From positions 1-64,000 of the forward strand of contig JALUXU010000015.1 in the NCBI GenBank assembly GCA_027013225.1: a stretch of 64,000 bases of DNA, given 5' to 3'. This DNA is from Acidihalobacter sp. (lineage in GTDB: Bacteria; Pseudomonadota; Gammaproteobacteria; DSM-5130; Acidihalobacteraceae). Positions 1 through 64,000 of this stretch are shown in pieces; the first letter of the stretch is position 1, and each line of letters starts with the position of its first letter. The notes under the pieces were generated by a model, which ran no database searches, was not told the origin of the DNA, and saw only the letters and a list, made by a program, of their open reading frames with translations. Both the position numbers and the translations under genes were made by a program.

Positions 1-43
1 GGAATGTCATCAGCGGATAAGGAATGTTCGCACCGGTTCCCGT

Positions 44-77
44 AAGGCCCCATTGGCAAGGACGCTGGTGGGGCCTT
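44..77. repeat. Hairpin downstream of the HEAT-repeat gene
   Basis: A perfect 9-bp inverted repeat, AAGGCCCCA at 44-52 and TGGGGCCTT at 69-77, encloses a 16-nt loop. It starts 15 bases past the stop of the leftward HEAT-repeat gene, so it could help end that transcript. No T-run follows the stem on the minus strand, so it is not a canonical intrinsic terminator. The remaining bases 1-91 show nothing else. Confidence 0.35.
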
Positions 78-91
78 GTCACCTCTGGGGA

Positions 92-685
92 TCAGGCGTC
101 AAGGGGGTGGATACCTTGGCGCTTACCCAGCAAACGCGCTACACCCTGCCGAATTTGCAAATCTTTCGCACTCGCGCGATTAATCAGCTCTGGGAGCAGG
201 GTTTCGTCAGCTATTTTTTCCAAGAGCACGAAAGCCAGGTGCCGGTCGGAAAGATCCAAGGCGCCAAGCCGGCGTAAAAGGGCATGGCCATCTATTTGAT
301 CTACATGGGCAGATAGAACATCCAGCAACGCTGTTTTCGGCATGCTTGGGTCATCAAGGTATTCGAGCAAAAGATTAGGGTCAAAACGCTGATTGGTCGA
401 CAAAATTTCAACGATGGCTGGCACTGTTCTCAGTTCATTGTCCCGCAATGTCCGGCAAAAAGCATTCAGCGTCATGTTATCCACAATATGGTGTAAGAGC
501 TTTTCCAATCGGGTTTTGTCTGCCTGAGAGGAAAGCGTGAACATCTGCAGGAGTCGCGGTACGGCAATATCCGCTGAATCTTTGAGTTTTAGAAGTGTTT
601 TCCGAGCTTCTTGACTCTTGAATTCAGACAGCGCCAACGCTCGGTTTATGTTTCGTTCAGCACGGAAATCACGGAACAGCTTCAT
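92..685 (-). CDS. HEAT-repeat domain protein, function unknown
   Basis: This 197-residue protein consists of consecutive amphipathic helix pairs rich in Leu and Ala (for example LLEYLDDPSMPKTALLDVLS and ALDLSDRHLAFVLLEKIAD). That pattern fits an alpha-helical HEAT-like solenoid, a fold that usually binds proteins. No signal peptide, membrane span or catalytic motif is visible. The ATG at 683-685 is preceded by a good AGAGAGG ribosome-binding site. It stands alone, divergent from the 2OG oxygenase gene across a 466-bp AT-rich spacer. A perfect DnaA box, TTATCCACA, lies inside the gene at 477-485. The assignment is by fold only. Confidence 0.7.
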   Translation of the reverse strand: MKLFRDFRAERNINRALALSEFKSQEARKTLLKLKDSADIAVPRLLQMFTLSSQADKTRLEKLLHHIVDNMTLNAFCRTLRDNELRTVPAIVEILSTNQRFDPNLLLEYLDDPSMPKTALLDVLSAHVDQIDGHALLRRLGALDLSDRHLAFVLLEKIADETLLPELINRASAKDLQIRQGVARLLGKRQGIHPLDA

Positions 686-1151
686 CCATGGCCTCTCTGA
701 ACTAAATCCATATGCAAATGTTTTCCTTGAATTGTTTGTGGATTTTCACAAGATTAAACTAAGCTTACCGCATTTCCCTGAAGAGAGTGCGCTTGAACGC
801 ACGAGTTAAGTAAAAATCTAATGGTTTTCAGACGATTTCTAAAACTATATTGTTTTTAAAAATAAAATAATAGTTGTTTTAGAGTACGCCAATGCTTGTT
901 GACAACTTAAAAAAATATAACGTTATTATGATGTTCTATAAATAAACCTGACAGCTAACCACCGTCTGAAGATCTGAATCTGCTGTGGATAAGTTGTATA
1001 TGAATAAAGTGAAAAGAAGTTCTGGTTTTTTATCCAATGCTTTTCCACAGGATCTTGGACGTGATATCAACGAACTTTTATGTCACTCGCTTATAATGTG
1101 CGCTCCACGGTTGGTAAGACGCTATTCAAGCGATTATTAGGAGTGTAGGGG
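686..1151. other. AT-rich divergent spacer with DnaA-box cluster; candidate replication origin
   Basis: This 466-bp gene-free stretch contains a perfect DnaA box in reverse (TGTGGATAA, 984-992), TTTTCCACA at 1041-1049 (8 of 9 matches), TTATCCAAT at 1030-1038 (7 of 9) and TGTGGATTT at 737-745 (7 of 9). Another perfect box lies at 477-485 in the adjoining gene. Bases about 840-960 are almost all A/T and could act as a DNA-unwinding element. A sigma70-like pair, TTGACA at 899-904 and TATTAT at 924-929 (19-bp spacing), points right toward the oxygenase gene, so part of the region may simply be promoter. The origin call is inference; dnaA itself lies 23 kb away. Confidence 0.4.
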
Positions 1152-1895
1152 ATGGATTACATAAATGACCGGGTAATGCAGTCCTTGATAAGGGATGCTG
1201 AAAGTTTCCAAACCACCCACCCTTATCCGCATCAAACGATAGAAGGATTTTTAAGACCTGAAGCATTCGAGCGTTTGTGTAAAGACGCGCCTTCACAGGA
1301 AATCATGACAAAAGAAAATCGAAAGCGGGCGTATGGGCAAAAAACGCATGAACGTCTCAGCCTTCAGGTCCTGCCTCGCACAGAGAATCAGATTTCAACG
1401 AGTTGGCGGCAATTCATTGCGGAATTGCGAAGCCCTGAGTATCTTCAGTTTTTGAAGACGATGCTCGGAGTGAAACCCATGACGCCTGTCGTTTTGAGCA
1501 TGCATTGGCATTACGCGCCGGCGGGTGCGTCTGTTTCTCCCCACACGGACGCGCGCCGCAAGTTGGGTTCACATATTTTTTATTTGAATACACCTGAAGA
1601 TTGGGATGAATCATGGGGTGGCCAGACGCTGGTTCTCGATGACGGTGGACGCTTTAAACGACACTCCGCCCCGGATTTCGATCAGTTCAAAGAGGTGGCC
1701 GCTTCCCGGGTGTTGGGAAATTCCAGTTTTCTATTTGCCCAGACCGCCCGTTCATGGCATGCCGTAAGAGAGTTGCGCTGTCCTCCTGATCGTTTGCGGA
1801 AAGTTTTCATCGTGGTGGCGAATCGACTTTCTTTTCAGGTGTTGTCGCGGCGCTTGCGGCGTAAGGATGCCGATGGTTTTCCATTGTATAAGTGA
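1152..1895 (+). CDS. 2OG-Fe(II) oxygenase (prolyl-4-hydroxylase-like fold)
   Basis: The 247-residue protein carries the signature of 2-oxoglutarate/Fe(II) dioxygenases. There is an H-x-D pair in SPHTDARRKLG near residue 130, a jelly-roll segment WGGQTLVLDD, a distal iron-binding His in SWHAVREL near residue 200, and a following basic residue in RKVFIVV suited to hold 2-oxoglutarate. The family hydroxylates proteins or small molecules; the substrate here is unknown. The ATG follows AGGAGTGTAGGGG. It converges on the phosphatase gene with only 8 bp between stops. No signal peptide is seen, so it is probably cytoplasmic. Confidence 0.75.
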   Translation: MDYINDRVMQSLIRDAESFQTTHPYPHQTIEGFLRPEAFERLCKDAPSQEIMTKENRKRAYGQKTHERLSLQVLPRTENQISTSWRQFIAELRSPEYLQFLKTMLGVKPMTPVVLSMHWHYAPAGASVSPHTDARRKLGSHIFYLNTPEDWDESWGGQTLVLDDGGRFKRHSAPDFDQFKEVAASRVLGNSSFLFAQTARSWHAVRELRCPPDRLRKVFIVVANRLSFQVLSRRLRRKDADGFPLYK

Positions 1896-1903
1896 TGAAA
1901 ACT

Positions 1904-2554
1904 TCATTCTCTCCGCAGTAGGCGGTCTACGAGACTGTCCAGCCAGGGATTGCTGCTGAAACTCCCGCGTACGTCGTCTTGGCGGTATTGTTGACTGATC
2001 CAATCTTCCAGACTGAGATTCCGTTCCGATCGGGCTGCCAGATAACAATCGAAAAAATGATCGAGCAGGCCCGTTTTCGCCCAGCGATAATGCCAATAAG
2101 GCCAGAGTCGTAGCTGCCGGGTTTTTTCTATGGGCACGTTCTCGACCCAATGTAGATACAGAGTGGACATGAAGCCGGCCCGATCGGCGCCCGACATGCA
2201 ATGGAACAAGGCGGGGTATTCGATCTTCTCCAGCAGGGATTTGATGTCGAGCAGTAACTCGGGGCGATGAGTGTCCCTGGATGAAAGCCTGAGATCGATA
2301 TGCGCCACTCCTTCGCGCGCGCAGACTTCGCGTTCCATGATCAATGAGGGCGTATCGATGGGGCCGCGCAGATTGATTACGGTGCGAAGGCCATAGCGGT
2401 GTATCTTGCGTTTGAGAATCCACGGGGGGAGCTGGCCAGAACGAAACGCCTGCCGACCGACGGCATGAAAGTTGTGCGTCAAAAGCAAGCGAACCCAGCC
2501 ATGTTCCTTGAACATGGCGCCCAGCTGGTTTTTTGCGCGACGAAGAGATGACAT
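1904..2554 (-). CDS. Dual-specificity/tyrosine phosphatase family protein
   Basis: The protein contains the cysteine phosphatase P-loop HCMSGADRAGF, matching H-C-x5-R, in its middle. An upstream segment GLRTVINLRGP is typical of the atypical dual-specificity phosphatases (Siw14/PTP-like fold) that start from a conserved beta-strand. Substrates in this family include phosphoproteins, inositol phosphates and phospho-sugars, so the substrate cannot be told. I chose the ATG at 2554 (216 aa); an in-frame GTG at 2584 would add 10 residues but has no ribosome-binding site. The gene is divergent from glnE and close to a large LPS locus, which makes a glycoconjugate-linked role possible but unproven. 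Confidence 0.7.
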   Translation of the reverse strand: MSSLRRAKNQLGAMFKEHGWVRLLLTHNFHAVGRQAFRSGQLPPWILKRKIHRYGLRTVINLRGPIDTPSLIMEREVCAREGVAHIDLRLSSRDTHRPELLLDIKSLLEKIEYPALFHCMSGADRAGFMSTLYLHWVENVPIEKTRQLRLWPYWHYRWAKTGLLDHFFDCYLAARSERNLSLEDWISQQYRQDDVRGSFSSNPWLDSLVDRLLRRE

Positions 2555-2681
2555 GATCGATTCCGAAGAGTGCGGATGAATCACATTCTATAGAGGCGCT
2601 AAGGAATAGGCCCGCTTTCGATCTTTTTTCGAGGTGCCTATCAATTTCATTGTGATCGTACTGGCTGCTAATCTTTCCTCT

Positions 2682-5549
2682 ATGGCCAAAACACTTCCAT
2701 CGCCTCTGTGGCGTATTTTTGCAAATCGCTGGCAATCGTTCGAGGACAAACTTCGTACGCAAGGCCTCGGCTTTCCCCGGATTTTACCGGCAAGTTTGCC
2801 TATGGTTTGGGCGACGAGTGATTTTGTGGCCGATTTTTGCTTACGCTATCCCACGGCCTTTTTTTTCCTGATAGAAAGTGGACGGCTTTTTCGCCAGTGT
2901 TCGCACGAAGAACTGTCCTCCTTGGCGAAGCAAGCCCTCAGTGAGGCCGAGGATGAGGCTGGTTTCAAGCGTCTTTTGCGTCGTTTTCGCCATCAAGAAC
3001 TGGCACGTATCGCTTGGCGCGATCTGACTGGAGAAGCCAATCTGGATGAAGTTTTGACGACACTTTCCTCGCTGGCGGAAATATGCGTAGAAAGTGCTCT
3101 GAGGTTCGCCGAAATATTGCTAGAACCCCGTTTTGGGTTTCCTCGCGACGCAAATGGCCAAGCCGCGCGACTCACCGTATTAGCCATGGGCAAACTGGGT
3201 GGGAAAGAACTTAATTTTTCCTCGGACATCGATATTGTGTTTGCATTTTCCGATGGCGCCGCCACATATGGCTCCCGAATGCTTGACCGTCAAAGCTATT
3301 TCATCCGTCTCGGGCAGATACTGATTGGTTTGCTTTCAGCGCCCACGGAGGATGGACTGGCCTATCGGGTGGATATGCGCTTGCGGCCTTTTGGCGATGC
3401 AGGGCCTTTGGCGATGAGCTTTGATGCGATGGAGGAGTACTATCAGCGCCATGGCAGGGAATGGGAGCGCTATGCCTTGATCAAGGCGCGACCGATTGCC
3501 GGAGATATCGAAGCAGGGCGGCGCTTGTTGGAGCGCCTGCGGCCTTTTATCTACAGACGCTATCTCGACTATGGCGCTTTTGCTGCGTTGCGCGAAATGA
3601 AAGGGTTGATTGATCAGCAGGCGGCGCGCAAAGACAAGCTGAATGACATAAAACTTTCTGCCGGCGGTATCCGCGAGGTCGAATTCATCGCCCAGGTGTT
3701 TCAACTCGTGCGCGGCGGCCGCGATCCAGGCCTGCAAACGTCCGGATTGAGGGAAACGTTAGCATGCGAGGCCGAGCGTGGGTTGCTGCCTGATTGGGAG
3801 GAAGCTGAGCTTCAGTCCGCCTATGTTTTTCTACGTCGCGTGGAAAACCGCTTGCAAATGATGTCTGATCAGCAAATTCATGCCCTGCCAAAAGACGAAC
3901 TGGGGCGTCTGCGCCTCGCTTGGAGCATGGGGTACGGAGAGAATTGGAACGCTTTTGCCAAGGCGCTGGAGACTCACATGCACCGGGTGCATGCCCATTT
4001 TCAGCAGACATTCGCCTCACCGCAGATTGTTGATTCCGCCAACGATACCCAAAAATCGATCGCAGTTTGGCAGGCTGGAGACGAACACGCTATCGCTGAA
4101 ATACTCAATGGGTTGGGATATGCCAAAGCTGCGCACAGCGCCGCCAAGCTCGTCGCAGTGCGCGAAAGCCGCAGCGTGCAAGGTCTGGGCGAAATGGGCT
4201 GGCAACGCATCAGTCGCCTCATGCCCTTGTTGATCAGAGCCGCGGCCGCCCAGAATGCTCCGGATATCGCCCTGGAGCGGTCACTGAAGGTGATCCAGTC
4301 GGTGGCAAGCCGCTCGGTGTACCTGGCTCTGCTGGCGGAAAATCCCTTGGTCTTGTCGCAACTGGTCAAGCTGTGTGCGGCCAGTCCTTGGATCAGCCAG
4401 AGACTGGCGTCCATGCCGCTGTTGCTCGATGATCTGCTGGATCCACGGCTTCTGTATGCGCCGCCGGATCGAATCGGCCTGGCTCAGGCGCTGAAGGTCG
4501 AGCTCACTGATATCGAGGAGGATGATCTCGAAGCGGTCATGGACTGTCTGCGCCATTTCAAGGAATCCCAGGTTCTCAAAGTGGCCGCGGCCGACATTAT
4601 GGACGCGCTCCCTTTGATGCAGGTCAGTGATCATCTGACCTGGATCGCAGAGGTCATTCTCAAAGAGGTGGCGGCCATCGCGCGAGCCGATCTGTCTCGT
4701 CGTCACGGTGAGCCCCGACTCGCCGATGGTCGGCCTGCCGGTTTTGGAGTGATCGGCTACGGTAAGCTCGGTGGTTTGGAAATGGGCTATGGCTCCGATC
4801 TCGATCTGGTGTTTCTTTACGAAAGTGAGGATCTGGCCGCCAGCACCGATGGGGCGCGGCCTTTGGAAGCTCCGGTTTTCTTTGCTCGTTTGGCTCAACG
4901 TATTGCCCATATGCTCACCGCATATACCCCGGCAGGCAAATTGTATGAGGTTGATATCCGCTTGCGTCCCAGTGGTGCATCCGGTCTGTTGGTGAGCACG
5001 CTCCCTGCATTTGCTTTCTATCAGGCCGAGAAAGCATGGACATGGGAGCATCAGGCACTGGTGCGGGCACGATTCGTTGCAGGCGATGCCCGGGTGGGCC
5101 AACATTTTGACGCCATCCGGCGTGAGGTTCTGGCCCGCCCGCGCGATGTGGCTGAATTGCGTGAGGCGGTGCGAAAGATGCGTGAACGCATGTGGCGCGA
5201 ACTGGGAAATCCCGATCCGGAGAAATTCGATCTGAAAAAAGATCCCGGTGGTATCGCCGACATCGAATTTCTGGTGCAATATAAGGTCTTGGCGCATGCC
5301 TGCGAGTGTGATGAACTGCTAGGCTATACCGACACGATACGTTTGCTGGAGCAGTTGGCCAAGCATGGTTTTCTGCCGGCAGAGGATGCCGGATTTTTGG
5401 CCGAGGCATACAAGACACTGCGTGACCGGATTCATGCCTTGACATTGCAGGATCAGCCAAGCGTGGTTTCGGCGGATGAATTTCAACACCTGCGTGAGCG
5501 CGTGGGCAGAATTTGGAAGGCATGCTTCGATCCGGGCAATACACCTTGA
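2682..5549 (+). CDS. glnE: Glutamine synthetase adenylyltransferase/adenylyl-removing enzyme
   Basis: GlnE adenylylates and deadenylylates glutamine synthetase in response to PII signals and so tunes ammonia assimilation. Two nucleotidyltransferase halves are evident: the deadenylylating half with GKLGGKELNFSSDID near residue 169, and the adenylylating half with GYGKLGGLEMGYGSDLD near residue 691. Both keep the paired acidic residues. From the ATG at 2682 the protein has 955 residues, close to the family norm; a GTG at 2634 would extend it by 16 residues with no clearer ribosome-binding site. ilvE follows at once, within about 30 bp. Confidence 0.96.
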   Translation: MAKTLPSPLWRIFANRWQSFEDKLRTQGLGFPRILPASLPMVWATSDFVADFCLRYPTAFFFLIESGRLFRQCSHEELSSLAKQALSEAEDEAGFKRLLRRFRHQELARIAWRDLTGEANLDEVLTTLSSLAEICVESALRFAEILLEPRFGFPRDANGQAARLTVLAMGKLGGKELNFSSDIDIVFAFSDGAATYGSRMLDRQSYFIRLGQILIGLLSAPTEDGLAYRVDMRLRPFGDAGPLAMSFDAMEEYYQRHGREWERYALIKARPIAGDIEAGRRLLERLRPFIYRRYLDYGAFAALREMKGLIDQQAARKDKLNDIKLSAGGIREVEFIAQVFQLVRGGRDPGLQTSGLRETLACEAERGLLPDWEEAELQSAYVFLRRVENRLQMMSDQQIHALPKDELGRLRLAWSMGYGENWNAFAKALETHMHRVHAHFQQTFASPQIVDSANDTQKSIAVWQAGDEHAIAEILNGLGYAKAAHSAAKLVAVRESRSVQGLGEMGWQRISRLMPLLIRAAAAQNAPDIALERSLKVIQSVASRSVYLALLAENPLVLSQLVKLCAASPWISQRLASMPLLLDDLLDPRLLYAPPDRIGLAQALKVELTDIEEDDLEAVMDCLRHFKESQVLKVAAADIMDALPLMQVSDHLTWIAEVILKEVAAIARADLSRRHGEPRLADGRPAGFGVIGYGKLGGLEMGYGSDLDLVFLYESEDLAASTDGARPLEAPVFFARLAQRIAHMLTAYTPAGKLYEVDIRLRPSGASGLLVSTLPAFAFYQAEKAWTWEHQALVRARFVAGDARVGQHFDAIRREVLARPRDVAELREAVRKMRERMWRELGNPDPEKFDLKKDPGGIADIEFLVQYKVLAHACECDELLGYTDTIRLLEQLAKHGFLPAEDAGFLAEAYKTLRDRIHALTLQDQPSVVSADEFQHLRERVGRIWKACFDPGNTP

Positions 5550-5576
5550 GATGAACTTATTTTGGAGATGGCGACG

Positions 5577-6497
5577 ATGGCGATGGATGACCGTGACGGT
5601 CTGATCTGGATGGATGGAGAATGGTTGCCCTGGCGCGAGGCCAAGGTGCATGTATTGACTCATACCCTGCATTACGGCATGGGCGTATTCGAAGGTGTGC
5701 GTGCCTATGCCACCGAACACGGGCCGGCGATCTTCCGCCTCGATGATCATACGCGCCGCCTGTTCAATTCGGCCAAGATTGTGGGCATGTCCATCCCTTT
5801 TTCCTATGAAGACATACGCCGCGCCCAGCTCGATATGGTGCGGGAGAACAAGCTGGCCAGCGCTTATATACGCCCGATGTGTTTCTATGGTTCGGAAAGC
5901 ATGGGGCTGCATGCAGACCATCTGAAAGTGCATTGCATCGTCGCCGCCTGGGAATGGGGTTCTTATCTAGGCAAGGAAAACATGGAGCGCGGCATTCGTG
6001 TCAAGGTGTCCTCTTTTTCTAGGCATCATGTCAACGTGAATATGTGCCGGGCCAAATCCAATGGCAGTTACATGAACTCGCTGCTGGCGGTCCAGGACGC
6101 CACCGCCTGCGGCTATGACGAAGCCCTGCTGCTCGATACAGAAGGTTATGTGGCGGAAGGCAGCGGAGAGAACATATTCATCGTCCATGATGGCGTGCTT
6201 TATACGCCCGACTTAACTTCTGCACTCGATGGCATTACGCGGCGCACTATTTTCGCCTTGGCCGAGGAACTTGGTATTTCGGTGCGTGAAAAGCGCATTA
6301 CCCGCGATGAAGTCTATATCGCCGATGAGGCATTTTTCACCGGTACGGCGGCCGAAGTGACCCCTATCCGCGAAGTAGATGGCCGTCCTATAGGCGAAGG
6401 CGGGCGCGGACCGATTACCGAACAGCTCCAGAGCCGCTATTTTGACCTGGTGCATGGACGGTTGGACACGCATCAGCAATGGTTGACCCATGTCTGA
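5577..6497 (+). CDS. ilvE: Branched-chain amino acid aminotransferase
   Basis: This fold-type IV PLP enzyme interconverts leucine, isoleucine and valine with their 2-oxo acids. Seen in the sequence are HYGMGVFEGVRAY near the N-terminus, the PLP lysine in NMCRAKSNGSY at about residue 160, and EGSGENIFIV. The length (about 306 aa) is typical. TTGGAG at 5562-5567 serves as ribosome-binding site for the ATG at 5577; TTG 5562, ATG 5568 and ATG 5583 are in frame but worse spaced or without gain. It lies just behind glnE, giving a nitrogen-metabolism pair, and overlaps the next gene by 8 bp. Confidence 0.95.
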   Translation: MAMDDRDGLIWMDGEWLPWREAKVHVLTHTLHYGMGVFEGVRAYATEHGPAIFRLDDHTRRLFNSAKIVGMSIPFSYEDIRRAQLDMVRENKLASAYIRPMCFYGSESMGLHADHLKVHCIVAAWEWGSYLGKENMERGIRVKVSSFSRHHVNVNMCRAKSNGSYMNSLLAVQDATACGYDEALLLDTEGYVAEGSGENIFIVHDGVLYTPDLTSALDGITRRTIFALAEELGISVREKRITRDEVYIADEAFFTGTAAEVTPIREVDGRPIGEGGRGPITEQLQSRYFDLVHGRLDTHQQWLTHV

Positions 6498-6699
6498 GCG
6501 TTCCAGCGCCTCTGCGGCCGCATGCATAAAACTCGAGGCAAATAATCTCCCGCTGCGTTGCCCACTACCTGGCAGCGCTTTGTGGAGTGCTCATCCGCGC
6601 GTATTTCTGCCGATCGAGTCGGCACCCGCCGAAGCCGACGGGATGCGGCATTGGCGCTGTCCTTATTGCGGTACGGAATACATGCTCGCGGCCTCTTGA
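6490..6699 (+). CDS. Small zinc-finger protein, CHCC type
   Basis: This 69-residue protein has Cys in LPLRCPLPG, His in SAHPRVFLPI and the pair CPYCGTEY near the C-terminus. That Cys-His-Cys-Cys spacing matches the CHCC zinc-finger family, also found in the NDUFS6 subunit of mitochondrial complex I. Bacterial members are small proteins of unclear role. It overlaps the end of ilvE by 8 bp, so it is probably translationally coupled to it, and sits directly upstream of waaF. The family is well supported, the function is not. Confidence 0.85.
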   Translation: MSERSSASAAACIKLEANNLPLRCPLPGSALWSAHPRVFLPIESAPAEADGMRHWRCPYCGTEYMLAAS

Positions 6700-6730
6700 A
6701 CAACTTCGTTTCCAAAGTAATCCTGCGGCC

Positions 6731-7762
6731 ATGAGCGACGGGGGGCAACGCGGCCTGATCGTAGGGCCGTCTTGGGTGGGCGACATGATCATGGCGCAAA
6801 GCTTGTTCGCGCTTTTGAAACGTCGCCAACCCGGGCTTTCAATCGACGTCCTCGCTCCGGAATGGACGCTCCCATTGCTCGAACGCATGCCCCAGGTGGA
6901 AGGATACATTCCGCTTGCCTTGGGGCATGGCCAGCTGGGTTTGAAATCCCGCTTTGAGCTGGGAAAATGGCTGCGCAAAAAATCATATGCCCAAGCCATC
7001 GTGCTGCCCAATTCCTTCAAGTCAGCGTTGATTCCCTGGTGGGCCAGGATTCCGCGGCGCACGGGGTATCGTGGCGAACAGCGCTACGGCCTGCTCAATG
7101 ACATGCGCCGGCTGGACACATCCCGTCTGCCGACCACGGTGCAGCGATTCGCCGCGCTCGCCTTGCCCGCTCACCATGATATCGATCTTTTGGATTGTCC
7201 GCGGCCGTCGCTTGCCAGCGACGCCGATCTTGGCTGTCGCACCCTGCGCCGCTTGGGTCTGGATGCCTCTCGCCCAGTGTTGGCCCTGTGTCCAGGCGCT
7301 GAATATGGCTCTGCCAAGCGTTGGCCGGCGAATTACTTCGCCGCTGTTGCCCGGCATTTCCAACAACGCGGCTGGCAGAGCTGGGTGTTTGGTTCCTCGC
7401 GTGATTCCGCCGCGGCCGAGGCGGTGTGCGCCGAAGCGGGCGCAGGATGCGTGAATCTCGCTGGCCGCACTTCTCTTGGCGAGGCCATCGATCTGATGGC
7501 GCAGGCGGGTGCCGTGGTCAGCAATGATTCCGGCCTGATGCACATGGCCGCCGCGCTCGACCGTCCGCTGGTGGCCGTATATGGGTCATCGGATCCAAAA
7601 TTTACTCCTCCCTTGTCATCCCGGGCGAAGGTGGAGCGGCTTGGTCTGCCTTGCAGCCCCTGTTTCGAGCGGGAATGCCCTTTAGGGCATCTTAAGTGTT
7701 TGCAAGAATTGCCGCCTGAACGCGTGATACATTCTCTCGAGCGATTGGTGAAAGCGGAATAA
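6731..7762 (+). CDS. waaF: ADP-heptose:LPS heptosyltransferase II
   Basis: WaaF adds the second L-glycero-D-manno-heptose to the inner core of lipopolysaccharide at the cytoplasmic face. This 343-residue GT9 protein shows the N-terminal GPSWVGDMIMAQSLF motif, the nucleotide-sugar segment SNDSGLMHMAAALDRP, the sequence YGSSDPKFTPPL typical of WaaF, and the cysteine-rich tail CSPCFERECPLGHLKC. The ATG at 6731 begins the conserved fold; an open frame extends further upstream but has no homology character and overlaps the zinc-finger gene. Its TAA abuts the waaC start. Confidence 0.94.
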   Translation: MSDGGQRGLIVGPSWVGDMIMAQSLFALLKRRQPGLSIDVLAPEWTLPLLERMPQVEGYIPLALGHGQLGLKSRFELGKWLRKKSYAQAIVLPNSFKSALIPWWARIPRRTGYRGEQRYGLLNDMRRLDTSRLPTTVQRFAALALPAHHDIDLLDCPRPSLASDADLGCRTLRRLGLDASRPVLALCPGAEYGSAKRWPANYFAAVARHFQQRGWQSWVFGSSRDSAAAEAVCAEAGAGCVNLAGRTSLGEAIDLMAQAGAVVSNDSGLMHMAAALDRPLVAVYGSSDPKFTPPLSSRAKVERLGLPCSPCFERECPLGHLKCLQELPPERVIHSLERLVKAE

Positions 7763-8791
7763 ATGCGCGTATTGCTGATAAAAATGTCTTCTCTGGGCGA
7801 TGTAGTGCATGCCTTGCCGGCACTTACCGATGCCTGGCATGCATTGCCTGGATTGCAGGTGGACTGGGTGGTCGAGGAGGGACTTGCGGAGGTTCCATCC
7901 TGGCATCCGGCGGTTGCTCGCGTCATTCCCATTGCTTTGCGGCGGTGGCGAAAAAACTGGTTGGACACGCGCATGGAGCGCCGCCTTTTCAGAGCGGCGG
8001 TGAAAGAAAGGCGATATGACATCGTGCTTGACGCCCAGGGATTGTTCAAGAGCGCGTGGGTCGGCCGTATGGCGCACGGCCAGCGGCGCGGCTTGTCGCC
8101 GCGTTCAGCCCGGGATTCCCTGGCCACCTTGAGCTATCATCAGCGGATTCCGGTGAGTTGGGAGCATCATGCCGTCGAACGCATGCGGCAACTGTTCGCC
8201 ACCGCCCTTGCCTATCCAAGACCCTCGACCGCTATCGATTACGGGCTTGATATGAAGCGTTTGCCGTTGCCTGTCAAGCACGGCGATATCGTGTTCTTGC
8301 ATGGAACCACCTGGCCGCATAAACACTGGCCAGAACAGTATTGGCAAAAGCTCGCCCGCCATGCCGAGGATGAAGGCTGGCGCGTGCTGATTCCTTGGGG
8401 CAGTAATGAAGAATATGAGCGTGCCAGGCGCATCGCCGCCTCTGCACCCAGGGCGGTGGAAGTATTGCCGCGCCTCGACCTGGCCCAACTGGCCGGCGTG
8501 ATGGCATCTGCGCGCGCGACCGTGGGCGTGGATACCGGTCTTGCCCATCTGGCGGCGGCGTTGGCAGTACCCACGCTGACTTTATACGGTCCGACACGCC
8601 CTGACCGCACCGGTACGTTTGGGGTGAATCAATGGCATCTTGCGGCTGAATTTTCCTGTGCCCCTTGCATGCAAAGGCGCTGCACCTATCGCGGCCCAGC
8701 CGAGTCGCGGCCGGCGTGTTTTGCTTCGCTGCCAGCGGGTCGTGTCTGGAGCGAGCTGCGGGATTTGATGGCGCAGACAAAGGAAGGCTGA
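7763..8791 (+). CDS. waaC: ADP-heptose:Kdo heptosyltransferase I
   Basis: WaaC transfers the first heptose onto Kdo of the LPS inner core. The 342-residue GT9 protein has the WaaC-type start RVLLIKMSSLGDVVHALPAL, the FLHGTTWPHKHWPE segment, and the sugar-nucleotide motif VDTGLAHLAAALAVP followed by LYGPTRPDRTG. The ATG directly follows the waaF stop with no gap, so the two are certainly co-transcribed. The GT2 gene begins one base after its stop. Confidence 0.94.
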   Translation: MRVLLIKMSSLGDVVHALPALTDAWHALPGLQVDWVVEEGLAEVPSWHPAVARVIPIALRRWRKNWLDTRMERRLFRAAVKERRYDIVLDAQGLFKSAWVGRMAHGQRRGLSPRSARDSLATLSYHQRIPVSWEHHAVERMRQLFATALAYPRPSTAIDYGLDMKRLPLPVKHGDIVFLHGTTWPHKHWPEQYWQKLARHAEDEGWRVLIPWGSNEEYERARRIAASAPRAVEVLPRLDLAQLAGVMASARATVGVDTGLAHLAAALAVPTLTLYGPTRPDRTGTFGVNQWHLAAEFSCAPCMQRRCTYRGPAESRPACFASLPAGRVWSELRDLMAQTKEG

Positions 8792-8792
8792 G

Positions 8793-9587
8793 ATGGCAGA
8801 CGAACCCCTTTCAGCAGTGGTGGTGACCTTCAACGAGGCCGAGCGCTTGCCCGAATGTCTGCAATCGCTCAGTTTTGCCGATGAGATTCTGGTGGTCGAT
8901 TCGGGAAGCACGGATGAAACGGTGGCTATAGCAGAACGCTTCGGAGCGCGTGTGATTCATCAGCCCTGGCTCGGCTACGGGGGGCAAAAACGCTTTGCCG
9001 TCGCCCAGGCAAGGCACGAATGGGTATTGTGCATGGATGCCGACGAGCGCCTCAGTCCAGAACTCCGCGACAGCATCCGGACCGTGCTGGAAACTCCCTC
9101 CAAAGCCAGAGCCTGCCGCCTGGTGCGCCGCAATCGCTTCATGGGACGCTGGTTGCGCCATGGGGAAGGGTACCCCGATTACGTCATTCGTCTTTTCGAC
9201 AGGCGTCATGCTCAGTGGAGCGAGGATCCCGTACACGAAACCGTGGAGACGAACGATGCGCCCGTGATCACCCTGCATGGAGATTTACTGCATCATTCCG
9301 AGACGGACCTGCAAACTTATCTGGCCAAGCAAAACCGCTATACCAGCCTGCAAGCCAATATACTCCATGAACGTGGTGAGCGGGTGAGTATCCTCAAGCT
9401 TTTGGGAAGCCCCTTGGCGCGATTTCTTCGTTTCTATGTTGTGCGCCTCGGCTTTCTCGATGGCGTGCCAGGGCTGGTGCATATCGCTATCGGTTGCTTC
9501 AATAGTTTCAGCAAGTATGCGAAATTGATGGAACTAAACAGACTTCACTCTCGCAAGGACGATCCTTACTTCAGCAAGGATCCATAG
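8793..9587 (+). CDS. LPS core family 2 glycosyltransferase (WaaE/KdtX-like)
   Basis: This 264-residue GT-A protein has the family 2 start SAVVVTFNEAERLPECLQSL, a DxD-type segment CMDADERLS, and RLVRRNRFMGRWLRHGEGYPD typical of the WaaE/KdtX beta-1,4-glucosyltransferases that decorate heptose I. A hydrophobic C-terminal segment (LARFLRFYVVRLGFLDGVPG) suggests membrane association. It follows waaC after one base, and its 3' end overlaps the converging WaaG-like gene by 22 bp. The subfamily call rests on motif resemblance and context; the exact sugar and linkage are inferred. Confidence 0.85.
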   Translation: MADEPLSAVVVTFNEAERLPECLQSLSFADEILVVDSGSTDETVAIAERFGARVIHQPWLGYGGQKRFAVAQARHEWVLCMDADERLSPELRDSIRTVLETPSKARACRLVRRNRFMGRWLRHGEGYPDYVIRLFDRRHAQWSEDPVHETVETNDAPVITLHGDLLHHSETDLQTYLAKQNRYTSLQANILHERGERVSILKLLGSPLARFLRFYVVRLGFLDGVPGLVHIAIGCFNSFSKYAKLMELNRLHSRKDDPYFSKDP

Positions 9588-10690
9588 AGTTCGAGCAGGC
9601 GGCGGCTCATGCTCCCGATGTCTAGAGTATTCGCCAGTTCACGCATGCTCTCACCAAACTGGGTGCGAAGTTCAGGATCGCGCAGTGCGTGCAGGCGATC
9701 AGCCAGAGCGACTATGTCCAAGGCGTCGCAGACGCTGCCGTTTTCGCCATCGCGTATGAAATCGCTCGCCCCGCACTGATAGCTGGTGACGAGCGGCAAG
9801 CCGCTTGCCATGGCCTCGAGTGCAGCGTTGGGAAAGGGATCGTACAAGGTAGGTAATACGAATACATCGGCGGCGCCATAGAGTCGTTCGACATCTGTCC
9901 GTGGGCCGGTGAATATCACCCGCGAGGCGAGGCTCAGGCGTTGGGTCTTGCGCCGATAGTGATCGATGTGCCGCTCCTTGCCTACCACCAGCAGGTGAGC
10001 GTCGTCAGGTTGACGGGCAAAGGCCTCAAGCAGCGCATCCACGCCTTTGCGCTCGAATCCGGAGCCTACGAAAAGGTAGAGCAGACTCTGGGAAGGAATA
10101 CCGAATGCCCGGCGGGTGGTTTCACGCAAAGCGCGCAGGCGGGGATGGAATCGTTGCGTGTCAACGCCATTGTAAATGACATGCAATTTGGTCTCGTCCA
10201 CGCCATAAAAGCGGTGAATCTCATCTCGGATAAGACGCGAATTGCAGATTACCGCCTTGAGGCGAGGGCTCAAGAACATGGACCGCTCGGCTCGCAAGAT
10301 ATGCTGATGGTAGGGCGAAAAGGATTGCAACCAGCGGTCACGCCATCCTCGCGCCCGCGCGCGTTGGTAAAGCCAGCCTCGGTGGGTGCCATCCCCGGCG
10401 CGAAAAATATCGCAACAAGAAAGCCGTTCGTGTGCCTGTACCAATGCGTCGGGATGGGCGGCGACATGGCGGCAGGCACAGCGGGCGAAGGCGCTGTCTC
10501 TCCATGTCCTGCCGATATGAAACGGGCGGCAAGGAATCAACTCCACGCCATCCTGGGGTTGCCAATCCCTGGCGATGACGCTGAGCTTGACTCCTTCCGC
10601 CGACAAACCGCTCAGGGCACGTTCCAAAAAGCGTTCAGCCCCCCCGAAAGGGGTGTATTTTTGGCGGATGAGAATAAGTCTGGATTTCAA
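9566..10690 (-). CDS. LPS core family 4 glycosyltransferase (WaaG-like)
   Basis: This 374-residue GT-B enzyme resembles WaaG, which adds the first outer-core glucose to heptose II. It opens with IRQKYTPFGGAERFLERAL, contains VICNSRLIRDEIHRFYGV and VIYNGVDTQRFHP in the middle, and ends with the GT4 donor-binding region PTLYDPFPNAALEAMASGLPL carrying the E-x7-E pair. It is transcribed against waaFC-GT2, with coding overlap at 9566-9587, and diverges from the ligase gene across only 41 bp that must hold both promoters. The glucose specificity is inferred. Confidence 0.87.
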   Translation of the reverse strand: MKSRLILIRQKYTPFGGAERFLERALSGLSAEGVKLSVIARDWQPQDGVELIPCRPFHIGRTWRDSAFARCACRHVAAHPDALVQAHERLSCCDIFRAGDGTHRGWLYQRARARGWRDRWLQSFSPYHQHILRAERSMFLSPRLKAVICNSRLIRDEIHRFYGVDETKLHVIYNGVDTQRFHPRLRALRETTRRAFGIPSQSLLYLFVGSGFERKGVDALLEAFARQPDDAHLLVVGKERHIDHYRRKTQRLSLASRVIFTGPRTDVERLYGAADVFVLPTLYDPFPNAALEAMASGLPLVTSYQCGASDFIRDGENGSVCDALDIVALADRLHALRDPELRTQFGESMRELANTLDIGSMSRRLLELYGSLLK

Positions 10691-10731
10691 GAAGACTTCC
10701 CCTGTTTGCAGGCTATTGTCGATGCTTTATC

Positions 10732-12135
10732 ATGCAACGCCAGCATCCATCCATAGCTGACCCAACCCAGCCAATGCCTATTCATTCAACGACGCCACCC
10801 TTATTCGCTACTAGCGGATTGGTGCTACTCACCGCACTTATGTTCGTCTGGCCGATTCAGCATACCATCGCCTTGCGATATTTTTTGCTTGGGCTGGCGC
10901 TTATCTGGAGCTTCTTCGGTTGGAGTTTATATGGCAGAGGAAGGCAAGGAGGCAAACTGCCTGCTTTTATCTGGTGGACGCTGGGGCTGTTGACTGTGTG
11001 GATGTATATCGGTGCCTTCGGCTGGGCGCTGGATCCGGCCAAGACCTTGCACCAGATCGCTTCCCAATGGCTGGTGACCTTGCTCTGTTTCGGCATTGGC
11101 GCGAGCGCCGCCTATCTGCTCCCCGATCAACGCCACTTGCTGTTGAGGCTGCTGTTCGCCGTGCTGGCCGTGAATGTGTGGGCGCTGGTGCTGCTGGATG
11201 TGTGGTACTGGATTCAACACGGCCACTTTCTGCGCCGCTATGGCGGACTGGAATCCATTGATCTTTTCGTCAACAACAACGCGATGGACAAAGCCAATTA
11301 TCTCACCAATATGTATTTCGCATTCTTGCTGGCCGAGATCGTCTTGCGCCGGGCAGGCAGAAAGAGCCTGCTGGGCTTGGGATACGCTCCCATCGCCATC
11401 CTTTTCGTCATTGGATTCATGGCGTCATGGATCGAGGACATGCGTAACGGCACCGTCGCCTTCGGCCTCATGGTGCTGCTTACCCTCGCCCTTTTGATTG
11501 CAGTCGCTCCACCGCAGCGCCGCCGGCGCGAGGCGGTGGTCGTGCTGTTGCTTCTGGCCTTCGGCGGTGTGTTCATGGGTTACATGATCTCGCATCAACC
11601 GCGCTGGCGTTCTCTGGTAGAAACCTTTCCTATCGCTCTCGACACCCAACACAACAGAGAATGGCTCACCGGCGGCTTGCCCAAATTCCCCAACGGGGTG
11701 ACGGTGGATCAATCCAATTACCAGCGCATCGCCTGGGCCAAGGAGGCTGTGCATGTCTTGATGGTTTTCCCCTTTGGGGTAGGATTCCAGAACCAGGCCT
11801 TCGGGTACGGCGTGGACGCCATCTATCACACGGATGCCCAGCGTGGAAATCACAGTCACAGCGGCTTGCTGGATCTGGCCGACGGCACGGGGTTGCCCGG
11901 CCTCATTCTGTGGCTTGGCTTCGTGCTCGGCGTGTGGTTCTGGGCGCTCGGCACATTCCGTGAGCAGCGCATCGCACCGGCCGCGCCATTGCTGCTTTTG
12001 GTATTCGATTTCACCGCGCGCAGTGCCGTGGACAGCATTCTGGCCGATCACATGTGGCAGCAGTTCATGTTCCTTGCCGGCTTCCTCGCCACCTGGACCG
12101 CGGTGGAGCGCCGCCGCATCACCGGGCATGATTGA
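10732..12135 (+). CDS. waaL: O-antigen ligase family membrane protein
   Basis: This 467-residue polytopic protein has around ten to twelve hydrophobic helices and a Wzy_C-type region with RNGTVAFGLMVLLTLALLI, a large periplasmic loop (about residues 285-375) and the late motif HSGLLDLADGTGLPGLILW. Proteins of this superfamily join O-antigen from undecaprenyl diphosphate to the lipid A core in the periplasm, or polymerise O-units. The LPS-core context favours ligase, but Wzy polymerase cannot be excluded. An alternative ATG exists at 10774. It overlaps the following GT9 gene by 8 bp. Confidence 0.8.
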   Translation: MQRQHPSIADPTQPMPIHSTTPPLFATSGLVLLTALMFVWPIQHTIALRYFLLGLALIWSFFGWSLYGRGRQGGKLPAFIWWTLGLLTVWMYIGAFGWALDPAKTLHQIASQWLVTLLCFGIGASAAYLLPDQRHLLLRLLFAVLAVNVWALVLLDVWYWIQHGHFLRRYGGLESIDLFVNNNAMDKANYLTNMYFAFLLAEIVLRRAGRKSLLGLGYAPIAILFVIGFMASWIEDMRNGTVAFGLMVLLTLALLIAVAPPQRRRREAVVVLLLLAFGGVFMGYMISHQPRWRSLVETFPIALDTQHNREWLTGGLPKFPNGVTVDQSNYQRIAWAKEAVHVLMVFPFGVGFQNQAFGYGVDAIYHTDAQRGNHSHSGLLDLADGTGLPGLILWLGFVLGVWFWALGTFREQRIAPAAPLLLLVFDFTARSAVDSILADHMWQQFMFLAGFLATWTAVERRRITGHD

Positions 12136-13180
12136 GCGCAGTCCCCGCATTTTGGTGATTCGCCGCGACAACATCGGGGATCTTGTGTGCACCTTGCCCC
12201 TCATTCATGCGCTCAGGCAGCGGTTCCCGGAGGCCTATCTCGCCGCCCTGGTCAACAGCTACAACCGCGAGGTGCTGGACGGGCATCCGGACGTGGACGA
12301 AGTCTTCGCCTATACTAAGGCCAAGCACCGGCAGGCCGGGGAAACGGCGCTCGGCGTGTACTGGCGCCGCCTCATCCTGTTTTTGCGTCTGCGCAAACAG
12401 CGTTTCGACTACGTGGTGCTCGCCGGCGCCCATTTCCTGCCGCGCGCTCTGCGTCTGGCGCGCCCGCTGGCGGCACGCCATATCGTGGGTTTTACCGAGC
12501 CGGGGCGGCGCGGCGCGGCGCGCATCGACCTTGGCATGCCATACGGCAGCGGAGACGGCCTGCACGAGGTGGAAGACGTGTTTCGTCTCGCCGCTGCCTT
12601 CGATATTCAGGGCCCACCGCCCGCGGCGCGCTTGTATCCACAGATAACGCTGCGCGATGCCCTTGTCGCCTCGCTGCCGCGGTCTTTCATGGGTCATCCG
12701 TTGATCGGCTTGCACATCAGCGCCCGCAAGCCCTCCAACCGCTGGCCGGTTGAGCGTTTCATCGAATTGGCGCACCGGCTGTATGCGCAACTGGATGCGC
12801 GTTTCCTGCTGTTCTGGTCGCCGGGCGCGGCGGACGATCCTTTCCACCCGGGCGATGATCGCAAGGCGCGGCAGATCGTGGAAGCCGTGGGTGCCGAATG
12901 GCTCTACGCGGTGCCCAGCCACCGGCTTTCGGAACTGATCGCCGGGCTGTCGCTGTGCGATCTGGTGGTGTGCAGCGACGGCGGCGCTATGCATATCGCC
13001 GCTGCGCTGGAGAAACCCATAGTTTGTCTGTTTGGAGGCACGGATCAGGTGCGCTGGCATCCCTGGCATGTGCCGCACATTTTGTTGCAGGACGGGTCGC
13101 GCGAGGTTGAGGCATTGACGGTGAACGAGGTTGCCATGGCGGCCCAAGGACTGATTGGACGGCCATCCGCTTCTGCCTAG
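12128..13180 (+). CDS. GT9 heptosyltransferase-family protein (WaaQ-like, first copy)
   Basis: The 350-residue protein begins RILVIRRDNIGDLVCTLPLI, the classical GT9 start, has HISARKPSNRWPVERFIELA in the middle and the nucleotide-sugar motif VCSDGGAMHIAAALEKP. Unlike waaF, waaC and the later WaaQ-like gene it lacks the C-terminal cysteine cluster. The ATG at 12128 overlaps the end of the ligase gene by 8 bp; a longer open frame running back into waaL is a shadow. It probably adds a heptose or another ADP-linked sugar to the core. Its last 4 bp overlap the converging gene at 13177. Confidence 0.82.
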   Translation: MIERSPRILVIRRDNIGDLVCTLPLIHALRQRFPEAYLAALVNSYNREVLDGHPDVDEVFAYTKAKHRQAGETALGVYWRRLILFLRLRKQRFDYVVLAGAHFLPRALRLARPLAARHIVGFTEPGRRGAARIDLGMPYGSGDGLHEVEDVFRLAAAFDIQGPPPAARLYPQITLRDALVASLPRSFMGHPLIGLHISARKPSNRWPVERFIELAHRLYAQLDARFLLFWSPGAADDPFHPGDDRKARQIVEAVGAEWLYAVPSHRLSELIAGLSLCDLVVCSDGGAMHIAAALEKPIVCLFGGTDQVRWHPWHVPHILLQDGSREVEALTVNEVAMAAQGLIGRPSASA

Positions 13181-14226
13181 GCTTCTTTCAGGGCATGTGG
13201 CTCCAGCGTTTTTCTGATCGTGTCGATGGCGAACTCGGGCGTGAGTTCACTCATGCAGGGCTTGCCAGGGATCGGGCAGTCTCGTGAACCGTCTGCGAAG
13301 CAGGGCGAACAAGAGGGCAACCCGTTCTGAATAATGGCTATCGTGTTGTCGTAGTCGAATGCTTCAGGGAAGAAATGGCCTGAGTACACGACGAAAGAAG
13401 GGTTTGTGAATGCCCCTGCGATATGGTTGTACAGCCCCTCGATGGTCAGCGTGAAACGGGCGTTGGCTATCAGATAAAAGAGCTCACGAAGGTTGGTTTT
13501 GCCACGCAAATCGATGACGCCTTCGAGCAGCGGTTCGTCGGGTGCTCCGGGCTGCACCCAGGCGACGTCGGGGAAGGCGTCGATCACCGCCTGGAAATTC
13601 TCCAGCCCCCATTCCTTCTTGGTGGTCACGCTGGTCTTGCCGGTCGGTTTGACCACGGCGTAGGCCGTTGGCAGGGCCAGTGCGCGACCCAGTCGTTCGA
13701 GCTCGTCGTCGTCGAAGGCGATCTCGGTGCGCAGGGTACGGTACTGCAGGCCCGGAATGTGGCGCGAGTTGGTGACGATGGAGTGTTCGCGATGACTGAG
13801 CAGATAGCCTTCCAGGTCACGCATCTGCGGGTGGTACTTGGCGATATGCGAGCCGTGCAGGATGTCGAGGCCGCTCTTGATCAGCGTTTTTTCCAGCCGG
13901 TTCATCTTTTCGTAGGAGCGGCAGAACAGCACGTGCGGGTTGTGCAGGAAGATGTCGTCGTTCTGCTTGACGTAGACGATGACGCGGCAGCCCAGGTCCT
14001 CCGCAATGCAGCGTACTACGCCGGTCATCACGACGGTGTCGCCGATCGCGCTGCCGTGCAGGCGGTAGAGCACGAACAGCTTCCGGCGCCGCAGCCAGGC
14101 GTTGACGCCCAGCACCAGCGGATAGCCGACGTAGTGCAGTGCCAGCAGCAGGTTGTCCTTGATCACCCGCTTGAACCAGCGGGTCAGCTTCTTGCGCGCG
14201 GCGGTGAAGCGGTTCACGGTCGTCAC
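13177..14226 (-). CDS. GT9-like glycosyltransferase of a divergent type
   Basis: This 349-residue protein has a basic, hydrophobic N-terminus (LLLALHYVGYPLVLGVNAWL) that may attach it to the membrane. A GT9-like core follows (LHGSAIGDTVVMTGVVRC), then GKTNLRELFYLIANARFTLT, EGLYNHIAGAFTNPS and a Cys-rich end CSPCFADGSRDCPIPGKPC. These features place it near heptosyltransferases, though the acceptor and donor are unknown. The start is GTG at 14226, overlapping the stop of the upstream GT4 gene by 4 bp. Third-position GC is strikingly high compared with neighbouring genes, as it is in its partner. Confidence 0.75.
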   Translation of the reverse strand: MTTVNRFTAARKKLTRWFKRVIKDNLLLALHYVGYPLVLGVNAWLRRRKLFVLYRLHGSAIGDTVVMTGVVRCIAEDLGCRVIVYVKQNDDIFLHNPHVLFCRSYEKMNRLEKTLIKSGLDILHGSHIAKYHPQMRDLEGYLLSHREHSIVTNSRHIPGLQYRTLRTEIAFDDDELERLGRALALPTAYAVVKPTGKTSVTTKKEWGLENFQAVIDAFPDVAWVQPGAPDEPLLEGVIDLRGKTNLRELFYLIANARFTLTIEGLYNHIAGAFTNPSFVVYSGHFFPEAFDYDNTIAIIQNGLPSCSPCFADGSRDCPIPGKPCMSELTPEFAIDTIRKTLEPHALKEA

Positions 14227-15293
14227 GCCCGCGTCGTGGCCAATGCGAGCGCTTCGTCGTAGAAGCTTTCCAGACGTTCGGTGACCACGTCGGGGGTGTA
14301 ATTCTCGGCTACGCGCCGCGCCGCCGTACGCAATCGCTCGGCGCGCTCGTCGCCGTTGGTGACCATGTCCAAAGCTGATTGCAATCCTGAGGTCAGGCTT
14401 TCGACGTCGCCGGGCTCGGTCAGGATGGCGTAGTCGGGACCGAGCATTTCCGCGAAGCCCCCGTCGTTGCTGGCGACCAGCAGCTTGCCCAGATACAGCG
14501 ACTCCAGCGCCATCAGCCCGAAGGGTTCCTTGCGCGAGGGCATGGCGATGATGTCCGCCTGCTGCATCTCGTGGATGAAGCGCGTGTAGGGGATCAGCCC
14601 CAGCACCTCGACGTTGCCCTGCCCGGGTGCGTAGCCCTCGAGCTTGGGGCCGCAGATCTTGATTAAGCAGTCGCCCTTGAGCCGGAGGATCGCCTGCACG
14701 AACTCGGGGAATCCCTTGCGTTCCACCTGCCCGCCGCCAAACAGGATCACCGGCCGTGGATTCTCGGGGTTCGTGGGGGCATGTTGCAGCAAGGCGTCGG
14801 ACAGCGGGTTGTGCAGGACCCGGAAGGGTTTTCGCGTGCCGCTGACGTCGACGATGTGTTGGCGCGTGGCGTCGCTGACCGCCAGCAGAAGGTCGGCCCT
14901 CTGGGGCACGCTGGGTTGGGCGAAGTTGCGATGGTAGTGGACCACGACGGCCGGGCGGTAACTCAGCCGGGCCACCAGCCGGTCGACCAGTTCCTGGCGG
15001 TTGTGCACGTGCAGCACGTCGGGCCGCTCTTTCTCGACGATTGGAACAAGACTGTCGAAAGTGAAGGCATGGAGGCCGAGCAGCTTGTTCAGCAGCCGGT
15101 TCTTGAGCGCGGATTCGGCGAAGCTGCGTACCGCCAGGCCTTCGACTTCCCCGCTGCCGTTGCGCTCGCCTTTACAGGCGATGGATGGCAGATAGCGCGT
15201 CTGATGGCGAGCAAAGGTGAGCACCAATTTTTCAACGCTGCCGGTCTGATTCTTGACATGCCCCCAAAAGTGGATCTGTAGAGATTTTTTCAT
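14223..15293 (-). CDS. Family 4 glycosyltransferase
   Basis: This 356-residue GT-B enzyme has a His-rich acceptor-domain stretch VLHVHNRQELVDRL, the interdomain ILFGGGQVERKGFPEFV and the donor-binding region MPSRKEPFGLMALESLYLGK with the expected E-x7-E arrangement. It probably adds a hexose in the LPS core or a related surface glycan. It is coupled by a 4-bp overlap to the downstream GT9-like gene, and the two share unusually GC-rich codon choice, which suggests joint acquisition. An 18-bp gap separates it from the upstream GT4 gene. Confidence 0.83.
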   Translation of the reverse strand: MKKSLQIHFWGHVKNQTGSVEKLVLTFARHQTRYLPSIACKGERNGSGEVEGLAVRSFAESALKNRLLNKLLGLHAFTFDSLVPIVEKERPDVLHVHNRQELVDRLVARLSYRPAVVVHYHRNFAQPSVPQRADLLLAVSDATRQHIVDVSGTRKPFRVLHNPLSDALLQHAPTNPENPRPVILFGGGQVERKGFPEFVQAILRLKGDCLIKICGPKLEGYAPGQGNVEVLGLIPYTRFIHEMQQADIIAMPSRKEPFGLMALESLYLGKLLVASNDGGFAEMLGPDYAILTEPGDVESLTSGLQSALDMVTNGDERAERLRTAARRVAENYTPDVVTERLESFYDEALALATTRA

Positions 15294-15311
15294 TTTATGT
15301 TATGCAGTAAA

Positions 15312-16439
15312 TTACTTGAGTCTGGGCGGGGTGCGGAGCACAGTTAGAAAAAATTCCATGAGTTTTGCACTCATCTGAGCGTAATGTCTCATCTCAAGAA
15401 CGCGCTGGCGCCCACGCTGCCCCATCGTTTCCAGCGCCGGACGTGGGCACCGCGCGGCGCGCGTCACGGCTTTTGCGATATGGAGCGCGTCGAAGGCTGC
15501 GAAAAAGCCGCTTTCGTCGTCGAACAGGGCGCGGTGCTCGTCCAATTCGGAAAGCAGCGATGGCAGGCCAACGGCATAGTACTCCAGGGTCTTGGTGGGG
15601 GATGAGCCCAGGTATAGTTTTTCCGGCGGGATGAGGCTCACGCCGACGTCGCAGGCTGCGATGCGTTGCATGAGTTCGGCGCGTGGAAGCGGCGCGTGGA
15701 AAACGAAGCGTGGATCATCTTGCAGGCCCAGCGCTTGGCGTCTGTCTTCAGGCGTAGATGTGTATAGATGCAGTTCGAATTCGCCCTGGGCGCGGCAAAA
15801 GCCGTCCAGCACGATATCCATGCGCCGCAGACGGTCGATGGTGCCGGCGTAGATGAAACGGATCGGGCCGTGACGCGCCGGGCGGTTCGTGGCCTGGGGA
15901 TAAGCGCTGAAATCGAAGCCCATGGGCAGCGGATGAGTGGGTACTTCCAGATGCGGATGAAACAGCGCCGCATGGGTGCGGGTGATCGGAAGATAAGCAT
16001 CGCAGGCCGCGAGCAGGCGATTTTCCCGGTATTGTCGCCAGCGGTATTCCAGCGCTTTGCGTAACTTCGCGTGGCCCGTCACTTCGGCTTCGTGCCGTCG
16101 CCGGTAGGCATGCGGAAAGGATTCCCAGAACACCACACGGTAGCCGTGGCGTGAGCGTCCGGCAAGCAGGGCGCGAAGCGCCGGAAACAGGTTGCGCACC
16201 ACCACGATGTCATAGGCACTCATGTCCTCAACATGATTCAGGGCCGCAAGCAAGCCAAGACGCCGGCAGCGGCGCGGCAGAAACAGGCGCCCTCCGTCAG
16301 CGCGTTCCGGGCCTTGCAGGGCCGGATCGAAATAGACCCGATCGACTTCGGCGCGCTCGCGCAGATGACGACCGAACAGCGCCTCGATGGCGGAATGATC
16401 GCTGCTGCGGTTCTGGTCGCTGATGAGTAGAATGCGCAT
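15312..16439 (-). CDS. Family 4-like glycosyltransferase
   Basis: This 375-residue protein begins RILLISDQNRSSDHSAIEAL and shows a two-domain GT-B layout. An acceptor half ends near YLPITRTHAALFHPH, followed by IRFIYAGTIDRLRRMDIVLD and a donor half with SLIPPEKLYLGSSPTKTLEYYAVG. The last segment resembles the nucleotide-sugar loop of GT4 enzymes acting on polysaccharides. No signal peptide or membrane span is seen. It is co-directional with the GT9 gene upstream and the GT4 gene downstream. The sugar specificity is unknown. Confidence 0.78.
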   Translation of the reverse strand: MRILLISDQNRSSDHSAIEALFGRHLRERAEVDRVYFDPALQGPERADGGRLFLPRRCRRLGLLAALNHVEDMSAYDIVVVRNLFPALRALLAGRSRHGYRVVFWESFPHAYRRRHEAEVTGHAKLRKALEYRWRQYRENRLLAACDAYLPITRTHAALFHPHLEVPTHPLPMGFDFSAYPQATNRPARHGPIRFIYAGTIDRLRRMDIVLDGFCRAQGEFELHLYTSTPEDRRQALGLQDDPRFVFHAPLPRAELMQRIAACDVGVSLIPPEKLYLGSSPTKTLEYYAVGLPSLLSELDEHRALFDDESGFFAAFDALHIAKAVTRAARCPRPALETMGQRGRQRVLEMRHYAQMSAKLMEFFLTVLRTPPRLK

Positions 16440-16449
16440 GCGCCACTCC

Positions 16450-17556
16450 TCAGGCGACAGAGCTCAAGAGCGCTTGTGCTTCGGCTAGCACATCCGCCAC
16501 GCTGATGCGGCCCATGGGCACGTCCAGAGTTCGGGCGGCCGCATCCCAGGGAGCGGCGATCACGCGATGACGATCGAGGTCGTTCAGCGGGCCAGCGGCG
16601 GATGGGTCGGAGCCCCCGAACAGGCAGACCGTGGGTGTGCCCACGGCGAAGGCGATGTGCATGGGGCCCGTGTCGCCGGTGATCAACAAATTCAGCCTTT
16701 GGATCAATGCGGGTAGTCGTGCCAGATCGAACTGGCCTGAGACATCGATGGCGGCGGGCCCGATGGCGCCGGCCACGCGGCGGGCTGCCTCGGTTTCACG
16801 GTGGCTGCCGGTGATCAGCAGACGCAGCTCGGGTTGGCTGACTGCCAGCGCCCGGCCCAGCGCGATGAAGTTTTGCTCCGGCCAGACCCGGTGTGGTTTG
16901 GAAGCGCCTATCTGCAGGCCGACAAGACGCGCGTGCGACCCCAAGCTGTGTGCTTGCAGTCTGTGGGCCACATGTTCCCTGGCTTGGGCCGAGACCGGAA
17001 GCCACATGTGCGTGTCCTTGCTGTCGGCGCCGGCTAGGCGCGCTACGGCAAGGCGCTGGCGCAGCCCATGGCCAAGCCTCGCCCAGTCCTGGCGGGGCTC
17101 GGCGTTGCTCAAAAGAAAACGGTAGCGACTGGTATTGGGTAGCTTGAACAGGAAGGGAATGCCGGCTAAGGACAACAAGGGAGTTATCTGAGGTTCATTG
17201 CCATGGAAAACGAGGGCAACATCCGCTTTCAACCGACGTAAACGAAACAAGGTAGGCCAAAAGTCAGTATACCGGCCGCTGTAAAAGATTGTTTCGTCAA
17301 TCGCGGGGTGATGATCTAACAGACGGCCAGTTACTGGATGTAGTAGAGCAACCAACCGACCTTCAGGATAACGTTGGCGCAAGGCACGTAGGCCGCTGGT
17401 ACTCATGACTGTATCTCCCACAGCCGTGGTCGATACGATAAGTAGTGTTTTTACATTTTCAGGTTGAAAAACAGTCGCCGGAACAGGGCGGCGCCCAAGA
17501 ATATGTGCTAATCGCAATCCCCAATAGAGAAGGTCAGTGCCGAGTTGAATTCGCAT
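16450..17556 (-). CDS. GT9 heptosyltransferase-family protein
   Basis: The 368-residue protein has the GT9 signature KTLLIVSTTAVGDTVMSTSG preceded by about 38 residues with a hydrophobic helix (LLYWGLRLAHILG). It then shows QIGASKPHRVWPEQNFIALG and the donor motif ITGDTGPMHIAFAVGTPTVC. It has no C-terminal cysteine cluster. It is first of the leftward glycosyltransferase genes that lie downstream of gyrB on the same strand, separated from gyrB by 113 bp. It is likely a core heptosyltransferase or related enzyme. Confidence 0.82.
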   Translation of the reverse strand: MRIQLGTDLLYWGLRLAHILGRRPVPATVFQPENVKTLLIVSTTAVGDTVMSTSGLRALRQRYPEGRLVALLHPVTGRLLDHHPAIDETIFYSGRYTDFWPTLFRLRRLKADVALVFHGNEPQITPLLSLAGIPFLFKLPNTSRYRFLLSNAEPRQDWARLGHGLRQRLAVARLAGADSKDTHMWLPVSAQAREHVAHRLQAHSLGSHARLVGLQIGASKPHRVWPEQNFIALGRALAVSQPELRLLITGSHRETEAARRVAGAIGPAAIDVSGQFDLARLPALIQRLNLLITGDTGPMHIAFAVGTPTVCLFGGSDPSAAGPLNDLDRHRVIAAPWDAAARTLDVPMGRISVADVLAEAQALLSSVA

Positions 17557-17570
17557 CCTGTGTTATGAGC

Positions 17571-17597
17571 GGCCGTATGTTTGAAATGAATATGGCC
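17571..17597. repeat. Hairpin between gyrB and the glycosyltransferase operon
   Basis: GGCCGTAT at 17571-17578 pairs with ATATGGCC at 17590-17597 (8 bp including one G-T pair) around an 11-nt loop. It lies in the 113-bp spacer after gyrB. No T-run follows on the minus strand, so it is at best a weak transcription or mRNA-processing signal. Confidence 0.3.
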
Positions 17598-17669
17598 AAT
17601 CGCATACCGATCTGGCTGTGATAATCATGTTTTGTGGCTTCAGCACCTCGAAATGTATCCAAACAGCTC

Positions 17670-20111
<2,442 letters not shown>

Positions 20112-21188
20112 TTAACTTTCGATGATTCGACCATGTTTCACGTGGAACATTTTATGATTTGCTGGGTTTGATTGATTGACGTCATCATTTTGGATGGAAG
20201 TAAGGAAGCATTGGTGCCTGGAATCATGCAGTTCATTAACTAAATGATCTCGAGCCAAAGAATCGAGCTCCGAAGAAAGATCATCGATTAGTAGCACGCA
20301 GTCCTTATGAGTTGCATCTCGTATTATATCAAGCTGGATAATTAATAATGAAATACTGGCGAGTTTGAGCTGGCTTCTGGAAAAGAAATCCTTAACGTTT
20401 CGGCCTTCCAGCTGCAAAATCATGTCTGCCCGATGAGGTCCTGGGGATGTGTACCCAGCTTTGATATCCGCTTTTCGTGAATCATAAAGTGATTCGGCCA
20501 GCTCAACAGAGCTGGACCATCCCCTTTGATACAAAAGGCGCAGCTTTGGGTAAGGACAAAATTTTCGACTCTCGCTTAATTTGTTGTTCAAAGCAGCAAT
20601 AAAATTTTGCCTGACCCTATCTATCAAGGTTCCTGATTCATGTAATTCCTTTTCAATCGCAGTAAGCACTTGGGGTTGGGTCTTTCCACGTAAATGAGCG
20701 TTCCTTTGTTTCAAGGCATGGTTGTATCTCTTCCAGATTTTGACAAAGGTCTCATCGATGTAAAAACAGCCTTTATTGAGAAACAATCGTCTAATAACGG
20801 GAGAGCCCGTTATTAATTGATATGTTTCAGGATGGATCGCCTGAATAGGGAAGATTCTGGCAATTTCGGAGATGGAGGCTGACGTACAATTATTAACTTT
20901 GAAAACGTTTTTCGTGTTGCGATGTCTGGTGATGGTGATGTTGTCCATAAAACCGGTGGAGCAAGATCCGATAAGTGTTTTGATCCATAGTGTATCGTCC
21001 CCAAAGGAGATGATATTTTGCGTGGCGGATGTTCTGAACGACTTGCCAGTTCCAGAAAAATATATAGCTTCGAGAAGGCTGGTTTTCCCGGCGGCATTCC
21101 TACCATAGATGATATTCAGCTTTGGATGGGGCTCGAGATGAAAGTTTTCGAGATTCCTGACTCCGGCCCCTCGTAGCTCGATAAGCAT
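20112..21188 (-). CDS. recF: DNA replication and repair protein RecF
   Basis: RecF is an SMC-like ATPase that, with RecO and RecR, loads RecA at gaps. The 358-residue protein has the Walker A motif GRNAAGKTSLLEAIY near residue 30 and the Walker B-type end VLLIDDLSSELD. The ATG at 21188 gives the conserved start MLIELRG; an in-frame start 18 codons upstream adds an unrelated stretch. The C-terminal residues MFHVKH are encoded by a near-perfect parS site, so this part of the protein may be shaped by the DNA element. The gene lies between dnaN and gyrB. Confidence 0.94.
   Translation of the reverse strand: MLIELRGAGVRNLENFHLEPHPKLNIIYGRNAAGKTSLLEAIYFSGTGKSFRTSATQNIISFGDDTLWIKTLIGSCSTGFMDNITITRHRNTKNVFKVNNCTSASISEIARIFPIQAIHPETYQLITGSPVIRRLFLNKGCFYIDETFVKIWKRYNHALKQRNAHLRGKTQPQVLTAIEKELHESGTLIDRVRQNFIAALNNKLSESRKFCPYPKLRLLYQRGWSSSVELAESLYDSRKADIKAGYTSPGPHRADMILQLEGRNVKDFFSRSQLKLASISLLIIQLDIIRDATHKDCVLLIDDLSSELDSLARDHLVNELHDSRHQCFLTSIQNDDVNQSNPANHKMFHVKHGRIIES
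20134..20149. other. parS: parS centromere site for ParB, inside recF
   Basis: The 16-mer TGTTTCACGTGGAACA differs by one base from the widely conserved parS palindrome TGTTTCACGTGAAACA. The left half is the TTTCAC form and the right half the GTGGAA form known from pseudomonads. It lies in the last 40 bp of recF, 5 to 11 kb from parA/parB, where the ParB partner is encoded. No second close copy was noticed in the window. Confidence 0.85.
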
Positions 21189-21308
21189 GGTTTTAAATAT
21201 TTCAGAAGAATTGGCTCTGAAGCATGGTTTAGAGCCAAGCATAAAGTAAAATGACTATGGCGTACTGATTAGGTCATTTGGGTGTGCTTGTTGCTTTTGC
21301 TGCTGGTT

Positions 21309-22415
21309 TTAGAGCCGCATAGGCATTATCACGTAAGTGGCCTGTGGATGATGCGGGTCGGTTAGTAGTACGCTGCTGGAGGAATCATTGAATGCCATTT
21401 GGATTTCGTTGCTATCACATGCATTCAAAACGTCGATCAAATAAGCGTAATTGAATCCACATTCGATATTGAGACCATCGTATTCCGCCTTAATCTCTTC
21501 GATTGCCTCATCGTGTTCCGGATTGCTCGATTCCAAGCATATTGTTCCTTGCTTTAATGTCATTCTTATGCCTTTGTGCTTTTCGTTTGAGAGAACTGAA
21601 ACCCTTTGGATGGCGGATCGAAGCTCTTCCTTGTCAACGCGCGCGATATTTTTGTTGTTCTTTGGGATTACACGTTCATAATCAGGGAACCTGCCGTCGA
21701 TGAGTTTGGAGGTCAGATTGAGATTTTCTGATGAAAATACGATGGTGTTTTCGGCGAAATCTATTTTGAGTTCGGATCCTGAATCTTTGATGATTTTAAG
21801 CAATTCCAGAACAGTTTTTCTTGGAATTATCGGCGCGATTTGTTGTTGAGGGAGAGGAATTTCCTGGGTTGATCTATATAAAGCCAGCCTGTGGCCGTCT
21901 GTGGCTACCGCGGTAATCGAGTTGGATTTAATTTCAAAATACAGTCCGTTCAAATAGTAACGTACATCTTCAACAGCGATGGCAAAACTTGTATGTTCTA
22001 TCATGGCTGCAAGGGTGGCGGTGTCCAGTATGACTTCCAATGCGGCGGCGGGAGACTCCAATCTTGGAAAGTCGTCCGGCGGTAAAGTAGAGAGATAAAA
22101 TTTGCTTTTGCCTGATTTTAGCGTAAGGCGGTTTTTGTCGATGGATATATCGATAACCGCCTCCGAGGGTAGATTCTTGCAAATTTCCAAGAGTTTTCTC
22201 GCGGGGGCAGTGAATCTAGCCCCTTCTTCAGAGGAAATGAAAGAACAGTTCGCGATGATTTCTATTTCCAGATCTGTGGCGATCAGTCTGAGGGAATTCT
22301 TGTCGGTTTCTACTAGGATGTTTCCCAGAATGGGGATCGTTTGGCGATGCTCAATGGCTCCAGAAACCCGTTGTAAGGGTTTGAGGAGCTCTTTCTGCAG
22401 CAGCTTGATGTTCAT
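21309..22415 (-). CDS. dnaN: DNA polymerase III beta sliding clamp
   Basis: The beta clamp encircles DNA and tethers polymerase III and other proteins. From the ATG at 22415 the protein has 368 residues with three repeated clamp folds, the start MNIKLLQKELLKPLQRVSGA and the end THPQ-type tail HHPQATYVIMPMRL. A TTG at 22430 would add five residues. It starts 15 bp after the dnaA stop and is followed by recF after 120 bp, the classic order. Confidence 0.97.
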   Translation of the reverse strand: MNIKLLQKELLKPLQRVSGAIEHRQTIPILGNILVETDKNSLRLIATDLEIEIIANCSFISSEEGARFTAPARKLLEICKNLPSEAVIDISIDKNRLTLKSGKSKFYLSTLPPDDFPRLESPAAALEVILDTATLAAMIEHTSFAIAVEDVRYYLNGLYFEIKSNSITAVATDGHRLALYRSTQEIPLPQQQIAPIIPRKTVLELLKIIKDSGSELKIDFAENTIVFSSENLNLTSKLIDGRFPDYERVIPKNNKNIARVDKEELRSAIQRVSVLSNEKHKGIRMTLKQGTICLESSNPEHDEAIEEIKAEYDGLNIECGFNYAYLIDVLNACDSNEIQMAFNDSSSSVLLTDPHHPQATYVIMPMRL

Positions 22416-22430
22416 AAAACGTTTACTCAA

Positions 22431-23819
22431 TCAGCAAGTTAAAGTTCTAATAAGGTTTCTGCAGTCTTCTTCCATTCTGCTATCGGATTCTATAAGTTCA
22501 CCGATTTTCCTGCAGGCGTGGAGGACGGTGGTGTGATCGCGCCCCCCAAAGGCTTCTCCAATCTCAGGCAAGCTATGATTGGTCAGTTCTTTGGCTAAAT
22601 ACATCGCGACTTGTCTGGGGCGGGCGATCGATCGGGTTCTTCGGTTGGATAAAAGGTCGGATGTTCGAAGTTTATAGTATTGAGCTACTATCTTTTGAAT
22701 GTTCTCAATAGTAACGAGCTTATCCTGAACTGCGAAAAGGTCTTTCAGGGCTTCTTTGGTGAAGTCGATGGTTATTTCCCTTCCGCTGAATTCGGCGCTT
22801 GCGATGATTCTGCGTAGCGCGCCTTCGAGCTCTCTTACATTGGATCGAATTCGTTTGGCAACGAAAAAAGCGACCTCATTGGAAAGATCGACATGGCTCT
22901 CGTAGGCTTTGCGCTGTAAGATCGCGACCCTCGTTTCCAATTCCGGAGGTTCTATCGCCACGGTCAATCCCCATCCGAACCGTGACTTTAGTCTATCCTC
23001 CAAACCATCTACTTCTTTTGGATAACGATCACTGGTGAGAATTATCTGATGATGCCCTTCAAGTAAGGCATTGAAAGTATGAAAGAATTCCTCCTGAGAG
23101 CGGTCTTTGTTGGCAAAAAACTGGATGTCGTCAATCAAAAGCGCATCTACTGAGCGGTAGAAATTCTTGAAATCCGCCATGGAATTGTGTTGCAGGGCTT
23201 TGATCATGTCGGCGACAAATCGCTCGGAGTGAAGGTAGAACACGCGGGCATCTGGTTTGGCTTGCAATATCATGTTGCCAATGGCGTACATCAAGTGTGT
23301 CTTGCCCAAGCCGACCCCACCATATATAAACAAAGGGTTATATGCCTTGCCTGGATTGGTGGCGACTTGTACGGCAGCGGCTCGAGCAAACTGATTGGAT
23401 TTTCCTTCGACAAAATTCTCGAAGGTGAAATTACCATTTATGTTGTTTTGATGCTCGGGATTTGCAGATGGCGGTCGAGATTGTGGCTGCTTGGGAGTCT
23501 TGCCCCGCTCTGCCATTTTATTGTTCGAGCCGATTTCAAGATTCACCACGATGTCCGGGTCGGGTTCATTGAATTCTTTTACTAGCTCTAGAATTCTTGG
23601 CAAATAATTATCCCGTACCCAGTCCAATACGAATCTATTGGGGGCGAGCAACTTTATATGCTGTTTATCCTGGATCACCTGCAGCGGACGCAACCAGGTG
23701 TTTATCTGCTGTTCCGGAAGTTCTTCCAGGAGTTGTGAAATGCAGTACTGCCAAAGGTCATTATTTTTCACGCTGCGTGATCGGCTGGGTTGATTTATAT
23801 AGAATTGACGCTCATTCAT
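22431..23819 (-). CDS. dnaA: Chromosomal replication initiator DnaA
   Basis: DnaA binds DnaA boxes and opens the origin. The 462-residue protein shows domain I ([20 protein letters not shown]), a Gln/Asn/Pro-rich linker, AAA+ domain III with Walker [10 protein letters not shown] and Walker [10 protein letters not shown], and domain IV with the box-recognition signature [15 protein letters not shown]. The ATG at 23819 adds about 20 residues before domain I; a GTG at 23771 would start at [10 protein letters not shown] and is a possible alternative. It heads the leftward dnaA-dnaN-recF-gyrB group and diverges from rpmH. Confidence 0.97.
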
Positions 23820-24253
23820 TACCGGAACACCGAACCAAATTGGAAAACTGAGTTTTCAATACTCGAGTTGAGCATTTTGATTTTAGGCTCTTTCAGTTGA
23901 ACACCAAGAGGATTACCTCGGGGCAATGCCTGCTTTGCGGTGCAGTTTGCAGCTGGGTGGTGGATTACGTGGGGCGTGGGTCGCTATGAGCATCCAATGA
24001 GCCGTATTTAAAGCCGCACACTGACCCACAACAGTAATTTCAAGTTGAAACCATACCTTACATAATATTATGGCATAAGCCTCTCGGTGGTATACGTTTC
24101 CCGTTTCAGTATCTCTCACCACCCATTTGGATGATAACAGCTTGACAATCGATTGATCGAGCTTGACAACGACAAGTCATAAAAGTATGTTTCGCCTCTT
24201 TCCGAGAGATGTCAGTCTGCTTTGCAGATGGTTTTGAACAGGATCCATAGACC
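23820..24253. promoter_or_regulatory. dnaA-rpmH divergent intergenic region
   Basis: This 434-bp spacer is where many relatives carry oriC, but I find no DnaA box better than 7 of 9 (GGTGGATTA near 23961, TGACCCACA near 24021). It contains a 15-bp interrupted palindrome GAAAACT-G-AGTTTTC at 23843-23857, followed by ACTCGAGT at 23861-23868, both close to the dnaA start and plausible operators. The right part holds the rpmH promoter. Apart from these, the middle shows nothing recognisable. Confidence 0.5.
24139..24191 (+). promoter_or_regulatory. rpmH operon promoter with 21-bp phased direct repeat
   Basis: TTGACA at 24163-24168 and TATGTT at 24186-24191, separated by 17 bp, form a good sigma70-type promoter 63 bp upstream of rpmH. 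The 10-mer AGCTTGACAA occurs at 24139-24148 and again at 24160-24169, exactly 21 bp apart, so the upstream copy sits on the same DNA face two turns away. Confidence 0.5.
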
Positions 24254-24388
24254 ATGAAACGCACTTTCCAGCCCAGTAACTTGCACCGCAAGCGAACTCA
24301 CGGCTTTCGTGCTCGGATGCGCACCAAAGCAGGTCGAGCCATTCTTGCCTCGCGCAGAAGAAAGGGGCGTGCGCGGTTGACGCCATGA
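24254..24388 (+). CDS. rpmH: 50S ribosomal protein L34
   Basis: L34 is a short, very basic protein of the large ribosomal subunit. The 44 residues begin [20 protein letters not shown] and end GRARLTP, the near-invariant bacterial L34 pattern. It is the first gene of the conserved rpmH-rnpA-yidD-yidC-mnmE run, diverging from dnaA, and lies 11 bp ahead of rnpA. The AACAGGATC stretch before it offers only a moderate ribosome-binding site. Confidence 0.97.
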
Positions 24389-24399
24389 ATCTGGCCTGA

Positions 24400-24747
24400 G
24401 TGCAATCTGACAACTCATTCCCGCGTGACGCCCGGCTCACGAGCAAATGGGATTACAAAAGAGTTTATAACCGTCCGGCACGAAGCCGGAGCGGTTTTTT
24501 TAATTTTGTTTGGACCTCCAATGACCTTGGAGTGGCCCGCCTGGGTCTAGCGATATCTCGCAAATCCGCCAAGCGGGCGGTAGATAGACATCGCATCAAG
24601 CGATTGGTGCGAGACTCGTTCCGTCATGCACGCGGATCTCTGCCTTCCATCGATGTCATCGTGAGCTGCCGTTCGGGCGTTTCGCAGTGTTCCAATGCCG
24701 AAGTTCGTAAGGCATTGGAAAATCAATGGAGGAAACTGAGCAAATGA
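24400..24747 (+). CDS. rnpA: Ribonuclease P protein component
   Basis: RnpA is the protein cofactor of the ribozyme that matures tRNA 5' ends. The 115-residue basic protein contains the hallmark RNR-like helix KSAKRAVDRHRIKRLVRDSFR and the preceding RLGLAISRK. The predicted start is GTG at 24400. It is coupled to yidD through an ATGA overlap (24744-24747). The position between rpmH and yidD is the usual one. Confidence 0.95.
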   Translation: MQSDNSFPRDARLTSKWDYKRVYNRPARSRSGFFNFVWTSNDLGVARLGLAISRKSAKRAVDRHRIKRLVRDSFRHARGSLPSIDVIVSCRSGVSQCSNAEVRKALENQWRKLSK

Positions 24748-25004
24748 TACGCCGCCTCATGGTGCTTCTGATTAAGGGCTATCGCCTATTCATTAGCCCC
24801 TATCTTGGACAACATTGCCGCTACGAGCCGAGCTGCTCGGCCTATGCTATCGATGCGCTTCAACAGCATGGGTTTCTTCGGGGCACTTGGCTTGCCGTCA
24901 AACGAATTTCCCGGTGCCACCCTTGGCATGAGGGGGGGTTCGACCCGGTTCCCACCCCCAAACACTCATCAGCATCAACCACCTCGAGTCATCGCGATGG
25001 ATAA
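24744..25004 (+). CDS. yidD: Membrane protein insertion efficiency factor YidD
   Basis: YidD is a small membrane-associated protein that assists YidC-dependent insertion. The diagnostic core GYRLFISPYLGQHCRYEPSC and RISRCHPWHEGGFDPVP, with its conserved cysteines, is present. The ATG at 24744 overlaps the rnpA stop by 4 bp and gives 86 residues; an upstream in-frame ATG at 24726 lies inside rnpA. The last 8 bp overlap the start of yidC, indicating coupled translation. Confidence 0.94.
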   Translation: MIRRLMVLLIKGYRLFISPYLGQHCRYEPSCSAYAIDALQQHGFLRGTWLAVKRISRCHPWHEGGFDPVPTPKHSSASTTSSHRDG

Positions 25005-26658
25005 TTTGCGTCCCCTGCTCTATGTCTCCTTGTTTTTCGTTTTATTCCTGATCTGGCAGGCGTGGCAGCAAGATCATTCGACGCCTCGTTCTCAACAATC
25101 GGTGGCTCAAAAATCCATGAGCAATAGCGGATCGGCTACCCCAACATTGCCTTCGACTTCCAAGGGAATGGCTTCGGTTGCAGCGCAGCCCGGCGCGAAA
25201 ATGCTCACAAAAGGCGAGATCGTTAAAATCAGGACTGATGTACTTGAATTAAGCATAGATACGCGTGGCGCGGGTATTGTACAGGCATTGCTACCCACTT
25301 ATCCGGTTTCAGTTAATAAACCCAATGAGCCCTATCCTTTGATGTATGACAAGGGCCGAGCCGTATTCGTGGCCTTGTCAGGCGTCGTGCCTGGCCACCA
25401 AGGTGAAGTCGCTCCGGGTGAATTTGCCTTGTTCAAGGCCCCGAAAACCAGTTATGTGCTCAAGCCGGGAGAAAAGACGCTCGCGATCCCATTCACATGG
25501 ACAAGCCCATCAGGTATCAAGGTGATCAAGACTTATGTTTTCCATCGGGGCAGTTTTCTGGTTGACGTCAACTTCAAGATCATCAATAAGGCAAGTAAGC
25601 CATGGGTTGGAAGCATTTATGGCCAGATTATGCGCAGTCCCTCCGGGAAGGGTTATAACTTACTGGACGTGAATACGCATTCTTATCTCGGAGCTGCTTA
25701 TTATGATGGCAGCTATCAGAAAGTCGGATTCGACGGAATGGCGAAAAATCCTCTCGATAAGTCGGTGAGTGATGGCTGGATCGCCATGGTCGAACATTAT
25801 TTTCTAGTGGCCTGGATTCCGCCGCGAAAGGAAGATTTCAAGTTTTTTACGCGCGCGCTTCAGGATAATGGTGGCGAGCGTTATTTGATAGGTTTCCAGT
25901 CTCCCTTGCTTCAGGTGACGCCGGGCGATAGCACCTCGCTGGATACGCGTATGTGGATAGGCCCTGAGCTGCAAGAGCACCTTGCATCTGTTGCTCCCGG
26001 GCTGAATTTGACCACGGGATACGGCATATTCACATTCATTTCCCAACCGCTTTATTGGTTGCTGGCCAGGATTCATGGCGTCGTGGGTAACTGGGGATGG
26101 TCCATAGTTCTACTCACCTTGATGATTAAACTGGCTTTTTACAAGCTTTCCGAAACGAGTTATCGCTCCATGGCGAGAATGCGGAGGCTTCAGCCAAAGC
26201 TGCAAGCCTTGAAGGAAAAATTTGGTGATGATCGCCAGCGCCTGGGCCAGGCGACGATGGAGTTGTATAAAAAGGAAAAGGTCAATCCATTGGGCGGCTG
26301 TTTACCCATGATTGTGCAGATTCCGGTATTCATCGCACTCTACTGGGTATTGCTGGAAAGCGTCGAATTGCGGCAAGCCCCCTTTATCCTTTGGATTCGG
26401 GATCTGTCCGCTCCGGATCCTTATTTCGTTTTGCCCATCCTGATGGGTATCACTATGCTGCTTCAGCAAAAACTGAACCCGGCACCTCTCGATCCTCTGC
26501 AGAAGAGGGTGATGACCATTTTGCCAATGGCATTCACAGTTTTCTTCGCCTTTTTCCCCTCGGGTTTGGTGTTGTATTGGCTGACTAACAATATATTGTC
26601 GATTGCTCAGCAGTGGGTGATTACCCGGCGTATTGAAAAGGCGGCTGAGGCTGGCTGA
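24997..26658 (+). CDS. yidC: Membrane protein insertase YidC
   Basis: YidC inserts and folds inner-membrane proteins alone or with SecYEG. The 553-residue protein has an N-terminal membrane helix (PLLYVSLFFVLFLIWQAW), a large periplasmic domain (about 60-330) of the gram-negative type, and a C-terminal Oxa1-like core. In that core WGWSIVLLTLMIKLAFYKLSE carries the conserved hydrophilic-groove Arg/Lys region and NPLGGCLPMIVQIPVFIALYW is easily recognised. The ATG at 24997 sits in the yidD end; a longer frame upstream reads through yidD and is spurious. Confidence 0.96.
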   Translation: MDNLRPLLYVSLFFVLFLIWQAWQQDHSTPRSQQSVAQKSMSNSGSATPTLPSTSKGMASVAAQPGAKMLTKGEIVKIRTDVLELSIDTRGAGIVQALLPTYPVSVNKPNEPYPLMYDKGRAVFVALSGVVPGHQGEVAPGEFALFKAPKTSYVLKPGEKTLAIPFTWTSPSGIKVIKTYVFHRGSFLVDVNFKIINKASKPWVGSIYGQIMRSPSGKGYNLLDVNTHSYLGAAYYDGSYQKVGFDGMAKNPLDKSVSDGWIAMVEHYFLVAWIPPRKEDFKFFTRALQDNGGERYLIGFQSPLLQVTPGDSTSLDTRMWIGPELQEHLASVAPGLNLTTGYGIFTFISQPLYWLLARIHGVVGNWGWSIVLLTLMIKLAFYKLSETSYRSMARMRRLQPKLQALKEKFGDDRQRLGQATMELYKKEKVNPLGGCLPMIVQIPVFIALYWVLLESVELRQAPFILWIRDLSAPDPYFVLPILMGITMLLQQKLNPAPLDPLQKRVMTILPMAFTVFFAFFPSGLVLYWLTNNILSIAQQWVITRRIEKAAEAG

Positions 26659-26690
26659 GCCGAGCACCGAAAAGATGAGGCGAAGGCGGC

Positions 26691-28046
26691 ATGTACTCCC
26701 AAAGCGAGCTTCAAGTTCATGGTGATACCATCGCGGCGATATCGACGCCTCCAGGCACGGGTGCGATAGGTGTTATTCGGCTTTCGGGGCCGCAAAGTTT
26801 TTCTATAGCCAGTGACCTGGCCGGCGACCTGCCTCCTCCTAGGCAGGCCGGATTACGTCGCTTGCGCGATGAGGCGGGGATGGTGATCGATGAGGCAGTG
26901 GTAATCGCCTTTCCAGGGCCGAATTCGTTTACTGGCGAAGACGTGGTCGAATTACAGGGACATGGCGGCCCGGCCGTTCTTGAAATGATTCTCGAGCGAG
27001 TCATCGAGCTGGGGGGGCGGCCTGCGCGTCCAGGAGAATTTTCGGAACGCGCTTTTCTCAATGGACGTATCGATCTTGCTCAGGCAGAAGCGATCGCCGA
27101 CCTCATAGCCGCATCCAGTCGAACAGCGGCGCGATGTGCATTGCGCAGCCTGCAAGGAGGATTTTCCAGAAAAATCCAGATGTTGGTCGAAGATTTGATA
27201 CGTCTTCGGGTTCGCGTGGAAGCAGATCTCGATTTTTCAGATGAAGATATCGATCCCAGTGCGGCTCAGGAAATTGCTTCCAGGCTAGAAGCCATGCGAT
27301 CAAATCTAGAAGAATTGCTTAATCAGGCGCGTCAAGGCGTGCGCCTTGGACGGGGCTTCGTTGTGGTTTTGAGTGGCCCTCCCAATGTTGGAAAATCCAG
27401 CTTGTTAAATCGCCTTGCGGACAGAGACGTGGCAATAGTCACGCCCATCCCTGGCACAACCCGCGACCTGTTGCGTGCGCATATCGAATTTGAAGGAGTG
27501 AGCGTTGAGGTCGTTGATACAGCCGGCTTGCGCGAAACCTCGGATCCGATCGAACAGGAAGGCGTTCGGCGCGCGAACGAGGCCCTTGCACAGGCCGACT
27601 TGATTCTGCATTTGTTAGATGATTGCCATCCGGAACTTTCGATCGCATCCGAGAGCTTGGAGGCCAGCGATGTTCCCGTGCTTCAGATCTACAATAAAAT
27701 CGATTTGAGCAAAGGCGAAGCCGGGCGAAGGAAAGATGACGCCTATGGCGTGTCGGCGCTGGAGGGTACCGGCATGCAGGCGTTGCGTACAGGACTGATG
27801 GAGAAATTGGGGCTATCCGAGACGCCCGAAAATGCTTTTATAGCCAGAGCGCGACATGTAGCTGCGCTGAAATCCTGCCTGAATGGCTTGTGCCATGCAC
27901 AAGAAGTCCATGCCGAAGGTTTTGGCGCCGAATTGCTTGCGGAAGAATTGCGGGCCGCCCAGAATAGTCTGGGAGAGATAACCGGCCAGGTAAGCAATGA
28001 AGATCTGCTTGGAGCTATCTTTTCCACTTTTTGCATAGGCAAATAG
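26691..28046 (+). CDS. mnmE: tRNA modification GTPase MnmE
   Basis: MnmE works with MnmG to install the 5-carboxymethylaminomethyl group on wobble uridine of several tRNAs. The 451-residue protein has the formyl-THF-binding N-terminal domain (DTIAAISTPPGTGAIGVIRL), the G1 motif GPPNVGKSSLLN, the switch region DTAGLRET, the G4 motif NKID and the invariant C-terminal CIGK. It follows yidC by 32 bp and is followed 28 bp later by its partner mnmG. Confidence 0.97.
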   Translation: MYSQSELQVHGDTIAAISTPPGTGAIGVIRLSGPQSFSIASDLAGDLPPPRQAGLRRLRDEAGMVIDEAVVIAFPGPNSFTGEDVVELQGHGGPAVLEMILERVIELGGRPARPGEFSERAFLNGRIDLAQAEAIADLIAASSRTAARCALRSLQGGFSRKIQMLVEDLIRLRVRVEADLDFSDEDIDPSAAQEIASRLEAMRSNLEELLNQARQGVRLGRGFVVVLSGPPNVGKSSLLNRLADRDVAIVTPIPGTTRDLLRAHIEFEGVSVEVVDTAGLRETSDPIEQEGVRRANEALAQADLILHLLDDCHPELSIASESLEASDVPVLQIYNKIDLSKGEAGRRKDDAYGVSALEGTGMQALRTGLMEKLGLSETPENAFIARARHVAALKSCLNGLCHAQEVHAEGFGAELLAEELRAAQNSLGEITGQVSNEDLLGAIFSTFCIGK

Positions 28047-28074
28047 AGACGGGCCAAAATAGGCGAATAAGGAG

Positions 28075-29958
28075 ATGGTAGAACGCTTCGACGTGATTGT
28101 TGTCGGCGGAGGGCATGCCGGTACAGAAGCCGCGCTGGCCTCTGCGCGAATGGGGGCGCGCACCTTACTGCTGACCCACAACATCGAAACCATCGGTCAA
28201 ATGAGCTGCAATCCGGCGATAGGCGGGATTGGGAAGGGGCATTTGGTGCGCGAAATCGATGCTTTGGGTGGGGTCATGGCGCGGGCGGCGGATCACGCCG
28301 GGATTCATTGGCGCACCCTCAATGCCCGCAAAGGCCCTGCCGTTAGAGCCACGCGGTCGCAATGCGACCGCGCCCTTTATAAAGCGTATATCCGCGAGGC
28401 CATAGAAACCCAAGAGAATTTATGCGTCTTTCAACAGGCCGCCGATGATCTGATCGTGAGTGGGGATCAGGTGCATGGCGTTATTACTCAAATGGGCTTG
28501 CGTATATATGGACAAGCTGTGGTATTGACGGCAGGCACCTTTCTGGCAGGAAAAATCCATGTGGGGCCGGCGCAATCAGACGGTGGGCGTATGGGCGACG
28601 CCCCCGCATTGCGCTTGGCGGGACGGATGCGGGAATTAATGCCGCGTGTCAGTCGCCTGAAAACCGGAACCCCTCCGCGTATCGATGGGCGCAGCATAGA
28701 TTATTCCGCCATGGAAGTTCAGCCCGGCGATGAACCCAGGCCGGTATTTTCCTTTATGGGCGACCCCAAAGATCATCCCCCTCAGCGGGTATGCCATATT
28801 ACGCGCACCAATCCCCATACGCATGAGATCATTGCCGCCTCATTGGACCGTTCTCCTTTGTATACTGGCCAGATCGAAGGTGTGGGGCCACGATATTGTC
28901 CTTCCATCGAAGACAAGATCGTGCGTTTTGCCGATAAGGATTCACATCAGATTTTTGTCGAGCCGGAGGGATTACGCACCACTGAAGTTTATCCTAACGG
29001 CATCTCCACCAGTTTGCCGCATGATGTGCAACTCGCTGTGGTGCGTTCTATTCGCGGGTTTGAAAAAGCGCATATTACTCGCCCCGGCTATGCAATCGAA
29101 TATGACTTTTTTGATCCACGGGACCTGCGTCCCAGCTTGGAAACACGCCGCTTGAGCGGTTTGTTCTTTGCTGGCCAGATCAATGGCACCACAGGCTATG
29201 AAGAAGCCGCTGCTCAAGGCTTGGTGGCGGGCATCAATGCCGCGCGGCACGTATTTGGCTTGCCGTCCTGGATACCGCGCCGTGATCAAGCTTATATGGG
29301 CGTTTTGATCGATGACCTCATCGCGCGCGGAACCCAGGAACCTTATCGCATGTTCACCAGCCGCGCCGAATACCGGCTGTTGCTACGCGAAGACAATGCC
29401 GATTTACGCCTTACCCCTCTTGGCCGTGAACTCGGGCTGGTCGATGATGTGCGTTGGCGGGCATTTGAAGCAAAACGAAATGCAATCGAGCGCGAGCAGT
29501 TACGTTGTGCTGAAACATTGATCAAATCAGAGGCGCTGCATCAAGCCGGAATCGGAGGGCCGACACAGATGACCCTAAACGGTTCCGTCCGAGTGCAAAG
29601 TTTGCTCTGCCGGCCAGGGATCACCCTCGATTTCCTCGAAGAAAGCGGGCTTTACACGCCGCTTTCGGATGATCAGACGGTACGCGAACAGGTCGAAATA
29701 CAGTACAAATACGCCGGCTATATAGATCGGCAGCAAAATGAAATTAAAAAACGTCGCGCTCATGAGGAGTCGAGCATTCCCGAAGACATGGATTTTTCCA
29801 TGGTTGCCGGCTTGTCACATGAAGCGCGCCAGTTGCTGGAGAATCATCGACCGTCTACTGTGGGGCAGGCGGCCCGTATCGCCGGCGTGACGCCGGCGGC
29901 CATTTCACTTTTGCTGATCCATCTGCGCAAGCGCCATGGTCAGCACCGCTCGGCGTGA
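28075..29958 (+). CDS. mnmG: tRNA uridine 5-carboxymethylaminomethyl enzyme MnmG
   Basis: MnmG (GidA) is the FAD-dependent partner of MnmE. The 627-residue protein starts with the dinucleotide-binding motif [20 protein letters not shown], has [22 protein letters not shown], and the C-terminal MnmE-interacting helices ending near [14 protein letters not shown]. The ribosome-binding sequence AAGGAG touches the ATG at 28075 directly (28069-28074), an unusually short spacing, yet no other in-frame start is near. It overlaps rsmG by 4 bp. Confidence 0.97.
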
Positions 29959-30632
29959 TTATGGCGGCGACTGAGGACTGGAAACTACTTGCCAGTGGCC
30001 TGCATGCCTTGGAATTGCAAGCTTCCCATGAGGCGCTTGAGGCTTTACTAGCTTACCGCGACCTGCTGGCGCGTTGGAACCGAGTGCATAACTTGACAGC
30101 GGTTCGCGACCCCAAAGCGATGATCGTCCATCACTTGCTGGACAGCCTGTCAATAAACTCCTTTTTGCATGGACAAAGTCTCCTTGATATGGGAAGCGGC
30201 GCCGGCCTTCCCGGAGTGCCTTTGGCGCTTGTCAATCCAAAACGTTGTTTTACACTTCTTGATGCCAACGGCAAGCGCGTTCGATTTCTGCGTCAAGTGG
30301 CGACTGAAATTGGCCTTGAAAATGTGGCAATCGTCCATGATCGTGTAGAGAATTTTCGACCGGCCAGGTTTTTTGACACCATTGTAAGCCGAGCGTTTGC
30401 CTCGCTGGGCCGCTTCACGAGCGCGGCCAAGCCGTTGCTCGAAAGTACGGGTCATATTCTTGCCATGAAAGGCCGCATGAGTGAAGATGAAGTGGCTGAA
30501 GTGCCGCCGGATCTTTTCGTGCAAAAGGTTCATAAATTGCAGGTTCCGGGCCTGGAGGGGGAGCGTCACCTCATCGATCTGGTTTTCGCGCCTGGTGGAG
30601 AAGCTCATTCAACAAAGCGATTCGATGAATAA
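29955..30632 (+). CDS. rsmG: 16S rRNA (guanine-N7)-methyltransferase RsmG
   Basis: RsmG (GidB) methylates G527 of 16S rRNA using S-adenosylmethionine. The 225-residue protein has [20 protein letters not shown] and the SAM-binding motif [17 protein letters not shown], plus [10 protein letters not shown]. The start is GTG at 29955 within the mnmG stop (GTGA), with ATG at 29961 as alternative. The 3' end overlaps parA by 8 bp, so mnmG, rsmG and parA are coupled. Confidence 0.95.
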
Positions 30633-31410
30633 AATAATTGCATTTGCAAATCAGAAAGGCGGTGTTGGCAAGACGACTACGAGCGTCAATCTTGCGGCTT
30701 GCCTCGCTGCTGCCAGGCGTCGGACTTTGTTGGTGGATCTTGATCCTCAAGGCAATGCAACCATGGGCAGCGGGCTGGACAAACATGAACTCGAGGGATC
30801 AGTTCTCGATGTTTTGCTAGGCGAAGAAGGGGCCGCTGATGTCCTCATCCATTCACGAGCGGCAGGGTACGACATATTACCTGCCAACGGTGATCTGACC
30901 CTGGCCGAGGTGAGGCTTATGCAACTTCAGAGGCGGGAGTTTCGCCTGCGGGATGCCTTGTCTCCTCTGAGCGAGCGTTATGACTATATTCTTGTCGACT
31001 GTCCCCCTTCGCTGAATATGCTGACAGTGAATGCGCTGGTGGCGGCACAAGGGGTGGTGATTCCGGTGCAGTGTGAATATTACGCTTTGGAGGGGCTGAG
31101 CGCGCTTCTAAAAACCATAGATCGCATTAGAGAAAGCTCGAATCCGAAGCTCGAAATAGAGGGTCTGCTCAGAACCATGTTCGATCCGCGCAACAACCTT
31201 GCCAATGACGTATCCCGTGAACTGACCGACCATTTCGGCGACCATGTCTTTCGAACGATCATTCCCAGGAACGTGCGTCTTGCAGAAGCGCCGAGTTACG
31301 GAAAGCCAGTGATTCATTATGAAAAAAACTCGACCGGAGCGCTCGCCTATATTGCACTCGCGGGCGAAATGCTAAGACGCGCGGAACCGTCGATTGCGGG
31401 GAGGACTTGA
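30625..31410 (+). CDS. parA: Chromosome partitioning ATPase ParA (Soj)
   Basis: ParA is the ATPase that moves ParB-parS complexes and helps segregate origins. The 261-residue protein has the deviant Walker A motif FANQKGGVGKTTTSVNLA at its start, the Walker A' DLDPQGNATMGSG and Walker B YDYILVDCPPSLNML. It has no N-terminal DNA-binding extension, as in chromosomal Soj proteins. The ATG at 30625 lies within the end of rsmG; the open frame further upstream belongs to rsmG's shadow. parB follows. Confidence 0.96.
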   Translation: MNKIIAFANQKGGVGKTTTSVNLAACLAAARRRTLLVDLDPQGNATMGSGLDKHELEGSVLDVLLGEEGAADVLIHSRAAGYDILPANGDLTLAEVRLMQLQRREFRLRDALSPLSERYDYILVDCPPSLNMLTVNALVAAQGVVIPVQCEYYALEGLSALLKTIDRIRESSNPKLEIEGLLRTMFDPRNNLANDVSRELTDHFGDHVFRTIIPRNVRLAEAPSYGKPVIHYEKNSTGALAYIALAGEMLRRAEPSIAGRT

Positions 31411-31415
31411 TAGCG

Positions 31416-32264
31416 ATGGCACGAAAAAGTGGACTTGGAACCCGAGGACTGGACGAGTTGCTTTCGGTAAAAACCAAGACGGATGCACAGTCGTCTGGAG
31501 AAACGTTGCGCCTAGTGCCGATCGAAGAGATACAGCGTGGCCGTTATCAGCCGAGGCTGCATATGGATCCCGAGGAGCTGGAAGAGCTGGCCGCATCGAT
31601 TCGCAGCCAGGGGCTCATCCAGCCGGTCGTGCTTAGAAAAATCGAAGGCCAGGCTTATGAATTAATTGCCGGAGAACGACGCTGGCGAGCGGCGCAAATG
31701 GCCGGGCTGGGTGAGATCCCGGCTGTCATCAAGGATATTCCGGATCAGGCGGCTGCGGCGATGTCGCTGATTGAAAATATCCAGCGTGAAGATCTAAATC
31801 CACTCGAAGAAGCTAACGCCCTGGCGCGGTTGATAGAAGAGTTCGGACTGACGCATCAAGAAGTGGCGAACGCCGTGGGCCGCTCAAGAGCCGCTGTTTC
31901 GAATCTGTTGCGGTTGCGCGACCTTTGCGATGAGCCAAGGGAATTGCTCGAGGCGGGAAAGATTGAAATGGGGCACGCTCGTGCTTTGCTGGCCCTGCCG
32001 CCCGAAGACCAATCGGTGGTGGCTCGCAAGGTGGTCAATGAGGGCCTCAATGTCCGACAGGCCGAGAGGCTGATAAAAAATTGGCGTAAACCAAAACCAA
32101 AGCCGCAGCCTGTCCCTGTCGACGTCAAACGCTTGGAAACCAAGCTTTCGGAATGTTTGGGTGCGCGGATAAAGATCGATGCCAATGTCAAGGGCGGAGG
32201 AAAAATAGTTATTAAATATAATAGCCTAGATGAGCTGGATGGAATCGTATCGCATATAAAATAA
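31416..32264 (+). CDS. parB: Chromosome partitioning protein ParB (Spo0J)
   Basis: ParB is a CTPase-clamp protein that loads on parS and spreads. The 282-residue protein has the N-terminal ParA-stimulating region MARKSGLGTRGLDELLS, box I/II motifs including LIAGERRWRAAQMAGLGEIP and ENIQREDLNPLEEANAL, a helix-turn-helix (TPLQ-type region LTHQEVANAVGRSRAAVSNL) and a C-terminal dimer domain. GGGGAGG at about 31398-31404 supports ATG 31416 over TTG 31407. A parS site for it lies in recF, 11 kb upstream. Confidence 0.96.
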   Translation: MARKSGLGTRGLDELLSVKTKTDAQSSGETLRLVPIEEIQRGRYQPRLHMDPEELEELAASIRSQGLIQPVVLRKIEGQAYELIAGERRWRAAQMAGLGEIPAVIKDIPDQAAAAMSLIENIQREDLNPLEEANALARLIEEFGLTHQEVANAVGRSRAAVSNLLRLRDLCDEPRELLEAGKIEMGHARALLALPPEDQSVVARKVVNEGLNVRQAERLIKNWRKPKPKPQPVPVDVKRLETKLSECLGARIKIDANVKGGGKIVIKYNSLDELDGIVSHIK

Positions 32265-32346
32265 AGCCGGGACGAATCTGGCCCAGGCATAGGCATTTTT
32301 CGACATCGAATTTTCAGGGGGCGCCAGATCCTCCAAAATGATTTCC

Positions 32347-33186
32347 TTATTGCGCCAGCTCCCCTTCACTGACGCGCTCCTTGCGCGCAAGGTCACAATA
32401 TGTTCTGACGGTTTCGAAACCCGCTGCCCGAAGCAGCTCTCGAACCGCTTTGCCCTGGGAAAAACCATGTTCGATGAGAAGCCTACCGCCGGGAAGAAGA
32501 TGGTGGGGCGCGCAGTCGATGATGCGCTGCAGGTCGTCTAGACCCTCTTCGCTGCTGACCAGGGCTTCTTGAGGCTCATGCCGCAGGTCGCCCATCTCTA
32601 AATGAGGGTCTGACTGCGCAATATAGGGAGGGTTGGAAATCAGCAAAGCGAAGCGCTCTTTTCCCAGGGCTTGGCACCAGTCGCCGAGACGAAACTCGAC
32701 CTGCTTCAAACCCAGGCGGACCGCATTGGAGCGGGCCACGCGCAGCGCCGCCTCCGAACGATCCGTGGCGACGATCCGGCAATGAGGTCTCTCGCTGGCA
32801 ATAGCCAGCGCAATGGCGCCCGAGCCAGTTCCAAGATCGGCGACAGCCGCTTTTGCCGAAGGCGGGATGATTTCAAGGGCGCGTTCCACCAGGGTTTCCG
32901 TGTCAGGACGCGGAATCAGCACGTCGGCAGTGACCTCCAATGTCAACGACCAGAACTCACGTCGCCCTGTAATATACGCGAGAGGCTCCCCTGCGGCGCG
33001 GCGATCCAGCAGCGACATAAAGCGCCGCGTCTGCTCCGGTTCGAGTCGCTTTTCGGGCCAGGCCCGCAAGTGGCTCCGTGGTTTGCCGATGACTTCACAG
33101 AGCAATAATTCGGCTTCCAGGGCGGCGGTTTCGGTGAGGTTCATAAGATGCGCCCGCCCTGTGGCCAGCGCCTCATCTATGCGCAT
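32347..33186 (-). CDS. prmC: Release factor N5-glutamine methyltransferase
   Basis: PrmC (HemK) methylates the Gln of the GGQ motif in RF1 and RF2. The 279-residue protein has an N-terminal helical domain, the SAM-binding motif VADLGTGSGAIALAIA and the catalytic NPPY in LLISNPPYIAQSDPH. The ATG at 33186 lies 4 bp after the stop of prfA, its substrate's gene; an open frame extends upstream into prfA and is rejected. It converges on parB across 82 bp that hold no clear terminator. Confidence 0.95.
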   Translation of the reverse strand: MRIDEALATGRAHLMNLTETAALEAELLLCEVIGKPRSHLRAWPEKRLEPEQTRRFMSLLDRRAAGEPLAYITGRREFWSLTLEVTADVLIPRPDTETLVERALEIIPPSAKAAVADLGTGSGAIALAIASERPHCRIVATDRSEAALRVARSNAVRLGLKQVEFRLGDWCQALGKERFALLISNPPYIAQSDPHLEMGDLRHEPQEALVSSEEGLDDLQRIIDCAPHHLLPGGRLLIEHGFSQGKAVRELLRAAGFETVRTYCDLARKERVSEGELAQ

Positions 33187-33190
33187 GTTC

Positions 33191-34276
33191 TTACTCAAGG
33201 CCCAGCGCGGCGAGTTGGTCGGCCTGGTATTCATTCAACAACGGTTCGATGATCTCATCGAGTTGCCCGGCCAGGATTTCGTCCAGCTTGTAGAGCGTGA
33301 GGTTGATGCGGTGATCGGTTACCCTCCCCTGAGGGAAATTGTAGGTGCGTATGCGCTCGGACCGATCCCCACTACCGACCAGGCGTTTGCGTGTTGCAGC
33401 CTGTTCCGCCTCCCGTTTGCTGCGCTCCTGATCGAGTAGCCGGGCGGCGAGCAGGCTCATGGCGCGGGCTCGGTTTTTGTGTTGCGACCGCTCGTCCTGG
33501 CATTCGACCACGATGCTGGTGGGTAAATGAGTGATGCGCACCGCCGAGTCGGTTTTGTTGACATGCTGGCCACCCGCGCCGGAAGCACGAAAAGTGTCGA
33601 TGCGAAGCTCGGCGGGATTGATCTTGGCCACTTCTACTTCCTCGACCTCAGGCATCACCGCGACTGTGGCAGCGGAGGTATGGATACGCCCCTGGGATTC
33701 TGTGACCGGAACCCGTTGCACCCTGTGCGCACCGGATTCGAATTTGAGCCTGGAATACACGCCTTGGCCGATAACGCGCGCGATGACTTCTTTATAGCCG
33801 CCATGCTCACCCTCGCTTTGCTGCAGAATTTCTATCCTCCAGCCGCGCTGTTCGGCGTAACGCGTATACATCCGAAGCAAATCGCCGGCAAACAATGCCG
33901 CCTCGTCGCCGCCGGTGCCCGCGCGTATTTCCAGGAAGCAATTGCGGGTGTCATTTGGGTCTACGGGAAGCAAATGCCGTTTGAGGCGCTTTTCGAGAAC
34001 CTCGATTTGCGCCTCAGTGGCGGCTATCTCTTCGCGAGCGAGTGCGCGTATATCGGCATCTGCTTCTTCTGCGAGCTCCCCGGCGGCTCGCAGGTTTTCA
34101 TGCGCTACGCGATATTGCTCATAATCCGCCAGCAGGGGTTCGAGTTGGGCGTATTCCATGGACAGACGGCGAAAGCGATCTTGATCTGCGATCACTTCGG
34201 GATCCGCCAGTAAGGCGGCTATTTCCGCATGTCTTTCGACGAGATCATCGAGCTTTTGTCCTATGGAGGATTTCAT
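33191..34276 (-). CDS. prfA: Peptide chain release factor 1
   Basis: RF1 ends translation at UAA and UAG. The 361-residue protein contains GGQ in [19 protein letters not shown], and the expected [18 protein letters not shown] region. The codon-recognition domain carries the PxT-type tripeptide near the middle ([19 protein letters not shown]). It lies between hemA (5-bp gap upstream) and prmC, the standard hemA-prfA-prmC operon. Confidence 0.97.
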
Positions 34277-34281
34277 GAGGT

Positions 34282-35544
34282 TTAGAGATCCGGAGGCAAA
34301 TGTAACAACTCATGAGCGGCGGCGACGATTTCCAACCGGCCGTCGCGAGCCGCTTGCGAAAGCGCGGCGCTGGGATCGTGAATCAGTTTGTTGGTCAAGG
34401 TGTCCGCCAGATAGGCCAGCACCTGCTCCGGAGGGCGTCCATGCTCCAGTTGCCGCAGGGCCTTTTGCAGGATTTGGTCGCGTTCGTGTTCGGCGCGCTC
34501 GCGGTAATGGCGGATCAAATGTACCGCCTCCTGCGCGCGCAGCCAACCCATGAAATGCTTGGTTTGGGCATCGATGATTCGTTCGGCCTGGCTCGCGGCT
34601 TCGCGGCGCGAAGCCATGTTGTCCTGGATGACGGACTCGAGATCGTCCACCGTATAGAGATAGACATCATCGAGTTCGGCCACTTCTACCTCGATGTCTC
34701 GCGGCACGGCCAGATCGACCAGAAACATAGGCTTGCGCCGGCGTTGGCGCAATGCCTTTTCAACCGCGCCTTTGCCAAGAATAGGCAAAGGGCTGGCGGT
34801 GGATGAAACGACGATATCCGCCTGATGCAGCACATTGGGAATGTCAGGCAGCGCAATTGCTTTGGCACCGATTTCCTGAGCCAGTATCGCCGCGCGCTCA
34901 ACAGTGCGGTTGGCAACAAAAGCACCGCGCAAGCCATTGCCATGCAGATGGCGCGCAGCCAGCTCAATCGTTTCGCCAGCTCCGATCAGTAGTGCCTGCT
35001 GATCGCGCAAATCGGCGAATATCTGCTTTGCCAGGCTGACGGCGGCAAACGCAACGGAGACGGCACTGGATCCGATGGCCGTATCGGTACGTACCTGTTT
35101 AGCCACTGCAAACGCATGCTGAAACAGACGACGAAGCTGTTTGCCGAGGGCGCCCCGTTTTTCCGCCGTGTTGAAAGCGCTTTTTAACTGCCCGAGAATC
35201 TGGGGTTCGCCCAGCACCATGGAATCAAGGCCGCAGGCGACACGCAGCACATGCTTGACCGCTTCCGCTTCGCGATATATGTAAAGATAAGGTGAGAAAT
35301 GTTGGCTATTGATGTGATGGTAGCCGCCCCACCACTCGGTCACTGCCTCTGATGGAGCGCTGTCGGCAAGATGGCAGTATAGTTCGCTGCGATTGCAGGT
35401 GGATATGATGGCGGCTTCGCGAACGTCTTGCAGCCGGAGTAATTGCTGCAGCGCATGCGCGATTTGCTCGGGTGTAAAGACGAGTTTCTCGCGAATTTCA
35501 AGCGGAGCTGTCTTGTGATTGATTCCGATGACGACCAGCGGCAT
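34282..35544 (-). CDS. hemA: Glutamyl-tRNA reductase
   Basis: HemA converts glutamyl-tRNA to glutamate-1-semialdehyde, the first step of tetrapyrrole synthesis. The 420-residue protein starts [18 protein letters not shown] and has the catalytic Cys in [15 protein letters not shown] near residue 50, the substrate segment [15 protein letters not shown], the NADPH domain and a C-terminal dimerisation helix. It is the first gene of hemA-prfA-prmC and diverges from the TPR lipoprotein gene. Haem from this route would also feed the truncated haemoglobin encoded at 44.7 kb. Confidence 0.97.
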
Positions 35545-35734
35545 ATTCGCGAAAGAGGCTAATAGAATCCAGAATTCTGCTGGATAAGGGGTTTATTTAC
35601 AAGTCGGGGCATTCTGAATGCCGCAAAGAAAAAGCGGAGTTACGATGCCGCCGGTGCTGATATTAGACAGTAACAGAAAAAGCCGCGATCACGGCCGGTA
35701 TGATTTGAATCACCATGCATTATTGGGAATCACA
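35545..35734. promoter_or_regulatory. hemA-TPR lipoprotein divergent region with two palindromes
   Basis: The 190-bp spacer must carry promoters for both directions. It holds a perfect 10-bp palindrome CAGAATTCTG at 35570-35579 and a 15-bp interrupted palindrome GGCATTC-T-GAATGCC at 35608-35622. Both contain ATTCTG. They are candidate operator or hairpin sequences; no binding protein can be named. Confidence 0.35.
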
Positions 35735-37507
35735 ATGGACTCTGTCGATGGGATCGCCCTGCTGAAGCGTGCGCCTCTTGCGGGATTGTTGCTCGGCACG
35801 CTGCTTCTTGGTGGCTGCGCGGCGACTCCGTTGTCGGGGGTGGCAGAAAAACGGCCGGCGGTGCATGCAAAGACGATAGCCACGCCAATCGCCTCCTTAT
35901 CTCCTGGCTATCAGGCGGTTTTAGACGTTCTGACTGCAGATCTGGCACGCAAACAGGGCGATGACGCTGTAGCGCTGACTTATTACCAGAAAGCCCTGAG
36001 ATTGATTCCTGAGCCAGCCCTTGCGGAAGAAGTGGTCGCCTTGGCCGTAATGCAGGGGAAGCAGAACATGGCCCTTGCCGCGGCCCGACGGTGGACTGAA
36101 CTGTCTCCGAAAAACCCCGACGCCTGGCGCGCCGCGGGGCTCCTTGAAGCCCGCCTCGGCCAGGTTGAGCCGGCAACAGCCGATCTGCGCCGATTCCTCG
36201 GTTTGGACGGATATAGAGATGCAAAACTGAATCAGCTCGCCGCAGTGCTCGCGCACGAAGTCAAGCCTGGCGAGGCTTTGCGTATCATGCGCGAGTTCGT
36301 TGCAGATTCGCCGGATGATGCCAGAGCGCATTATGCCTATGGCCTGCTTGCGCAGCGTCTGAATTACGCCGAGCTGGCGTTAAGGGAAGCGAAAAGCGCC
36401 TTGAAAATCGATCCGGGGCTTTATGAGGCTATCGTTCTTCAAGCCGACGCATTGGTGGCCCTGGAGCGGCCGGAAGCTGCTTTGAATCTCCTGCGGGCCG
36501 CCATGCAAAGAAATCCTGAGGATGTCGATTTACAACTGGCCTATGCCGAGGTTCTGGTGCAATCGGGTCGGTACGCCGATGTGCGTGTTCACTATCAGCG
36601 ATTGCTGCGCCAGCACCCACACAATTCGTCGGTGCTCTATGGCTTGGCCGTGCTTGAATTTGATACGGGGAGATACCCTCAGGCGCGTCGCTATTTTCAA
36701 CGCCTTGGAGATGGGGCATCCTTTGCCGGCACCGCCGCCTTTTTCCTTGGACGTATCGACGAGCGCGAACATCGTCCGATCGCTGCCCTCCGGCGCTACA
36801 GCGAGGTGAACTCCGGCCCTTTTGTATTCGCGGCCAGAGTGAGAATTGCCTACCTGCTCGCCGAACTGGGCCAAGTCGAGCAAGCACGTGATTATCTCGA
36901 TCAACTTCGCCAGCTCGTTACCGAGCCGGCAAGGCGGGTTGATCTCTATCTGATTGAAGCCGAAATCGATATTAAAGCGGATAATGACGCCAAGGCCATG
37001 AAGGTTTATGGGCAGGGGCTTAGGCATCATCCCGGCAACCCGCGCCTGCGCTATGCGCGCGCCTTGCTTGCCGAAAAAATGGGAAACCTGCGGCTTGCCG
37101 AGGCGGATCTCAAGTCCATCGTGAGCCTTCATCCCGATGACGCGATGGCGCTGAACGCGCTGGGATATATCCTCGTTGAGCACACCGACCGGTATACCGA
37201 AGCCCAGAGCTATATCCGGCGCGCCCTGGAATTGAAGCCAAATGCCCCGGCAATTCTCGACAGCATGGGTTGGGTACAATATCGCCTTGGCAATTACTCC
37301 CATGCGCTGGTTTATTTGCGTCAAGCCTATGCCGAGGCTCCCGACCCTGAAATCGCCGCGCATCTGGTTGAAGCCCTGCTGGCCAATGGACAGCCGCGCG
37401 AAGCGGATGATGTCTTGCGAACGGCTTTGAAGAAATTCCCGCACAACTCTGGTCTGATGAATTTACAGGCACGCATCGCTTCCTCCACCCAGAAATCCAA
37501 GCCATGA
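35735..37507 (+). CDS. TPR-repeat lipoprotein
   Basis: The 590-residue protein has a lipoprotein signal (LAGLLLGTLLLGGC, lipobox LGGC near residue 28) followed by at least ten tetratricopeptide repeats, such as DDAVALTYYQKALRLIPEPA and NAPAILDSMGWVQYRLGNYS. It is probably anchored in the outer membrane and mediates protein contacts. The ATG at 35735 gives a proper signal peptide; an open frame runs 39 codons upstream. Its stop overlaps lolB by 4 bp. This TPR-lolB-ispE arrangement is common in gammaproteobacteria, suggesting an envelope assembly role, but its exact job is not known. Confidence 0.88.
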   Translation: MDSVDGIALLKRAPLAGLLLGTLLLGGCAATPLSGVAEKRPAVHAKTIATPIASLSPGYQAVLDVLTADLARKQGDDAVALTYYQKALRLIPEPALAEEVVALAVMQGKQNMALAAARRWTELSPKNPDAWRAAGLLEARLGQVEPATADLRRFLGLDGYRDAKLNQLAAVLAHEVKPGEALRIMREFVADSPDDARAHYAYGLLAQRLNYAELALREAKSALKIDPGLYEAIVLQADALVALERPEAALNLLRAAMQRNPEDVDLQLAYAEVLVQSGRYADVRVHYQRLLRQHPHNSSVLYGLAVLEFDTGRYPQARRYFQRLGDGASFAGTAAFFLGRIDEREHRPIAALRRYSEVNSGPFVFAARVRIAYLLAELGQVEQARDYLDQLRQLVTEPARRVDLYLIEAEIDIKADNDAKAMKVYGQGLRHHPGNPRLRYARALLAEKMGNLRLAEADLKSIVSLHPDDAMALNALGYILVEHTDRYTEAQSYIRRALELKPNAPAILDSMGWVQYRLGNYSHALVYLRQAYAEAPDPEIAAHLVEALLANGQPREADDVLRTALKKFPHNSGLMNLQARIASSTQKSKP

Positions 37508-38121
37508 AATTTTCCCCAGCCCCTGCTGTTTTCCTTTTTATTGCTCTTTTGACAGCCGTCCTCGGTGGTTGCGCGGTGGTTCCGCAACCTGTTGGTGAGC
37601 AAGAAAATGTGGCCTGGCAACGTCACCTGACCTGGGTTCAAGGCCAACCAGATTGGCGCCTTAAGGGCCGTTTCGCCCTGAGCGTCGGTCACCGCGGCTT
37701 AAGCGGCGGTCTCGAATGGCAACAAGAGGGTTCGCGCTATCGTATCGAGGTGTTCGGTCCTCTGGGGCGTACCCAGGCGATCCTCAAGGGAGGAATAGAA
37801 TGGGTGAGCCTGAAATTGGCCGGCAAACCGCCGCGCACGGCGAGGTCCGCTTCTGGCTTGATGCGTGAAACCCTCGGCTGGAGTTTGCCGGTAGCCGGCT
37901 TGCGTTTTTGGGTGCGTGGCATATCTGCCCCGGATTCGGCGCCGGTGAAAATGCGTATCGATGGCGCTGGCAGAGCGGTTTTTATACGCCAGGATGGATG
38001 GAAAATTCATTACCTCGAATATGACGTGGCCCTTGGCCCGCAGGCATTGCCAACACGCATCCGTCTGGTACACGGCGATGTCCGCATCATGCTCTTGATC
38101 GATCGCTGGGAGAACGGATGA
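37504..38121 (+). CDS. lolB: Outer-membrane lipoprotein insertase LolB
   Basis: LolB receives lipoproteins from LolA and inserts them into the outer membrane. The 205-residue protein has a lipoprotein signal peptide with the lipobox LGGC near residue 22. The mature part shows WRLKGRFALSVGHRGLSGGL and WQQEGSRYRIEVFGPLGRTQ, which fit the LolB half-barrel. It overlaps the TPR gene by 4 bp and ispE by 4 bp. Confidence 0.93.
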   Translation: MKFSPAPAVFLFIALLTAVLGGCAVVPQPVGEQENVAWQRHLTWVQGQPDWRLKGRFALSVGHRGLSGGLEWQQEGSRYRIEVFGPLGRTQAILKGGIEWVSLKLAGKPPRTARSASGLMRETLGWSLPVAGLRFWVRGISAPDSAPVKMRIDGAGRAVFIRQDGWKIHYLEYDVALGPQALPTRIRLVHGDVRIMLLIDRWENG

Positions 38122-38975
38122 TGGAAATGACATTCTGGCCGGCGCCGGCAAAGCTGAATCTGTTTCTGCACATCGTGGGACGCCGGGCGGATGGCTATCA
38201 TCTTTTGCAGACCGTGTTCCAGTTTTTGGATTATGGCGATGCCCTGCGTTTCGAATCTCTTTCGGGAGGACGCCTGCGCCGCGATGGTGGAGCGGCGGGA
38301 GTGCCGGAAGCGGATGATCTTTGCATACGCGCGGCCAATCGCCTCCAAGAAGTCGCCAATATCCGCGAAGGGGCGCTCATCGAACTTCACAAGCACTTGC
38401 CTATGGGAGGCGGATTAGGAGGAGGCAGTTCGGATGCGGCAACCACCCTGGTTGCCCTCAATCACTTATGGAAAGCCGGTCTGAGCGTGGAAGAGCTTGC
38501 CGAGCTCGGCCTGGAACTGGGTGCGGACGTGCCGGTATTCATACGCGGGCACGCCGCCTGGGGCGAGGGCGTAGGTGAGCGCTTACAACCCCTCGATGAG
38601 CTGCCAGAACCCTGGTATGTTGTTATCGCTCCGCCCGTGCATGTCGCCACGGCGCAATTATTCGCGAACGAGAAATTGACACGCGATTGTCATCCCATCA
38701 AAATACGCGACTTCCTGCACGGCGAGGGCGGGAACGTTTTTGAGCCGGTGGTGCGCGAACAATATCCAGAGATCGCGCGTGCCCTCGATTTCTTGAACGG
38801 ATATGCGCCTGCCCGCCTGACCGGAACAGGCGCCTGTGTGTTTGCGCCCTTTCCGAATGAAGGCGCCGCCCGCGAGGCGTTGCAGCATCTTCCTGATCGC
38901 TGGCGCGGGTTTGTGGCGCGAGGTGTGAATATTTCCCCCTTGTGGCGGCGCCTGCAGCAGGAAAGGCCGGCATAA
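38118..38975 (+). CDS. ispE: 4-diphosphocytidyl-2-C-methyl-D-erythritol kinase
   Basis: IspE phosphorylates CDP-methylerythritol in the MEP isoprenoid pathway. The 285-residue GHMP kinase has WPAPAKLNLFLHIVGRRADGYH, the ATP loop LPMGGGLGGGSSDAAT and the late motif LTGTGACVFAPF. The ATG at 38118 overlaps the lolB stop; ATGs at 38121 and 38127 are alternatives. The gene ends 45 bp before tRNA-Gln. Confidence 0.95.
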   Translation: MMEMTFWPAPAKLNLFLHIVGRRADGYHLLQTVFQFLDYGDALRFESLSGGRLRRDGGAAGVPEADDLCIRAANRLQEVANIREGALIELHKHLPMGGGLGGGSSDAATTLVALNHLWKAGLSVEELAELGLELGADVPVFIRGHAAWGEGVGERLQPLDELPEPWYVVIAPPVHVATAQLFANEKLTRDCHPIKIRDFLHGEGGNVFEPVVREQYPEIARALDFLNGYAPARLTGTGACVFAPFPNEGAAREALQHLPDRWRGFVARGVNISPLWRRLQQERPA

Positions 38976-39020
38976 TGGCGTAGCTGTATTTCGCGCCGCT
39001 GCCGAGGATGCAAAGTTTAT

Positions 39021-39095
39021 TGGGCCGTAGCCAAGCGGTAAGGCAACGGGTTTTGATCCCGTCATTCCCAGGTTCGAATCCTGGCGGCCCAGCCA
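39021..39095 (+). tRNA. tRNA-Gln (anticodon TTG)
   Basis: A full 75-nt cloverleaf is visible: acceptor TGGGCCG/CGGCCCA, D-arm GCC/GGC, anticodon stem ACGGG/CCCGT with loop TTTTGAT (anticodon TTG at 39053-39055), T-arm CCAGG/CCTGG with TTCGAAT, and an encoded CCA at 39093-39095. Its place between ispE and prs is the usual one in this group. Confidence 0.97.
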
Positions 39096-39145
39096 TACAC
39101 CGCTAAATGAGCGTTCAACTCCCTCTATCGAGCCTTGCACTCACC

Positions 39146-40108
39146 GTGTCCGATTCCGAAAACAGCAGAATGATGGTTTTCTCAGGCAACGCCAATCCCA
39201 GGCTTGCAGAGAAAGTGGTCCACCACCTCAATATTCCCTTGGGCAAGGCCTTGGTCGGGCGCTTTAGCGATGGAGAGATTCAGGTTGAAATTCTGGAGAA
39301 CGTACGCGGAAAGGACGTGTTCATCGTTCAGCCCACGTGTCGGCCGACAAATGACAACCTGATGGAGTTGGCCATCATGTGCGATGCCCTGCACCGCGCA
39401 TCGGCCGGCCGGATCACGACCGTCATCCCCTATCTTGGGTACTCGCGGCAGGATCGGCGCGTGCGTTCAGCGCGGGTGCCGATCTCAGCCAAGGTGGTCG
39501 CTAATCTGCTCACGGTAGCCGGTGCCGACCGGATCCTCACCGTTGATCTGCATGCCGACCAGGTGCAAGGGTTTTTCGACGTTCCTGTTGACAACATCTA
39601 TGCCTCACCGGTGCTGCTAGGCGATGTTTGGCGGCAAAAATATGAAGATCTGATCGTGGTCTCTCCCGATGTCGGCGGTGTTGTGCGGGCGAGGGCGCTG
39701 GCCAAACGGCTGGATGACGCCGAACTGGCGATCATCGACAAGCGCCGTCCTCGCGCCAACGTCTCGCAGGTCATGCATGTGATCGGTGAAGTCGAGGACA
39801 AAACCTGCCTGATCGTGGACGACATGGTCGATACGGCGGGTACGCTGTGCAAGGGCGCGGATGCGCTCAAGGCTCACGGAGCTCGGCGCGTGGTGGCCTA
39901 TGCCACCCATCCAATCCTTTCTGGCAAGGCGGTCGAGACTATACGCGACTCTGCCTTGGACGAACTGGTGGTCACGGATACGATTCCCTTGGCGCCGGAC
40001 GCCAAGGCGTGCGTGAAAATCCGCCAACTTTCCGTAGCGGGCATTCTGGCTGAAACCATTTACAGGATAAATCGCGAAGAATCGGTCAGCAGCTTGTTCA
40101 TGGATTAG
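39146..40108 (+). CDS. prs: Ribose-phosphate pyrophosphokinase
   Basis: Prs makes PRPP from ribose-5-phosphate and ATP for nucleotide, His and Trp synthesis. The protein shows [16 protein letters not shown], the catalytic flexible-loop region [32 protein letters not shown] and the PRPP-binding loop [14 protein letters not shown] chose GTG 39146 because it gives the typical [14 protein letters not shown] start and 320 residues, near the usual 315. An ATG at 39107, only 11 bp after the tRNA, would add 13 residues. Neither has a strong ribosome-binding site. Confidence 0.94.
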
Positions 40109-40200
40109 TCTGCGGGCGGCGTACGCCCGCTATTGGGTCGCTCCTGGTCGCGGGAGCGGATCGGCCGCAGCGATGCGGCTTTTGTCATTGGAGTAAAATT
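40109..40200 (+). promoter_or_regulatory. rplY leader with three consecutive hairpins
   Basis: Between prs and rplY lie three perfect stems: GCGGGCG/CGCCCGC (40112-40130), CGCTCC/GGAGCG (40139-40158) and GCCGCA/TGCGGC with a GCGA tetraloop (40164-40179) followed by TTTT at 40180-40183. The last resembles a short intrinsic terminator placed just before the TTGGAG ribosome-binding site of rplY. It may end the prs transcript, attenuate rplY, or both. Confidence 0.5.
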
Positions 40201-40851
40201 ATGGAAAACGTATTTCAAATCATTGCCGAAAAACGCGACGATGAAGGGAAAGGTGCGAGCCGCCGCCTGCGTCGCGCCGGCCGAGTGCCCGGCATCCTCT
40301 ACGGCGGCGAAGGCGAGCCCGTGTCGATCAGCGTGGATGCCAACCGGTTCGCCCAGCAAATCCAAAACGAAGCTTTCTTCTCGCGCGTTCTGGAAGTCAA
40401 GATAGGCAACCAGAAGGAAAGGGCCATTGTTCGTGATCTGCAGCGCCATCCAGCGCGTCCAGTAATCCTGCATTTCGATCTGCAGCGGGTAGTGGCTGGC
40501 GAGGAAATCACCATGAGCGTGCCCCTGCATTTCATCAATGAAGAAACGGCTCCTGGCGTGAAGTTGGGCGGCGGAGTCGTCGTGCATTTCATGGTCGACA
40601 TCGAGATCAAATGTTTGCCCAAGGATTTGCCAGAAGCCATCGAAGTCGACCTTGGACAGTTGCGACTCGGTGAGTCCATTCACTTGTCGGAACTGAAGTT
40701 GCCTGCCGGAGTGAAATTGGCTGAGGAGATTGAAGACGAAGAAAATGATCAACCTGTGGTCGGCATCGAATCACCGCGAGCGGAACGCGCTGAAGAAGAG
40801 TCTGCCGAGGGTGCGGAGGGTGCTGAGGGCGAGGAAAAAAGCTCTGAGTGA
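40201..40851 (+). CDS. rplY: 50S ribosomal protein L25 (general stress protein Ctc)
   Basis: L25 binds 5S rRNA. This is the long Ctc form: an N-terminal L25 domain (about 1-95; GKGASRRLRRAGRVPGILYG) and a C-terminal TL5-like beta domain (about 100-190), then an acidic tail EEESAEGAEGAEGEEKSSE. The 216-residue length fits the two-domain family. The ATG at 40201 follows TTGGAG. It sits in the normal prs-rplY-pth-ychF order. Confidence 0.95.
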   Translation: MENVFQIIAEKRDDEGKGASRRLRRAGRVPGILYGGEGEPVSISVDANRFAQQIQNEAFFSRVLEVKIGNQKERAIVRDLQRHPARPVILHFDLQRVVAGEEITMSVPLHFINEETAPGVKLGGGVVVHFMVDIEIKCLPKDLPEAIEVDLGQLRLGESIHLSELKLPAGVKLAEEIEDEENDQPVVGIESPRAERAEEESAEGAEGAEGEEKSSE

Positions 40852-41033
40852 GCATGTCGCTCGGTCGGCATAAAGGCGCGTATCATCCGCGCCCTCGTCA
40901 TTTCGCGATTCCCTGAACACGGCGGGCCTCCAATAGCCTGTGGTGTTCAGGAAGAATCCACTGCGGCGAAGGGATCGGTCTTAAAGTCCTGCCCGCTTCA
41001 CTATAATCCTTGATTACGACAAGCTACTAAACC
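40852..41033 (+). promoter_or_regulatory. rplY-pth spacer: hairpins and a pth promoter element
   Basis: GGCGCG/CGCGCC (40875-40893) and CCTGAACAC/GTGTTCAGG (40912-40920 and 40943-40951) are perfect inverted repeats after rplY, without T-runs. A perfect -10 element TATAAT at 41002-41007 lies 27 bp before pth, although no good -35 is seen at 16-18 bp spacing. The spacer probably ends the rplY transcript and restarts transcription for pth-ychF. Confidence 0.4.
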
Positions 41034-41612
41034 ATGGGTAAGCCTTTGCGCTTGATCGTCGGGCTGGGTAACCCTGGCGAAAAATATGACAGAACCCGGC
41101 ACAATGCCGGGTTCTGGCTACTCGAACGCCTGGCTCGGCGCTATTGTGGGCAGTGGCGTGAGGAAAAGCGCTTTCATGGGCAGGCCGCCCGTATCGATAT
41201 TGATGGGCGCGACGTCTATCTGCTAAAGCCCTCGACCTTCATGAACAGGAGCGGGTTATCCGTAGCCGCGATGGCAAGCTATTACAAGATTGCTCCAGCT
41301 GAGCTGGCGATTGCGCATGACGAGATCGACCTTCCGCCGGGGGGCGTGCGTTTCAAGTTTGGCGGAGGGCACGGCGGCCATAATGGCTTGCGCGACATTT
41401 TCGCCCATTTGGGCCGGGACTTCTGGCGGATACGGATCGGCGTTGGCCACCCTGGGCATCGCGATCAGGTGATCGCATATGTTCTCGACCGCCCGCCTGC
41501 CGAGGAGCAGATACGCATTGACGAGGCCATTGATCGTGCCCTGGATTGCCTGCCTTTTCTGGTGGCCGGTGACAGTGAGCGCGCCATGCAGGCGTTGCAT
41601 TCCAACAAATAG
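41034..41612 (+). CDS. pth: Peptidyl-tRNA hydrolase
   Basis: Pth releases peptides from prematurely dropped peptidyl-tRNA. The 192-residue protein has LIVGLGNPGEKYDRTRHNAGF with the catalytic His, KPSTFMNRSGLSVAAM, HDEIDLPPGGVRFKFGGGHGG and RIRIGVGHPGH, all conserved Pth elements. It is followed 15 bp later by ychF, as in most proteobacteria. Confidence 0.97.
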   Translation: MGKPLRLIVGLGNPGEKYDRTRHNAGFWLLERLARRYCGQWREEKRFHGQAARIDIDGRDVYLLKPSTFMNRSGLSVAAMASYYKIAPAELAIAHDEIDLPPGGVRFKFGGGHGGHNGLRDIFAHLGRDFWRIRIGVGHPGHRDQVIAYVLDRPPAEEQIRIDEAIDRALDCLPFLVAGDSERAMQALHSNK

Positions 41613-41627
41613 TGAGGCTGGACCAAT

Positions 41628-42719
41628 ATGGGTTTTAAGTGCGGTATCGTTGGGCTGCCGAATGTCGGCAAGTCGACTCTTTTCAATGCGCTTACAAAGG
41701 CTGGAATCCAAGCCGAAAACTACCCTTTCTGCACCATAGATCCAAATGTGGGCGTTGTACCGGTGCCTGATCCGCGGCTCGATGCCTTGGCGAAGATCGT
41801 ACAGCCCGAACGCGTCTTGCCAACCACGATGGAGTTCGTCGATATTGCCGGACTGGTCGCAGGTGCTTCCAAAGGGGAGGGGCTTGGTAACCAGTTCCTT
41901 GCCCACATCCGGGAAACGGACGCCATTGCCCAGGTGGTTCGCTGTTTCGACAATGACGACGTCATTCACGTGGCGGGTCGGGTCGATCCGCTGGCCGACA
42001 TCGAGGTAATCAATACCGAATTGATTCTTGCGGATATGGAAACGGTAGACAAGGCTGTTAAGCGCCTTGCTCGCATGGCCAAGTCCGGCGACAAGGAAGC
42101 CGTGGAACTCATGGGGTTGTGCGAGAAACTGCAATCGCATCTCGATAGTGGCCAGCCGGTGAGATCAATGGCCATGGATGAGGAACAGCACCGCCTTTTG
42201 CGCAGCTTGCACCTGATCACGCAAAAGCCCGCCTTGTATATCGCCAATGTCAACGAAGACGGTTTCGATACCAATCCGTATCTCGATGAGGTGCGCAGAT
42301 ACGCCGCGGCCGAGGGTGCGCAAGTCGTTCCAGTATGCGCTGCGATTGAAGCCGAAATCGCGCAATTGGATGAGGCTGACAAAGGCGCATTTCTTGAGGA
42401 GATGGGCTTGAGCGAACCGGGATTGGATCGCGTGATCCGCGCCGGCTACCAACTGCTCGGATTGCAGACTTTCTTCACTGCGGGAGTGAAAGAAGTCCGT
42501 GCCTGGACGGTGCCTCGTGGCGCCACCGCCCCGCAGGGAGCGGGACGCATTCATACCGATTTCGAAAAAGGCTTCATCCGCGCTGAAGTCATCGCCTATG
42601 AGGATTTCATTGCTTATGGCGGTGAGCAAGGCGCCAAAGACGCCGGCAAATGGCGTTTGGAAGGCAAGGACTATGTCTTGCAAGAAGGGGATGTTGTCCA
42701 CTTCAGATTCAATGTCTGA
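41628..42719 (+). CDS. ychF: Redox-regulated ribosome-associated ATPase YchF
   Basis: YchF (Ola1 family) is a TRAFAC-class P-loop protein that prefers ATP and influences stress responses and translation. The 363-residue protein has the G1 motif [18 protein letters not shown], the switch segment [20 protein letters not shown], a coiled-coil insert, and a C-terminal TGS domain ending [11 protein letters not shown]. Length and order behind pth are standard. Confidence 0.97.
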
Positions 42720-42761
42720 CAACCGCCAAGTCAGGGCGCAAGGGCGTTGTATGAGCGATCG

Positions 42762-43799
42762 TCAACGCGCGGCCAGTTTCCAATGCAGAGTGTGTCCGGC
42801 CATCAAGGGCACCAGTTGCCCACCATTGGGCAAATCGATTTTCAAAGGCACAGTCCATGGCTCCCGCACAAGAGTGACCTTGGATTTGTTGCGCGCCAAA
42901 CCATAGAAGTCGGCGCCGAAATGACCGGCGAAGGCCTCCAGCCGATCTAGCGCATCGAGTTGATCGAAGGCTTCTGCATAGAGCTCCAGCGCAAAAGGCG
43001 CACTATAGACCCCAGCGCAACCGCAGCTGGCTTCCTTGCGTTGTCTTTCATGAGGCGCCGAATCACTGCCAAGAAAGAATTTGCTTGAACCAGAAATGGC
43101 GGCACGACGAAGCGCCTCTTGATGACGTCGTCGTTTGAGCACCGGCAGGCAGTAGTGGTGCGGCCTGATTCCCCCGGCCAACATGTCGTTGCGATTGAGT
43201 AGCAGATGCTGTGGGGTGATGGTCGCGGCGAGCGTCGGCGGGCCGTCGTTTACGAATTCAACGGCTTCCTCGGTGCTTATGTGCTCAAGCACAATTTTGA
43301 GCTCAGGAAAGGCGGCAATGATCGGTCGCAAGTGACGTTCGATGAAAAACGCTTCGCGGTCGAAAATATCCACCTCGGGATCGGTCGCTTCGCCGTGAAC
43401 AAGGAGCAAAAGCCCCTCCGCCTGCATGGCCTCGAACACCGGATACAGCGCCTCGAGATCGCCCACCCCCGCCTCGGAATTGGTGGTGGCTCCCGCGGGA
43501 TAGAGCTTTGCGGCAAGAATGCCAAGCCGTTGGGCTTCTTGAATGCGCGCGCTCGTGGTGGCCTCGGTCAGATACAAGCTCATCAGGGGTTCAAATTCGA
43601 CATCGGGCGGGAGCGCTTTTCGCAATCGATCCATGTATTCCAGCGCTTCCTGGGGCGTTCTCACAGGCGGGGACAGATTGGGCATGGCGATGGCCCGCCC
43701 GAAAGCACGCGCAGTCGCCGGAACCGTTTCCGCGAGCATCGGCCCGTCACGAAAATGGACATGAAAATCGTCGGGCAACGTCAAGGTTAGGGTTTGCAT
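42762..43799 (-). CDS. pyrC: Dihydroorotase (class II)
   Basis: PyrC closes carbamoyl-aspartate to dihydroorotate in pyrimidine synthesis. The 345-residue amidohydrolase has the metal-binding DFHVHFRDG, the carboxylated lysine in LAAKLYPAGATTNSEAG, further ligands in LVHGE and LEHIST, and a late Asp in FLGSDSAPHERQRKEA. It converges on ychF with a 42-bp gap and diverges from the hemerythrin gene. Confidence 0.96.
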   Translation of the reverse strand: MQTLTLTLPDDFHVHFRDGPMLAETVPATARAFGRAIAMPNLSPPVRTPQEALEYMDRLRKALPPDVEFEPLMSLYLTEATTSARIQEAQRLGILAAKLYPAGATTNSEAGVGDLEALYPVFEAMQAEGLLLLVHGEATDPEVDIFDREAFFIERHLRPIIAAFPELKIVLEHISTEEAVEFVNDGPPTLAATITPQHLLLNRNDMLAGGIRPHHYCLPVLKRRRHQEALRRAAISGSSKFFLGSDSAPHERQRKEASCGCAGVYSAPFALELYAEAFDQLDALDRLEAFAGHFGADFYGLARNKSKVTLVREPWTVPLKIDLPNGGQLVPLMAGHTLHWKLAAR

Positions 43800-43948
43800 A
43801 AAGACTCCGTGAAAACGTGGTGAGGAAAGTCAAAACTTACCGGAAGGCGCATTTTTCCATTCCAATGTACACTATTGTGGTCTGTCAACTTTCAGTAAGT
43901 AGAGCCAGACGGATTCCAGCCAAAGCCATTCGTTAAGAGGGCGATTCA

Positions 43949-44662
43949 ATGTCTGATTATCTGATTGATGTTGCCGAACGGGGCAATCTGACCGAGTACA
44001 GTTACGTGCTCTCCAAGGTGCGCGATCTTCAGCGTGGCGAAGAGGTTGTTCTTCTTACCCAGGAAGACCCTCGCTTGTTGATGGATGCGGTGACGCTGGA
44101 GCTGCGTAATGCCATCTACTGGGACGTGCTTGAATCCGGCCCTGAATACTGGCGGGTACGCATCCGCAGGCGGGAAGACGTGGAGGCCAGCGATCTTGTG
44201 GATCTTCTGACGCGAGATCACGTCCGTATCGATCGTCTCTTCGCCACCGCCTTGCATCACACCAATGCAGGTGACATGGAAGCCGCATTACCTGTTTTCG
44301 GCGAATACGCCAAACGGCTGCGCATGCATGTGGAAGCCGAGAACGAAATTGTGGTGCCGGTACTTGACTTGCCGCGCTCAGCGCGGGGAGACGACCCCAC
44401 ATCCATCATGCTGCGCGAGCACGATGAAATCGTAGAACATACAGTGATGATCGAGGAGATGGTTGCCGAAGGCATGGATGACGCGGGCATGATCGCGCCC
44501 TTTTTCGCCATCATTTCCGCCCAACTCGCCAAGCATGAATGGCGGGAAGAGAACAATCTGTTTCCACACTGGATGGCGATCCTGAAAAAGGACAACTCAC
44601 TGGCCAACGAGCTGTTTCCCAAGGTGCGCCGTCTGGTTGTTTTCGACCCCGTGCATAAATGA
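43949..44662 (+). CDS. DUF2249-like/hemerythrin HHE-domain protein
   Basis: The 237-residue protein joins two parts. Residues about 1-75 (RGEEVVLLTQEDPRLLMDAV, SGPEYWRVRIRRRED) look like the small alpha/beta DUF2249/SirA-like fold. Residues about 82-225 form a four-helix hemerythrin-like bundle with candidate di-iron ligands in LLTRDHVRIDRLF, LRMHVEAENEIVVPVLD, MLREHDEIVEH and LAKHEWREENNLFPHW. Such proteins bind O2 or NO or take part in iron-sulfur repair (compare YtfE/RIC). Its stop abuts that of the converging truncated haemoglobin gene, suggesting a shared theme of diatomic-gas handling. Confidence 0.8.
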   Translation: MSDYLIDVAERGNLTEYSYVLSKVRDLQRGEEVVLLTQEDPRLLMDAVTLELRNAIYWDVLESGPEYWRVRIRRREDVEASDLVDLLTRDHVRIDRLFATALHHTNAGDMEAALPVFGEYAKRLRMHVEAENEIVVPVLDLPRSARGDDPTSIMLREHDEIVEHTVMIEEMVAEGMDDAGMIAPFFAIISAQLAKHEWREENNLFPHWMAILKKDNSLANELFPKVRRLVVFDPVHK

Positions 44663-45064
44663 TCATTCAGGCTGATTGCGCATGTGATCGGCCAAGCCGT
44701 CGATCGCAGTGCGAATGGCGGCCCGCAGTTCAGTGTCGATTTCCTGTTCTTCAAGCGCCTGATGCATGCACATCAACCATTGATCTCGCTCACGCACACC
44801 AATGGCAAACGGTAAATGGCGCCGCCTCAGCATAGGGTGCCCATATTCCTCTACATAGAGCTGTGGCCCGCCCAGCCAGCCGGAAAGAAATTTGAACAAC
44901 TTTTCTTCCGAGCCGCGCAAATTCTGCGGATGAATCTTGCGTGTTTCCCAGACCTCAGGCATTTCGTCCATCAGTTCATAGAAACGCCTGACCAGCTTGC
45001 GCACAGCGGGCGCGCCGCCCATGAGTTCGTAAGGCGTGGGACGTGTCGTCTGTGTGGCTTCCAT
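44663..45064 (-). CDS. Group 2 truncated haemoglobin
   Basis: The 133-residue protein is a 2-over-2 globin of group II (TrHbO). It has PYELMGGAPAVRKLVRRFY with Tyr B10, the long pre-F segment LFKFLSGWLGGPQLYVEEYG, proximal His in RRRHLPFAIG and the group-specific Trp G8 in RDQWLMCMH. Members bind O2 or NO and often act in redox or NO defence. AGGAG nine bases upstream supports ATG 45064 rather than TTG 45070. It converges with zero gap on the hemerythrin gene, and a MITE-like element lies just upstream of its start. Confidence 0.92.
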   Translation of the reverse strand: MEATQTTRPTPYELMGGAPAVRKLVRRFYELMDEMPEVWETRKIHPQNLRGSEEKLFKFLSGWLGGPQLYVEEYGHPMLRRRHLPFAIGVRERDQWLMCMHQALEEQEIDTELRAAIRTAIDGLADHMRNQPE

Positions 45065-45118
45065 GGGCAAGACTCCTCATCATTCCTGTTTATAACCAAA
45101 TTCTAATATAGAAAACCA

Positions 45119-45302
45119 TTTCTTTGTCCAGGGCCCTGTCATCTAAATTCGTAAGCCGTTGAAAAGTGGAGCGGGCGTCTGCTCGCAAAACGTCGGCGGC
45201 AAGGAGGCCGCCGTCGAGCCTACAGGGATGTATTTACGGCGTTTTTCCGGGCAGAACCCGCTCCGCCACCTGGGTTAGATGACGTGGTCCTGTTTCTTTG
45301 TC
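45119..45302. mobile_element. MITE-like element with target-site duplication
   Basis: Bases 45129-45292 (164 bp) are bounded by inverted repeats CAGGGCCCTGTCATCTAA (45129-45146) and TTAGATGACGTGGTCCTG (45275-45292), which pair at 15 of 18 positions. Both sides are flanked by an identical 10-mer TTTCTTTGTC (45119-45128, 45293-45302), the expected target duplication. Subterminal repeats GGAGCGGGCGTCTGC (45168-45182) and GCAGAACCCGCTCC (45251-45264) are inverted with one indel, and a central hairpin CGGCGGC/GCCGCCG spans 45194-45213. It has no coding capacity. It sits in the divergent promoter space between the truncated haemoglobin and LpxL-type genes. Confidence 0.85.
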
Positions 45303-45370
45303 ATCTTTTCCTTGTTCCATCGTTGTCAAAGTCAATATAATCGATGGCTTGTAAATTCACTTCACTTGCC

Positions 45371-46273
45371 ATGAGCGCCTTGTCGCATCCTCGCCATTGG
45401 CCGGCCTGGGCGGCTTTCGCTTTGCTTCGTGCCGGCACGTTTCTTCCCCTGCGCTGGCAACGGGCGATCGGTGTTGCCCTCGGCGAAGGTTTTCGCCTTT
45501 TGGGAAGACGGCGTGCGAAAATCGCCCGAATCAACATAGATCTGTGTTTTCCCGAGCTCGACGAACGTGCCCGTACGGCGCTGGTGCGCAGGCATTTCCA
45601 CGCCTTCGGCATCGGCCTTTTTGAGCTCGCATTCGGGTGGTGGGCTCCTCAAAGACGCGTTCGCCCTCTGGTGCAACTGAGCGGACTTGAGCACCTGCGC
45701 GCGGCCTTGGCCAAAGGCAAGGGGGTCATTTTGCTCTCGGCGCATTTCACCACGCTCGAAATAGGCGGACGTTTTCTCGCCCTTGATGCGGAAGGTTTGC
45801 CGCTCAAGGCCATGTATCGCCCCAGCGATAATCCACTTCTGGAATGGCTGATCCGCCGCAATCGTCAACGCCAATTCGGCGACCCCATTCCGCGCGATGA
45901 CATCCGTGCTTTGCTGCGTGCGCTAAAGCGTGGCGAAGCCGTGTGGTATGCCTCGGATCAGAATTTCGGTCACAAAGGAGGCGTATTTGCTCCTTTTTTC
46001 GGTATTCCGGCGGCGACCAACACAGCTGCCAGCCGTCTTGCGTCCATGACCGGCGCCGCGGTGGTTCCTTTTTTTACACGCCGCCTTCCCGATGGGCGCT
46101 ATGAACAAATCATCGCGCCGGCATTGGAGGATTTTCCCGGCGAGAGTCCCCGGGCAGATGCCACGCGCATCAACCGGATCATCGAGGACTGGGTCAGACA
46201 GGCGCCGGAACAGTACTTTTGGACCCACCGCCGCTTTAAGGATCGCCCTGGCGACGAGCCGCGTTTCTATTGA
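45371..46273 (+). CDS. Lipid A biosynthesis acyltransferase (LpxL/HtrB family)
   Basis: LpxL-type enzymes add a secondary acyl chain to Kdo-lipid A at the inner membrane. The protein (300 aa from ATG 45371, 309 from ATG 45344) has a hydrophobic N-terminus, the catalytic H-x4-E motif in ILLSAHFTTLEIGGRFLA, the segment AMYRPSDNPLLEWLIRRNR, and the conserved WYASDQNFGHKGGVFAPFFG and late EQYFWTHRRFKDRP. It heads a rightward group of envelope genes; its TGA overlaps the ATG of the WaaQ-like gene. The MITE-like element ends 78 bp upstream. Confidence 0.93.
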   Translation: MSALSHPRHWPAWAAFALLRAGTFLPLRWQRAIGVALGEGFRLLGRRRAKIARINIDLCFPELDERARTALVRRHFHAFGIGLFELAFGWWAPQRRVRPLVQLSGLEHLRAALAKGKGVILLSAHFTTLEIGGRFLALDAEGLPLKAMYRPSDNPLLEWLIRRNRQRQFGDPIPRDDIRALLRALKRGEAVWYASDQNFGHKGGVFAPFFGIPAATNTAASRLASMTGAAVVPFFTRRLPDGRYEQIIAPALEDFPGESPRADATRINRIIEDWVRQAPEQYFWTHRRFKDRPGDEPRFY

Positions 46274-47385
46274 TGAACATCCTGGTGATAAAATTCCGCA
46301 ACATCGGCGACGTGCTATTAACCGCGCCACTGATCAGCGCCTTGCGCCGTGGCGGTCATCGCGTTAGCGCCCTGGTGAAAGCGGGCACCGAGGCTGTGCT
46401 TGAAAATCATTCCGATCTCGATGCCCTGTTCGTCTATCCGCCACGGAACGCTGGTGAGGGTCGGTTCGCCTATCTGCGGCGCGAACTGGCCTTTTATCGC
46501 CACTTGAAAAAACATGCTTTCGATCTTGCCATCACCACCACCGAGGGCGACCGGGGAGTACTTGCCGCCTTTCTTTGTGGCGCAAAGCGCCGGCGTGGCC
46601 CCTTTACACCGGGAAAGGACAAAGCTTGGCGTTGCCGCCTGCTCACCGAAACCGTCTTGCCGGTGAGTGAGCGGCGTCATACCGTACTCCGCAATCTCGA
46701 TCTGGGCCAGCCAGAAGCTGCTCGCGGGCCGATAGCGGTCGATCTCGCCGTGGCCGAGTCCGATCTCAAGGAGGTTGGCCGCCTCCTGGCCGCCGAAGGC
46801 TATGATCCCGGCAAGCCGATGATTCATATACATCCTACTTCACGCTGGTTCTTCAAATGCTGGACCGACTCCGGGATGGCGAGCGTGATCGATCATTTTA
46901 TCGATCACGGTGTCCAGGTGTCGCTCAGTTGCGGTCCCGGCGAGCGCGAACGGGCCAAGCTCGATGCCATTCTCGGTTTGTGCCGGCATCGTCCCATGGA
47001 CCTCGGGGGACGCCTCACGCTCAAGCAGACCGCTGCCCTTTCCCGTCTGGCTTGTGTTTTTTTCGGCGTGGATACCGCTCCTATGCACATGGCCGCTGCG
47101 GTCGGCACGCCAGTGGTCGCCTTGTTCGGCCCATCGGGGGCGTTCGATTGGGGGCCGTGGCCAAACGGCTGGCAAGAAACGCAAAATCCATATCCACATC
47201 GCAACGGCTTGCAGATCGCAGGCCCCCATCAAGTGGTGCAACAAAACTGGGCATGCGCGCCTTGCGGACAAGACGGTTGCGAAGGAAGCAAGCGTTCGGC
47301 TTGCCTGGAACAAACCAAGGCCGAAGATGTCATCGCCACTATCTGGCGGGCCATGAAGGCTTCACACCAGGAAAAAGGCCGCTGA
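46273..47385 (+). CDS. waaQ: LPS heptosyltransferase III-like protein (WaaQ-like)
   Basis: The 370-residue GT9 protein begins NILVIKFRNIGDVLLTAPLI and has IHPTSRWFFKCWTDSGMA, the donor motif FGVDTAPMHMAAAVGTP and the cysteine-rich end WACAPCGQDGCEGSKRSACL. The last two are typical of WaaQ, which adds a branch heptose to heptose II. The ATG at 46273 shares a base with the acyltransferase stop (TGATG), and the stop does the same with the next gene. The name is by resemblance; heptose as donor is inferred. Confidence 0.85.
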   Translation: MNILVIKFRNIGDVLLTAPLISALRRGGHRVSALVKAGTEAVLENHSDLDALFVYPPRNAGEGRFAYLRRELAFYRHLKKHAFDLAITTTEGDRGVLAAFLCGAKRRRGPFTPGKDKAWRCRLLTETVLPVSERRHTVLRNLDLGQPEAARGPIAVDLAVAESDLKEVGRLLAAEGYDPGKPMIHIHPTSRWFFKCWTDSGMASVIDHFIDHGVQVSLSCGPGERERAKLDAILGLCRHRPMDLGGRLTLKQTAALSRLACVFFGVDTAPMHMAAAVGTPVVALFGPSGAFDWGPWPNGWQETQNPYPHRNGLQIAGPHQVVQQNWACAPCGQDGCEGSKRSACLEQTKAEDVIATIWRAMKASHQEKGR

Positions 47386-48476
47386 TGCGCATCCTGCACA
47401 CGGAATGGTCAGATGGGTGGGGTGGGCAAGAACGGCGCATCGTGAGCGAAATGCGCGGCATGCAAACGCGTGGTCATGAACTCATCCTCGTTACCCGCCC
47501 TGAGGCGCAGATCCGTGAAAAAGCCGAAGCGGCCGGCATAGAAACTCTCACCTTGCCGTTTCGCAATGCCGCGGATATGCTCAGTAGTTTTCGCCTGGCG
47601 AGGCTGGCGCGCCGCCGCCATGTCGATCTGATCAACACCCACAGCGGCGTTGACAGCTGGGTTGGAGGCTTGGCCGCGAGATTGAGCGCTACGCCGCTTG
47701 TGCGTACGCGACATCTGAATATTCCATTGAAGCGCCGGCCCAGCAATTTTGTCCACTATCTTCCTGCCCGCATCATCGCCTGTGGCGATGCGGTACGTGC
47801 GCGTTTGGTGGATGAATGCGGTTTTCCTGCAAGCCAGGTGGTCAGCATTCCTACCGGCATCGATTTTTCCACTTTCAAGCCTGTACGGGGGCGTACCGCC
47901 GTGCGCACGCAGGAGAATTGCGGGGAAAGCGACGAAATCGTGTTGATGGTCGGCGTAATCCGCGGAGTAAAGCGCCATCTCCTCGCCCTCGACGTCATTG
48001 CCCGGCTCGTCCCCGAGCGCCCTCGCCTGCGCTTATGGATTGCCGGAGACGGGCCGATGCGGGCGGAAGTAGAGGCCCGCGCGCGCCAACTCCGCCTCGA
48101 GGACAGTGTGCATTTCCTCGGCCACCGTGAAGACATTCCCGACCTCATGCAGGCCGCCGACGCACTGTTGCTGACTTCGCGTTCGGAAGGCGTGCCTCAG
48201 GTCATCACCCAGGCGCTCGGTCTCGGCCTGCCGGTGGTTTCCACTCGCGTCGGTAGCGTTTCTGAGCTCATAGACCATGAACGCACGGGCTTGCTCGCTC
48301 CACCCGAGGACGCCGATGCCCTAGCCCATGCGCTGGCGCGCCTGCTCGATGATCTGGCATGGGCGCGCCAACTCGCGGCGAACGGTCAGGCCCATGTGCG
48401 GGCGCACTACAGCCTCGAGGCGATGCTGGATGCAACCGAAAAAGTGTATGCTCAAGCGCTGGAGGAAAAGAGCTGA
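47385..48476 (+). CDS. Family 4 glycosyltransferase of the second LPS locus
   Basis: The 363-residue GT-B enzyme starts RILHTEWSDGWGGQERRIV, has LINTHSGVDSWVGGL and VVSIPTGIDFSTFKP in the acceptor half, and the donor-binding SRSEGVPQVITQALGLGLPVV with the E-x7-E-like spacing (E to Q substitution at the second position: EGVPQVITQ). It is tightly coupled to the WaaQ-like gene by TGATG. An open frame extending 5' through waaQ is a shadow. The sugar is unknown; LPS core is the likely acceptor. Confidence 0.84.
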   Translation: MRILHTEWSDGWGGQERRIVSEMRGMQTRGHELILVTRPEAQIREKAEAAGIETLTLPFRNAADMLSSFRLARLARRRHVDLINTHSGVDSWVGGLAARLSATPLVRTRHLNIPLKRRPSNFVHYLPARIIACGDAVRARLVDECGFPASQVVSIPTGIDFSTFKPVRGRTAVRTQENCGESDEIVLMVGVIRGVKRHLLALDVIARLVPERPRLRLWIAGDGPMRAEVEARARQLRLEDSVHFLGHREDIPDLMQAADALLLTSRSEGVPQVITQALGLGLPVVSTRVGSVSELIDHERTGLLAPPEDADALAHALARLLDDLAWARQLAANGQAHVRAHYSLEAMLDATEKVYAQALEEKS

Positions 48477-48478
48477 AA

Positions 48479-49186
48479 ATGCGCGCACATTGCTTTCAAC
48501 ACGTCCCCTTCGAGGGCTTGGGCAGCATCGAGCCTTGGCTAAAAAATGCTGGTTATGAGCTCTCGACCACCTGTTTCTTCAATTCTTCAGCGCTTCCCAA
48601 TGCTGAAGAAATCGATTTTCTCATCATCCTGGGTGGGCCGATGAGCGTGAACGATGAAGCACAACACCCTTGGCTTTCAAAAGAAAAAAAATTCATCAAA
48701 CGCTTTATCGAAACAGGCAAGCCCGTCCTCGGCGTCTGCTTGGGCGCGCAACTCATTGCCACGGCGATGGGCGCCGTGGTTTTTCCGAATCCGGAGAAGG
48801 AAATTGGCTGGTTTTTCGTGGAAGCGGCGGGTCAGAAAGGCGAAGATGTTTTTCAGTTTCCTAATAAAATAAAAGTTTTTCATTGGCATGGCGAAACATT
48901 CAGTCTGCCTCAGGGGGCGGTTCTGCTCGCCAGGAGCCAGGGTTGCGAGAATCAGGCATTCCAAATCGGCCGTCATGTCATCGGTTTGCAATTTCACATC
49001 GAAACCACGCCGGAATCCGCCCGGCGGATCGTGGAAAATTGCAAAAATGAACTCGTCGAAGGCGCCTTTATCCAGTCGGAGACGGAAATATTGTCTGCTC
49101 CCATGGAATGTTACACTTCAATAAATGCGTTGATGGCGGATATCCTCGATTACTTGCATGCAAACACCAACACGCATCTGCCTTAA
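48479..49186 (+). CDS. Class I glutamine amidotransferase-like protein
   Basis: The 235-residue protein has the class I nucleophile elbow VLGVCLGAQLIATAMG and the His/Glu pair in GLQFHIETTPESAR, with the early LIILGGPMSVNDE. That gives a complete Cys-His-Glu triad as in GMP synthetase-type glutaminases. It has no synthetase domain, so a partner or a gamma-glutamyl hydrolase activity is possible. It lies 2 bp after the GT4 gene and 2 bp before a polysaccharide deacetylase gene, so it is part of the envelope operon. Its codon use is more AT-rich than its neighbours', hinting at separate origin. Confidence 0.85.
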   Translation: MRAHCFQHVPFEGLGSIEPWLKNAGYELSTTCFFNSSALPNAEEIDFLIILGGPMSVNDEAQHPWLSKEKKFIKRFIETGKPVLGVCLGAQLIATAMGAVVFPNPEKEIGWFFVEAAGQKGEDVFQFPNKIKVFHWHGETFSLPQGAVLLARSQGCENQAFQIGRHVIGLQFHIETTPESARRIVENCKNELVEGAFIQSETEILSAPMECYTSINALMADILDYLHANTNTHLP

Positions 49187-49188
49187 CG

Positions 49189-50010
49189 ATGAATGCCAAA
49201 GCCGTTCCCGTACTCATGTATCACCATGTCAGTCCCAGTCCGGGACTGGTGACGTTGCATCCTGAAACGTTCGCCGCGCACATGGAGCATCTGGCCCGCG
49301 GCGGCTATTCCACGCTGCGGGCGGATCAGTTCCTCGACTGGTTGCAGGGGCGCGAGAAGGTGCCGGAAAAAAGCGTTCTCATCACCTTCGACGACGGTTA
49401 TCTCGACAACTACGTTCATGCCTACCCAACCCTCAAACGGCTGGGCCTGCATGCCGTCATTTTTCTGGTCACCGCTTGGATAGGAGCAGGCCGCCCGCGC
49501 GCCCACGCCGCCGAGAGACGCGAAGTGCCACCACTGCCCAGTCACAAGGAATGCAAACGCGCTATCGCCGAGGGGCGAGCCGACAGCGTCATGCTTCGCT
49601 GGGCTGAAATCGAGCGCATGCAAGCCGACGGCGTTATGGAATTCCACTCCCACACTCATACCCATGTGCGCTGGGATACCCTCTATCCTGAATCCACGGC
49701 GCGGTTGGATGCGCTGCGTCAGGATCTCATCCTTGCTCGAGACACACTGGAACAATGCCTTGGTCACTCCAGCCGCCACTTGTGCTGGCCGTGGGGCTAT
49801 TACGACGCCAATTATCAGGATATAGCCCGTGAACTCGGTTACCACGCCCAGTACACGGTGGAGAGAGGCCTCAACCTTCGCGGTGATGATCCGCTGTTCA
49901 TAAAACGAATCGACACCAAGGAAAAGCCTGGGGCGTGGTTGAAAAGGCGTCTCGACCTTTACTCTCATCCCTGGCTGGGCAGGGCATACCTCAAGCTACG
50001 CGGAAAGTAG
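49189..50010 (+). CDS. Polysaccharide deacetylase family protein (CE4)
   Basis: The 273-residue protein has the NodB-domain start VPVLMYHHVSPSPG, the catalytic TFDDGYLDN (base and metal Asp), the metal site FHSHTHTHVRW (H-x3-H type) and WPWGYYDANY. CE4 enzymes remove N- or O-acetyl groups from glycans or deformylate lipid-linked sugars. No signal peptide is seen, so it may act in the cytoplasm on a sugar precursor or core intermediate. It ends the five-gene LPS group begun at 45.3 kb. The substrate is unknown. Confidence 0.87.
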   Translation: MNAKAVPVLMYHHVSPSPGLVTLHPETFAAHMEHLARGGYSTLRADQFLDWLQGREKVPEKSVLITFDDGYLDNYVHAYPTLKRLGLHAVIFLVTAWIGAGRPRAHAAERREVPPLPSHKECKRAIAEGRADSVMLRWAEIERMQADGVMEFHSHTHTHVRWDTLYPESTARLDALRQDLILARDTLEQCLGHSSRHLCWPWGYYDANYQDIARELGYHAQYTVERGLNLRGDDPLFIKRIDTKEKPGAWLKRRLDLYSHPWLGRAYLKLRGK

Positions 50011-50068
50011 CTCTGGATAGCCGAGATCCGATAGGGGCGGTCCATGGGCCGAAGCCGCATTCGCTCGC

Positions 50069-50108
50069 GCCAGGCATGAATAGGCCGTGTGTCACTGGTT
50101 TGCCTGGC
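50069..50108. repeat. Inverted repeat upstream of rep
   Basis: GCCAGGCA at 50069-50076 and TGCCTGGC at 50101-50108 form a perfect 8-bp inverted repeat with a 24-nt loop, in the 207-bp gap between the deacetylase and rep genes. There is no T-run. A -10-like TAGAAT at 50202-50207 lies 11 bp before the rep ATG, which lacks a ribosome-binding site, so the mRNA leader may be very short. Confidence 0.3.
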
Positions 50109-50217
50109 TGCGCCGGCCTCTGGGTGCCTGCCCACTCCATTCATGAGGAAAATATGCGGAACGCGACAACAATTTATGCAACAGTTCTTCTGCATTTGAT
50201 TTAGAATTCCCGCCCTT

Positions 50218-52230
50218 ATGAACGCCTTGCCGGAACTCGATGGTCTCAACCCTGCCCAGCGTGCCGCGGTCAAACTGATCGATCGCCCTTTGTTGGTGTT
50301 GGCCGGCGCAGGCAGCGGTAAGACCCGCGTAATCACCGCAAAAATCACCTATCTGGTGCGTCACTGCGGCCTTCCCCCGCGCAACATATTTGCAGTGACC
50401 TTCACCAACAAAGCCGCTCGCGAAATGAAATCCCGGGTCACAGCCCTATTGGCGCGCGAAGAAAGTCGTGGTCTGAATGTATCCACCTTTCATACGCTTG
50501 GCCTCGGGATTGTGCGCCAGGAGCTTTCACATCTTGGCATGAGGCCCGGCTTTTCCATATTCGATGCTCAGGACAGCGCCAGCCTGGTTCGCGAACTGAC
50601 GCACAAAGAAGCCAATGTGGACAATGATGTCATCCGCTGGCAGATTTCGAGTTGGAAAAACGAGGGGATTTTGCCCGAAAAAGCCATTAGTCAGGCGGCC
50701 GACAATGAGCAACTGAATGCGGCGAAGGTGTATTCCGCTTATGAGCGCTCTCTGGCCGCCTATAATGCCATGGATTTTGACGATCTCATCTTGCGCCCAA
50801 CGCGTCTGCTAGAGGAATCTCCTGAGGTGCGCGAACGCTGGCAGAATCGCGTGCGCCATCTGTTGGTGGACGAATATCAAGATACCAACGCTTGTCAATA
50901 CAGGCTCATGCGTCTTTTAGTGGGTGTGGACGGGGGGCTGACCGCCGTTGGCGACGATGATCAGTCCATCTATGCCTGGCGTGGGGCTCGCCCCGAAAAT
51001 CTGACGCAACTGGGCCGCGATTTCCCTCGTCTCGAAGTCATCAAGCTGGAGCAGAATTATCGCTCCATGGGGCGGATTCTCCAAAGCGCCAATCACCTCA
51101 TTGCCAATAATCCGCATTTGCACGAAAAAAAGCTCTGGAGCCGTCTGGGTGCCGGAGAGATGCTGCGCGTGCTTGCCGCCAAGGATGCAGAAGACGAAGC
51201 GGTCAAGGTGGTTTCCGAAATCATCAGGCGCCATTTCCAGGAGCGCGCCGCCTACAAGGATTTCGCCATTCTCTATCGAGGCAACCATCAAGCTAGGGAG
51301 TTCGAGCGCCGGCTGCGAGAACAAAATATTCCTTACAAGCTCTCCGGCGGCACCTCCCTGTTCGAACGCCAGGAAGTCAAGGATCTGATGGCTTATCTTC
51401 GCTTGTTGGTGAATCCCTGTGATGACGCCGCCTTCCTGAGGGTGGTCAACACCCCGCGCCGGGGGATAGGCGCAGGCACGCTGGAAACTTTGGGGCGCTA
51501 TGCCCAGGAGCGCGGAGTCAGCCTTCTTGAAGCCTCGTCGGAGCTCGGTCTGGAGCCGCGATTGACACAGCGCGCTCTAGCCGCCCTGCGCCGATTTGGC
51601 GACTGGATAAACGAGTTTGCTCGGAATGCACAGGATCCTGACACTGACCCCACGACACTCATTCGCCGTTTGCTCGAAGAAGTGGAATATGCCCACTGGC
51701 TGGAGGAAGTTTATGCTGATCCTCGTGCGGCTCGGCGGAGGCTGGACACAATAGACGAGCTTATCGATTGGATCGGCCGTCTGCACGCCGAAGCGCCCGA
51801 AAAAAGTCTAGGCGACCTGGTGGGACATCTGTCTCTCATGGACATCCTTGATAAAAACAGCGATGAACAGGACCGTGATGCGGTGAATCTCATGACTTTG
51901 CATGCCGCTAAGGGGCTCGAGTTCGCACATGTCTTTCTGGTTGGCATGGAAGAAGAGCTATTGCCTCACCGTTCCAGCATCGAAGCCGATGCCATCGAGG
52001 AAGAGCGCCGGCTTGCCTATGTGGGTATTACGCGCGCAAAGCGTACACTCACCTTGACATATGCGGAAAAACGCAAGCGTTATGGCGAGGAAATCGTATG
52101 TGAACCCAGCCGTTTCCTTGAGGAACTGCCAACAGAGCACCTGGAATGGCGTCGCGAACCTGCGAGCCGGGAAGAGGTCCGCAATGTCGGACGCGCCCAC
52201 CTCGCCAGCTTGAAGGCATTGCTCGATTGA
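50218..52230 (+). CDS. rep: ATP-dependent DNA helicase Rep
   Basis: Rep is a superfamily 1A 3'-5' helicase that clears proteins ahead of replication forks. The 670-residue protein has the start LNPAQRAAVKLIDRPLLVLA, Walker A GAGSGKTRVI, TFTNKAAREMK, motif II DEYQDTN, motif III GDDDQSIYAWRGA and motif VI VGITRAKRTLTL. The length and the C-terminal basic tail match Rep rather than UvrD, which is longer. murI follows with overlapping or near-overlapping start. Confidence 0.95.
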   Translation: MNALPELDGLNPAQRAAVKLIDRPLLVLAGAGSGKTRVITAKITYLVRHCGLPPRNIFAVTFTNKAAREMKSRVTALLAREESRGLNVSTFHTLGLGIVRQELSHLGMRPGFSIFDAQDSASLVRELTHKEANVDNDVIRWQISSWKNEGILPEKAISQAADNEQLNAAKVYSAYERSLAAYNAMDFDDLILRPTRLLEESPEVRERWQNRVRHLLVDEYQDTNACQYRLMRLLVGVDGGLTAVGDDDQSIYAWRGARPENLTQLGRDFPRLEVIKLEQNYRSMGRILQSANHLIANNPHLHEKKLWSRLGAGEMLRVLAAKDAEDEAVKVVSEIIRRHFQERAAYKDFAILYRGNHQAREFERRLREQNIPYKLSGGTSLFERQEVKDLMAYLRLLVNPCDDAAFLRVVNTPRRGIGAGTLETLGRYAQERGVSLLEASSELGLEPRLTQRALAALRRFGDWINEFARNAQDPDTDPTTLIRRLLEEVEYAHWLEEVYADPRAARRRLDTIDELIDWIGRLHAEAPEKSLGDLVGHLSLMDILDKNSDEQDRDAVNLMTLHAAKGLEFAHVFLVGMEEELLPHRSSIEADAIEEERRLAYVGITRAKRTLTLTYAEKRKRYGEEIVCEPSRFLEELPTEHLEWRREPASREEVRNVGRAHLASLKALLD

Positions 52231-52277
52231 CCGCGCTCCTCCCGACGGCTGCTTCATCTGCCCCTGCCCAGGGCGAT

Positions 52278-53090
52278 GTGCGCAAGCAACCCATTGGGGT
52301 GTTCGACTCCGGCGTGGGAGGACTCACGGTGTTGGCCGCACTGCATGAGCGCTTGCCTCATGAATCTCTGCTCTATCTGGGAGACATGGCGCGCCTGCCT
52401 TATGGCAACAAAAGCCCGCAAACCATCATCCGTTATGCGCGCCAGGCGGCATCTGTGCTGATTTCCCGCGGTATCAAGATGCTGGTGGTTGCTTGCAATA
52501 CAGCCTCGGCACTGGCGTTGGACGAGTTGCGTCGGGCTTTTCATCCCCTTCCCATCGTGGGTGTGTTGGAGCCTGGGGCGACTGCTGCCTGCGCCGCCAC
52601 CCGGACGGGGCGAATCGTGGTCATCGCCACGGAGGCCACTGTGCGCGAAGGTGCCTACACTCGCGCCATCCAGTCGCTGCGTCCAGGCGCCGAGATTCTG
52701 GCTGTGCCATGCCCTTTGTTCGTGGCCCTGGCCGAGGAAGGCTGGCATTCCGGCGCCATCGTCGAAGCCATAGCGAAACAGTACCTCGAGCCGGTTTTTT
52801 CCCGAACTTCCACTGACGTGCTGGTGCTGGGATGCACGCATTTTCCTGTGCTCGCGGATACACTGGCCAAAGTGGCCGGGCCGGGGATACAGCTCGTGGA
52901 TTCAGCGCATACGACGGCCCAAGCCGTGGCAGAAATGCTGGTGCGCATGGACCTTGCTGCCGAGCCCAGAGCCCAGCCTGCCAGCGTACATTTCATGTCT
53001 ACCGATGCGCCCGAACGCTTCGCTCGCGTGGCTGCGCGCTTTCTGCCTCAAAATCTTAGGCCGTACGAAGTGGAATTGATCGACCTGTGA
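52278..53090 (+). CDS. murI: Glutamate racemase
   Basis: MurI makes D-glutamate for peptidoglycan. The protein has PIGVFDSGVGGLTVLAAL, the first catalytic Cys in VACNTASALAL and the second in VLGCTHFPVL. I took GTG 52278 (270 aa), which starts just before the conserved fold; a TTG at 52227 overlapping the rep stop would give 287 residues, and an ATG at 52146 inside rep is unlikely. A peptidoglycan role fits the amgK-murU pair located 3 kb downstream. Confidence 0.93.
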   Translation: MRKQPIGVFDSGVGGLTVLAALHERLPHESLLYLGDMARLPYGNKSPQTIIRYARQAASVLISRGIKMLVVACNTASALALDELRRAFHPLPIVGVLEPGATAACAATRTGRIVVIATEATVREGAYTRAIQSLRPGAEILAVPCPLFVALAEEGWHSGAIVEAIAKQYLEPVFSRTSTDVLVLGCTHFPVLADTLAKVAGPGIQLVDSAHTTAQAVAEMLVRMDLAAEPRAQPASVHFMSTDAPERFARVAARFLPQNLRPYEVELIDL

Positions 53091-53133
53091 AGCTCTGCTA
53101 CTTGCCTGATTCGGGGCATGGCGGGCATGATTG

Positions 53134-53373
53134 ATGGATAGTTCGACAGACAGAAAATATACGATGCCAGGCAGTGAAACTTTTTCTGAAATACAGGAAC
53201 GGCTCGAAGCCTTGCGGCTCGAGCATCGTGATCTGGACGCGCAGATCGCCGCACTTGCCGGCAATCCGGCCATCGATCAACTCCAGCTTAGCCGAATGAA
53301 ACGGCGCAAGCTGAGATTGAAGGACATGATTGCCCGCCTGGAAAGCCGGTTGATCCCTGATATTGACGCTTAA
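53134..53373 (+). CDS. DUF465 (YdcH-like) small coiled-coil protein
   Basis: This short protein is a helical hairpin: EIQERLEALRLEHRDLDAQI, a GNPAID turn, then QLQLSRMKRRKLRLKDMIAR. That is the exact pattern of DUF465/YdcH proteins (H-x2-LD at the first helix and LKRRKL-type motif in the second). Their role is unclear. Starts at ATG 53134 (79 aa) and ATG 53164 (69 aa) are both possible; the shorter is closer to the family length. Confidence 0.85.
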   Translation: MDSSTDRKYTMPGSETFSEIQERLEALRLEHRDLDAQIAALAGNPAIDQLQLSRMKRRKLRLKDMIARLESRLIPDIDA

Positions 53374-53444
53374 CAAGCAGTTGGAACCCAAAAGCGACTC
53401 TTTTGCCGCTGATTCGCCTCGACCCCCAGCCTGCCGTTGGTCTC

Positions 53445-54923
53445 ATGAAGATAAAACGCCTCGTTCTGTCCGAACCGCTTGTAGCTCTTATGGGTTTCAT
53501 CCTCGTACTCACAGGGGCACATGTATTCGCCGGTTTTTGGGCGGATCTTTCCGAAGATGCCGCGCACTATGCCTTGTATGGCTTTTATCCTGCGCTCAGC
53601 TACTTCGACCATCCCCCCTTGATCGGTTGGATGCAGTTTCTCGTCGAACGCGTGAGTAGCAGTAATCTGGCACTGCGTGCCTGGCCCATGGCGCTGATGG
53701 CGGCGAGCTGCATTACATTATTCCGCCTGACCCGCGAATTGTTTCCCGAAGAATCGCCCTGGATTGGGTTGACCGCTGTGCTGGTATTGCAATCCGCGGT
53801 CATCATCCAGCTCATGGGCTTTTCCATGTTGCCAGATGATCCCTTGCTGTTGTTCTGGATTCTATCGGCGCATGCCTTGTATCGAGCCCTTGTCCAGAAT
53901 GATCCCCGGCAATGGTTATGGATCGGACTCTGGTTTGGGCTTGCCGGCCTCTCCAAGGGCACCGCCGTCACCTTGGTGGTGTCCGCCATCGTGCTGATGA
54001 TCACGGAACGACGCTGGTCTCAATTGCGCACCCCGTGGCCGTGGCTCGCCATTCTTGTGGCGCTGGCTCTGATCAGCCCCATTCTTTGGTGGAATGCGCA
54101 TCACGATTGGATGTGGCTGCGTTACCAGATACTGCACATAGGCGATCCCCGGCCCTGGGAATGGCAAAGGTTCGCAAAATCCCAGGTGATTCAGTTTTTT
54201 TCCTATTCGCCGGGAATCTATATCTTGGGTTATGTGAGCTTGCTTCTGGCGTTGCGCCATTGGCAAGAAGAGCGCATGCGCCTGTTGCTGGCAATCGCTT
54301 TGCCGTTGTTTATTTTTATTGATGGCGCTTCGGGCAGGGAAACCTCCCTGCCGCACTGGCCAGCCGTAGGCTGGGCCACAGTTTGCATCCTGATCGCATG
54401 GCTATTGCACCGTTACTGGCGCACATCCAGGTGGCTGCGTGTGGGAACGTATGCATCCGCTGGCTACTCCATGCTGGTAATCGGAACGTTGTTTTTCTTT
54501 CTGGGCACTTCGGTCAATCCGTTTCCGGTCAATCGAAATCCCTTGGCAACCGCGGGACTCTATGGTTGGGAGCGGGCCGCCGTTCATGCTGAAGCACTGC
54601 GCTCTGAGATGGCTGCAACGCCGGGGCCAGCGCCCGTCTTGTATGCCGGCAACTGGTCCTATGCCAGCCAGCTCGCCTGGTATGCCCGACCCACGCCGGT
54701 GCAGATCACCGATCGTACGCTGCGCCAAATGACCTTGTGGTATGGCAACCCGGTAAAAGGCGGGCGCGGCGTGCTCGTCGTTCCTCAACACTTTGCTGAC
54801 AAAGCACCCGCCTGGCAGGCAAAGTTCGAACGCTGCCAAGCGACGCCTCCCATGCCGATCAAGGTTGGAGGGAAAATAGCCACCACCTATTATTTCTATC
54901 GGTGCATGGGATATCGTGGATGA
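53445..54923 (+). CDS. ArnT/PMT-like membrane glycosyltransferase (GT83-type)
   Basis: The 492-residue protein has about ten to twelve membrane helices. The early loop carries ADLSEDAAHYALYGFYPALS with Asp/Glu-rich residues and SYFDHPPLIGWMQF, the Y-x-D-H-P-P motif characteristic of ArnT-related enzymes that use undecaprenyl-phosphate sugars. A periplasmic C-terminal domain follows from about residue 375. It likely transfers a sugar to lipid A, core or another periplasmic acceptor. I chose ATG 53445 over 53403 because it starts just before the first helix. It stands alone between DUF465 and SirB1-like genes. Confidence 0.82.
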   Translation: MKIKRLVLSEPLVALMGFILVLTGAHVFAGFWADLSEDAAHYALYGFYPALSYFDHPPLIGWMQFLVERVSSSNLALRAWPMALMAASCITLFRLTRELFPEESPWIGLTAVLVLQSAVIIQLMGFSMLPDDPLLLFWILSAHALYRALVQNDPRQWLWIGLWFGLAGLSKGTAVTLVVSAIVLMITERRWSQLRTPWPWLAILVALALISPILWWNAHHDWMWLRYQILHIGDPRPWEWQRFAKSQVIQFFSYSPGIYILGYVSLLLALRHWQEERMRLLLAIALPLFIFIDGASGRETSLPHWPAVGWATVCILIAWLLHRYWRTSRWLRVGTYASAGYSMLVIGTLFFFLGTSVNPFPVNRNPLATAGLYGWERAAVHAEALRSEMAATPGPAPVLYAGNWSYASQLAWYARPTPVQITDRTLRQMTLWYGNPVKGGRGVLVVPQHFADKAPAWQAKFERCQATPPMPIKVGGKIATTYYFYRCMGYRG

Positions 54924-54974
54924 AATTGGCGGGGCATTTGCGTAAGATCAAAGAGTTTCCAAGGCCAAATAGGT

Positions 54975-55817
54975 ATGCGCCAAATGCATGAAGCATTGCG
55001 CCAGATTCTGCAGGCCGAAGCCAAACGCCCAGACGAGGAAATCGACGTCCTTCGTATGGCTTTGCTCGTCGCCCGCCATGCCCATGCCGAACTCGATCCA
55101 GATCCATACATAGATCGACTGGCGCGATGGGCAGACGATTTGGCGAAAACCCTGCCCGAGAAGGCTGACGTTCCTACCCGTATTGCCCGACTCAATCATT
55201 TCATGTTCGAGGAGCTGGGCTTTAGCGCTGCGCAAGAAGACTATTACAGCTCACAGAACAGTTGCCTCAATGAGGTGCTGGATCGTCGGCGTGGTATTCC
55301 TATCACCCTCGCTTTGATCTACATGGCGCTTGGTCGGCGCATCGGCCTTGAGCTGGAAGGGGTTTCCTTCCCCGGCCACTTCTTGGTTAAACTGACCGTA
55401 ATGGGGGGACAGGTCGTTCTCGACCCCTATAACAAGGGAGTGAGCCTGGACGAGGATGACCTGCGACTGCGCCTGATCTCCCAGTATGGCAAAGCGCCCG
55501 CCACTATTCAGCCTTTGCTGTATCGGGCGAGCCATCGTGAAATCCTAGTGCGCATGCTGCGCAATCTGAAAGGGATTTATCAGATGCAAGGCGAAATCCA
55601 GCGCGCCCTTGAAATCATCGATCTGATCATTGCGATAAACCCACATCTGGACGAAGAATACCGTGACCGTGGTTTGTTGTTCTATGAAGTCGGTTATTCT
55701 TTCGCTGCGCTACGTGATTTGCGCCATTATCTTGCGGCTCAGCCGAATGCCGAGGATGCGGCCGAGATCCGCGATCTAATCATTAGCTTGCAACAACAAG
55801 GTATGCACCTGCATTGA
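54975..55817 (+). CDS. SirB1-family protein (transglutaminase-like plus TPR)
   Basis: The 280-residue protein has the SirB1/transglutaminase-like core EDYYSSQNSCLNEVLDRRRG, GIPITLALIYMALGRRIGLE and FPGHFLVKL, with Cys in NSCLNEV and His in GHF. A C-terminal helical-repeat section (EILVRMLRNLKGIYQMQGEI onward) resembles TPR. The biochemical role of this family is not established. Its stop overlaps the TTG start of amgK. Confidence 0.85.
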   Translation: MRQMHEALRQILQAEAKRPDEEIDVLRMALLVARHAHAELDPDPYIDRLARWADDLAKTLPEKADVPTRIARLNHFMFEELGFSAAQEDYYSSQNSCLNEVLDRRRGIPITLALIYMALGRRIGLELEGVSFPGHFLVKLTVMGGQVVLDPYNKGVSLDEDDLRLRLISQYGKAPATIQPLLYRASHREILVRMLRNLKGIYQMQGEIQRALEIIDLIIAINPHLDEEYRDRGLLFYEVGYSFAALRDLRHYLAAQPNAEDAAEIRDLIISLQQQGMHLH

Positions 55818-56881
55818 AAGACGCTCGCTCGACCTGGCTGCAAAACTGGCTCGATGCCTGGTTCCCGGATGGTATCGAGCTTAAACCCGTGTCAGGCGAT
55901 GCCAGCTTCAGGCGCTATTTCCGCGCCTTCACACGCAGCGGTCAGACCTATATCGTCATGGATGCCCCGCCGCAGAAAGAGCCTCTGCACGCGTTTCTTG
56001 ACATCAATGAAAGGCTGCGTGCCGCGGGTGTGCATGCGCCCGTGATCCACGCGCATGATACGGAGCAAGGCTTTGTTCTGCTTGAAGACTTGGGATCAAC
56101 GTCGTATCTGGACTCCCTGAAGGCTTGTGCCTTAAGCGTTCACTTCGCCACTTCGCCTGATATCGACGGCACCTCCGGATTTCGTTGCCAAGACACTCTC
56201 TATGCCGAGGCATTTGCCGCATTGATCCGCATCCAGAAGGCCGACACCCGTGGATTGCTCGCCTACGATGCGAGCCTGCTGGGAAAGGAAATCGACCTGT
56301 TTGATGAATGGTTTCTCGGCCGTCATCTGAATCTCAGGCTTGGCTCCATGCACGCTGGACTTCTCGCTACGACCCGGGAAAACCTGATAGCCAGTGCCTT
56401 GGAGCAACCTTGCGTATTCGTCCATCGAGACTATCACTCGCGCAACTTGATGTGGCTTCCTACTAACAGCCCTGGCGTGCTCGATCATCAGGATGCCGTG
56501 TGTGGACCATTCACTTATGATCTTGTCTCGCTGTTGCGCGATGCCTATGTCGCTTGGCCAAGCGAAAAAATTCGCCGCTGGGCGCTCCAGTATCATGCTC
56601 TGGCGATCACGAGCGAAGTCATAGAGCCCATAGACGAGGATACGTTCCTGCGCTGGTTTGATCTCATGGGGCTGCAACGTCATCTCAAGATACTTGGCAT
56701 TTTCGCAAGACTCCATCATCGGGATCGCAAGAGTGGGTATCTCGCGGACATGCCCCGTGTCCTGACTTATGTAGCGGATATTGCCCCTCTTTATCCACAA
56801 AGCCAGCCGCTCGCCGAATTACTGAGCGCGCTTCCCATGGACGCACTTCTCAAATCAAAGGCCGCGACATGCGCGCCATGA
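55814..56881 (+). CDS. amgK: N-acetylmuramate/N-acetylglucosamine kinase
   Basis: AmgK phosphorylates MurNAc and GlcNAc at the anomeric position in the peptidoglycan-recycling shortcut that bypasses de novo UDP-MurNAc synthesis. The 355-residue protein has an APH-type kinase fold: [11 protein letters not shown], the catalytic loop [13 protein letters not shown] and the metal motif [17 protein letters not shown]. It is followed by murU with 13-bp overlap, the diagnostic pair. The start is TTG at 55814, coupled to the SirB1-like stop. Confidence 0.92.
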
Positions 56882-57543
56882 TCCTCGCTGCAGGACGCGG
56901 TGAGCGCATGCGTCCGCTGAGCGACCGCATCCCCAAGCCACTCCTTTCCGTGGCTGGGCGACCCTTGATCGAGTATCATCTCATCCGCCTGGCTGATGCA
57001 GGGTACAAAGACATCGTGATCAACCTCGCTTGGCTGGGTGAGAAGATCCGCCAGTCGCTCGGCGACGGCAGTCGGTTCGGGGTACGCATACACTATTCAC
57101 CGGAACCCCCCGGAGGGCTTGAAACCGCGGGTGGAATTCGGCGCGCTTTGTCCTTGTTGGGCGACGCCCCTTTTCTGGCCATAAGCGCCGATATATGGTG
57201 CGACCATCCCCTCGCTCCTCATGACTTGGGGGATGATTTGGGGCATCTGGTGCTGGTAGACAATCCGCCGCATCATCCGCAAGGCGACTTTTCCCTGGAT
57301 GGTGATCGCGTGAGCTTATATGGCGACAGGCGCTTGACTTACAGTGGCATCGGTTTTTTTTCCCCGGAATTGTTCGCCGGCTTGCAAGAGAAGTCGGGCC
57401 CGCTCGCACCCGTCTTAAGGCGCGCAATGAGAAAGGGGCGCGTACGCGGAGAATATCACCGTGGTGAATGGATGGATGTGGGAACGCCCGAACGATTGCG
57501 CCGGCTGCGATCGCGTTTTATTTCATCGATATCAAAAGGCTAA
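56869..57543 (+). CDS. murU: N-acetylmuramate alpha-1-phosphate uridylyltransferase
   Basis: MurU converts MurNAc-alpha-1-phosphate to UDP-MurNAc, the second step after AmgK. The 224-residue nucleotidyltransferase starts with [18 protein letters not shown] and [17 protein letters not shown], has [21 protein letters not shown] with the metal Asp, and the end [10 protein letters not shown]. It overlaps amgK by 13 bp, indicating coupling. Known to confer tolerance to fosfomycin in relatives by bypassing MurA; that effect here is inference. Confidence 0.92.
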
Positions 57544-57590
57544 AATCTCTAACCAATGACCGCCGCAGGTCACACAACCGGGAGTGTCCC

Positions 57591-58025
57591 ATGACATTCG
57601 ACCCTGATCGCGTCAACGCTTCATTTGCCTTCGAAGAAGGTATTTTGCAAACCTTACGCCAGGAATGGATCGAACTACTGGACGTGGCCGTATTCGGCGA
57701 CATTCGCGCCAACAAGCTTGGCGCGATCGACCGACTGCGTAAGCGCCTGCTTGAATGCGGGGAAGGTCTGCACTCGCTCACCAACGATCGCAGTTGGATT
57801 CCCCATCCGCGCGAACAGATCAAGAGCGCCATGGGGTCGAGCGTGAAACTCAGAGATACCTTACTGGGACTGGAACGCGCCGCACAGACGTTGAACGGCG
57901 GCGTAGATTTCCCCGCGTTCGAGAAAAAACTGTTGCATTTTCGCCACACTCTATTGAAATTAATCGAAAATCATGAGAATCAATGGGCCAGTTTACTTGA
58001 CGAACAATACAATGATCCCAATTAA
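57591..58025 (+). CDS. Conserved-looking helical protein of unknown function
   Basis: I do not recognise this 144-residue protein. It is predicted to be mostly helical and acidic/basic mixed, with FAFEEGILQTLRQEWIELLD, KLGAIDRLRKRLLECGEGL and KLLHFRHTLLKLIENHENQW. It has no signal peptide and one cysteine. The ATG at 57591 follows a good GGGAG ribosome-binding site, and codon use resembles its neighbours, so it is very likely a real gene. It lies 47 bp after murU and could be co-transcribed with it. Confidence 0.75.
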   Translation: MTFDPDRVNASFAFEEGILQTLRQEWIELLDVAVFGDIRANKLGAIDRLRKRLLECGEGLHSLTNDRSWIPHPREQIKSAMGSSVKLRDTLLGLERAAQTLNGGVDFPAFEKKLLHFRHTLLKLIENHENQWASLLDEQYNDPN

Positions 58026-58084
58026 GCGTGATAAATTGATACTGGTGCTCTACTCAGCGTTATGATGTCGGTTTCTGGCGACAG

Positions 58085-58166
58085 TTGCCAAGCAATCCTT
58101 ACCGCGCCTAGAATCCACATCGTAGGTAAAGCCAAATTCGGTCGACCCACTTTTAACATTCAGGAG
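58085..58166 (+). promoter_or_regulatory. Promoter and ribosome-binding site of the OmpA-domain gene
   Basis: TTGCCA at 58085-58090 and TAGAAT at 58109-58114 are separated by 18 bp and form a sigma70-type promoter about 60 bp before the gene. AGGAG at 58162-58166 lies 7 bp before the ATG, a strong ribosome-binding site fitting an abundant envelope protein. Confidence 0.55.
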
Positions 58167-58173
58167 ATTCAAC

Positions 58174-58848
58174 ATGTATCAAACCAAAACCCGTATTCTG
58201 AGCAAATTGGCTCTAGGCATCGGTCTTGCTTTGCCTATGAGCGCTTTCGCCATGCCGGGCTATTGGACGAACAGTAACGGCCAAGCCTGGAACAGCGCCT
58301 ATGCCAAGGGCCATTGCTGGAGAACGCCTTGGTGGCAAAAAGGCGATGCCAACGCCCAGTGCGATGCCTACCTGATGCCCAAACCGAAGCCCGTAGCCAT
58401 GCCGGCACCGGCACCGAAACCGAGTTACAAGATCGTAACCCTGAATACCGTTGCCAGTGGCGAAGCTTATTTCGGATTCAACAAATATGACTTGACTCCC
58501 GGCCAGATCGCCAAACTGAGTGCAGCGTTCAAAGGGCTTAAGAATGCTGACATCAAGGATGTCAAAGTCACCGGTTACACCGATCGAATTGGTTCCCTCA
58601 AATACAACATGAAGCTGGGTCTCAAGCGTGCCGAAACCGTGGCCAAATACATCGAAACCCATTACGGCATTCCGGCGGACAAGATCATGATCAAATCTAT
58701 GGGACCCGCCGATCCTGTGGTCAACTGCCCCGGCACCAAGGTTACGCCCGCTCTGATCAAATGCTTGGCGCCCAACCGCCGCACTGTGGTGCGTATCGAT
58801 ATGGTGGTGAAAAAAGAGGTGCCTGCCAGCATGCAAAATGGCGGTTGA
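58174..58848 (+). CDS. OmpA-domain envelope protein
   Basis: The 224-residue protein has a signal peptide (LSKLALGIGLALPMSAFA, cleavage near residue 26), a short region with WNSAYAKGHCWRTPWW and AQCDAYLMPKP, a Pro/Ala/Lys linker, and a C-terminal OmpA-like peptidoglycan-binding domain (about 95-215) with AYFGFNKYDLTPGQ, VTGYTDRIGS and LKRAETVAKYI. It lacks an N-terminal beta-barrel, so it is a periplasmic or outer-membrane-associated anchor rather than a porin. It has its own promoter and terminator, so it is a single-gene unit. Confidence 0.92.
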   Translation: MYQTKTRILSKLALGIGLALPMSAFAMPGYWTNSNGQAWNSAYAKGHCWRTPWWQKGDANAQCDAYLMPKPKPVAMPAPAPKPSYKIVTLNTVASGEAYFGFNKYDLTPGQIAKLSAAFKGLKNADIKDVKVTGYTDRIGSLKYNMKLGLKRAETVAKYIETHYGIPADKIMIKSMGPADPVVNCPGTKVTPALIKCLAPNRRTVVRIDMVVKKEVPASMQNGG

Positions 58849-58874
58849 TCAAACCTTTTGAAATCCAATGCAAG

Positions 58875-58900
58875 GGGCGGACTTAGGTTCGCCCATTTTT
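58875..58900 (+). terminator. Intrinsic terminator of the OmpA-domain gene
   Basis: GGGCGGAC at 58875-58882 pairs with GTTCGCCC at 58887-58894 (8 bp, one G-T pair) around a TTAG loop, followed by A and TTTTT at 58896-58900. It lies 26 bp after the stop codon and is the clearest intrinsic terminator in the window. Confidence 0.85.
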
Positions 58901-58926
58901 ATGTCCGTTACAAAAATGTAAAGCCC

Positions 58927-60108
58927 ATGAGAAAACCCGCGCATCTTGAGCGTTTTGGCCAGCGCACCCGCCTTGTCCATTTAGGAAGAGACCCTGCTGT
59001 CCAGCATGGTTTCGTCAATCCTCCCATCTATCGCGGCTCCACGGTGCTTTTCGAAAGTATGGACGATTTGCTCCACGACCGGGCAGAGTACACCTACGGA
59101 CTGCAGGGCACCCCCACGCACACTGCCTTACAAACTGCCTGGAACCAGTTGACAGGCGCTGCAGGCACTCTTTTGGCTCCTTCCGGTTTAATGGCGATCA
59201 CCACCGCGCTGCTTGCCGTACTTCAAAATGGCGATCACCTTTTGGTCACCGATTCGGTGTACGGCCCTACCCGAAGGTTCTGCGACACGGTACTCAAACA
59301 ATTCGGTGTCGAAACTGAGTATTTCGATCCGCGTATGGGTGCAAAGATTAAGGTTTTGATGCGCCCCAACACGCGCGCCGTTTTTCTCGAATCACCGGGT
59401 TCGCTGACTTTCGAGATTCAGGACGTACCAGCCATCGCGCAGGTTGCGCATGCTCACGCCGCCGCCGTACTTTTGGACAACACTTGGGCTACACCATTAT
59501 TTTTCGACGCTTATGCGCATGGCGTGGATATCAATATCGAGGCCGGCACCAAATATCTTGGCGGCAGCTCCGACCTTCTGCTTGGCTTGGTTTCGGCTAA
59601 CAGCCGCTATTGGCCTCTCCTGCATGCCGCCCATACCTCCCTCGGCAGCGCAGCGGGTTCAGAGGATGTGTATCTTTGTCTCCGGGGTTTACGCACCCTG
59701 GAACCGAGACTGAGGGAATCCGAACGCCAAGCACTGACTATTGCTCGCTGGCTGGAAAAGCGACCGGAAGTCGTAAATGTATTGCATCCTGCGCTGGAAC
59801 AGCACCCGGATCATGCGCTATGGCGACGCGACTTCACTGGCTCGTCAGGGTTGTTTTCCGTGGTTTTGAACCCTGTGTCCCGAGCTGCGCTCGCCGCCAT
59901 GCTCGATGGGTTCGAACTATTCGGCATGGGGTACTCTTGGGGCGGATTCGAAAGTCTAGTGATCCCCTTCGATCCCAGCGGGATACGTACTGCCGCCCCC
60001 TGGGATGCTCCCGGCCCCGCATTGCGCTTCTATATAGGTTTGGAGGCTCTTGATGATCTCATGCTTGATCTGGAAAAAGGCTTCGCGCGTCTACACAGGA
60101 GCAAATGA
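58927..60108 (+). CDS. metC: Cystathionine beta-lyase
   Basis: MetC cleaves cystathionine to homocysteine, pyruvate and ammonia in methionine synthesis. The 393-residue fold-type I PLP enzyme has the start TRLVHLGRDPAVQHGFVNPP, EYTYGLQGTPTHTALQTAW, DNTWATPLFF and the Schiff-base lysine in EAGTKYLGGSSDLLLG. The sequence YSWGGFESL near the end separates MetC from cystathionine gamma-synthase. I chose ATG 58927; earlier in-frame starts lie in the terminator. Its 3' end overlaps the converging CheW-like gene by 18 bp. Confidence 0.93.
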   Translation: MRKPAHLERFGQRTRLVHLGRDPAVQHGFVNPPIYRGSTVLFESMDDLLHDRAEYTYGLQGTPTHTALQTAWNQLTGAAGTLLAPSGLMAITTALLAVLQNGDHLLVTDSVYGPTRRFCDTVLKQFGVETEYFDPRMGAKIKVLMRPNTRAVFLESPGSLTFEIQDVPAIAQVAHAHAAAVLLDNTWATPLFFDAYAHGVDINIEAGTKYLGGSSDLLLGLVSANSRYWPLLHAAHTSLGSAAGSEDVYLCLRGLRTLEPRLRESERQALTIARWLEKRPEVVNVLHPALEQHPDHALWRRDFTGSSGLFSVVLNPVSRAALAAMLDGFELFGMGYSWGGFESLVIPFDPSGIRTAAPWDAPGPALRFYIGLEALDDLMLDLEKGFARLHRSK

Positions 60109-60558
60109 TTGAATTGTGCGTTCTATGTAGGCAAGATCAGGAATCACAACCATCTTCCCCTCTATCTCGGCCATACTGGCGGTCACCTCGCACCTGGACA
60201 ATTCCTGCGCATCCGTGGTGGTAAGTAAATCTTCAGGACCCACCCTGACCGGATGAGGAGGCGCTTTCAGGGGAACAGCATAGTAGCCAAGACCAGGTAT
60301 TCGCTCCAAGGCAAATAAGATGCCAAAACGATGAATACCCTCTAACGGTGATACCTGCTTACCACAGATAACGCCGGGGTCTATCGCCGGAATCTCGAGG
60401 CCGCGCCACTCCAGCTTTCCCAGCAGCCAAGGTTTGTTTTTTTCATTGGGTTGGGATAAAGATTGATCTACAACTTCAGCCAATTCAATCTCGGGAATGG
60501 CCAGGGTAATCCCGCTCATCAATTCCAGAAGCAGTGTATTCAGTTTTCTTAGGGCCAT
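60091..60558 (-). CDS. CheW-like chemotaxis coupling protein
   Basis: The 155-residue protein shows a CheW fold: an early strand MSGITLAIPEIELAEVV, the middle WLLGKLEWRGLEIPAIDPG (equivalent to the CheW GxxxxRG-x-hP-h-hD-h motif) and a late VVIPDLAYIER. Proteins of this type (ChpC and relatives) couple receptors to the ChpA kinase in twitching-motility systems. It lies 42 bp downstream of the ChpA-like gene on the same strand and is probably co-transcribed. Confidence 0.85.
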   Translation of the reverse strand: MALRKLNTLLLELMSGITLAIPEIELAEVVDQSLSQPNEKNKPWLLGKLEWRGLEIPAIDPGVICGKQVSPLEGIHRFGILFALERIPGLGYYAVPLKAPPHPVRVGPEDLLTTTDAQELSRCEVTASMAEIEGKMVVIPDLAYIERTIQSFAPV

Positions 60559-60600
60559 CTAAAGCATGCCTCAGTTTTCAAGTAATGACAGGCCAATAGG

Positions 60601-63600
60601 TCACTTTGTCGCCACGAGCTCATGCAGCGTATCGATCAGTTCGGATTCCTGATAGGGTTTGCCGATGTAATGTTCAATCCCGAGCTCTTTCGCTTTGAGG
60701 CGATGCTTGTCACCTGTTCTGGAAGTGATCATAACGATCGGAATATCCTTAAAGCGCGCGTCATTGCGCATATGGGATGAAAGTTCGTAACCATCCATGC
60801 GCGGCATTTCGATGTCGGTCAAGACAAGATCCGGCTTGCGTTCTTCCAGTAACGCCACTGCTTCCATCCCATCACGTGCCGTGACCACGTCATATCCGTG
60901 TCGCTCCAGCACCCTGGCCGTGACCTTGCGGATGGTAATCGAATCATCGACTACCATGATTGTTGGTTTGCGAACGGCGGTCTGTTTAACTTCTTTCTTG
61001 GCCGCGAATTCTTGTAATCCGATCAGTGCCGCATGGCGAACGAGTCCCGCTGGATCAAGGACAAGGGAGACTTGCCCGTCGCCAAGAATGGTGGCGCCTG
61101 CTACGCCACGAAGCCGTGAAAATTGCGACCCGAGACTATTCACCACGATTTCCTGGCTCCCTCCAAGGCGTTCAGCCTGTAAGGCGACACCCTGAGTGCC
61201 TGAGCGCAGCAAAAGGACGGGATAGTACATATCCTTAAGCACAGCAGGGACTGAAGGGCGCCTTTCAAGAAGTGCCAGCAATGGTCTTAGCTCATAGTTC
61301 TCCCCCAAATATTCATAGTAGGGGGCCTGCTGGGAATAAAGTCTTTCAAGTTCTGCGCCCTGGATGCGAACTAAGGCGGTGAGTCCAGCCAATGGTAATG
61401 AAAAAATGGAATCTTCGGCATAGACAAGCAAGGCTTGGGTAATGCTCAAGGTGAATGGAAGTCGAAGCGTGAATCGAGTTCCTTTCCCGGGTTCAGATTC
61501 GATATTAATCTGCCCGCCAAGCTGCTTCACTTCGCTTGTGACCACATCGAGGCCGACGCCACGGCCGGAAATCTGGCTGAGTCGCTCGGTTGTCGTAAAC
61601 CCAGGCTCCATGATGAGCTGCATGAGGTGCTTTTCATCAAGAGTGGCGTCTTCGGCAATCAGCCCTTTGTCGATTGCCGTCTTCCTCACCGCCTGGATAT
61701 CGATGCCACGGCCGTCGTCTTCGATCTCGATGACGATCTCTGCGCCCTCGCGCGACACATGAATTCTTATCAGCCCTTTTTCCGGTTTGCTTTGTAAAAG
61801 GCGTTCTTCAGGCTGCTCCAGACCATGGTCCACCGCATTTCTGAGTATGTGTTCTAGCGGTGCCGCCAAACGATCCAATACGATACGATCGAGTTCGCTT
61901 TGATCACCTTCTATTCTGAAATTAACCGATTTGCCTAGCTCCTCCGCCGTCTGGCGGACGATCCTGCGAAGGCGTGGGCCGAGCACGCCGAACGGGACCA
62001 TGCGGCTCCGCATCAAACCTTCTTGCAGATCCGTGCTCACCCGCTGCTGTTGACGCAATAGCGTTTGTGCCGTCTCCATGCCCTCCATCAAAAAATTTTC
62101 GATGCTGTTCAGATCGTTCAAACTTTCGGCTAGGGCTCTGGATAGTTGTTGAATGTTGGAATAGCGGTCCAACTCCAGCGGATCGAATCCCTGATGTATC
62201 TCGCTCTCGTCGAATTCTCCGTTTGCGGCTTTGCCGCCCTTGAATCGATAAAGGATTTGAGCTTCGGTTTCCAGCTCCAGCTTACGCAATTGATTGCGCA
62301 AGCGCGAAATAGTTTGGTCTAATTCCATCAGATTGTTTTCTGATGAGCTGAATTGCTGCTCCAGCCGGGAATGATAAATATTGACTTCGCCGGCTTGGTT
62401 CACCAGTTTGTCCAGCAACTCGGCACGGATCCTCACCTGTTCGGCCGTCGGTTTATGGGATATTTCTGAAGCAGGTGGAACCGCTGCCGTTATGTCTTTG
62501 GTCCCGATCTCCGCCACCTCGTTTTGTGCCGGTTTCTCTGATGGCTGACCCGCCTGGGTCGTGCTCGGCCTGGAGGTGGAGGTGTCAACCTTCAGTATCG
62601 AGATTTCGGCTGGCCCGGAGCCTGGCTTTCCAGCAAACGGGAGAGTCTGGGATGATTCGACATCATGTTGGGACTTTATAGCAGCAGGAGGCTGGCTACT
62701 TTCGCCCAAGGGGATTGACAGGCGTCCTGACAGCTCAGTGATCAGTTCATTCTGGGCGTGAACGGGTTGCTTGTCGCGGACCGATTGAAGCATGTCACTC
62801 AACCGGTCAACCGCCTTGTGCAGCAACGAATATTCTTCGGCAGGAACCGAGCCAGGATTCTCTACCAGCGCAAACACGTGAGATTCAAGTGCATGGGTCA
62901 AATCGCCGATCGTTTTGTAGCCCGCCATGCGGGCACTTCCCTTGAGGGTATGTAAATCCCGTTGAATTATCTCGATTGCTTCGCGGGAGTCATCCCTTCC
63001 GTTTTCCCAGCGTTCAATGGCCTCATCGGTACTGCGGATAAGCTCTTCCGCTTCTTCGAGGAAGATCGACGTTAATTCCTCATCCTTATCCGCTGGATTG
63101 TCCGTCTCAAACTCTTTCGGTGAGACAGCGGCTGGCCCAGTCTCGGATAAAGGCTCGTTCTCTGGAATCGGGGGAGTAGTAGTTGGGAGCTCAGAGGACG
63201 GCTCCTGAGATTGCAATCCAGGTTCGGATCCATTCGATTCAAGATTCTGCAGCCCATCCACAACGGAGGCGATGCGACTGGCAAGCGCCGAGGTGTCAGG
63301 CAATGGTTTGCCTTGTTCCAGGGCATCGAGAGTGCTTTCGGACGCAGGGATCACCTCCTGCATAAGCTGGAAAATCGCATGGGAAAGGGGCCGCCCTCTA
63401 CGCTTTAGCTGATCCAGAGCTTTTTCCAATGGCCCAAACAGGGAACTAAGCGACGGAACGTCGATCGCTCTTGAGCTACCATTCAGTGTGTGCAGCGCAA
63501 CAATACATCTTTCATCAATTGTATTGATGCCAGCCTTGCCGCTCCGGTAACTCAGAGCATTCTCCAAAGCATTGAGATGACGTCTTGCCTCCTGAGTAAA

Positions 63601-64000
63601 TATGTTGATTAGCTCGGCGCTAGCTCTATGCTCTGGAAGGGACTCTTGCTGCCCAGACACGAAAGACAACTCTGTATGTCCGGCTGTTTCCAGATCAGGG
63701 GTTTGAGTTTCCTCCGACAGCTGCGCGGGTCCTTTGGACATGTCCTCGTCTTCGGATTTGGACTCCGCGCTCTCGCCGGTCTCGATCTTCGCTTCGGTTT
63801 CCTGAGGAGTTTCCTCTGTTGCAGGAGGGATGGCTTCGATTGGCCGGATGGATGTTGCCGATGTTTCTTCGCCGGCGACAACCGGGGCGGTCTTGCTTTC
63901 GATCAACCCAGGCTCGCCTTCTTCAGATAAATCGGGAGGCGCTTCCAATAGCGTTTCTTCGGCTTGGGGTGTAGCCCCAAATGCATCGATTTGAACATCC
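60601..64000 (-). CDS. chpA: ChpA-type chemotaxis histidine kinase/response regulator hybrid (partial)
   Basis: The frame is open to the right edge, so the N-terminus is missing; about 1,130 residues are visible. In order they show: an acidic Pro/Glu-rich linker; an Hpt domain with ALHTLNGSSRAI; a second Hpt domain with DLHTLKGSARMAG; another linker; a CheA dimerisation segment (RIRAELLDKLVNQAGEVNIY); an HATPase domain with ILRNAVDHGLEQPEERL, IEDDGRGIDI and GRGVGLDVVTSEVKQLGG; a CheW-like domain; and a C-terminal receiver with VVDDSITIRKVTARVL and the phospho-acceptor Asp in LVLTDIEMPRMDG. This is the layout of ChpA, which controls type IV pilus twitching. Confidence 0.9.
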   Translation of the reverse strand, partial: DVQIDAFGATPQAEETLLEAPPDLSEEGEPGLIESKTAPVVAGEETSATSIRPIEAIPPATEETPQETEAKIETGESAESKSEDEDMSKGPAQLSEETQTPDLETAGHTELSFVSGQQESLPEHRASAELINIFTQEARRHLNALENALSYRSGKAGINTIDERCIVALHTLNGSSRAIDVPSLSSLFGPLEKALDQLKRRGRPLSHAIFQLMQEVIPASESTLDALEQGKPLPDTSALASRIASVVDGLQNLESNGSEPGLQSQEPSSELPTTTPPIPENEPLSETGPAAVSPKEFETDNPADKDEELTSIFLEEAEELIRSTDEAIERWENGRDDSREAIEIIQRDLHTLKGSARMAGYKTIGDLTHALESHVFALVENPGSVPAEEYSLLHKAVDRLSDMLQSVRDKQPVHAQNELITELSGRLSIPLGESSQPPAAIKSQHDVESSQTLPFAGKPGSGPAEISILKVDTSTSRPSTTQAGQPSEKPAQNEVAEIGTKDITAAVPPASEISHKPTAEQVRIRAELLDKLVNQAGEVNIYHSRLEQQFSSSENNLMELDQTISRLRNQLRKLELETEAQILYRFKGGKAANGEFDESEIHQGFDPLELDRYSNIQQLSRALAESLNDLNSIENFLMEGMETAQTLLRQQQRVSTDLQEGLMRSRMVPFGVLGPRLRRIVRQTAEELGKSVNFRIEGDQSELDRIVLDRLAAPLEHILRNAVDHGLEQPEERLLQSKPEKGLIRIHVSREGAEIVIEIEDDGRGIDIQAVRKTAIDKGLIAEDATLDEKHLMQLIMEPGFTTTERLSQISGRGVGLDVVTSEVKQLGGQINIESEPGKGTRFTLRLPFTLSITQALLVYAEDSIFSLPLAGLTALVRIQGAELERLYSQQAPYYEYLGENYELRPLLALLERRPSVPAVLKDMYYPVLLLRSGTQGVALQAERLGGSQEIVVNSLGSQFSRLRGVAGATILGDGQVSLVLDPAGLVRHAALIGLQEFAAKKEVKQTAVRKPTIMVVDDSITIRKVTARVLERHGYDVVTARDGMEAVALLEERKPDLVLTDIEMPRMDGYELSSHMRNDARFKDIPIVMITSRTGDKHRLKAKELGIEHYIGKPYQESELIDTLHELVATK

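Follow-up and report, generated by a model that had tools for sequence, protein, structure and literature searches.

A predicted chromosomal replication origin displaced about 21 kb from dnaA in an Acidihalobacter draft genome

Where does replication of this Acidihalobacter chromosome begin? The stretch of DNA analysed here (the window) comprises the first 64,000 nucleotides of contig C15, part of a draft of 73 contigs and 2.27 Mb, and it carries a cluster of DnaA boxes at its left end, 21.4 kb from the dnaA-dnaN junction and 22.8 kb from the dnaA start. A preliminary description took the cluster for a possible oriC, and this reading is supported by a layout equal to the one shared by four relatives' dnaA-dnaN origins, together with a GC-skew minimum close by. 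We conclude that the intergenic spacer at 686-1151 is very probably the chromosomal oriC, predicted to be the family's ancestral dnaA-dnaN origin displaced by about 21 kb, with the old spacer cut to 15 bp. The features are collected in Table 1.

Table 1. Features bearing on the origin question, in window coordinates
Feature	Position	Strand	Remarks
Element end, presumably IS66-like	1..126	.	Starts GTAAGCG; shared with ends of C56 and C4; 8-bp target duplication TTTGCTGG
HEAT-repeat/Ser-Thr kinase gene, 5' part	127..685	-	Split by IS insertion; remainder on C67
Perfect DnaA box TTATCCACA, within coding sequence	477..485	+	Judged incidental, outside oriC
Candidate oriC core	822..1060	-	Same order as relatives' dnaA-dnaN origins on - strand; conserved layout and GC-skew minimum
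A/T-rich putative unwinding region, 78% A/T	826..945	.
DnaA-trio-like CTAAAACAACTATTATT	866..882	-
Weak third DnaA box TTGTCAACA, 7/9	897..905	-	87 bp from perfect box
Perfect DnaA box TTATCCACA	984..992	-	Inverted to outer box, 57 bp apart
Outer DnaA box TTTTCCACA, 8/9	1041..1049	+	Counterpart of relatives' dnaA-proximal inverted box
2OG-Fe(II) oxygenase gene	1152..1895	+	Other flank of candidate oriC
gyrB, recF, dnaN, dnaA	17670..23819	-	Now lagging relative to oriC at 0.9 kb
parS-like TGTTTCACGTGGAACA	20134..20149	.	recF/gyrB junction
Former oriC site, dnaA-dnaN spacer	22416..22430	.	15 bp, no box

The two perfect boxes at 477 and 984 and the 8-of-9 box at 1041 are present as first described, as are weaker boxes, which start at 737, 897, 999 and 1030. 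Those at 984, 1041 and 897, the latter two imperfect, are clustered within the spacer beside easily melted A/T-rich DNA. A run of about 120 nearly pure A/T bases had been claimed here; the tract is indeed the window's most A/T-rich 120 bp, at just the 78% given in Table 1, and in the 213 kb of joined sequence described below only one 100-bp stretch is less stable than 846-945. The argument from rarity, that two perfect boxes within 510 bp are notable, needs recasting. The window has five perfect boxes (at 477, 984, 17932, 18265 and 56791), two of them in gyrB and closer to each other than 477 is to 984, so the raw count is not a strong argument; it is the arrangement of 984, 1041 and 897 that goes beyond chance. 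The box at 477, previously counted in the cluster, lies inside the HEAT-repeat/kinase coding sequence and has no counterpart in the conserved layout, and we reject it as a part of oriC.

That layout emerges from comparison with G001, a member of the same genus assembled as one contig, and with G002-G004, of the same family. Each of their dnaA-dnaN spacers (247-261 bp as cut for comparison) contains two perfect boxes that face one another at a distance of 57-58 bp. A third box with 0-2 mismatches follows 85-89 bp on, CTATTAyTA a further 23 bp on and then A/T-rich DNA, in the order box(-)-57/58-box(+)-85..89-box(+)-23-CTATTAyTA, with three trios in a row at the last position. Read on its minus strand, the window spacer has a box at 1049-1041, after 57 bp a box at 992-984, after 87 bp the weak box at 905-897, after 23 bp a CTA at 882, and then A/T-rich DNA. 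The reversed window thus gives 57/87/23 against 57-58/85-89/23 in all four relatives, with only the CTA kept at the last position. As in the relatives, this CTA begins 23 bp past the first base of the third box, and a run CTATTATT follows 9 bp further; counting from where that box ends, the CTA lies at 14 bases and an unbroken series of three trios at 23 bases. Raw alignment scores alone, with forward about equal to reverse for three of the four relatives, do not settle the orientation. We rejected the forward orientation because neither a third box nor A/T-rich DNA lies on the side it would require.

A search with the spacer DNA itself in 36 other genomes returned a single 27-bp match; the spacer is too divergent for sequence search and layouts were therefore compared instead. 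Each of the five whole genomes has the pair TGTGGAWAA-N46-51-TTATCCACA at a single place (a control pattern at none): in this 2.27 Mb draft that place is the window spacer, and in the other four genomes it is the dnaA-dnaN spacer. Even the pair alone was absent from all 20,000 dinucleotide-shuffled copies of the window spacer. Under a rule set after inspecting these sequences (third box with at most two mismatches, CTA at 23), the full layout was found at the window spacer and the G001 and G004 origins only (213 kb and 635 kb searched), and it was not found in 1.31 Mb of other loci.

The candidate lies near a contig end, and GC skew could be followed across it by joining a second contig. Window positions 1-126 are identical to stretches apparently at the ends of contigs C56 and C4, so the assembly was broken by a repeat, which we take to be an IS66-like element. 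It has at least three copies (window 1-126, C67:1-121, C56:40906-41031 and C4:23318-23443). The kinase frame, of which the window covers residues 8-195, resumes at C67:122-1984, corresponding to residues 191-818 of the G001 orthologue, and the gene is intact in G001-G004. Both flanks carry the 8-bp duplication TTTGCTGG beside GTAAGCG ends. C67 (reversed) is thus joined to C15 by a simple IS insertion.

The preliminary description had asked whether the cumulative skew minimum falls at about 0.9 kb or at about 24 kb. Over the joined 213 kb the curve is lowest at position -2 of the window, that is, at the junction and 0.9 kb from the boxes, and there is no skew switch at 22-24 kb. Skew is about -0.05 over much of the left side and about +0.05 on the right as far as 44 kb. 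A one-step model was fitted to three ranges that stop at 44 kb on the right side, and its best step falls at +178; for the widest of these, which begins at the left end of C67, the 5-95% bootstrap interval runs from -5.8 to +7.7 kb. Moving the step to dnaA costs 21.5-29.6 log-likelihood units in these three fits. When all 213 kb are fitted, the optimum lies at -20 kb (5-95%, -39 to -9 kb), 0.9 kb being 1.3 units worse and dnaA 23.7 units worse; the step shifts with the inclusion of 44-87 kb because skew fades there to about -0.01. Hence no fit admits dnaA as the switch, and the switch itself is located less precisely than the cumulative curve would imply. As a separate observation, the skew of about -0.01 from 44 kb on is seen despite the genes at 44-60 kb lying on the plus strand, and a later inversion there is possible. 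In G001 and G004, sampled in 20 stretches per genome, the skew flips sign at dnaA: roughly half the chromosome, to the right of dnaA, has mostly positive skew, and the remaining half has negative skew.

If the origin has moved, the genes left behind now lie on the other strand relative to replication, and their base composition records this. Fourfold-degenerate sites differ between lagging and leading genes in both G001 and G004. The coding-sense fourfold skew of dnaA, dnaN, recF and gyrB is -0.259 here compared with -0.006 and -0.014 in G001 and G004 (Fisher p about 1e-4), such that the operon carries lagging-strand skew, and no significant shift is seen in the rpmH-side genes (p 0.07 and 0.41). 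The atp-glm genes are also lower (-0.079 here, +0.072 and +0.077 in the relatives; p 0.003), though they would be leading if the origin has moved. The 25 kb immediately left of the candidate oriC has intermediate fourfold-site skew.

Gene order around the candidate differs from that of the relatives as well. On C67, beside the candidate, lie the kinase gene, pilU and pilT; in G001 kinase-pilU-pilT runs straight into glnE, and in G004 two more genes intervene before glnE. Here glnE lies across the candidate from the kinase side, in the opposite direction. In G001 and G004 the atp-glm cluster adjoins parB; here it is at 23-31.5 kb of C67. The changed positions of glnE and atp-glm imply more than one rearrangement of the region. 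The names glnE, pilU, pilT, atp, glm, priA, mnmE, mnmG and recG were read from the sequences, beyond Pfam hits.

Several features of the left-behind operon deserve mention in their own right. The parS-like site occupies the same place in G001, and in G004 with one base different; it is about 19 kb from the new candidate oriC, compared with about 2.3 kb from the origin in G001. The gyrB coding sequence holds two perfect boxes in opposite orientation, at 17932-17940 and 18265-18273, and the gyrB genes of G001 and G004 have no perfect box. This pair was rejected as an origin on boxes, skew or both. DnaN (window 20112-22415 region) is unusually divergent (44-46% to G001 and G004, against 65% between those two); RecF evolves rapidly throughout (34-40%), and dnaA and gyrB stand at about 68-74%. 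In a DnaN comparison that gave a match in 259 of 274 genomes of the class, the two best other matches were members of its own family, and replacement by a foreign dnaN as the cause of the lost spacer is thus not supported, by a small margin.

Could replication still start at the dnaA locus, in the dnaA-rpmH or the dnaA-dnaN spacer, with the 0.9 kb cluster merely binding DnaA or serving regulation? In the relatives the origin lies there, and dnaA, rpmH, parA/parB and the parS-like site all lie at 20-32 kb. However, the dnaA-dnaN spacer is reduced to 15 bp without a box, the skew switch is absent and the operon has acquired its lagging-strand skew. The dnaA-rpmH spacer was said to lack any box better than 7 of 9, and so it does (7/9 matches at 23959, 24022 and 24126); it was also called the usual alternative, a view the relatives correct, their ancestral site being the dnaA-dnaN spacer. 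With neither a better box nor a skew switch, we rejected dnaA-rpmH as an origin, and we consider a working origin anywhere at the dnaA locus to be very improbable.

A shade less credible still is an origin elsewhere, for example in the A/T-rich spacer before priA at about 51.2-51.4 kb of C67, where there are three boxes (0, 1 and 1 mismatches), or on another contig, most of which could not be oriented. Against this stand the single occurrence of the box pair in the whole draft genome and, for the priA spacer, negative skew on either side of -51 kb, exclusion of that position from all step-model intervals, and boxes that run in the same direction without the family layout; the cluster was rejected as an origin on boxes, skew or both. 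In itself the group of three same-strand boxes at about 51190-51390 of C67, before a priA-like gene, may be a DnaA-controlled promoter. DnaA titration or reactivation sites of the datA/DARS type also contain DnaA boxes, and the cluster in the window could be read as such a site, or as a DnaA-regulated promoter of its neighbours. We give this no more credence than an origin elsewhere: the spacer copies a complete oriC layout, A/T-rich region included, and is located at the skew minimum, and the G001 orthologue of the oxygenase gene, at 1.31 Mb, has no box in front.

In the model we propose, DnaA would bind the inverted pair at 1041-1049 and 984-992, spread across the weak box at 897-905 as far as the trio-like repeats (866-882), and melt the A/T-rich DNA around 826-945, as would be expected from known origins. 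The ancestral oriC would now have the HEAT-kinase gene on one flank and the 2OG-oxygenase/glnE side on the other, with its orientation relative to dnaA unchanged, and the old dnaA-dnaN spacer would have been deleted to 15 bp. Because of this move, the dnaA-dnaN-recF-gyrB operon would have passed from the leading to the lagging strand. As for the route, a segment bearing oriC may have been duplicated and the first copy then lost. This fits better than two nested inversions, rejected here because their simplest form would turn oriC round. The candidate may be the sole origin, as the single box pair in 2.27 Mb suggests.

How does this predicted origin compare with known ones? It resembles the dnaA-dnaN origins of G001-G004 in its inverted pair and third box at the family spacings, its CTA at 23 bp, its A/T-rich end and its orientation to dnaA. 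It differs from them in having other genes as neighbours, 21.4 kb away from the dnaA-dnaN junction, and in its weaker first and third boxes and trio run. In E. coli, oriC lies beside mnmG (gidA) and mioC. The candidate shares with the E. coli type an origin away from dnaA (PMC4285127). Unlike that type, its neighbours are kinase and oxygenase genes, and the stretch before mnmG (26650-28100; mnmG at 28075-29958) has only two 7/9 boxes, at 27162 and 28020, with no 8/9-or-better box anywhere from 25952 to 47190 in the window. The mnmG region was rejected as an origin on boxes, skew or both. Like the DnaA-trio basal unwinding system (BUS), the candidate has a box, 14 bases, CTA and A/T-rich DNA. 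PMC8287927 codes BUS as three or more trios at most 16 bases from a box, and the window's three-trio run, at 23 bases, lies beyond that limit.

Origins away from dnaA are already known as a kind, and the present one appears to be a new case. According to published work, the neighbourhood of oriC is not strictly conserved (PMC4285127), oriC both adjoins dnaA and lies near the skew switch in 342 of 568 chromosomes (PMC2275245), and oriC translocations have been inferred from asymmetry in two bacterial genomes and mostly in archaea (PMC3269017). In the part of the literature on oriC location and relocation that we covered (reviews, methods and engineered cases), this relocation was not found.

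Further moves may have occurred in the class. Among 30 dnaN loci (best matches, the window included), the dnaA-dnaN spacer is 184-411 bp long with boxes in 25 and 11-52 bp long without boxes in five; a box-less spacer below 60 bp occurs at 4 of the 29 other loci. One of these, in G076, measures 52 bp, and a box pair lies between mnmE and mnmG (C6:185890-185933), an E. coli-like place. In G234 the spacer is 11 bp, and an A/T-rich stretch near recG (C31:174175-174240) holds TGTGGAAAA and TTATCCACA at a distance of 57 bp. Both genomes, from other gammaproteobacterial families, are like the window in combining a short, box-less spacer with a box pair elsewhere, and their neighbouring genes differ from the window's. 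The G234 pair is a candidate moved origin and the G076 pair a candidate displaced box pair, on sequence grounds and as leads only. In G069 and G165, also with short box-less spacers, no box pair was found elsewhere. A stricter, perfect pair is present in 13 of 253 class genomes: in six (G002, G070, G072, G116, G148 and G166) it lies at most 350 bp upstream of the listed dnaN, in G063 it is on a different contig from dnaN, and for six the place of dnaN is absent from the listing. The offsets between the first inverted boxes in dnaA-dnaN origins cluster at about 35, 46 and 57 bp, in steps of about one helical turn.

In a broader context, the states before and after a move are found here within one genus, the deletion of the old site can be seen, the genes left behind have already shifted in base composition, and origin relocation thereby becomes testable. 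Genomes rotated or annotated at dnaA place the origin 21 kb off in such cases, and the layout of the relatives offers a pattern for locating other moved origins. We regard it as an even call that a complete oriC moved as a unit, in the same orientation and within one genus, leaving dnaA, dnaN, gyrB and parS on the lagging side, and that such moves may have happened repeatedly in Gammaproteobacteria, the linkage of oriC and dnaA being readily lost. If true, this pair of lineages would allow the cost of losing that linkage to be measured.

Follow-up and report, generated by a model that had tools for sequence, protein, structure and literature searches.

The closest described counterpart of the structure analysed here is the YPAL or RU-2 repeat of Yersinia (De Gregorio 2006; Delihas 2007), an intergenic, mobile element of 168 bp with internal inverted repeats and target duplications of 3-26 bp (PMC2229807). 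Rfam family Ysr224 (RF02770) is modelled as a single Yersinia sRNA, and PMC9029176 ranks it with the most abundant sRNAs of bacteria. The GTAG/CGTC REPs and the REPtrons of RAYT transposases are palindromic, multicopy and mostly found near gene ends (PMC3733652), as are the repeats considered below. QMITE2 of Coxiella burnetii (PMC5896051), likened to the present element by its description, is a gammaproteobacterial MITE of 150-190 bp with a REP-like part, whose duplications, 7-11 bp long, differ in sequence. Finally, the binding hairpins of CsrA/RsmA, such as those of CsrB and RsmZ, present ANGGA in six-nucleotide loops, an arrangement that recurs here.

The locus studied lies in a window of 64,000 nucleotides, the whole stretch of Acidihalobacter sp. 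DNA that was analysed, in which a 164-bp element occupies positions 45129-45292, exactly as placed by an initial annotation (Table 1). Its ends (CAGGGCCCTGTCATCTAA, and CAGGACCACGTCATCTAA once the right end is reverse-complemented) are identical at 15 of 18 positions, and the same 10 bp, TTTCTTTGTC, flank it on both sides without a mismatch. Subterminal inverted arms, GGAGCGGGCGTCTGCTCG.. and ..CCGGGCAGAACCCGCTCC, enclose a GC-rich core, and no gene was found within the element. The DNA fold calculated for this stretch reaches -44.3 kcal/mol, compared with -27.1 +/- 3.1 for shuffled sequences (z = -5.5), with none of 200 shuffles folding as well. The annotation had described terminal inverted repeats, an exact duplication, subterminal inverted repeats and a gene-free, structured, GC-rich centre, all of which stand. 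It had also suggested altered expression of the globin and lipid A acyltransferase genes, which are transcribed divergently around the element. This is not indicated: a scan of 45000-45400 revealed no site resembling a promoter or terminator, so that an effect on the globin or lpxL gene is at most possible. In the one same-genus genome compared, the locus is rearranged and the two genes are not adjacent.

Table 1. Coordinates of the element, its parts and the flanking genes within the window
Feature	Position	Strand	Basis
Left 10-bp target site duplication, TTTCTTTGTC	45119-45128	.	Read directly
Left terminal inverted repeat, CAGGGCCCTGTCATCTAA	45129-45146	+	End common to other copies
Inner inverted repeat, left arm (GGAGCGGGCGTCTGCTCGCAAAA)	45168-45190	+	Copy alignment and structure model
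Two-hairpin conserved core	45191-45243	+	Rfam Ysr224 match on minus strand; model R1 matches
Core hairpin A, GGCGGC-AAGGAG-GCCGCC; hairpin B, CCTACAGGGATGTATTTACGGC	within 45191-45243	+	
Inner inverted repeat, right arm (..TTCCGGGCAGAACCCGCTCC)	45244-45266	+	Copy alignment; core boundary approximate
Right terminal inverted repeat, CAGGACCACGTCATCTAA, minus-strand reading	45275-45292	-	End common to other copies
Right 10-bp target site duplication, TTTCTTTGTC	45293-45302	.	Read directly
Truncated (bacterial-like) globin	44663-45070	-	PF01152, 137.8 bits; called start 58 bp from left end of element
LpxL-type lipid A acyltransferase	45344-46273	+	PF03279, 255.5 bits; called start 41 bp from right duplication

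The element is a genuine MITE, ordinary in itself: its size lies within the 70-300 bp typical of MITEs, and it is non-coding and has shared 18-bp terminal inverted repeats (TIRs) and a duplication of constant length. If it belonged to such a family, as initially proposed, a blastn search of the genome should return multiple copies with matching ends. The host assembly (G000; 2.27 Mb in 73 contigs) yielded 34 matches and, when both ends were scored, 25 TIR-bounded elements, 20 of which are full-length copies of 161-167 bp in the standard arrangement. A 10-bp duplication with no more than two mismatches flanks 22 of the 25 (exact in 15 cases, with one mismatch in four and two in three), and is lacking in the remaining three. 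The flanking 10-mers differ among all copies, which implies that there is no strong target sequence. Nothing was found to support the idea that terminal repeats and flanking 10-mers coincide by chance, or that the element is a composite of unrelated repeats. It is refuted by the different yet matching 10-mers at constant boundaries in 22 of 25 copies, and likewise in a second genome (G370, described below), so that its probability is negligible. It is very probable that the insert is a non-coding mobile element with approximately 25 copies in the host, and that it carries a core common to other Gammaproteobacteria; this level of confidence does not extend beyond the MITE and its shared core.

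Several copies depart from the standard arrangement. In two of the 22 full-length copies (C27:8701 and C57:93825) the core has the opposite orientation with respect to the ends, and internal-deletion forms of 82 and 47 bp retain both ends. A second element, some 107 bp long, is nested in a 272-bp MITE copy (L021, C24:37099-37370); its ends are GACATGATGTTTTGACC...GGTCAAAACATCATGTC, and it is flanked by a duplicated TA, the pattern left by IS630/Tc1-type elements. A 41-bp right-end fragment on the same contig (L069, C24:51986-52026) is missing its left end, yet has an 8-bp repeat, CGATGGCT, on both sides. A further locus (L066, C69:7627-8195) has a Y1 transposase gene of the IS200/IS605 type, some 190 bp away from a divergent MITE end that adjoins a degenerate core-like sequence.

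The perfect duplication had been taken as evidence of recent movement, a view that the rest of the family does not support. Private substitutions amount to 2.3% per copy (76 singletons over 20 copies of 162 sites), and the decay of the 22 duplications (10 mismatches in 220 positions) likewise corresponds to about 2.3% per copy. At this divergence around 63% of duplications are expected to be exact, as against the 68% observed (15 of 22). Exactness is hence the expected state, and the intact TTTCTTTGTC at 45119 is no sign of special recency.

The distribution of the MITE between genomes was also studied. Its end pattern was absent from the other 368 of 369 class genomes sampled, G000 being the sole carrier there, and had no match in viral contigs; the whole element was not found in 36 relatives, including a same-genus genome, nor in plasmids and phages. 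The same MITE is present in the gammaproteobacterial MAG J047 (G370; loci L195 and L246), in which there are approximately 73 ends. Copies in this genome share 87-91% identity with the host consensus; of the 18 that are bounded, 15 have a 10-bp duplication with no more than two mismatches. The sole stretch of host genes that could be aligned between the two genomes is only 67% identical, and this difference in similarity suggests lateral spread of the MITE between the G000 and J047 lineages. Also present in G370 are bounded MITE variants of 202-214 bp (L330, L331, L332 and L343) in which the core is extended by extra hairpin segments with motifs of the ATCCCTG/CAGGGAT type.

A resident autonomous parent is missing for many MITEs. 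The full-length transposon sharing the 18-bp ends and encoding a transposase, which the initial annotation had envisaged, was not found in the host: a search by end pattern located no transposase framed by two such ends in G000, where absence from an assembly of 73 contigs is no proof. Two partial copies were considered as remnants of a parent and rejected, as both are without a second matching end; judged by eye, the copy at C67:20713 continues into a transposase-like integrase frame, that at C30:62001 into an IS3-like fragment. ISAs1-family ends begin with CAGGG, and the duplications of this family are 8-10 bp long. Descent from this family, the first to which the ends had pointed, is not supported, as the ISAs1 transposase NF033564 had no match in either carrier of the MITE, G000 or G370.

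The minus strand of the element matches Rfam Ysr224 with 35.6 bits (E 6.5e-7), which falls short of the gathering score of 70, whereas the Yersinia loci L199 and L191 score 112-130 bits. The RU-2 sequence printed by Delihas (2007; PMC2759123) includes ggcgcggctcgagcctacatggatgtatttacggcg, i.e. the same core, and judging from this shared sequence and from these scores Ysr224 is the YPAL/RU-2 repeat, modelled by Rfam on the strand opposite to that bearing the GGA motifs. This suggests that Ysr224 'sRNA' counts are largely counts of repeat copies, and surveys ranking it among the most prevalent sRNAs (PMC9029176) probably count a repeat. YPAL is close in size to the host MITE, but differs from it in outer ends and arms, having neither CAGGG...GTCATCTAA ends nor terminal inverted repeats. 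Given that the duplications of YPAL vary in length while those of the host MITE are constantly 10 bp, the latter is not a YPAL, but contains a YPAL-type core. In the 5.39 million open-access papers covered, PMC2759123 is the sole one on bacterial repeats in which any of six 12-mers of the core occurs; relative to this literature YPAL/RU-2 is already known, and the presence of the core beyond Yersinia, inside an unrelated MITE, is new.

To what extent the core is shared was judged from a covariance model, R1, built from the 20 host-genome copies only. Of 229 class genomes sampled, 36 (about one sixth), the host included, have a match to the central hairpin, and the structured repeat of several gammaproteobacterial genomes to which the initial annotation had likened the centre is real. 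In these matches the core is near-invariant, spans around 53 nt, roughly CGTCGGCRGCANGGAYGCYGCCGTCGAGCCTACAGGGATGTATTYACGGCG, and comprises two hairpins. The arms around it mostly show no sequence relationship from one genome to another, and the outer ends of the repeats differ from those of the MITE as well. Both loops read C-A-N-G-G-A-Y-G; across 67 model matches the N of the first loop and the Y are free and the rest is 91-100% conserved, as are the linker CGAGC (93-99%) and, except at its Y, the bulge TTYAC (95-97%). The loops, bulge and linker are thus kept almost letter for letter, while the arms change freely in matched pairs. At least 115 loci in named genomes have the exact core pattern; this pattern was picked after the core was known, so these loci are uninformative on base conservation, and the figures above are taken from the R1 matches. 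Among the matches listed, the named loci with the exact pattern all belong to Gammaproteobacteria or unassigned Proteobacteria, with carriers including Rheinheimera, Yersinia, Methylotuvimicrobium, Marinimicrobium, Cellvibrio and Chromatiales. The core had no match in plasmids and phages. Within the host genome it is 4.7% substituted, compared with 3.7-7.0% elsewhere in the element, and the loops are not spared, a pattern that speaks for retention of the core through selection among mobile copies rather than through use by the host.

The arms behave differently from the core in that only their pairing is retained. The 19 arm pairs are 98% paired, and each has been seen as GC, CG, AU and UA. 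The covariation score of the whole structure is 0.85, compared with 0.18 when shuffled and 0.10-0.16 when slid; fitting of the alignment to the structure biases it toward pairing but not toward any Watson-Crick type. G-U pairs account for about 3% of the cells in the arms, and for less than 1% in hairpin A. Selection on an RNA should leave more G-U intermediates, and their scarcity suggests that the pairing of the arms may be maintained or renewed at the level of DNA, for instance by template switching between arms.

Among the matches listed for named genomes, core loci lie between tandem genes in 23 and 22 cases by orientation, between convergent genes in 23 and between divergent genes in 5, with 17 overlapping a frame; these counts rest on crude gene calls, and some of the loci are mutually orthologous. 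Such avoidance of divergent promoters is similar to that of REPs (PMC3733652). By contrast, the MITE copies of the host genome are placed divergently in 6 cases, convergently in 2 and in tandem in 9, with 8 apparent frame overlaps. Insertion into genes, to which these 8 cases seemed to point after flank joining, was rejected, as the readable cases are intergenic: at the typA, gltX and coq7-like genes (named from their translations) the MITE junction precedes the likely start codon, and in the case of an alpha/beta-hydrolase it falls at the extreme end of the frame. As placement in the host is unlike that of the core across the class, it seems to be governed by the targeting of the MITE rather than by the core.

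These patterns bear on what might read the core. The strongest sequence resemblance found for a core function is to CsrA binding sites, according to which the core would act as RNA, the ANGGA loops of its GGA strand would bind a CsrA/RsmA dimer, and the repeats would constitute scattered sites or sponges. The CANGGAYG form of both loops suits this reading; the sequence of hairpin B (UACAGGGAUGUA) agrees with the SELEX consensus RUACARGGAUGU, including a six-nucleotide loop with AC pairing GU, and the distance between the two GGAs, about 20 nt, is inside the reported 10-63 nt bridging range (PMC7652899). Additional GGA-bearing segments are found in the core of the G370 copies, and a YPAL-derived transcript is listed in Rfam as Ysr224. 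However, Ysr224 is on the opposite strand, the repeats have no orientation bias to neighbouring genes (23 tandem cases against 22, among the matches listed), and, unlike the hairpins of CsrB and RsmZ, the core shows no strand preference and a DNA-like covariation, its stems being almost free of G-U pairs (about 3% of arm cells, less than 1% of hairpin A). Furthermore, the loops are not spared in host-genome copies, and CsrA provides no reason for the conservation of the bulge TTYAC. Co-occurrence is uninformative, with CsrA found in 32 of 36 core carriers and 162 of 193 other genomes, and one carrier that is 98% complete (G199) has no CsrA match. Overall, binding of CsrA is an unlikely explanation of the core.

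It is similarly improbable that the core and arms form a REP-like element whose folded single strand would be recognised, and the element mobilised, by a Y1 (HUH) transposase of the RAYT type. The conserved bulge and loops would be appropriate to such an enzyme, Y1 transposases are present in 19 of 23 carriers tested, and the repeats are mostly downstream of or between genes across the class (23 convergent against 5 divergent loci, among the matches listed), as REPs are (PMC3733652). Yet of 30 Y1 loci from carrier genomes, not one has a core closer than about 1.5 kb, and four of the 23 carriers (G077, G083, G205 and G370) have no Y1 match. REPs are also only 20-40 bp long, with unpaired GTAG/CGTC tags, whereas core repeats are much longer, with two hairpins set in long arms, and no consistent end tag or adjoining Y1 transposase was seen. 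Association with a RAYT REPtron was hence rejected, Y1 genes being common in carriers but, at these 30 loci, not near cores. Nor is it probable that the core is a hairpin that terminates transcription or stabilises mRNA 3' ends, with no mobility of its own. The dominance of convergent and tandem contexts among the class-wide matches listed would be consistent with this, and the strand symmetry of a palindrome would account for the missing orientation bias; but a terminator does not need near-invariant loops, bulge and linker, no regular U-tract was seen after the arms, and many host copies are just upstream of starts, e.g. those of the typA, gltX and coq7-like genes. In view of the evidence against CsrA (orientation, covariation, loops, bulge and G199) and against RAYT, a mobility signal is favoured. 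The core may be maintained as single-stranded DNA that folds and is recognised by a putative reader enzyme, a proposal that is preferred over a CsrA-binding RNA, while being given slightly less than an even chance of being correct.

The following history can be proposed. The MITE is a non-autonomous DNA transposon, with ends CAGGG(N4)GTCATCTAA that would have been recognised by a transposase acting in trans. This enzyme would cut the target with a 10-bp stagger, and gap filling on both sides would generate the 10-bp duplication. The family spread to around 25 sites in the host, mostly beside genes, and then underwent neutral decay of about 2% per copy. The core would be an older palindromic mobile module riding in the MITE, kept as a folded single-strand signal for mobility and not for the benefit of the host, and the inversion of the core in two of the 22 full-length copies fits flipping mediated by its hairpins.

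A broader interpretation, which has to be considered doubtful when its parts are taken jointly, is that palindromic mobile repeats throughout the Gammaproteobacteria form one superfamily, defined by a single conserved core of two hairpins, of which YPAL would be only the Yersinia member. The core would then be read as a folded single strand by a mobility enzyme or by CsrA, both being candidates, and would persist while the arms are rewritten pairwise, the module entering unrelated MITEs and flipping within them. The core links repeats that have hitherto been treated as genus-specific. If CsrA reads CANGGAYG hairpins, mobile DNA scatters the binding sites of a regulator; if a transposase reads them, an unrecognised mobility system is at work.

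Two observations concern individual carriers. In the Rheinheimera-type loci L202 and L252 the core is found in opposite orientations at one intergenic place, for which either a flip or a separate insertion would account. In Yersinia pekkanenii, L199:3751-3874 has a weak match to the Vibrio RNA AS5 (38.9 bits, below the gathering score), and is possibly another repeat.
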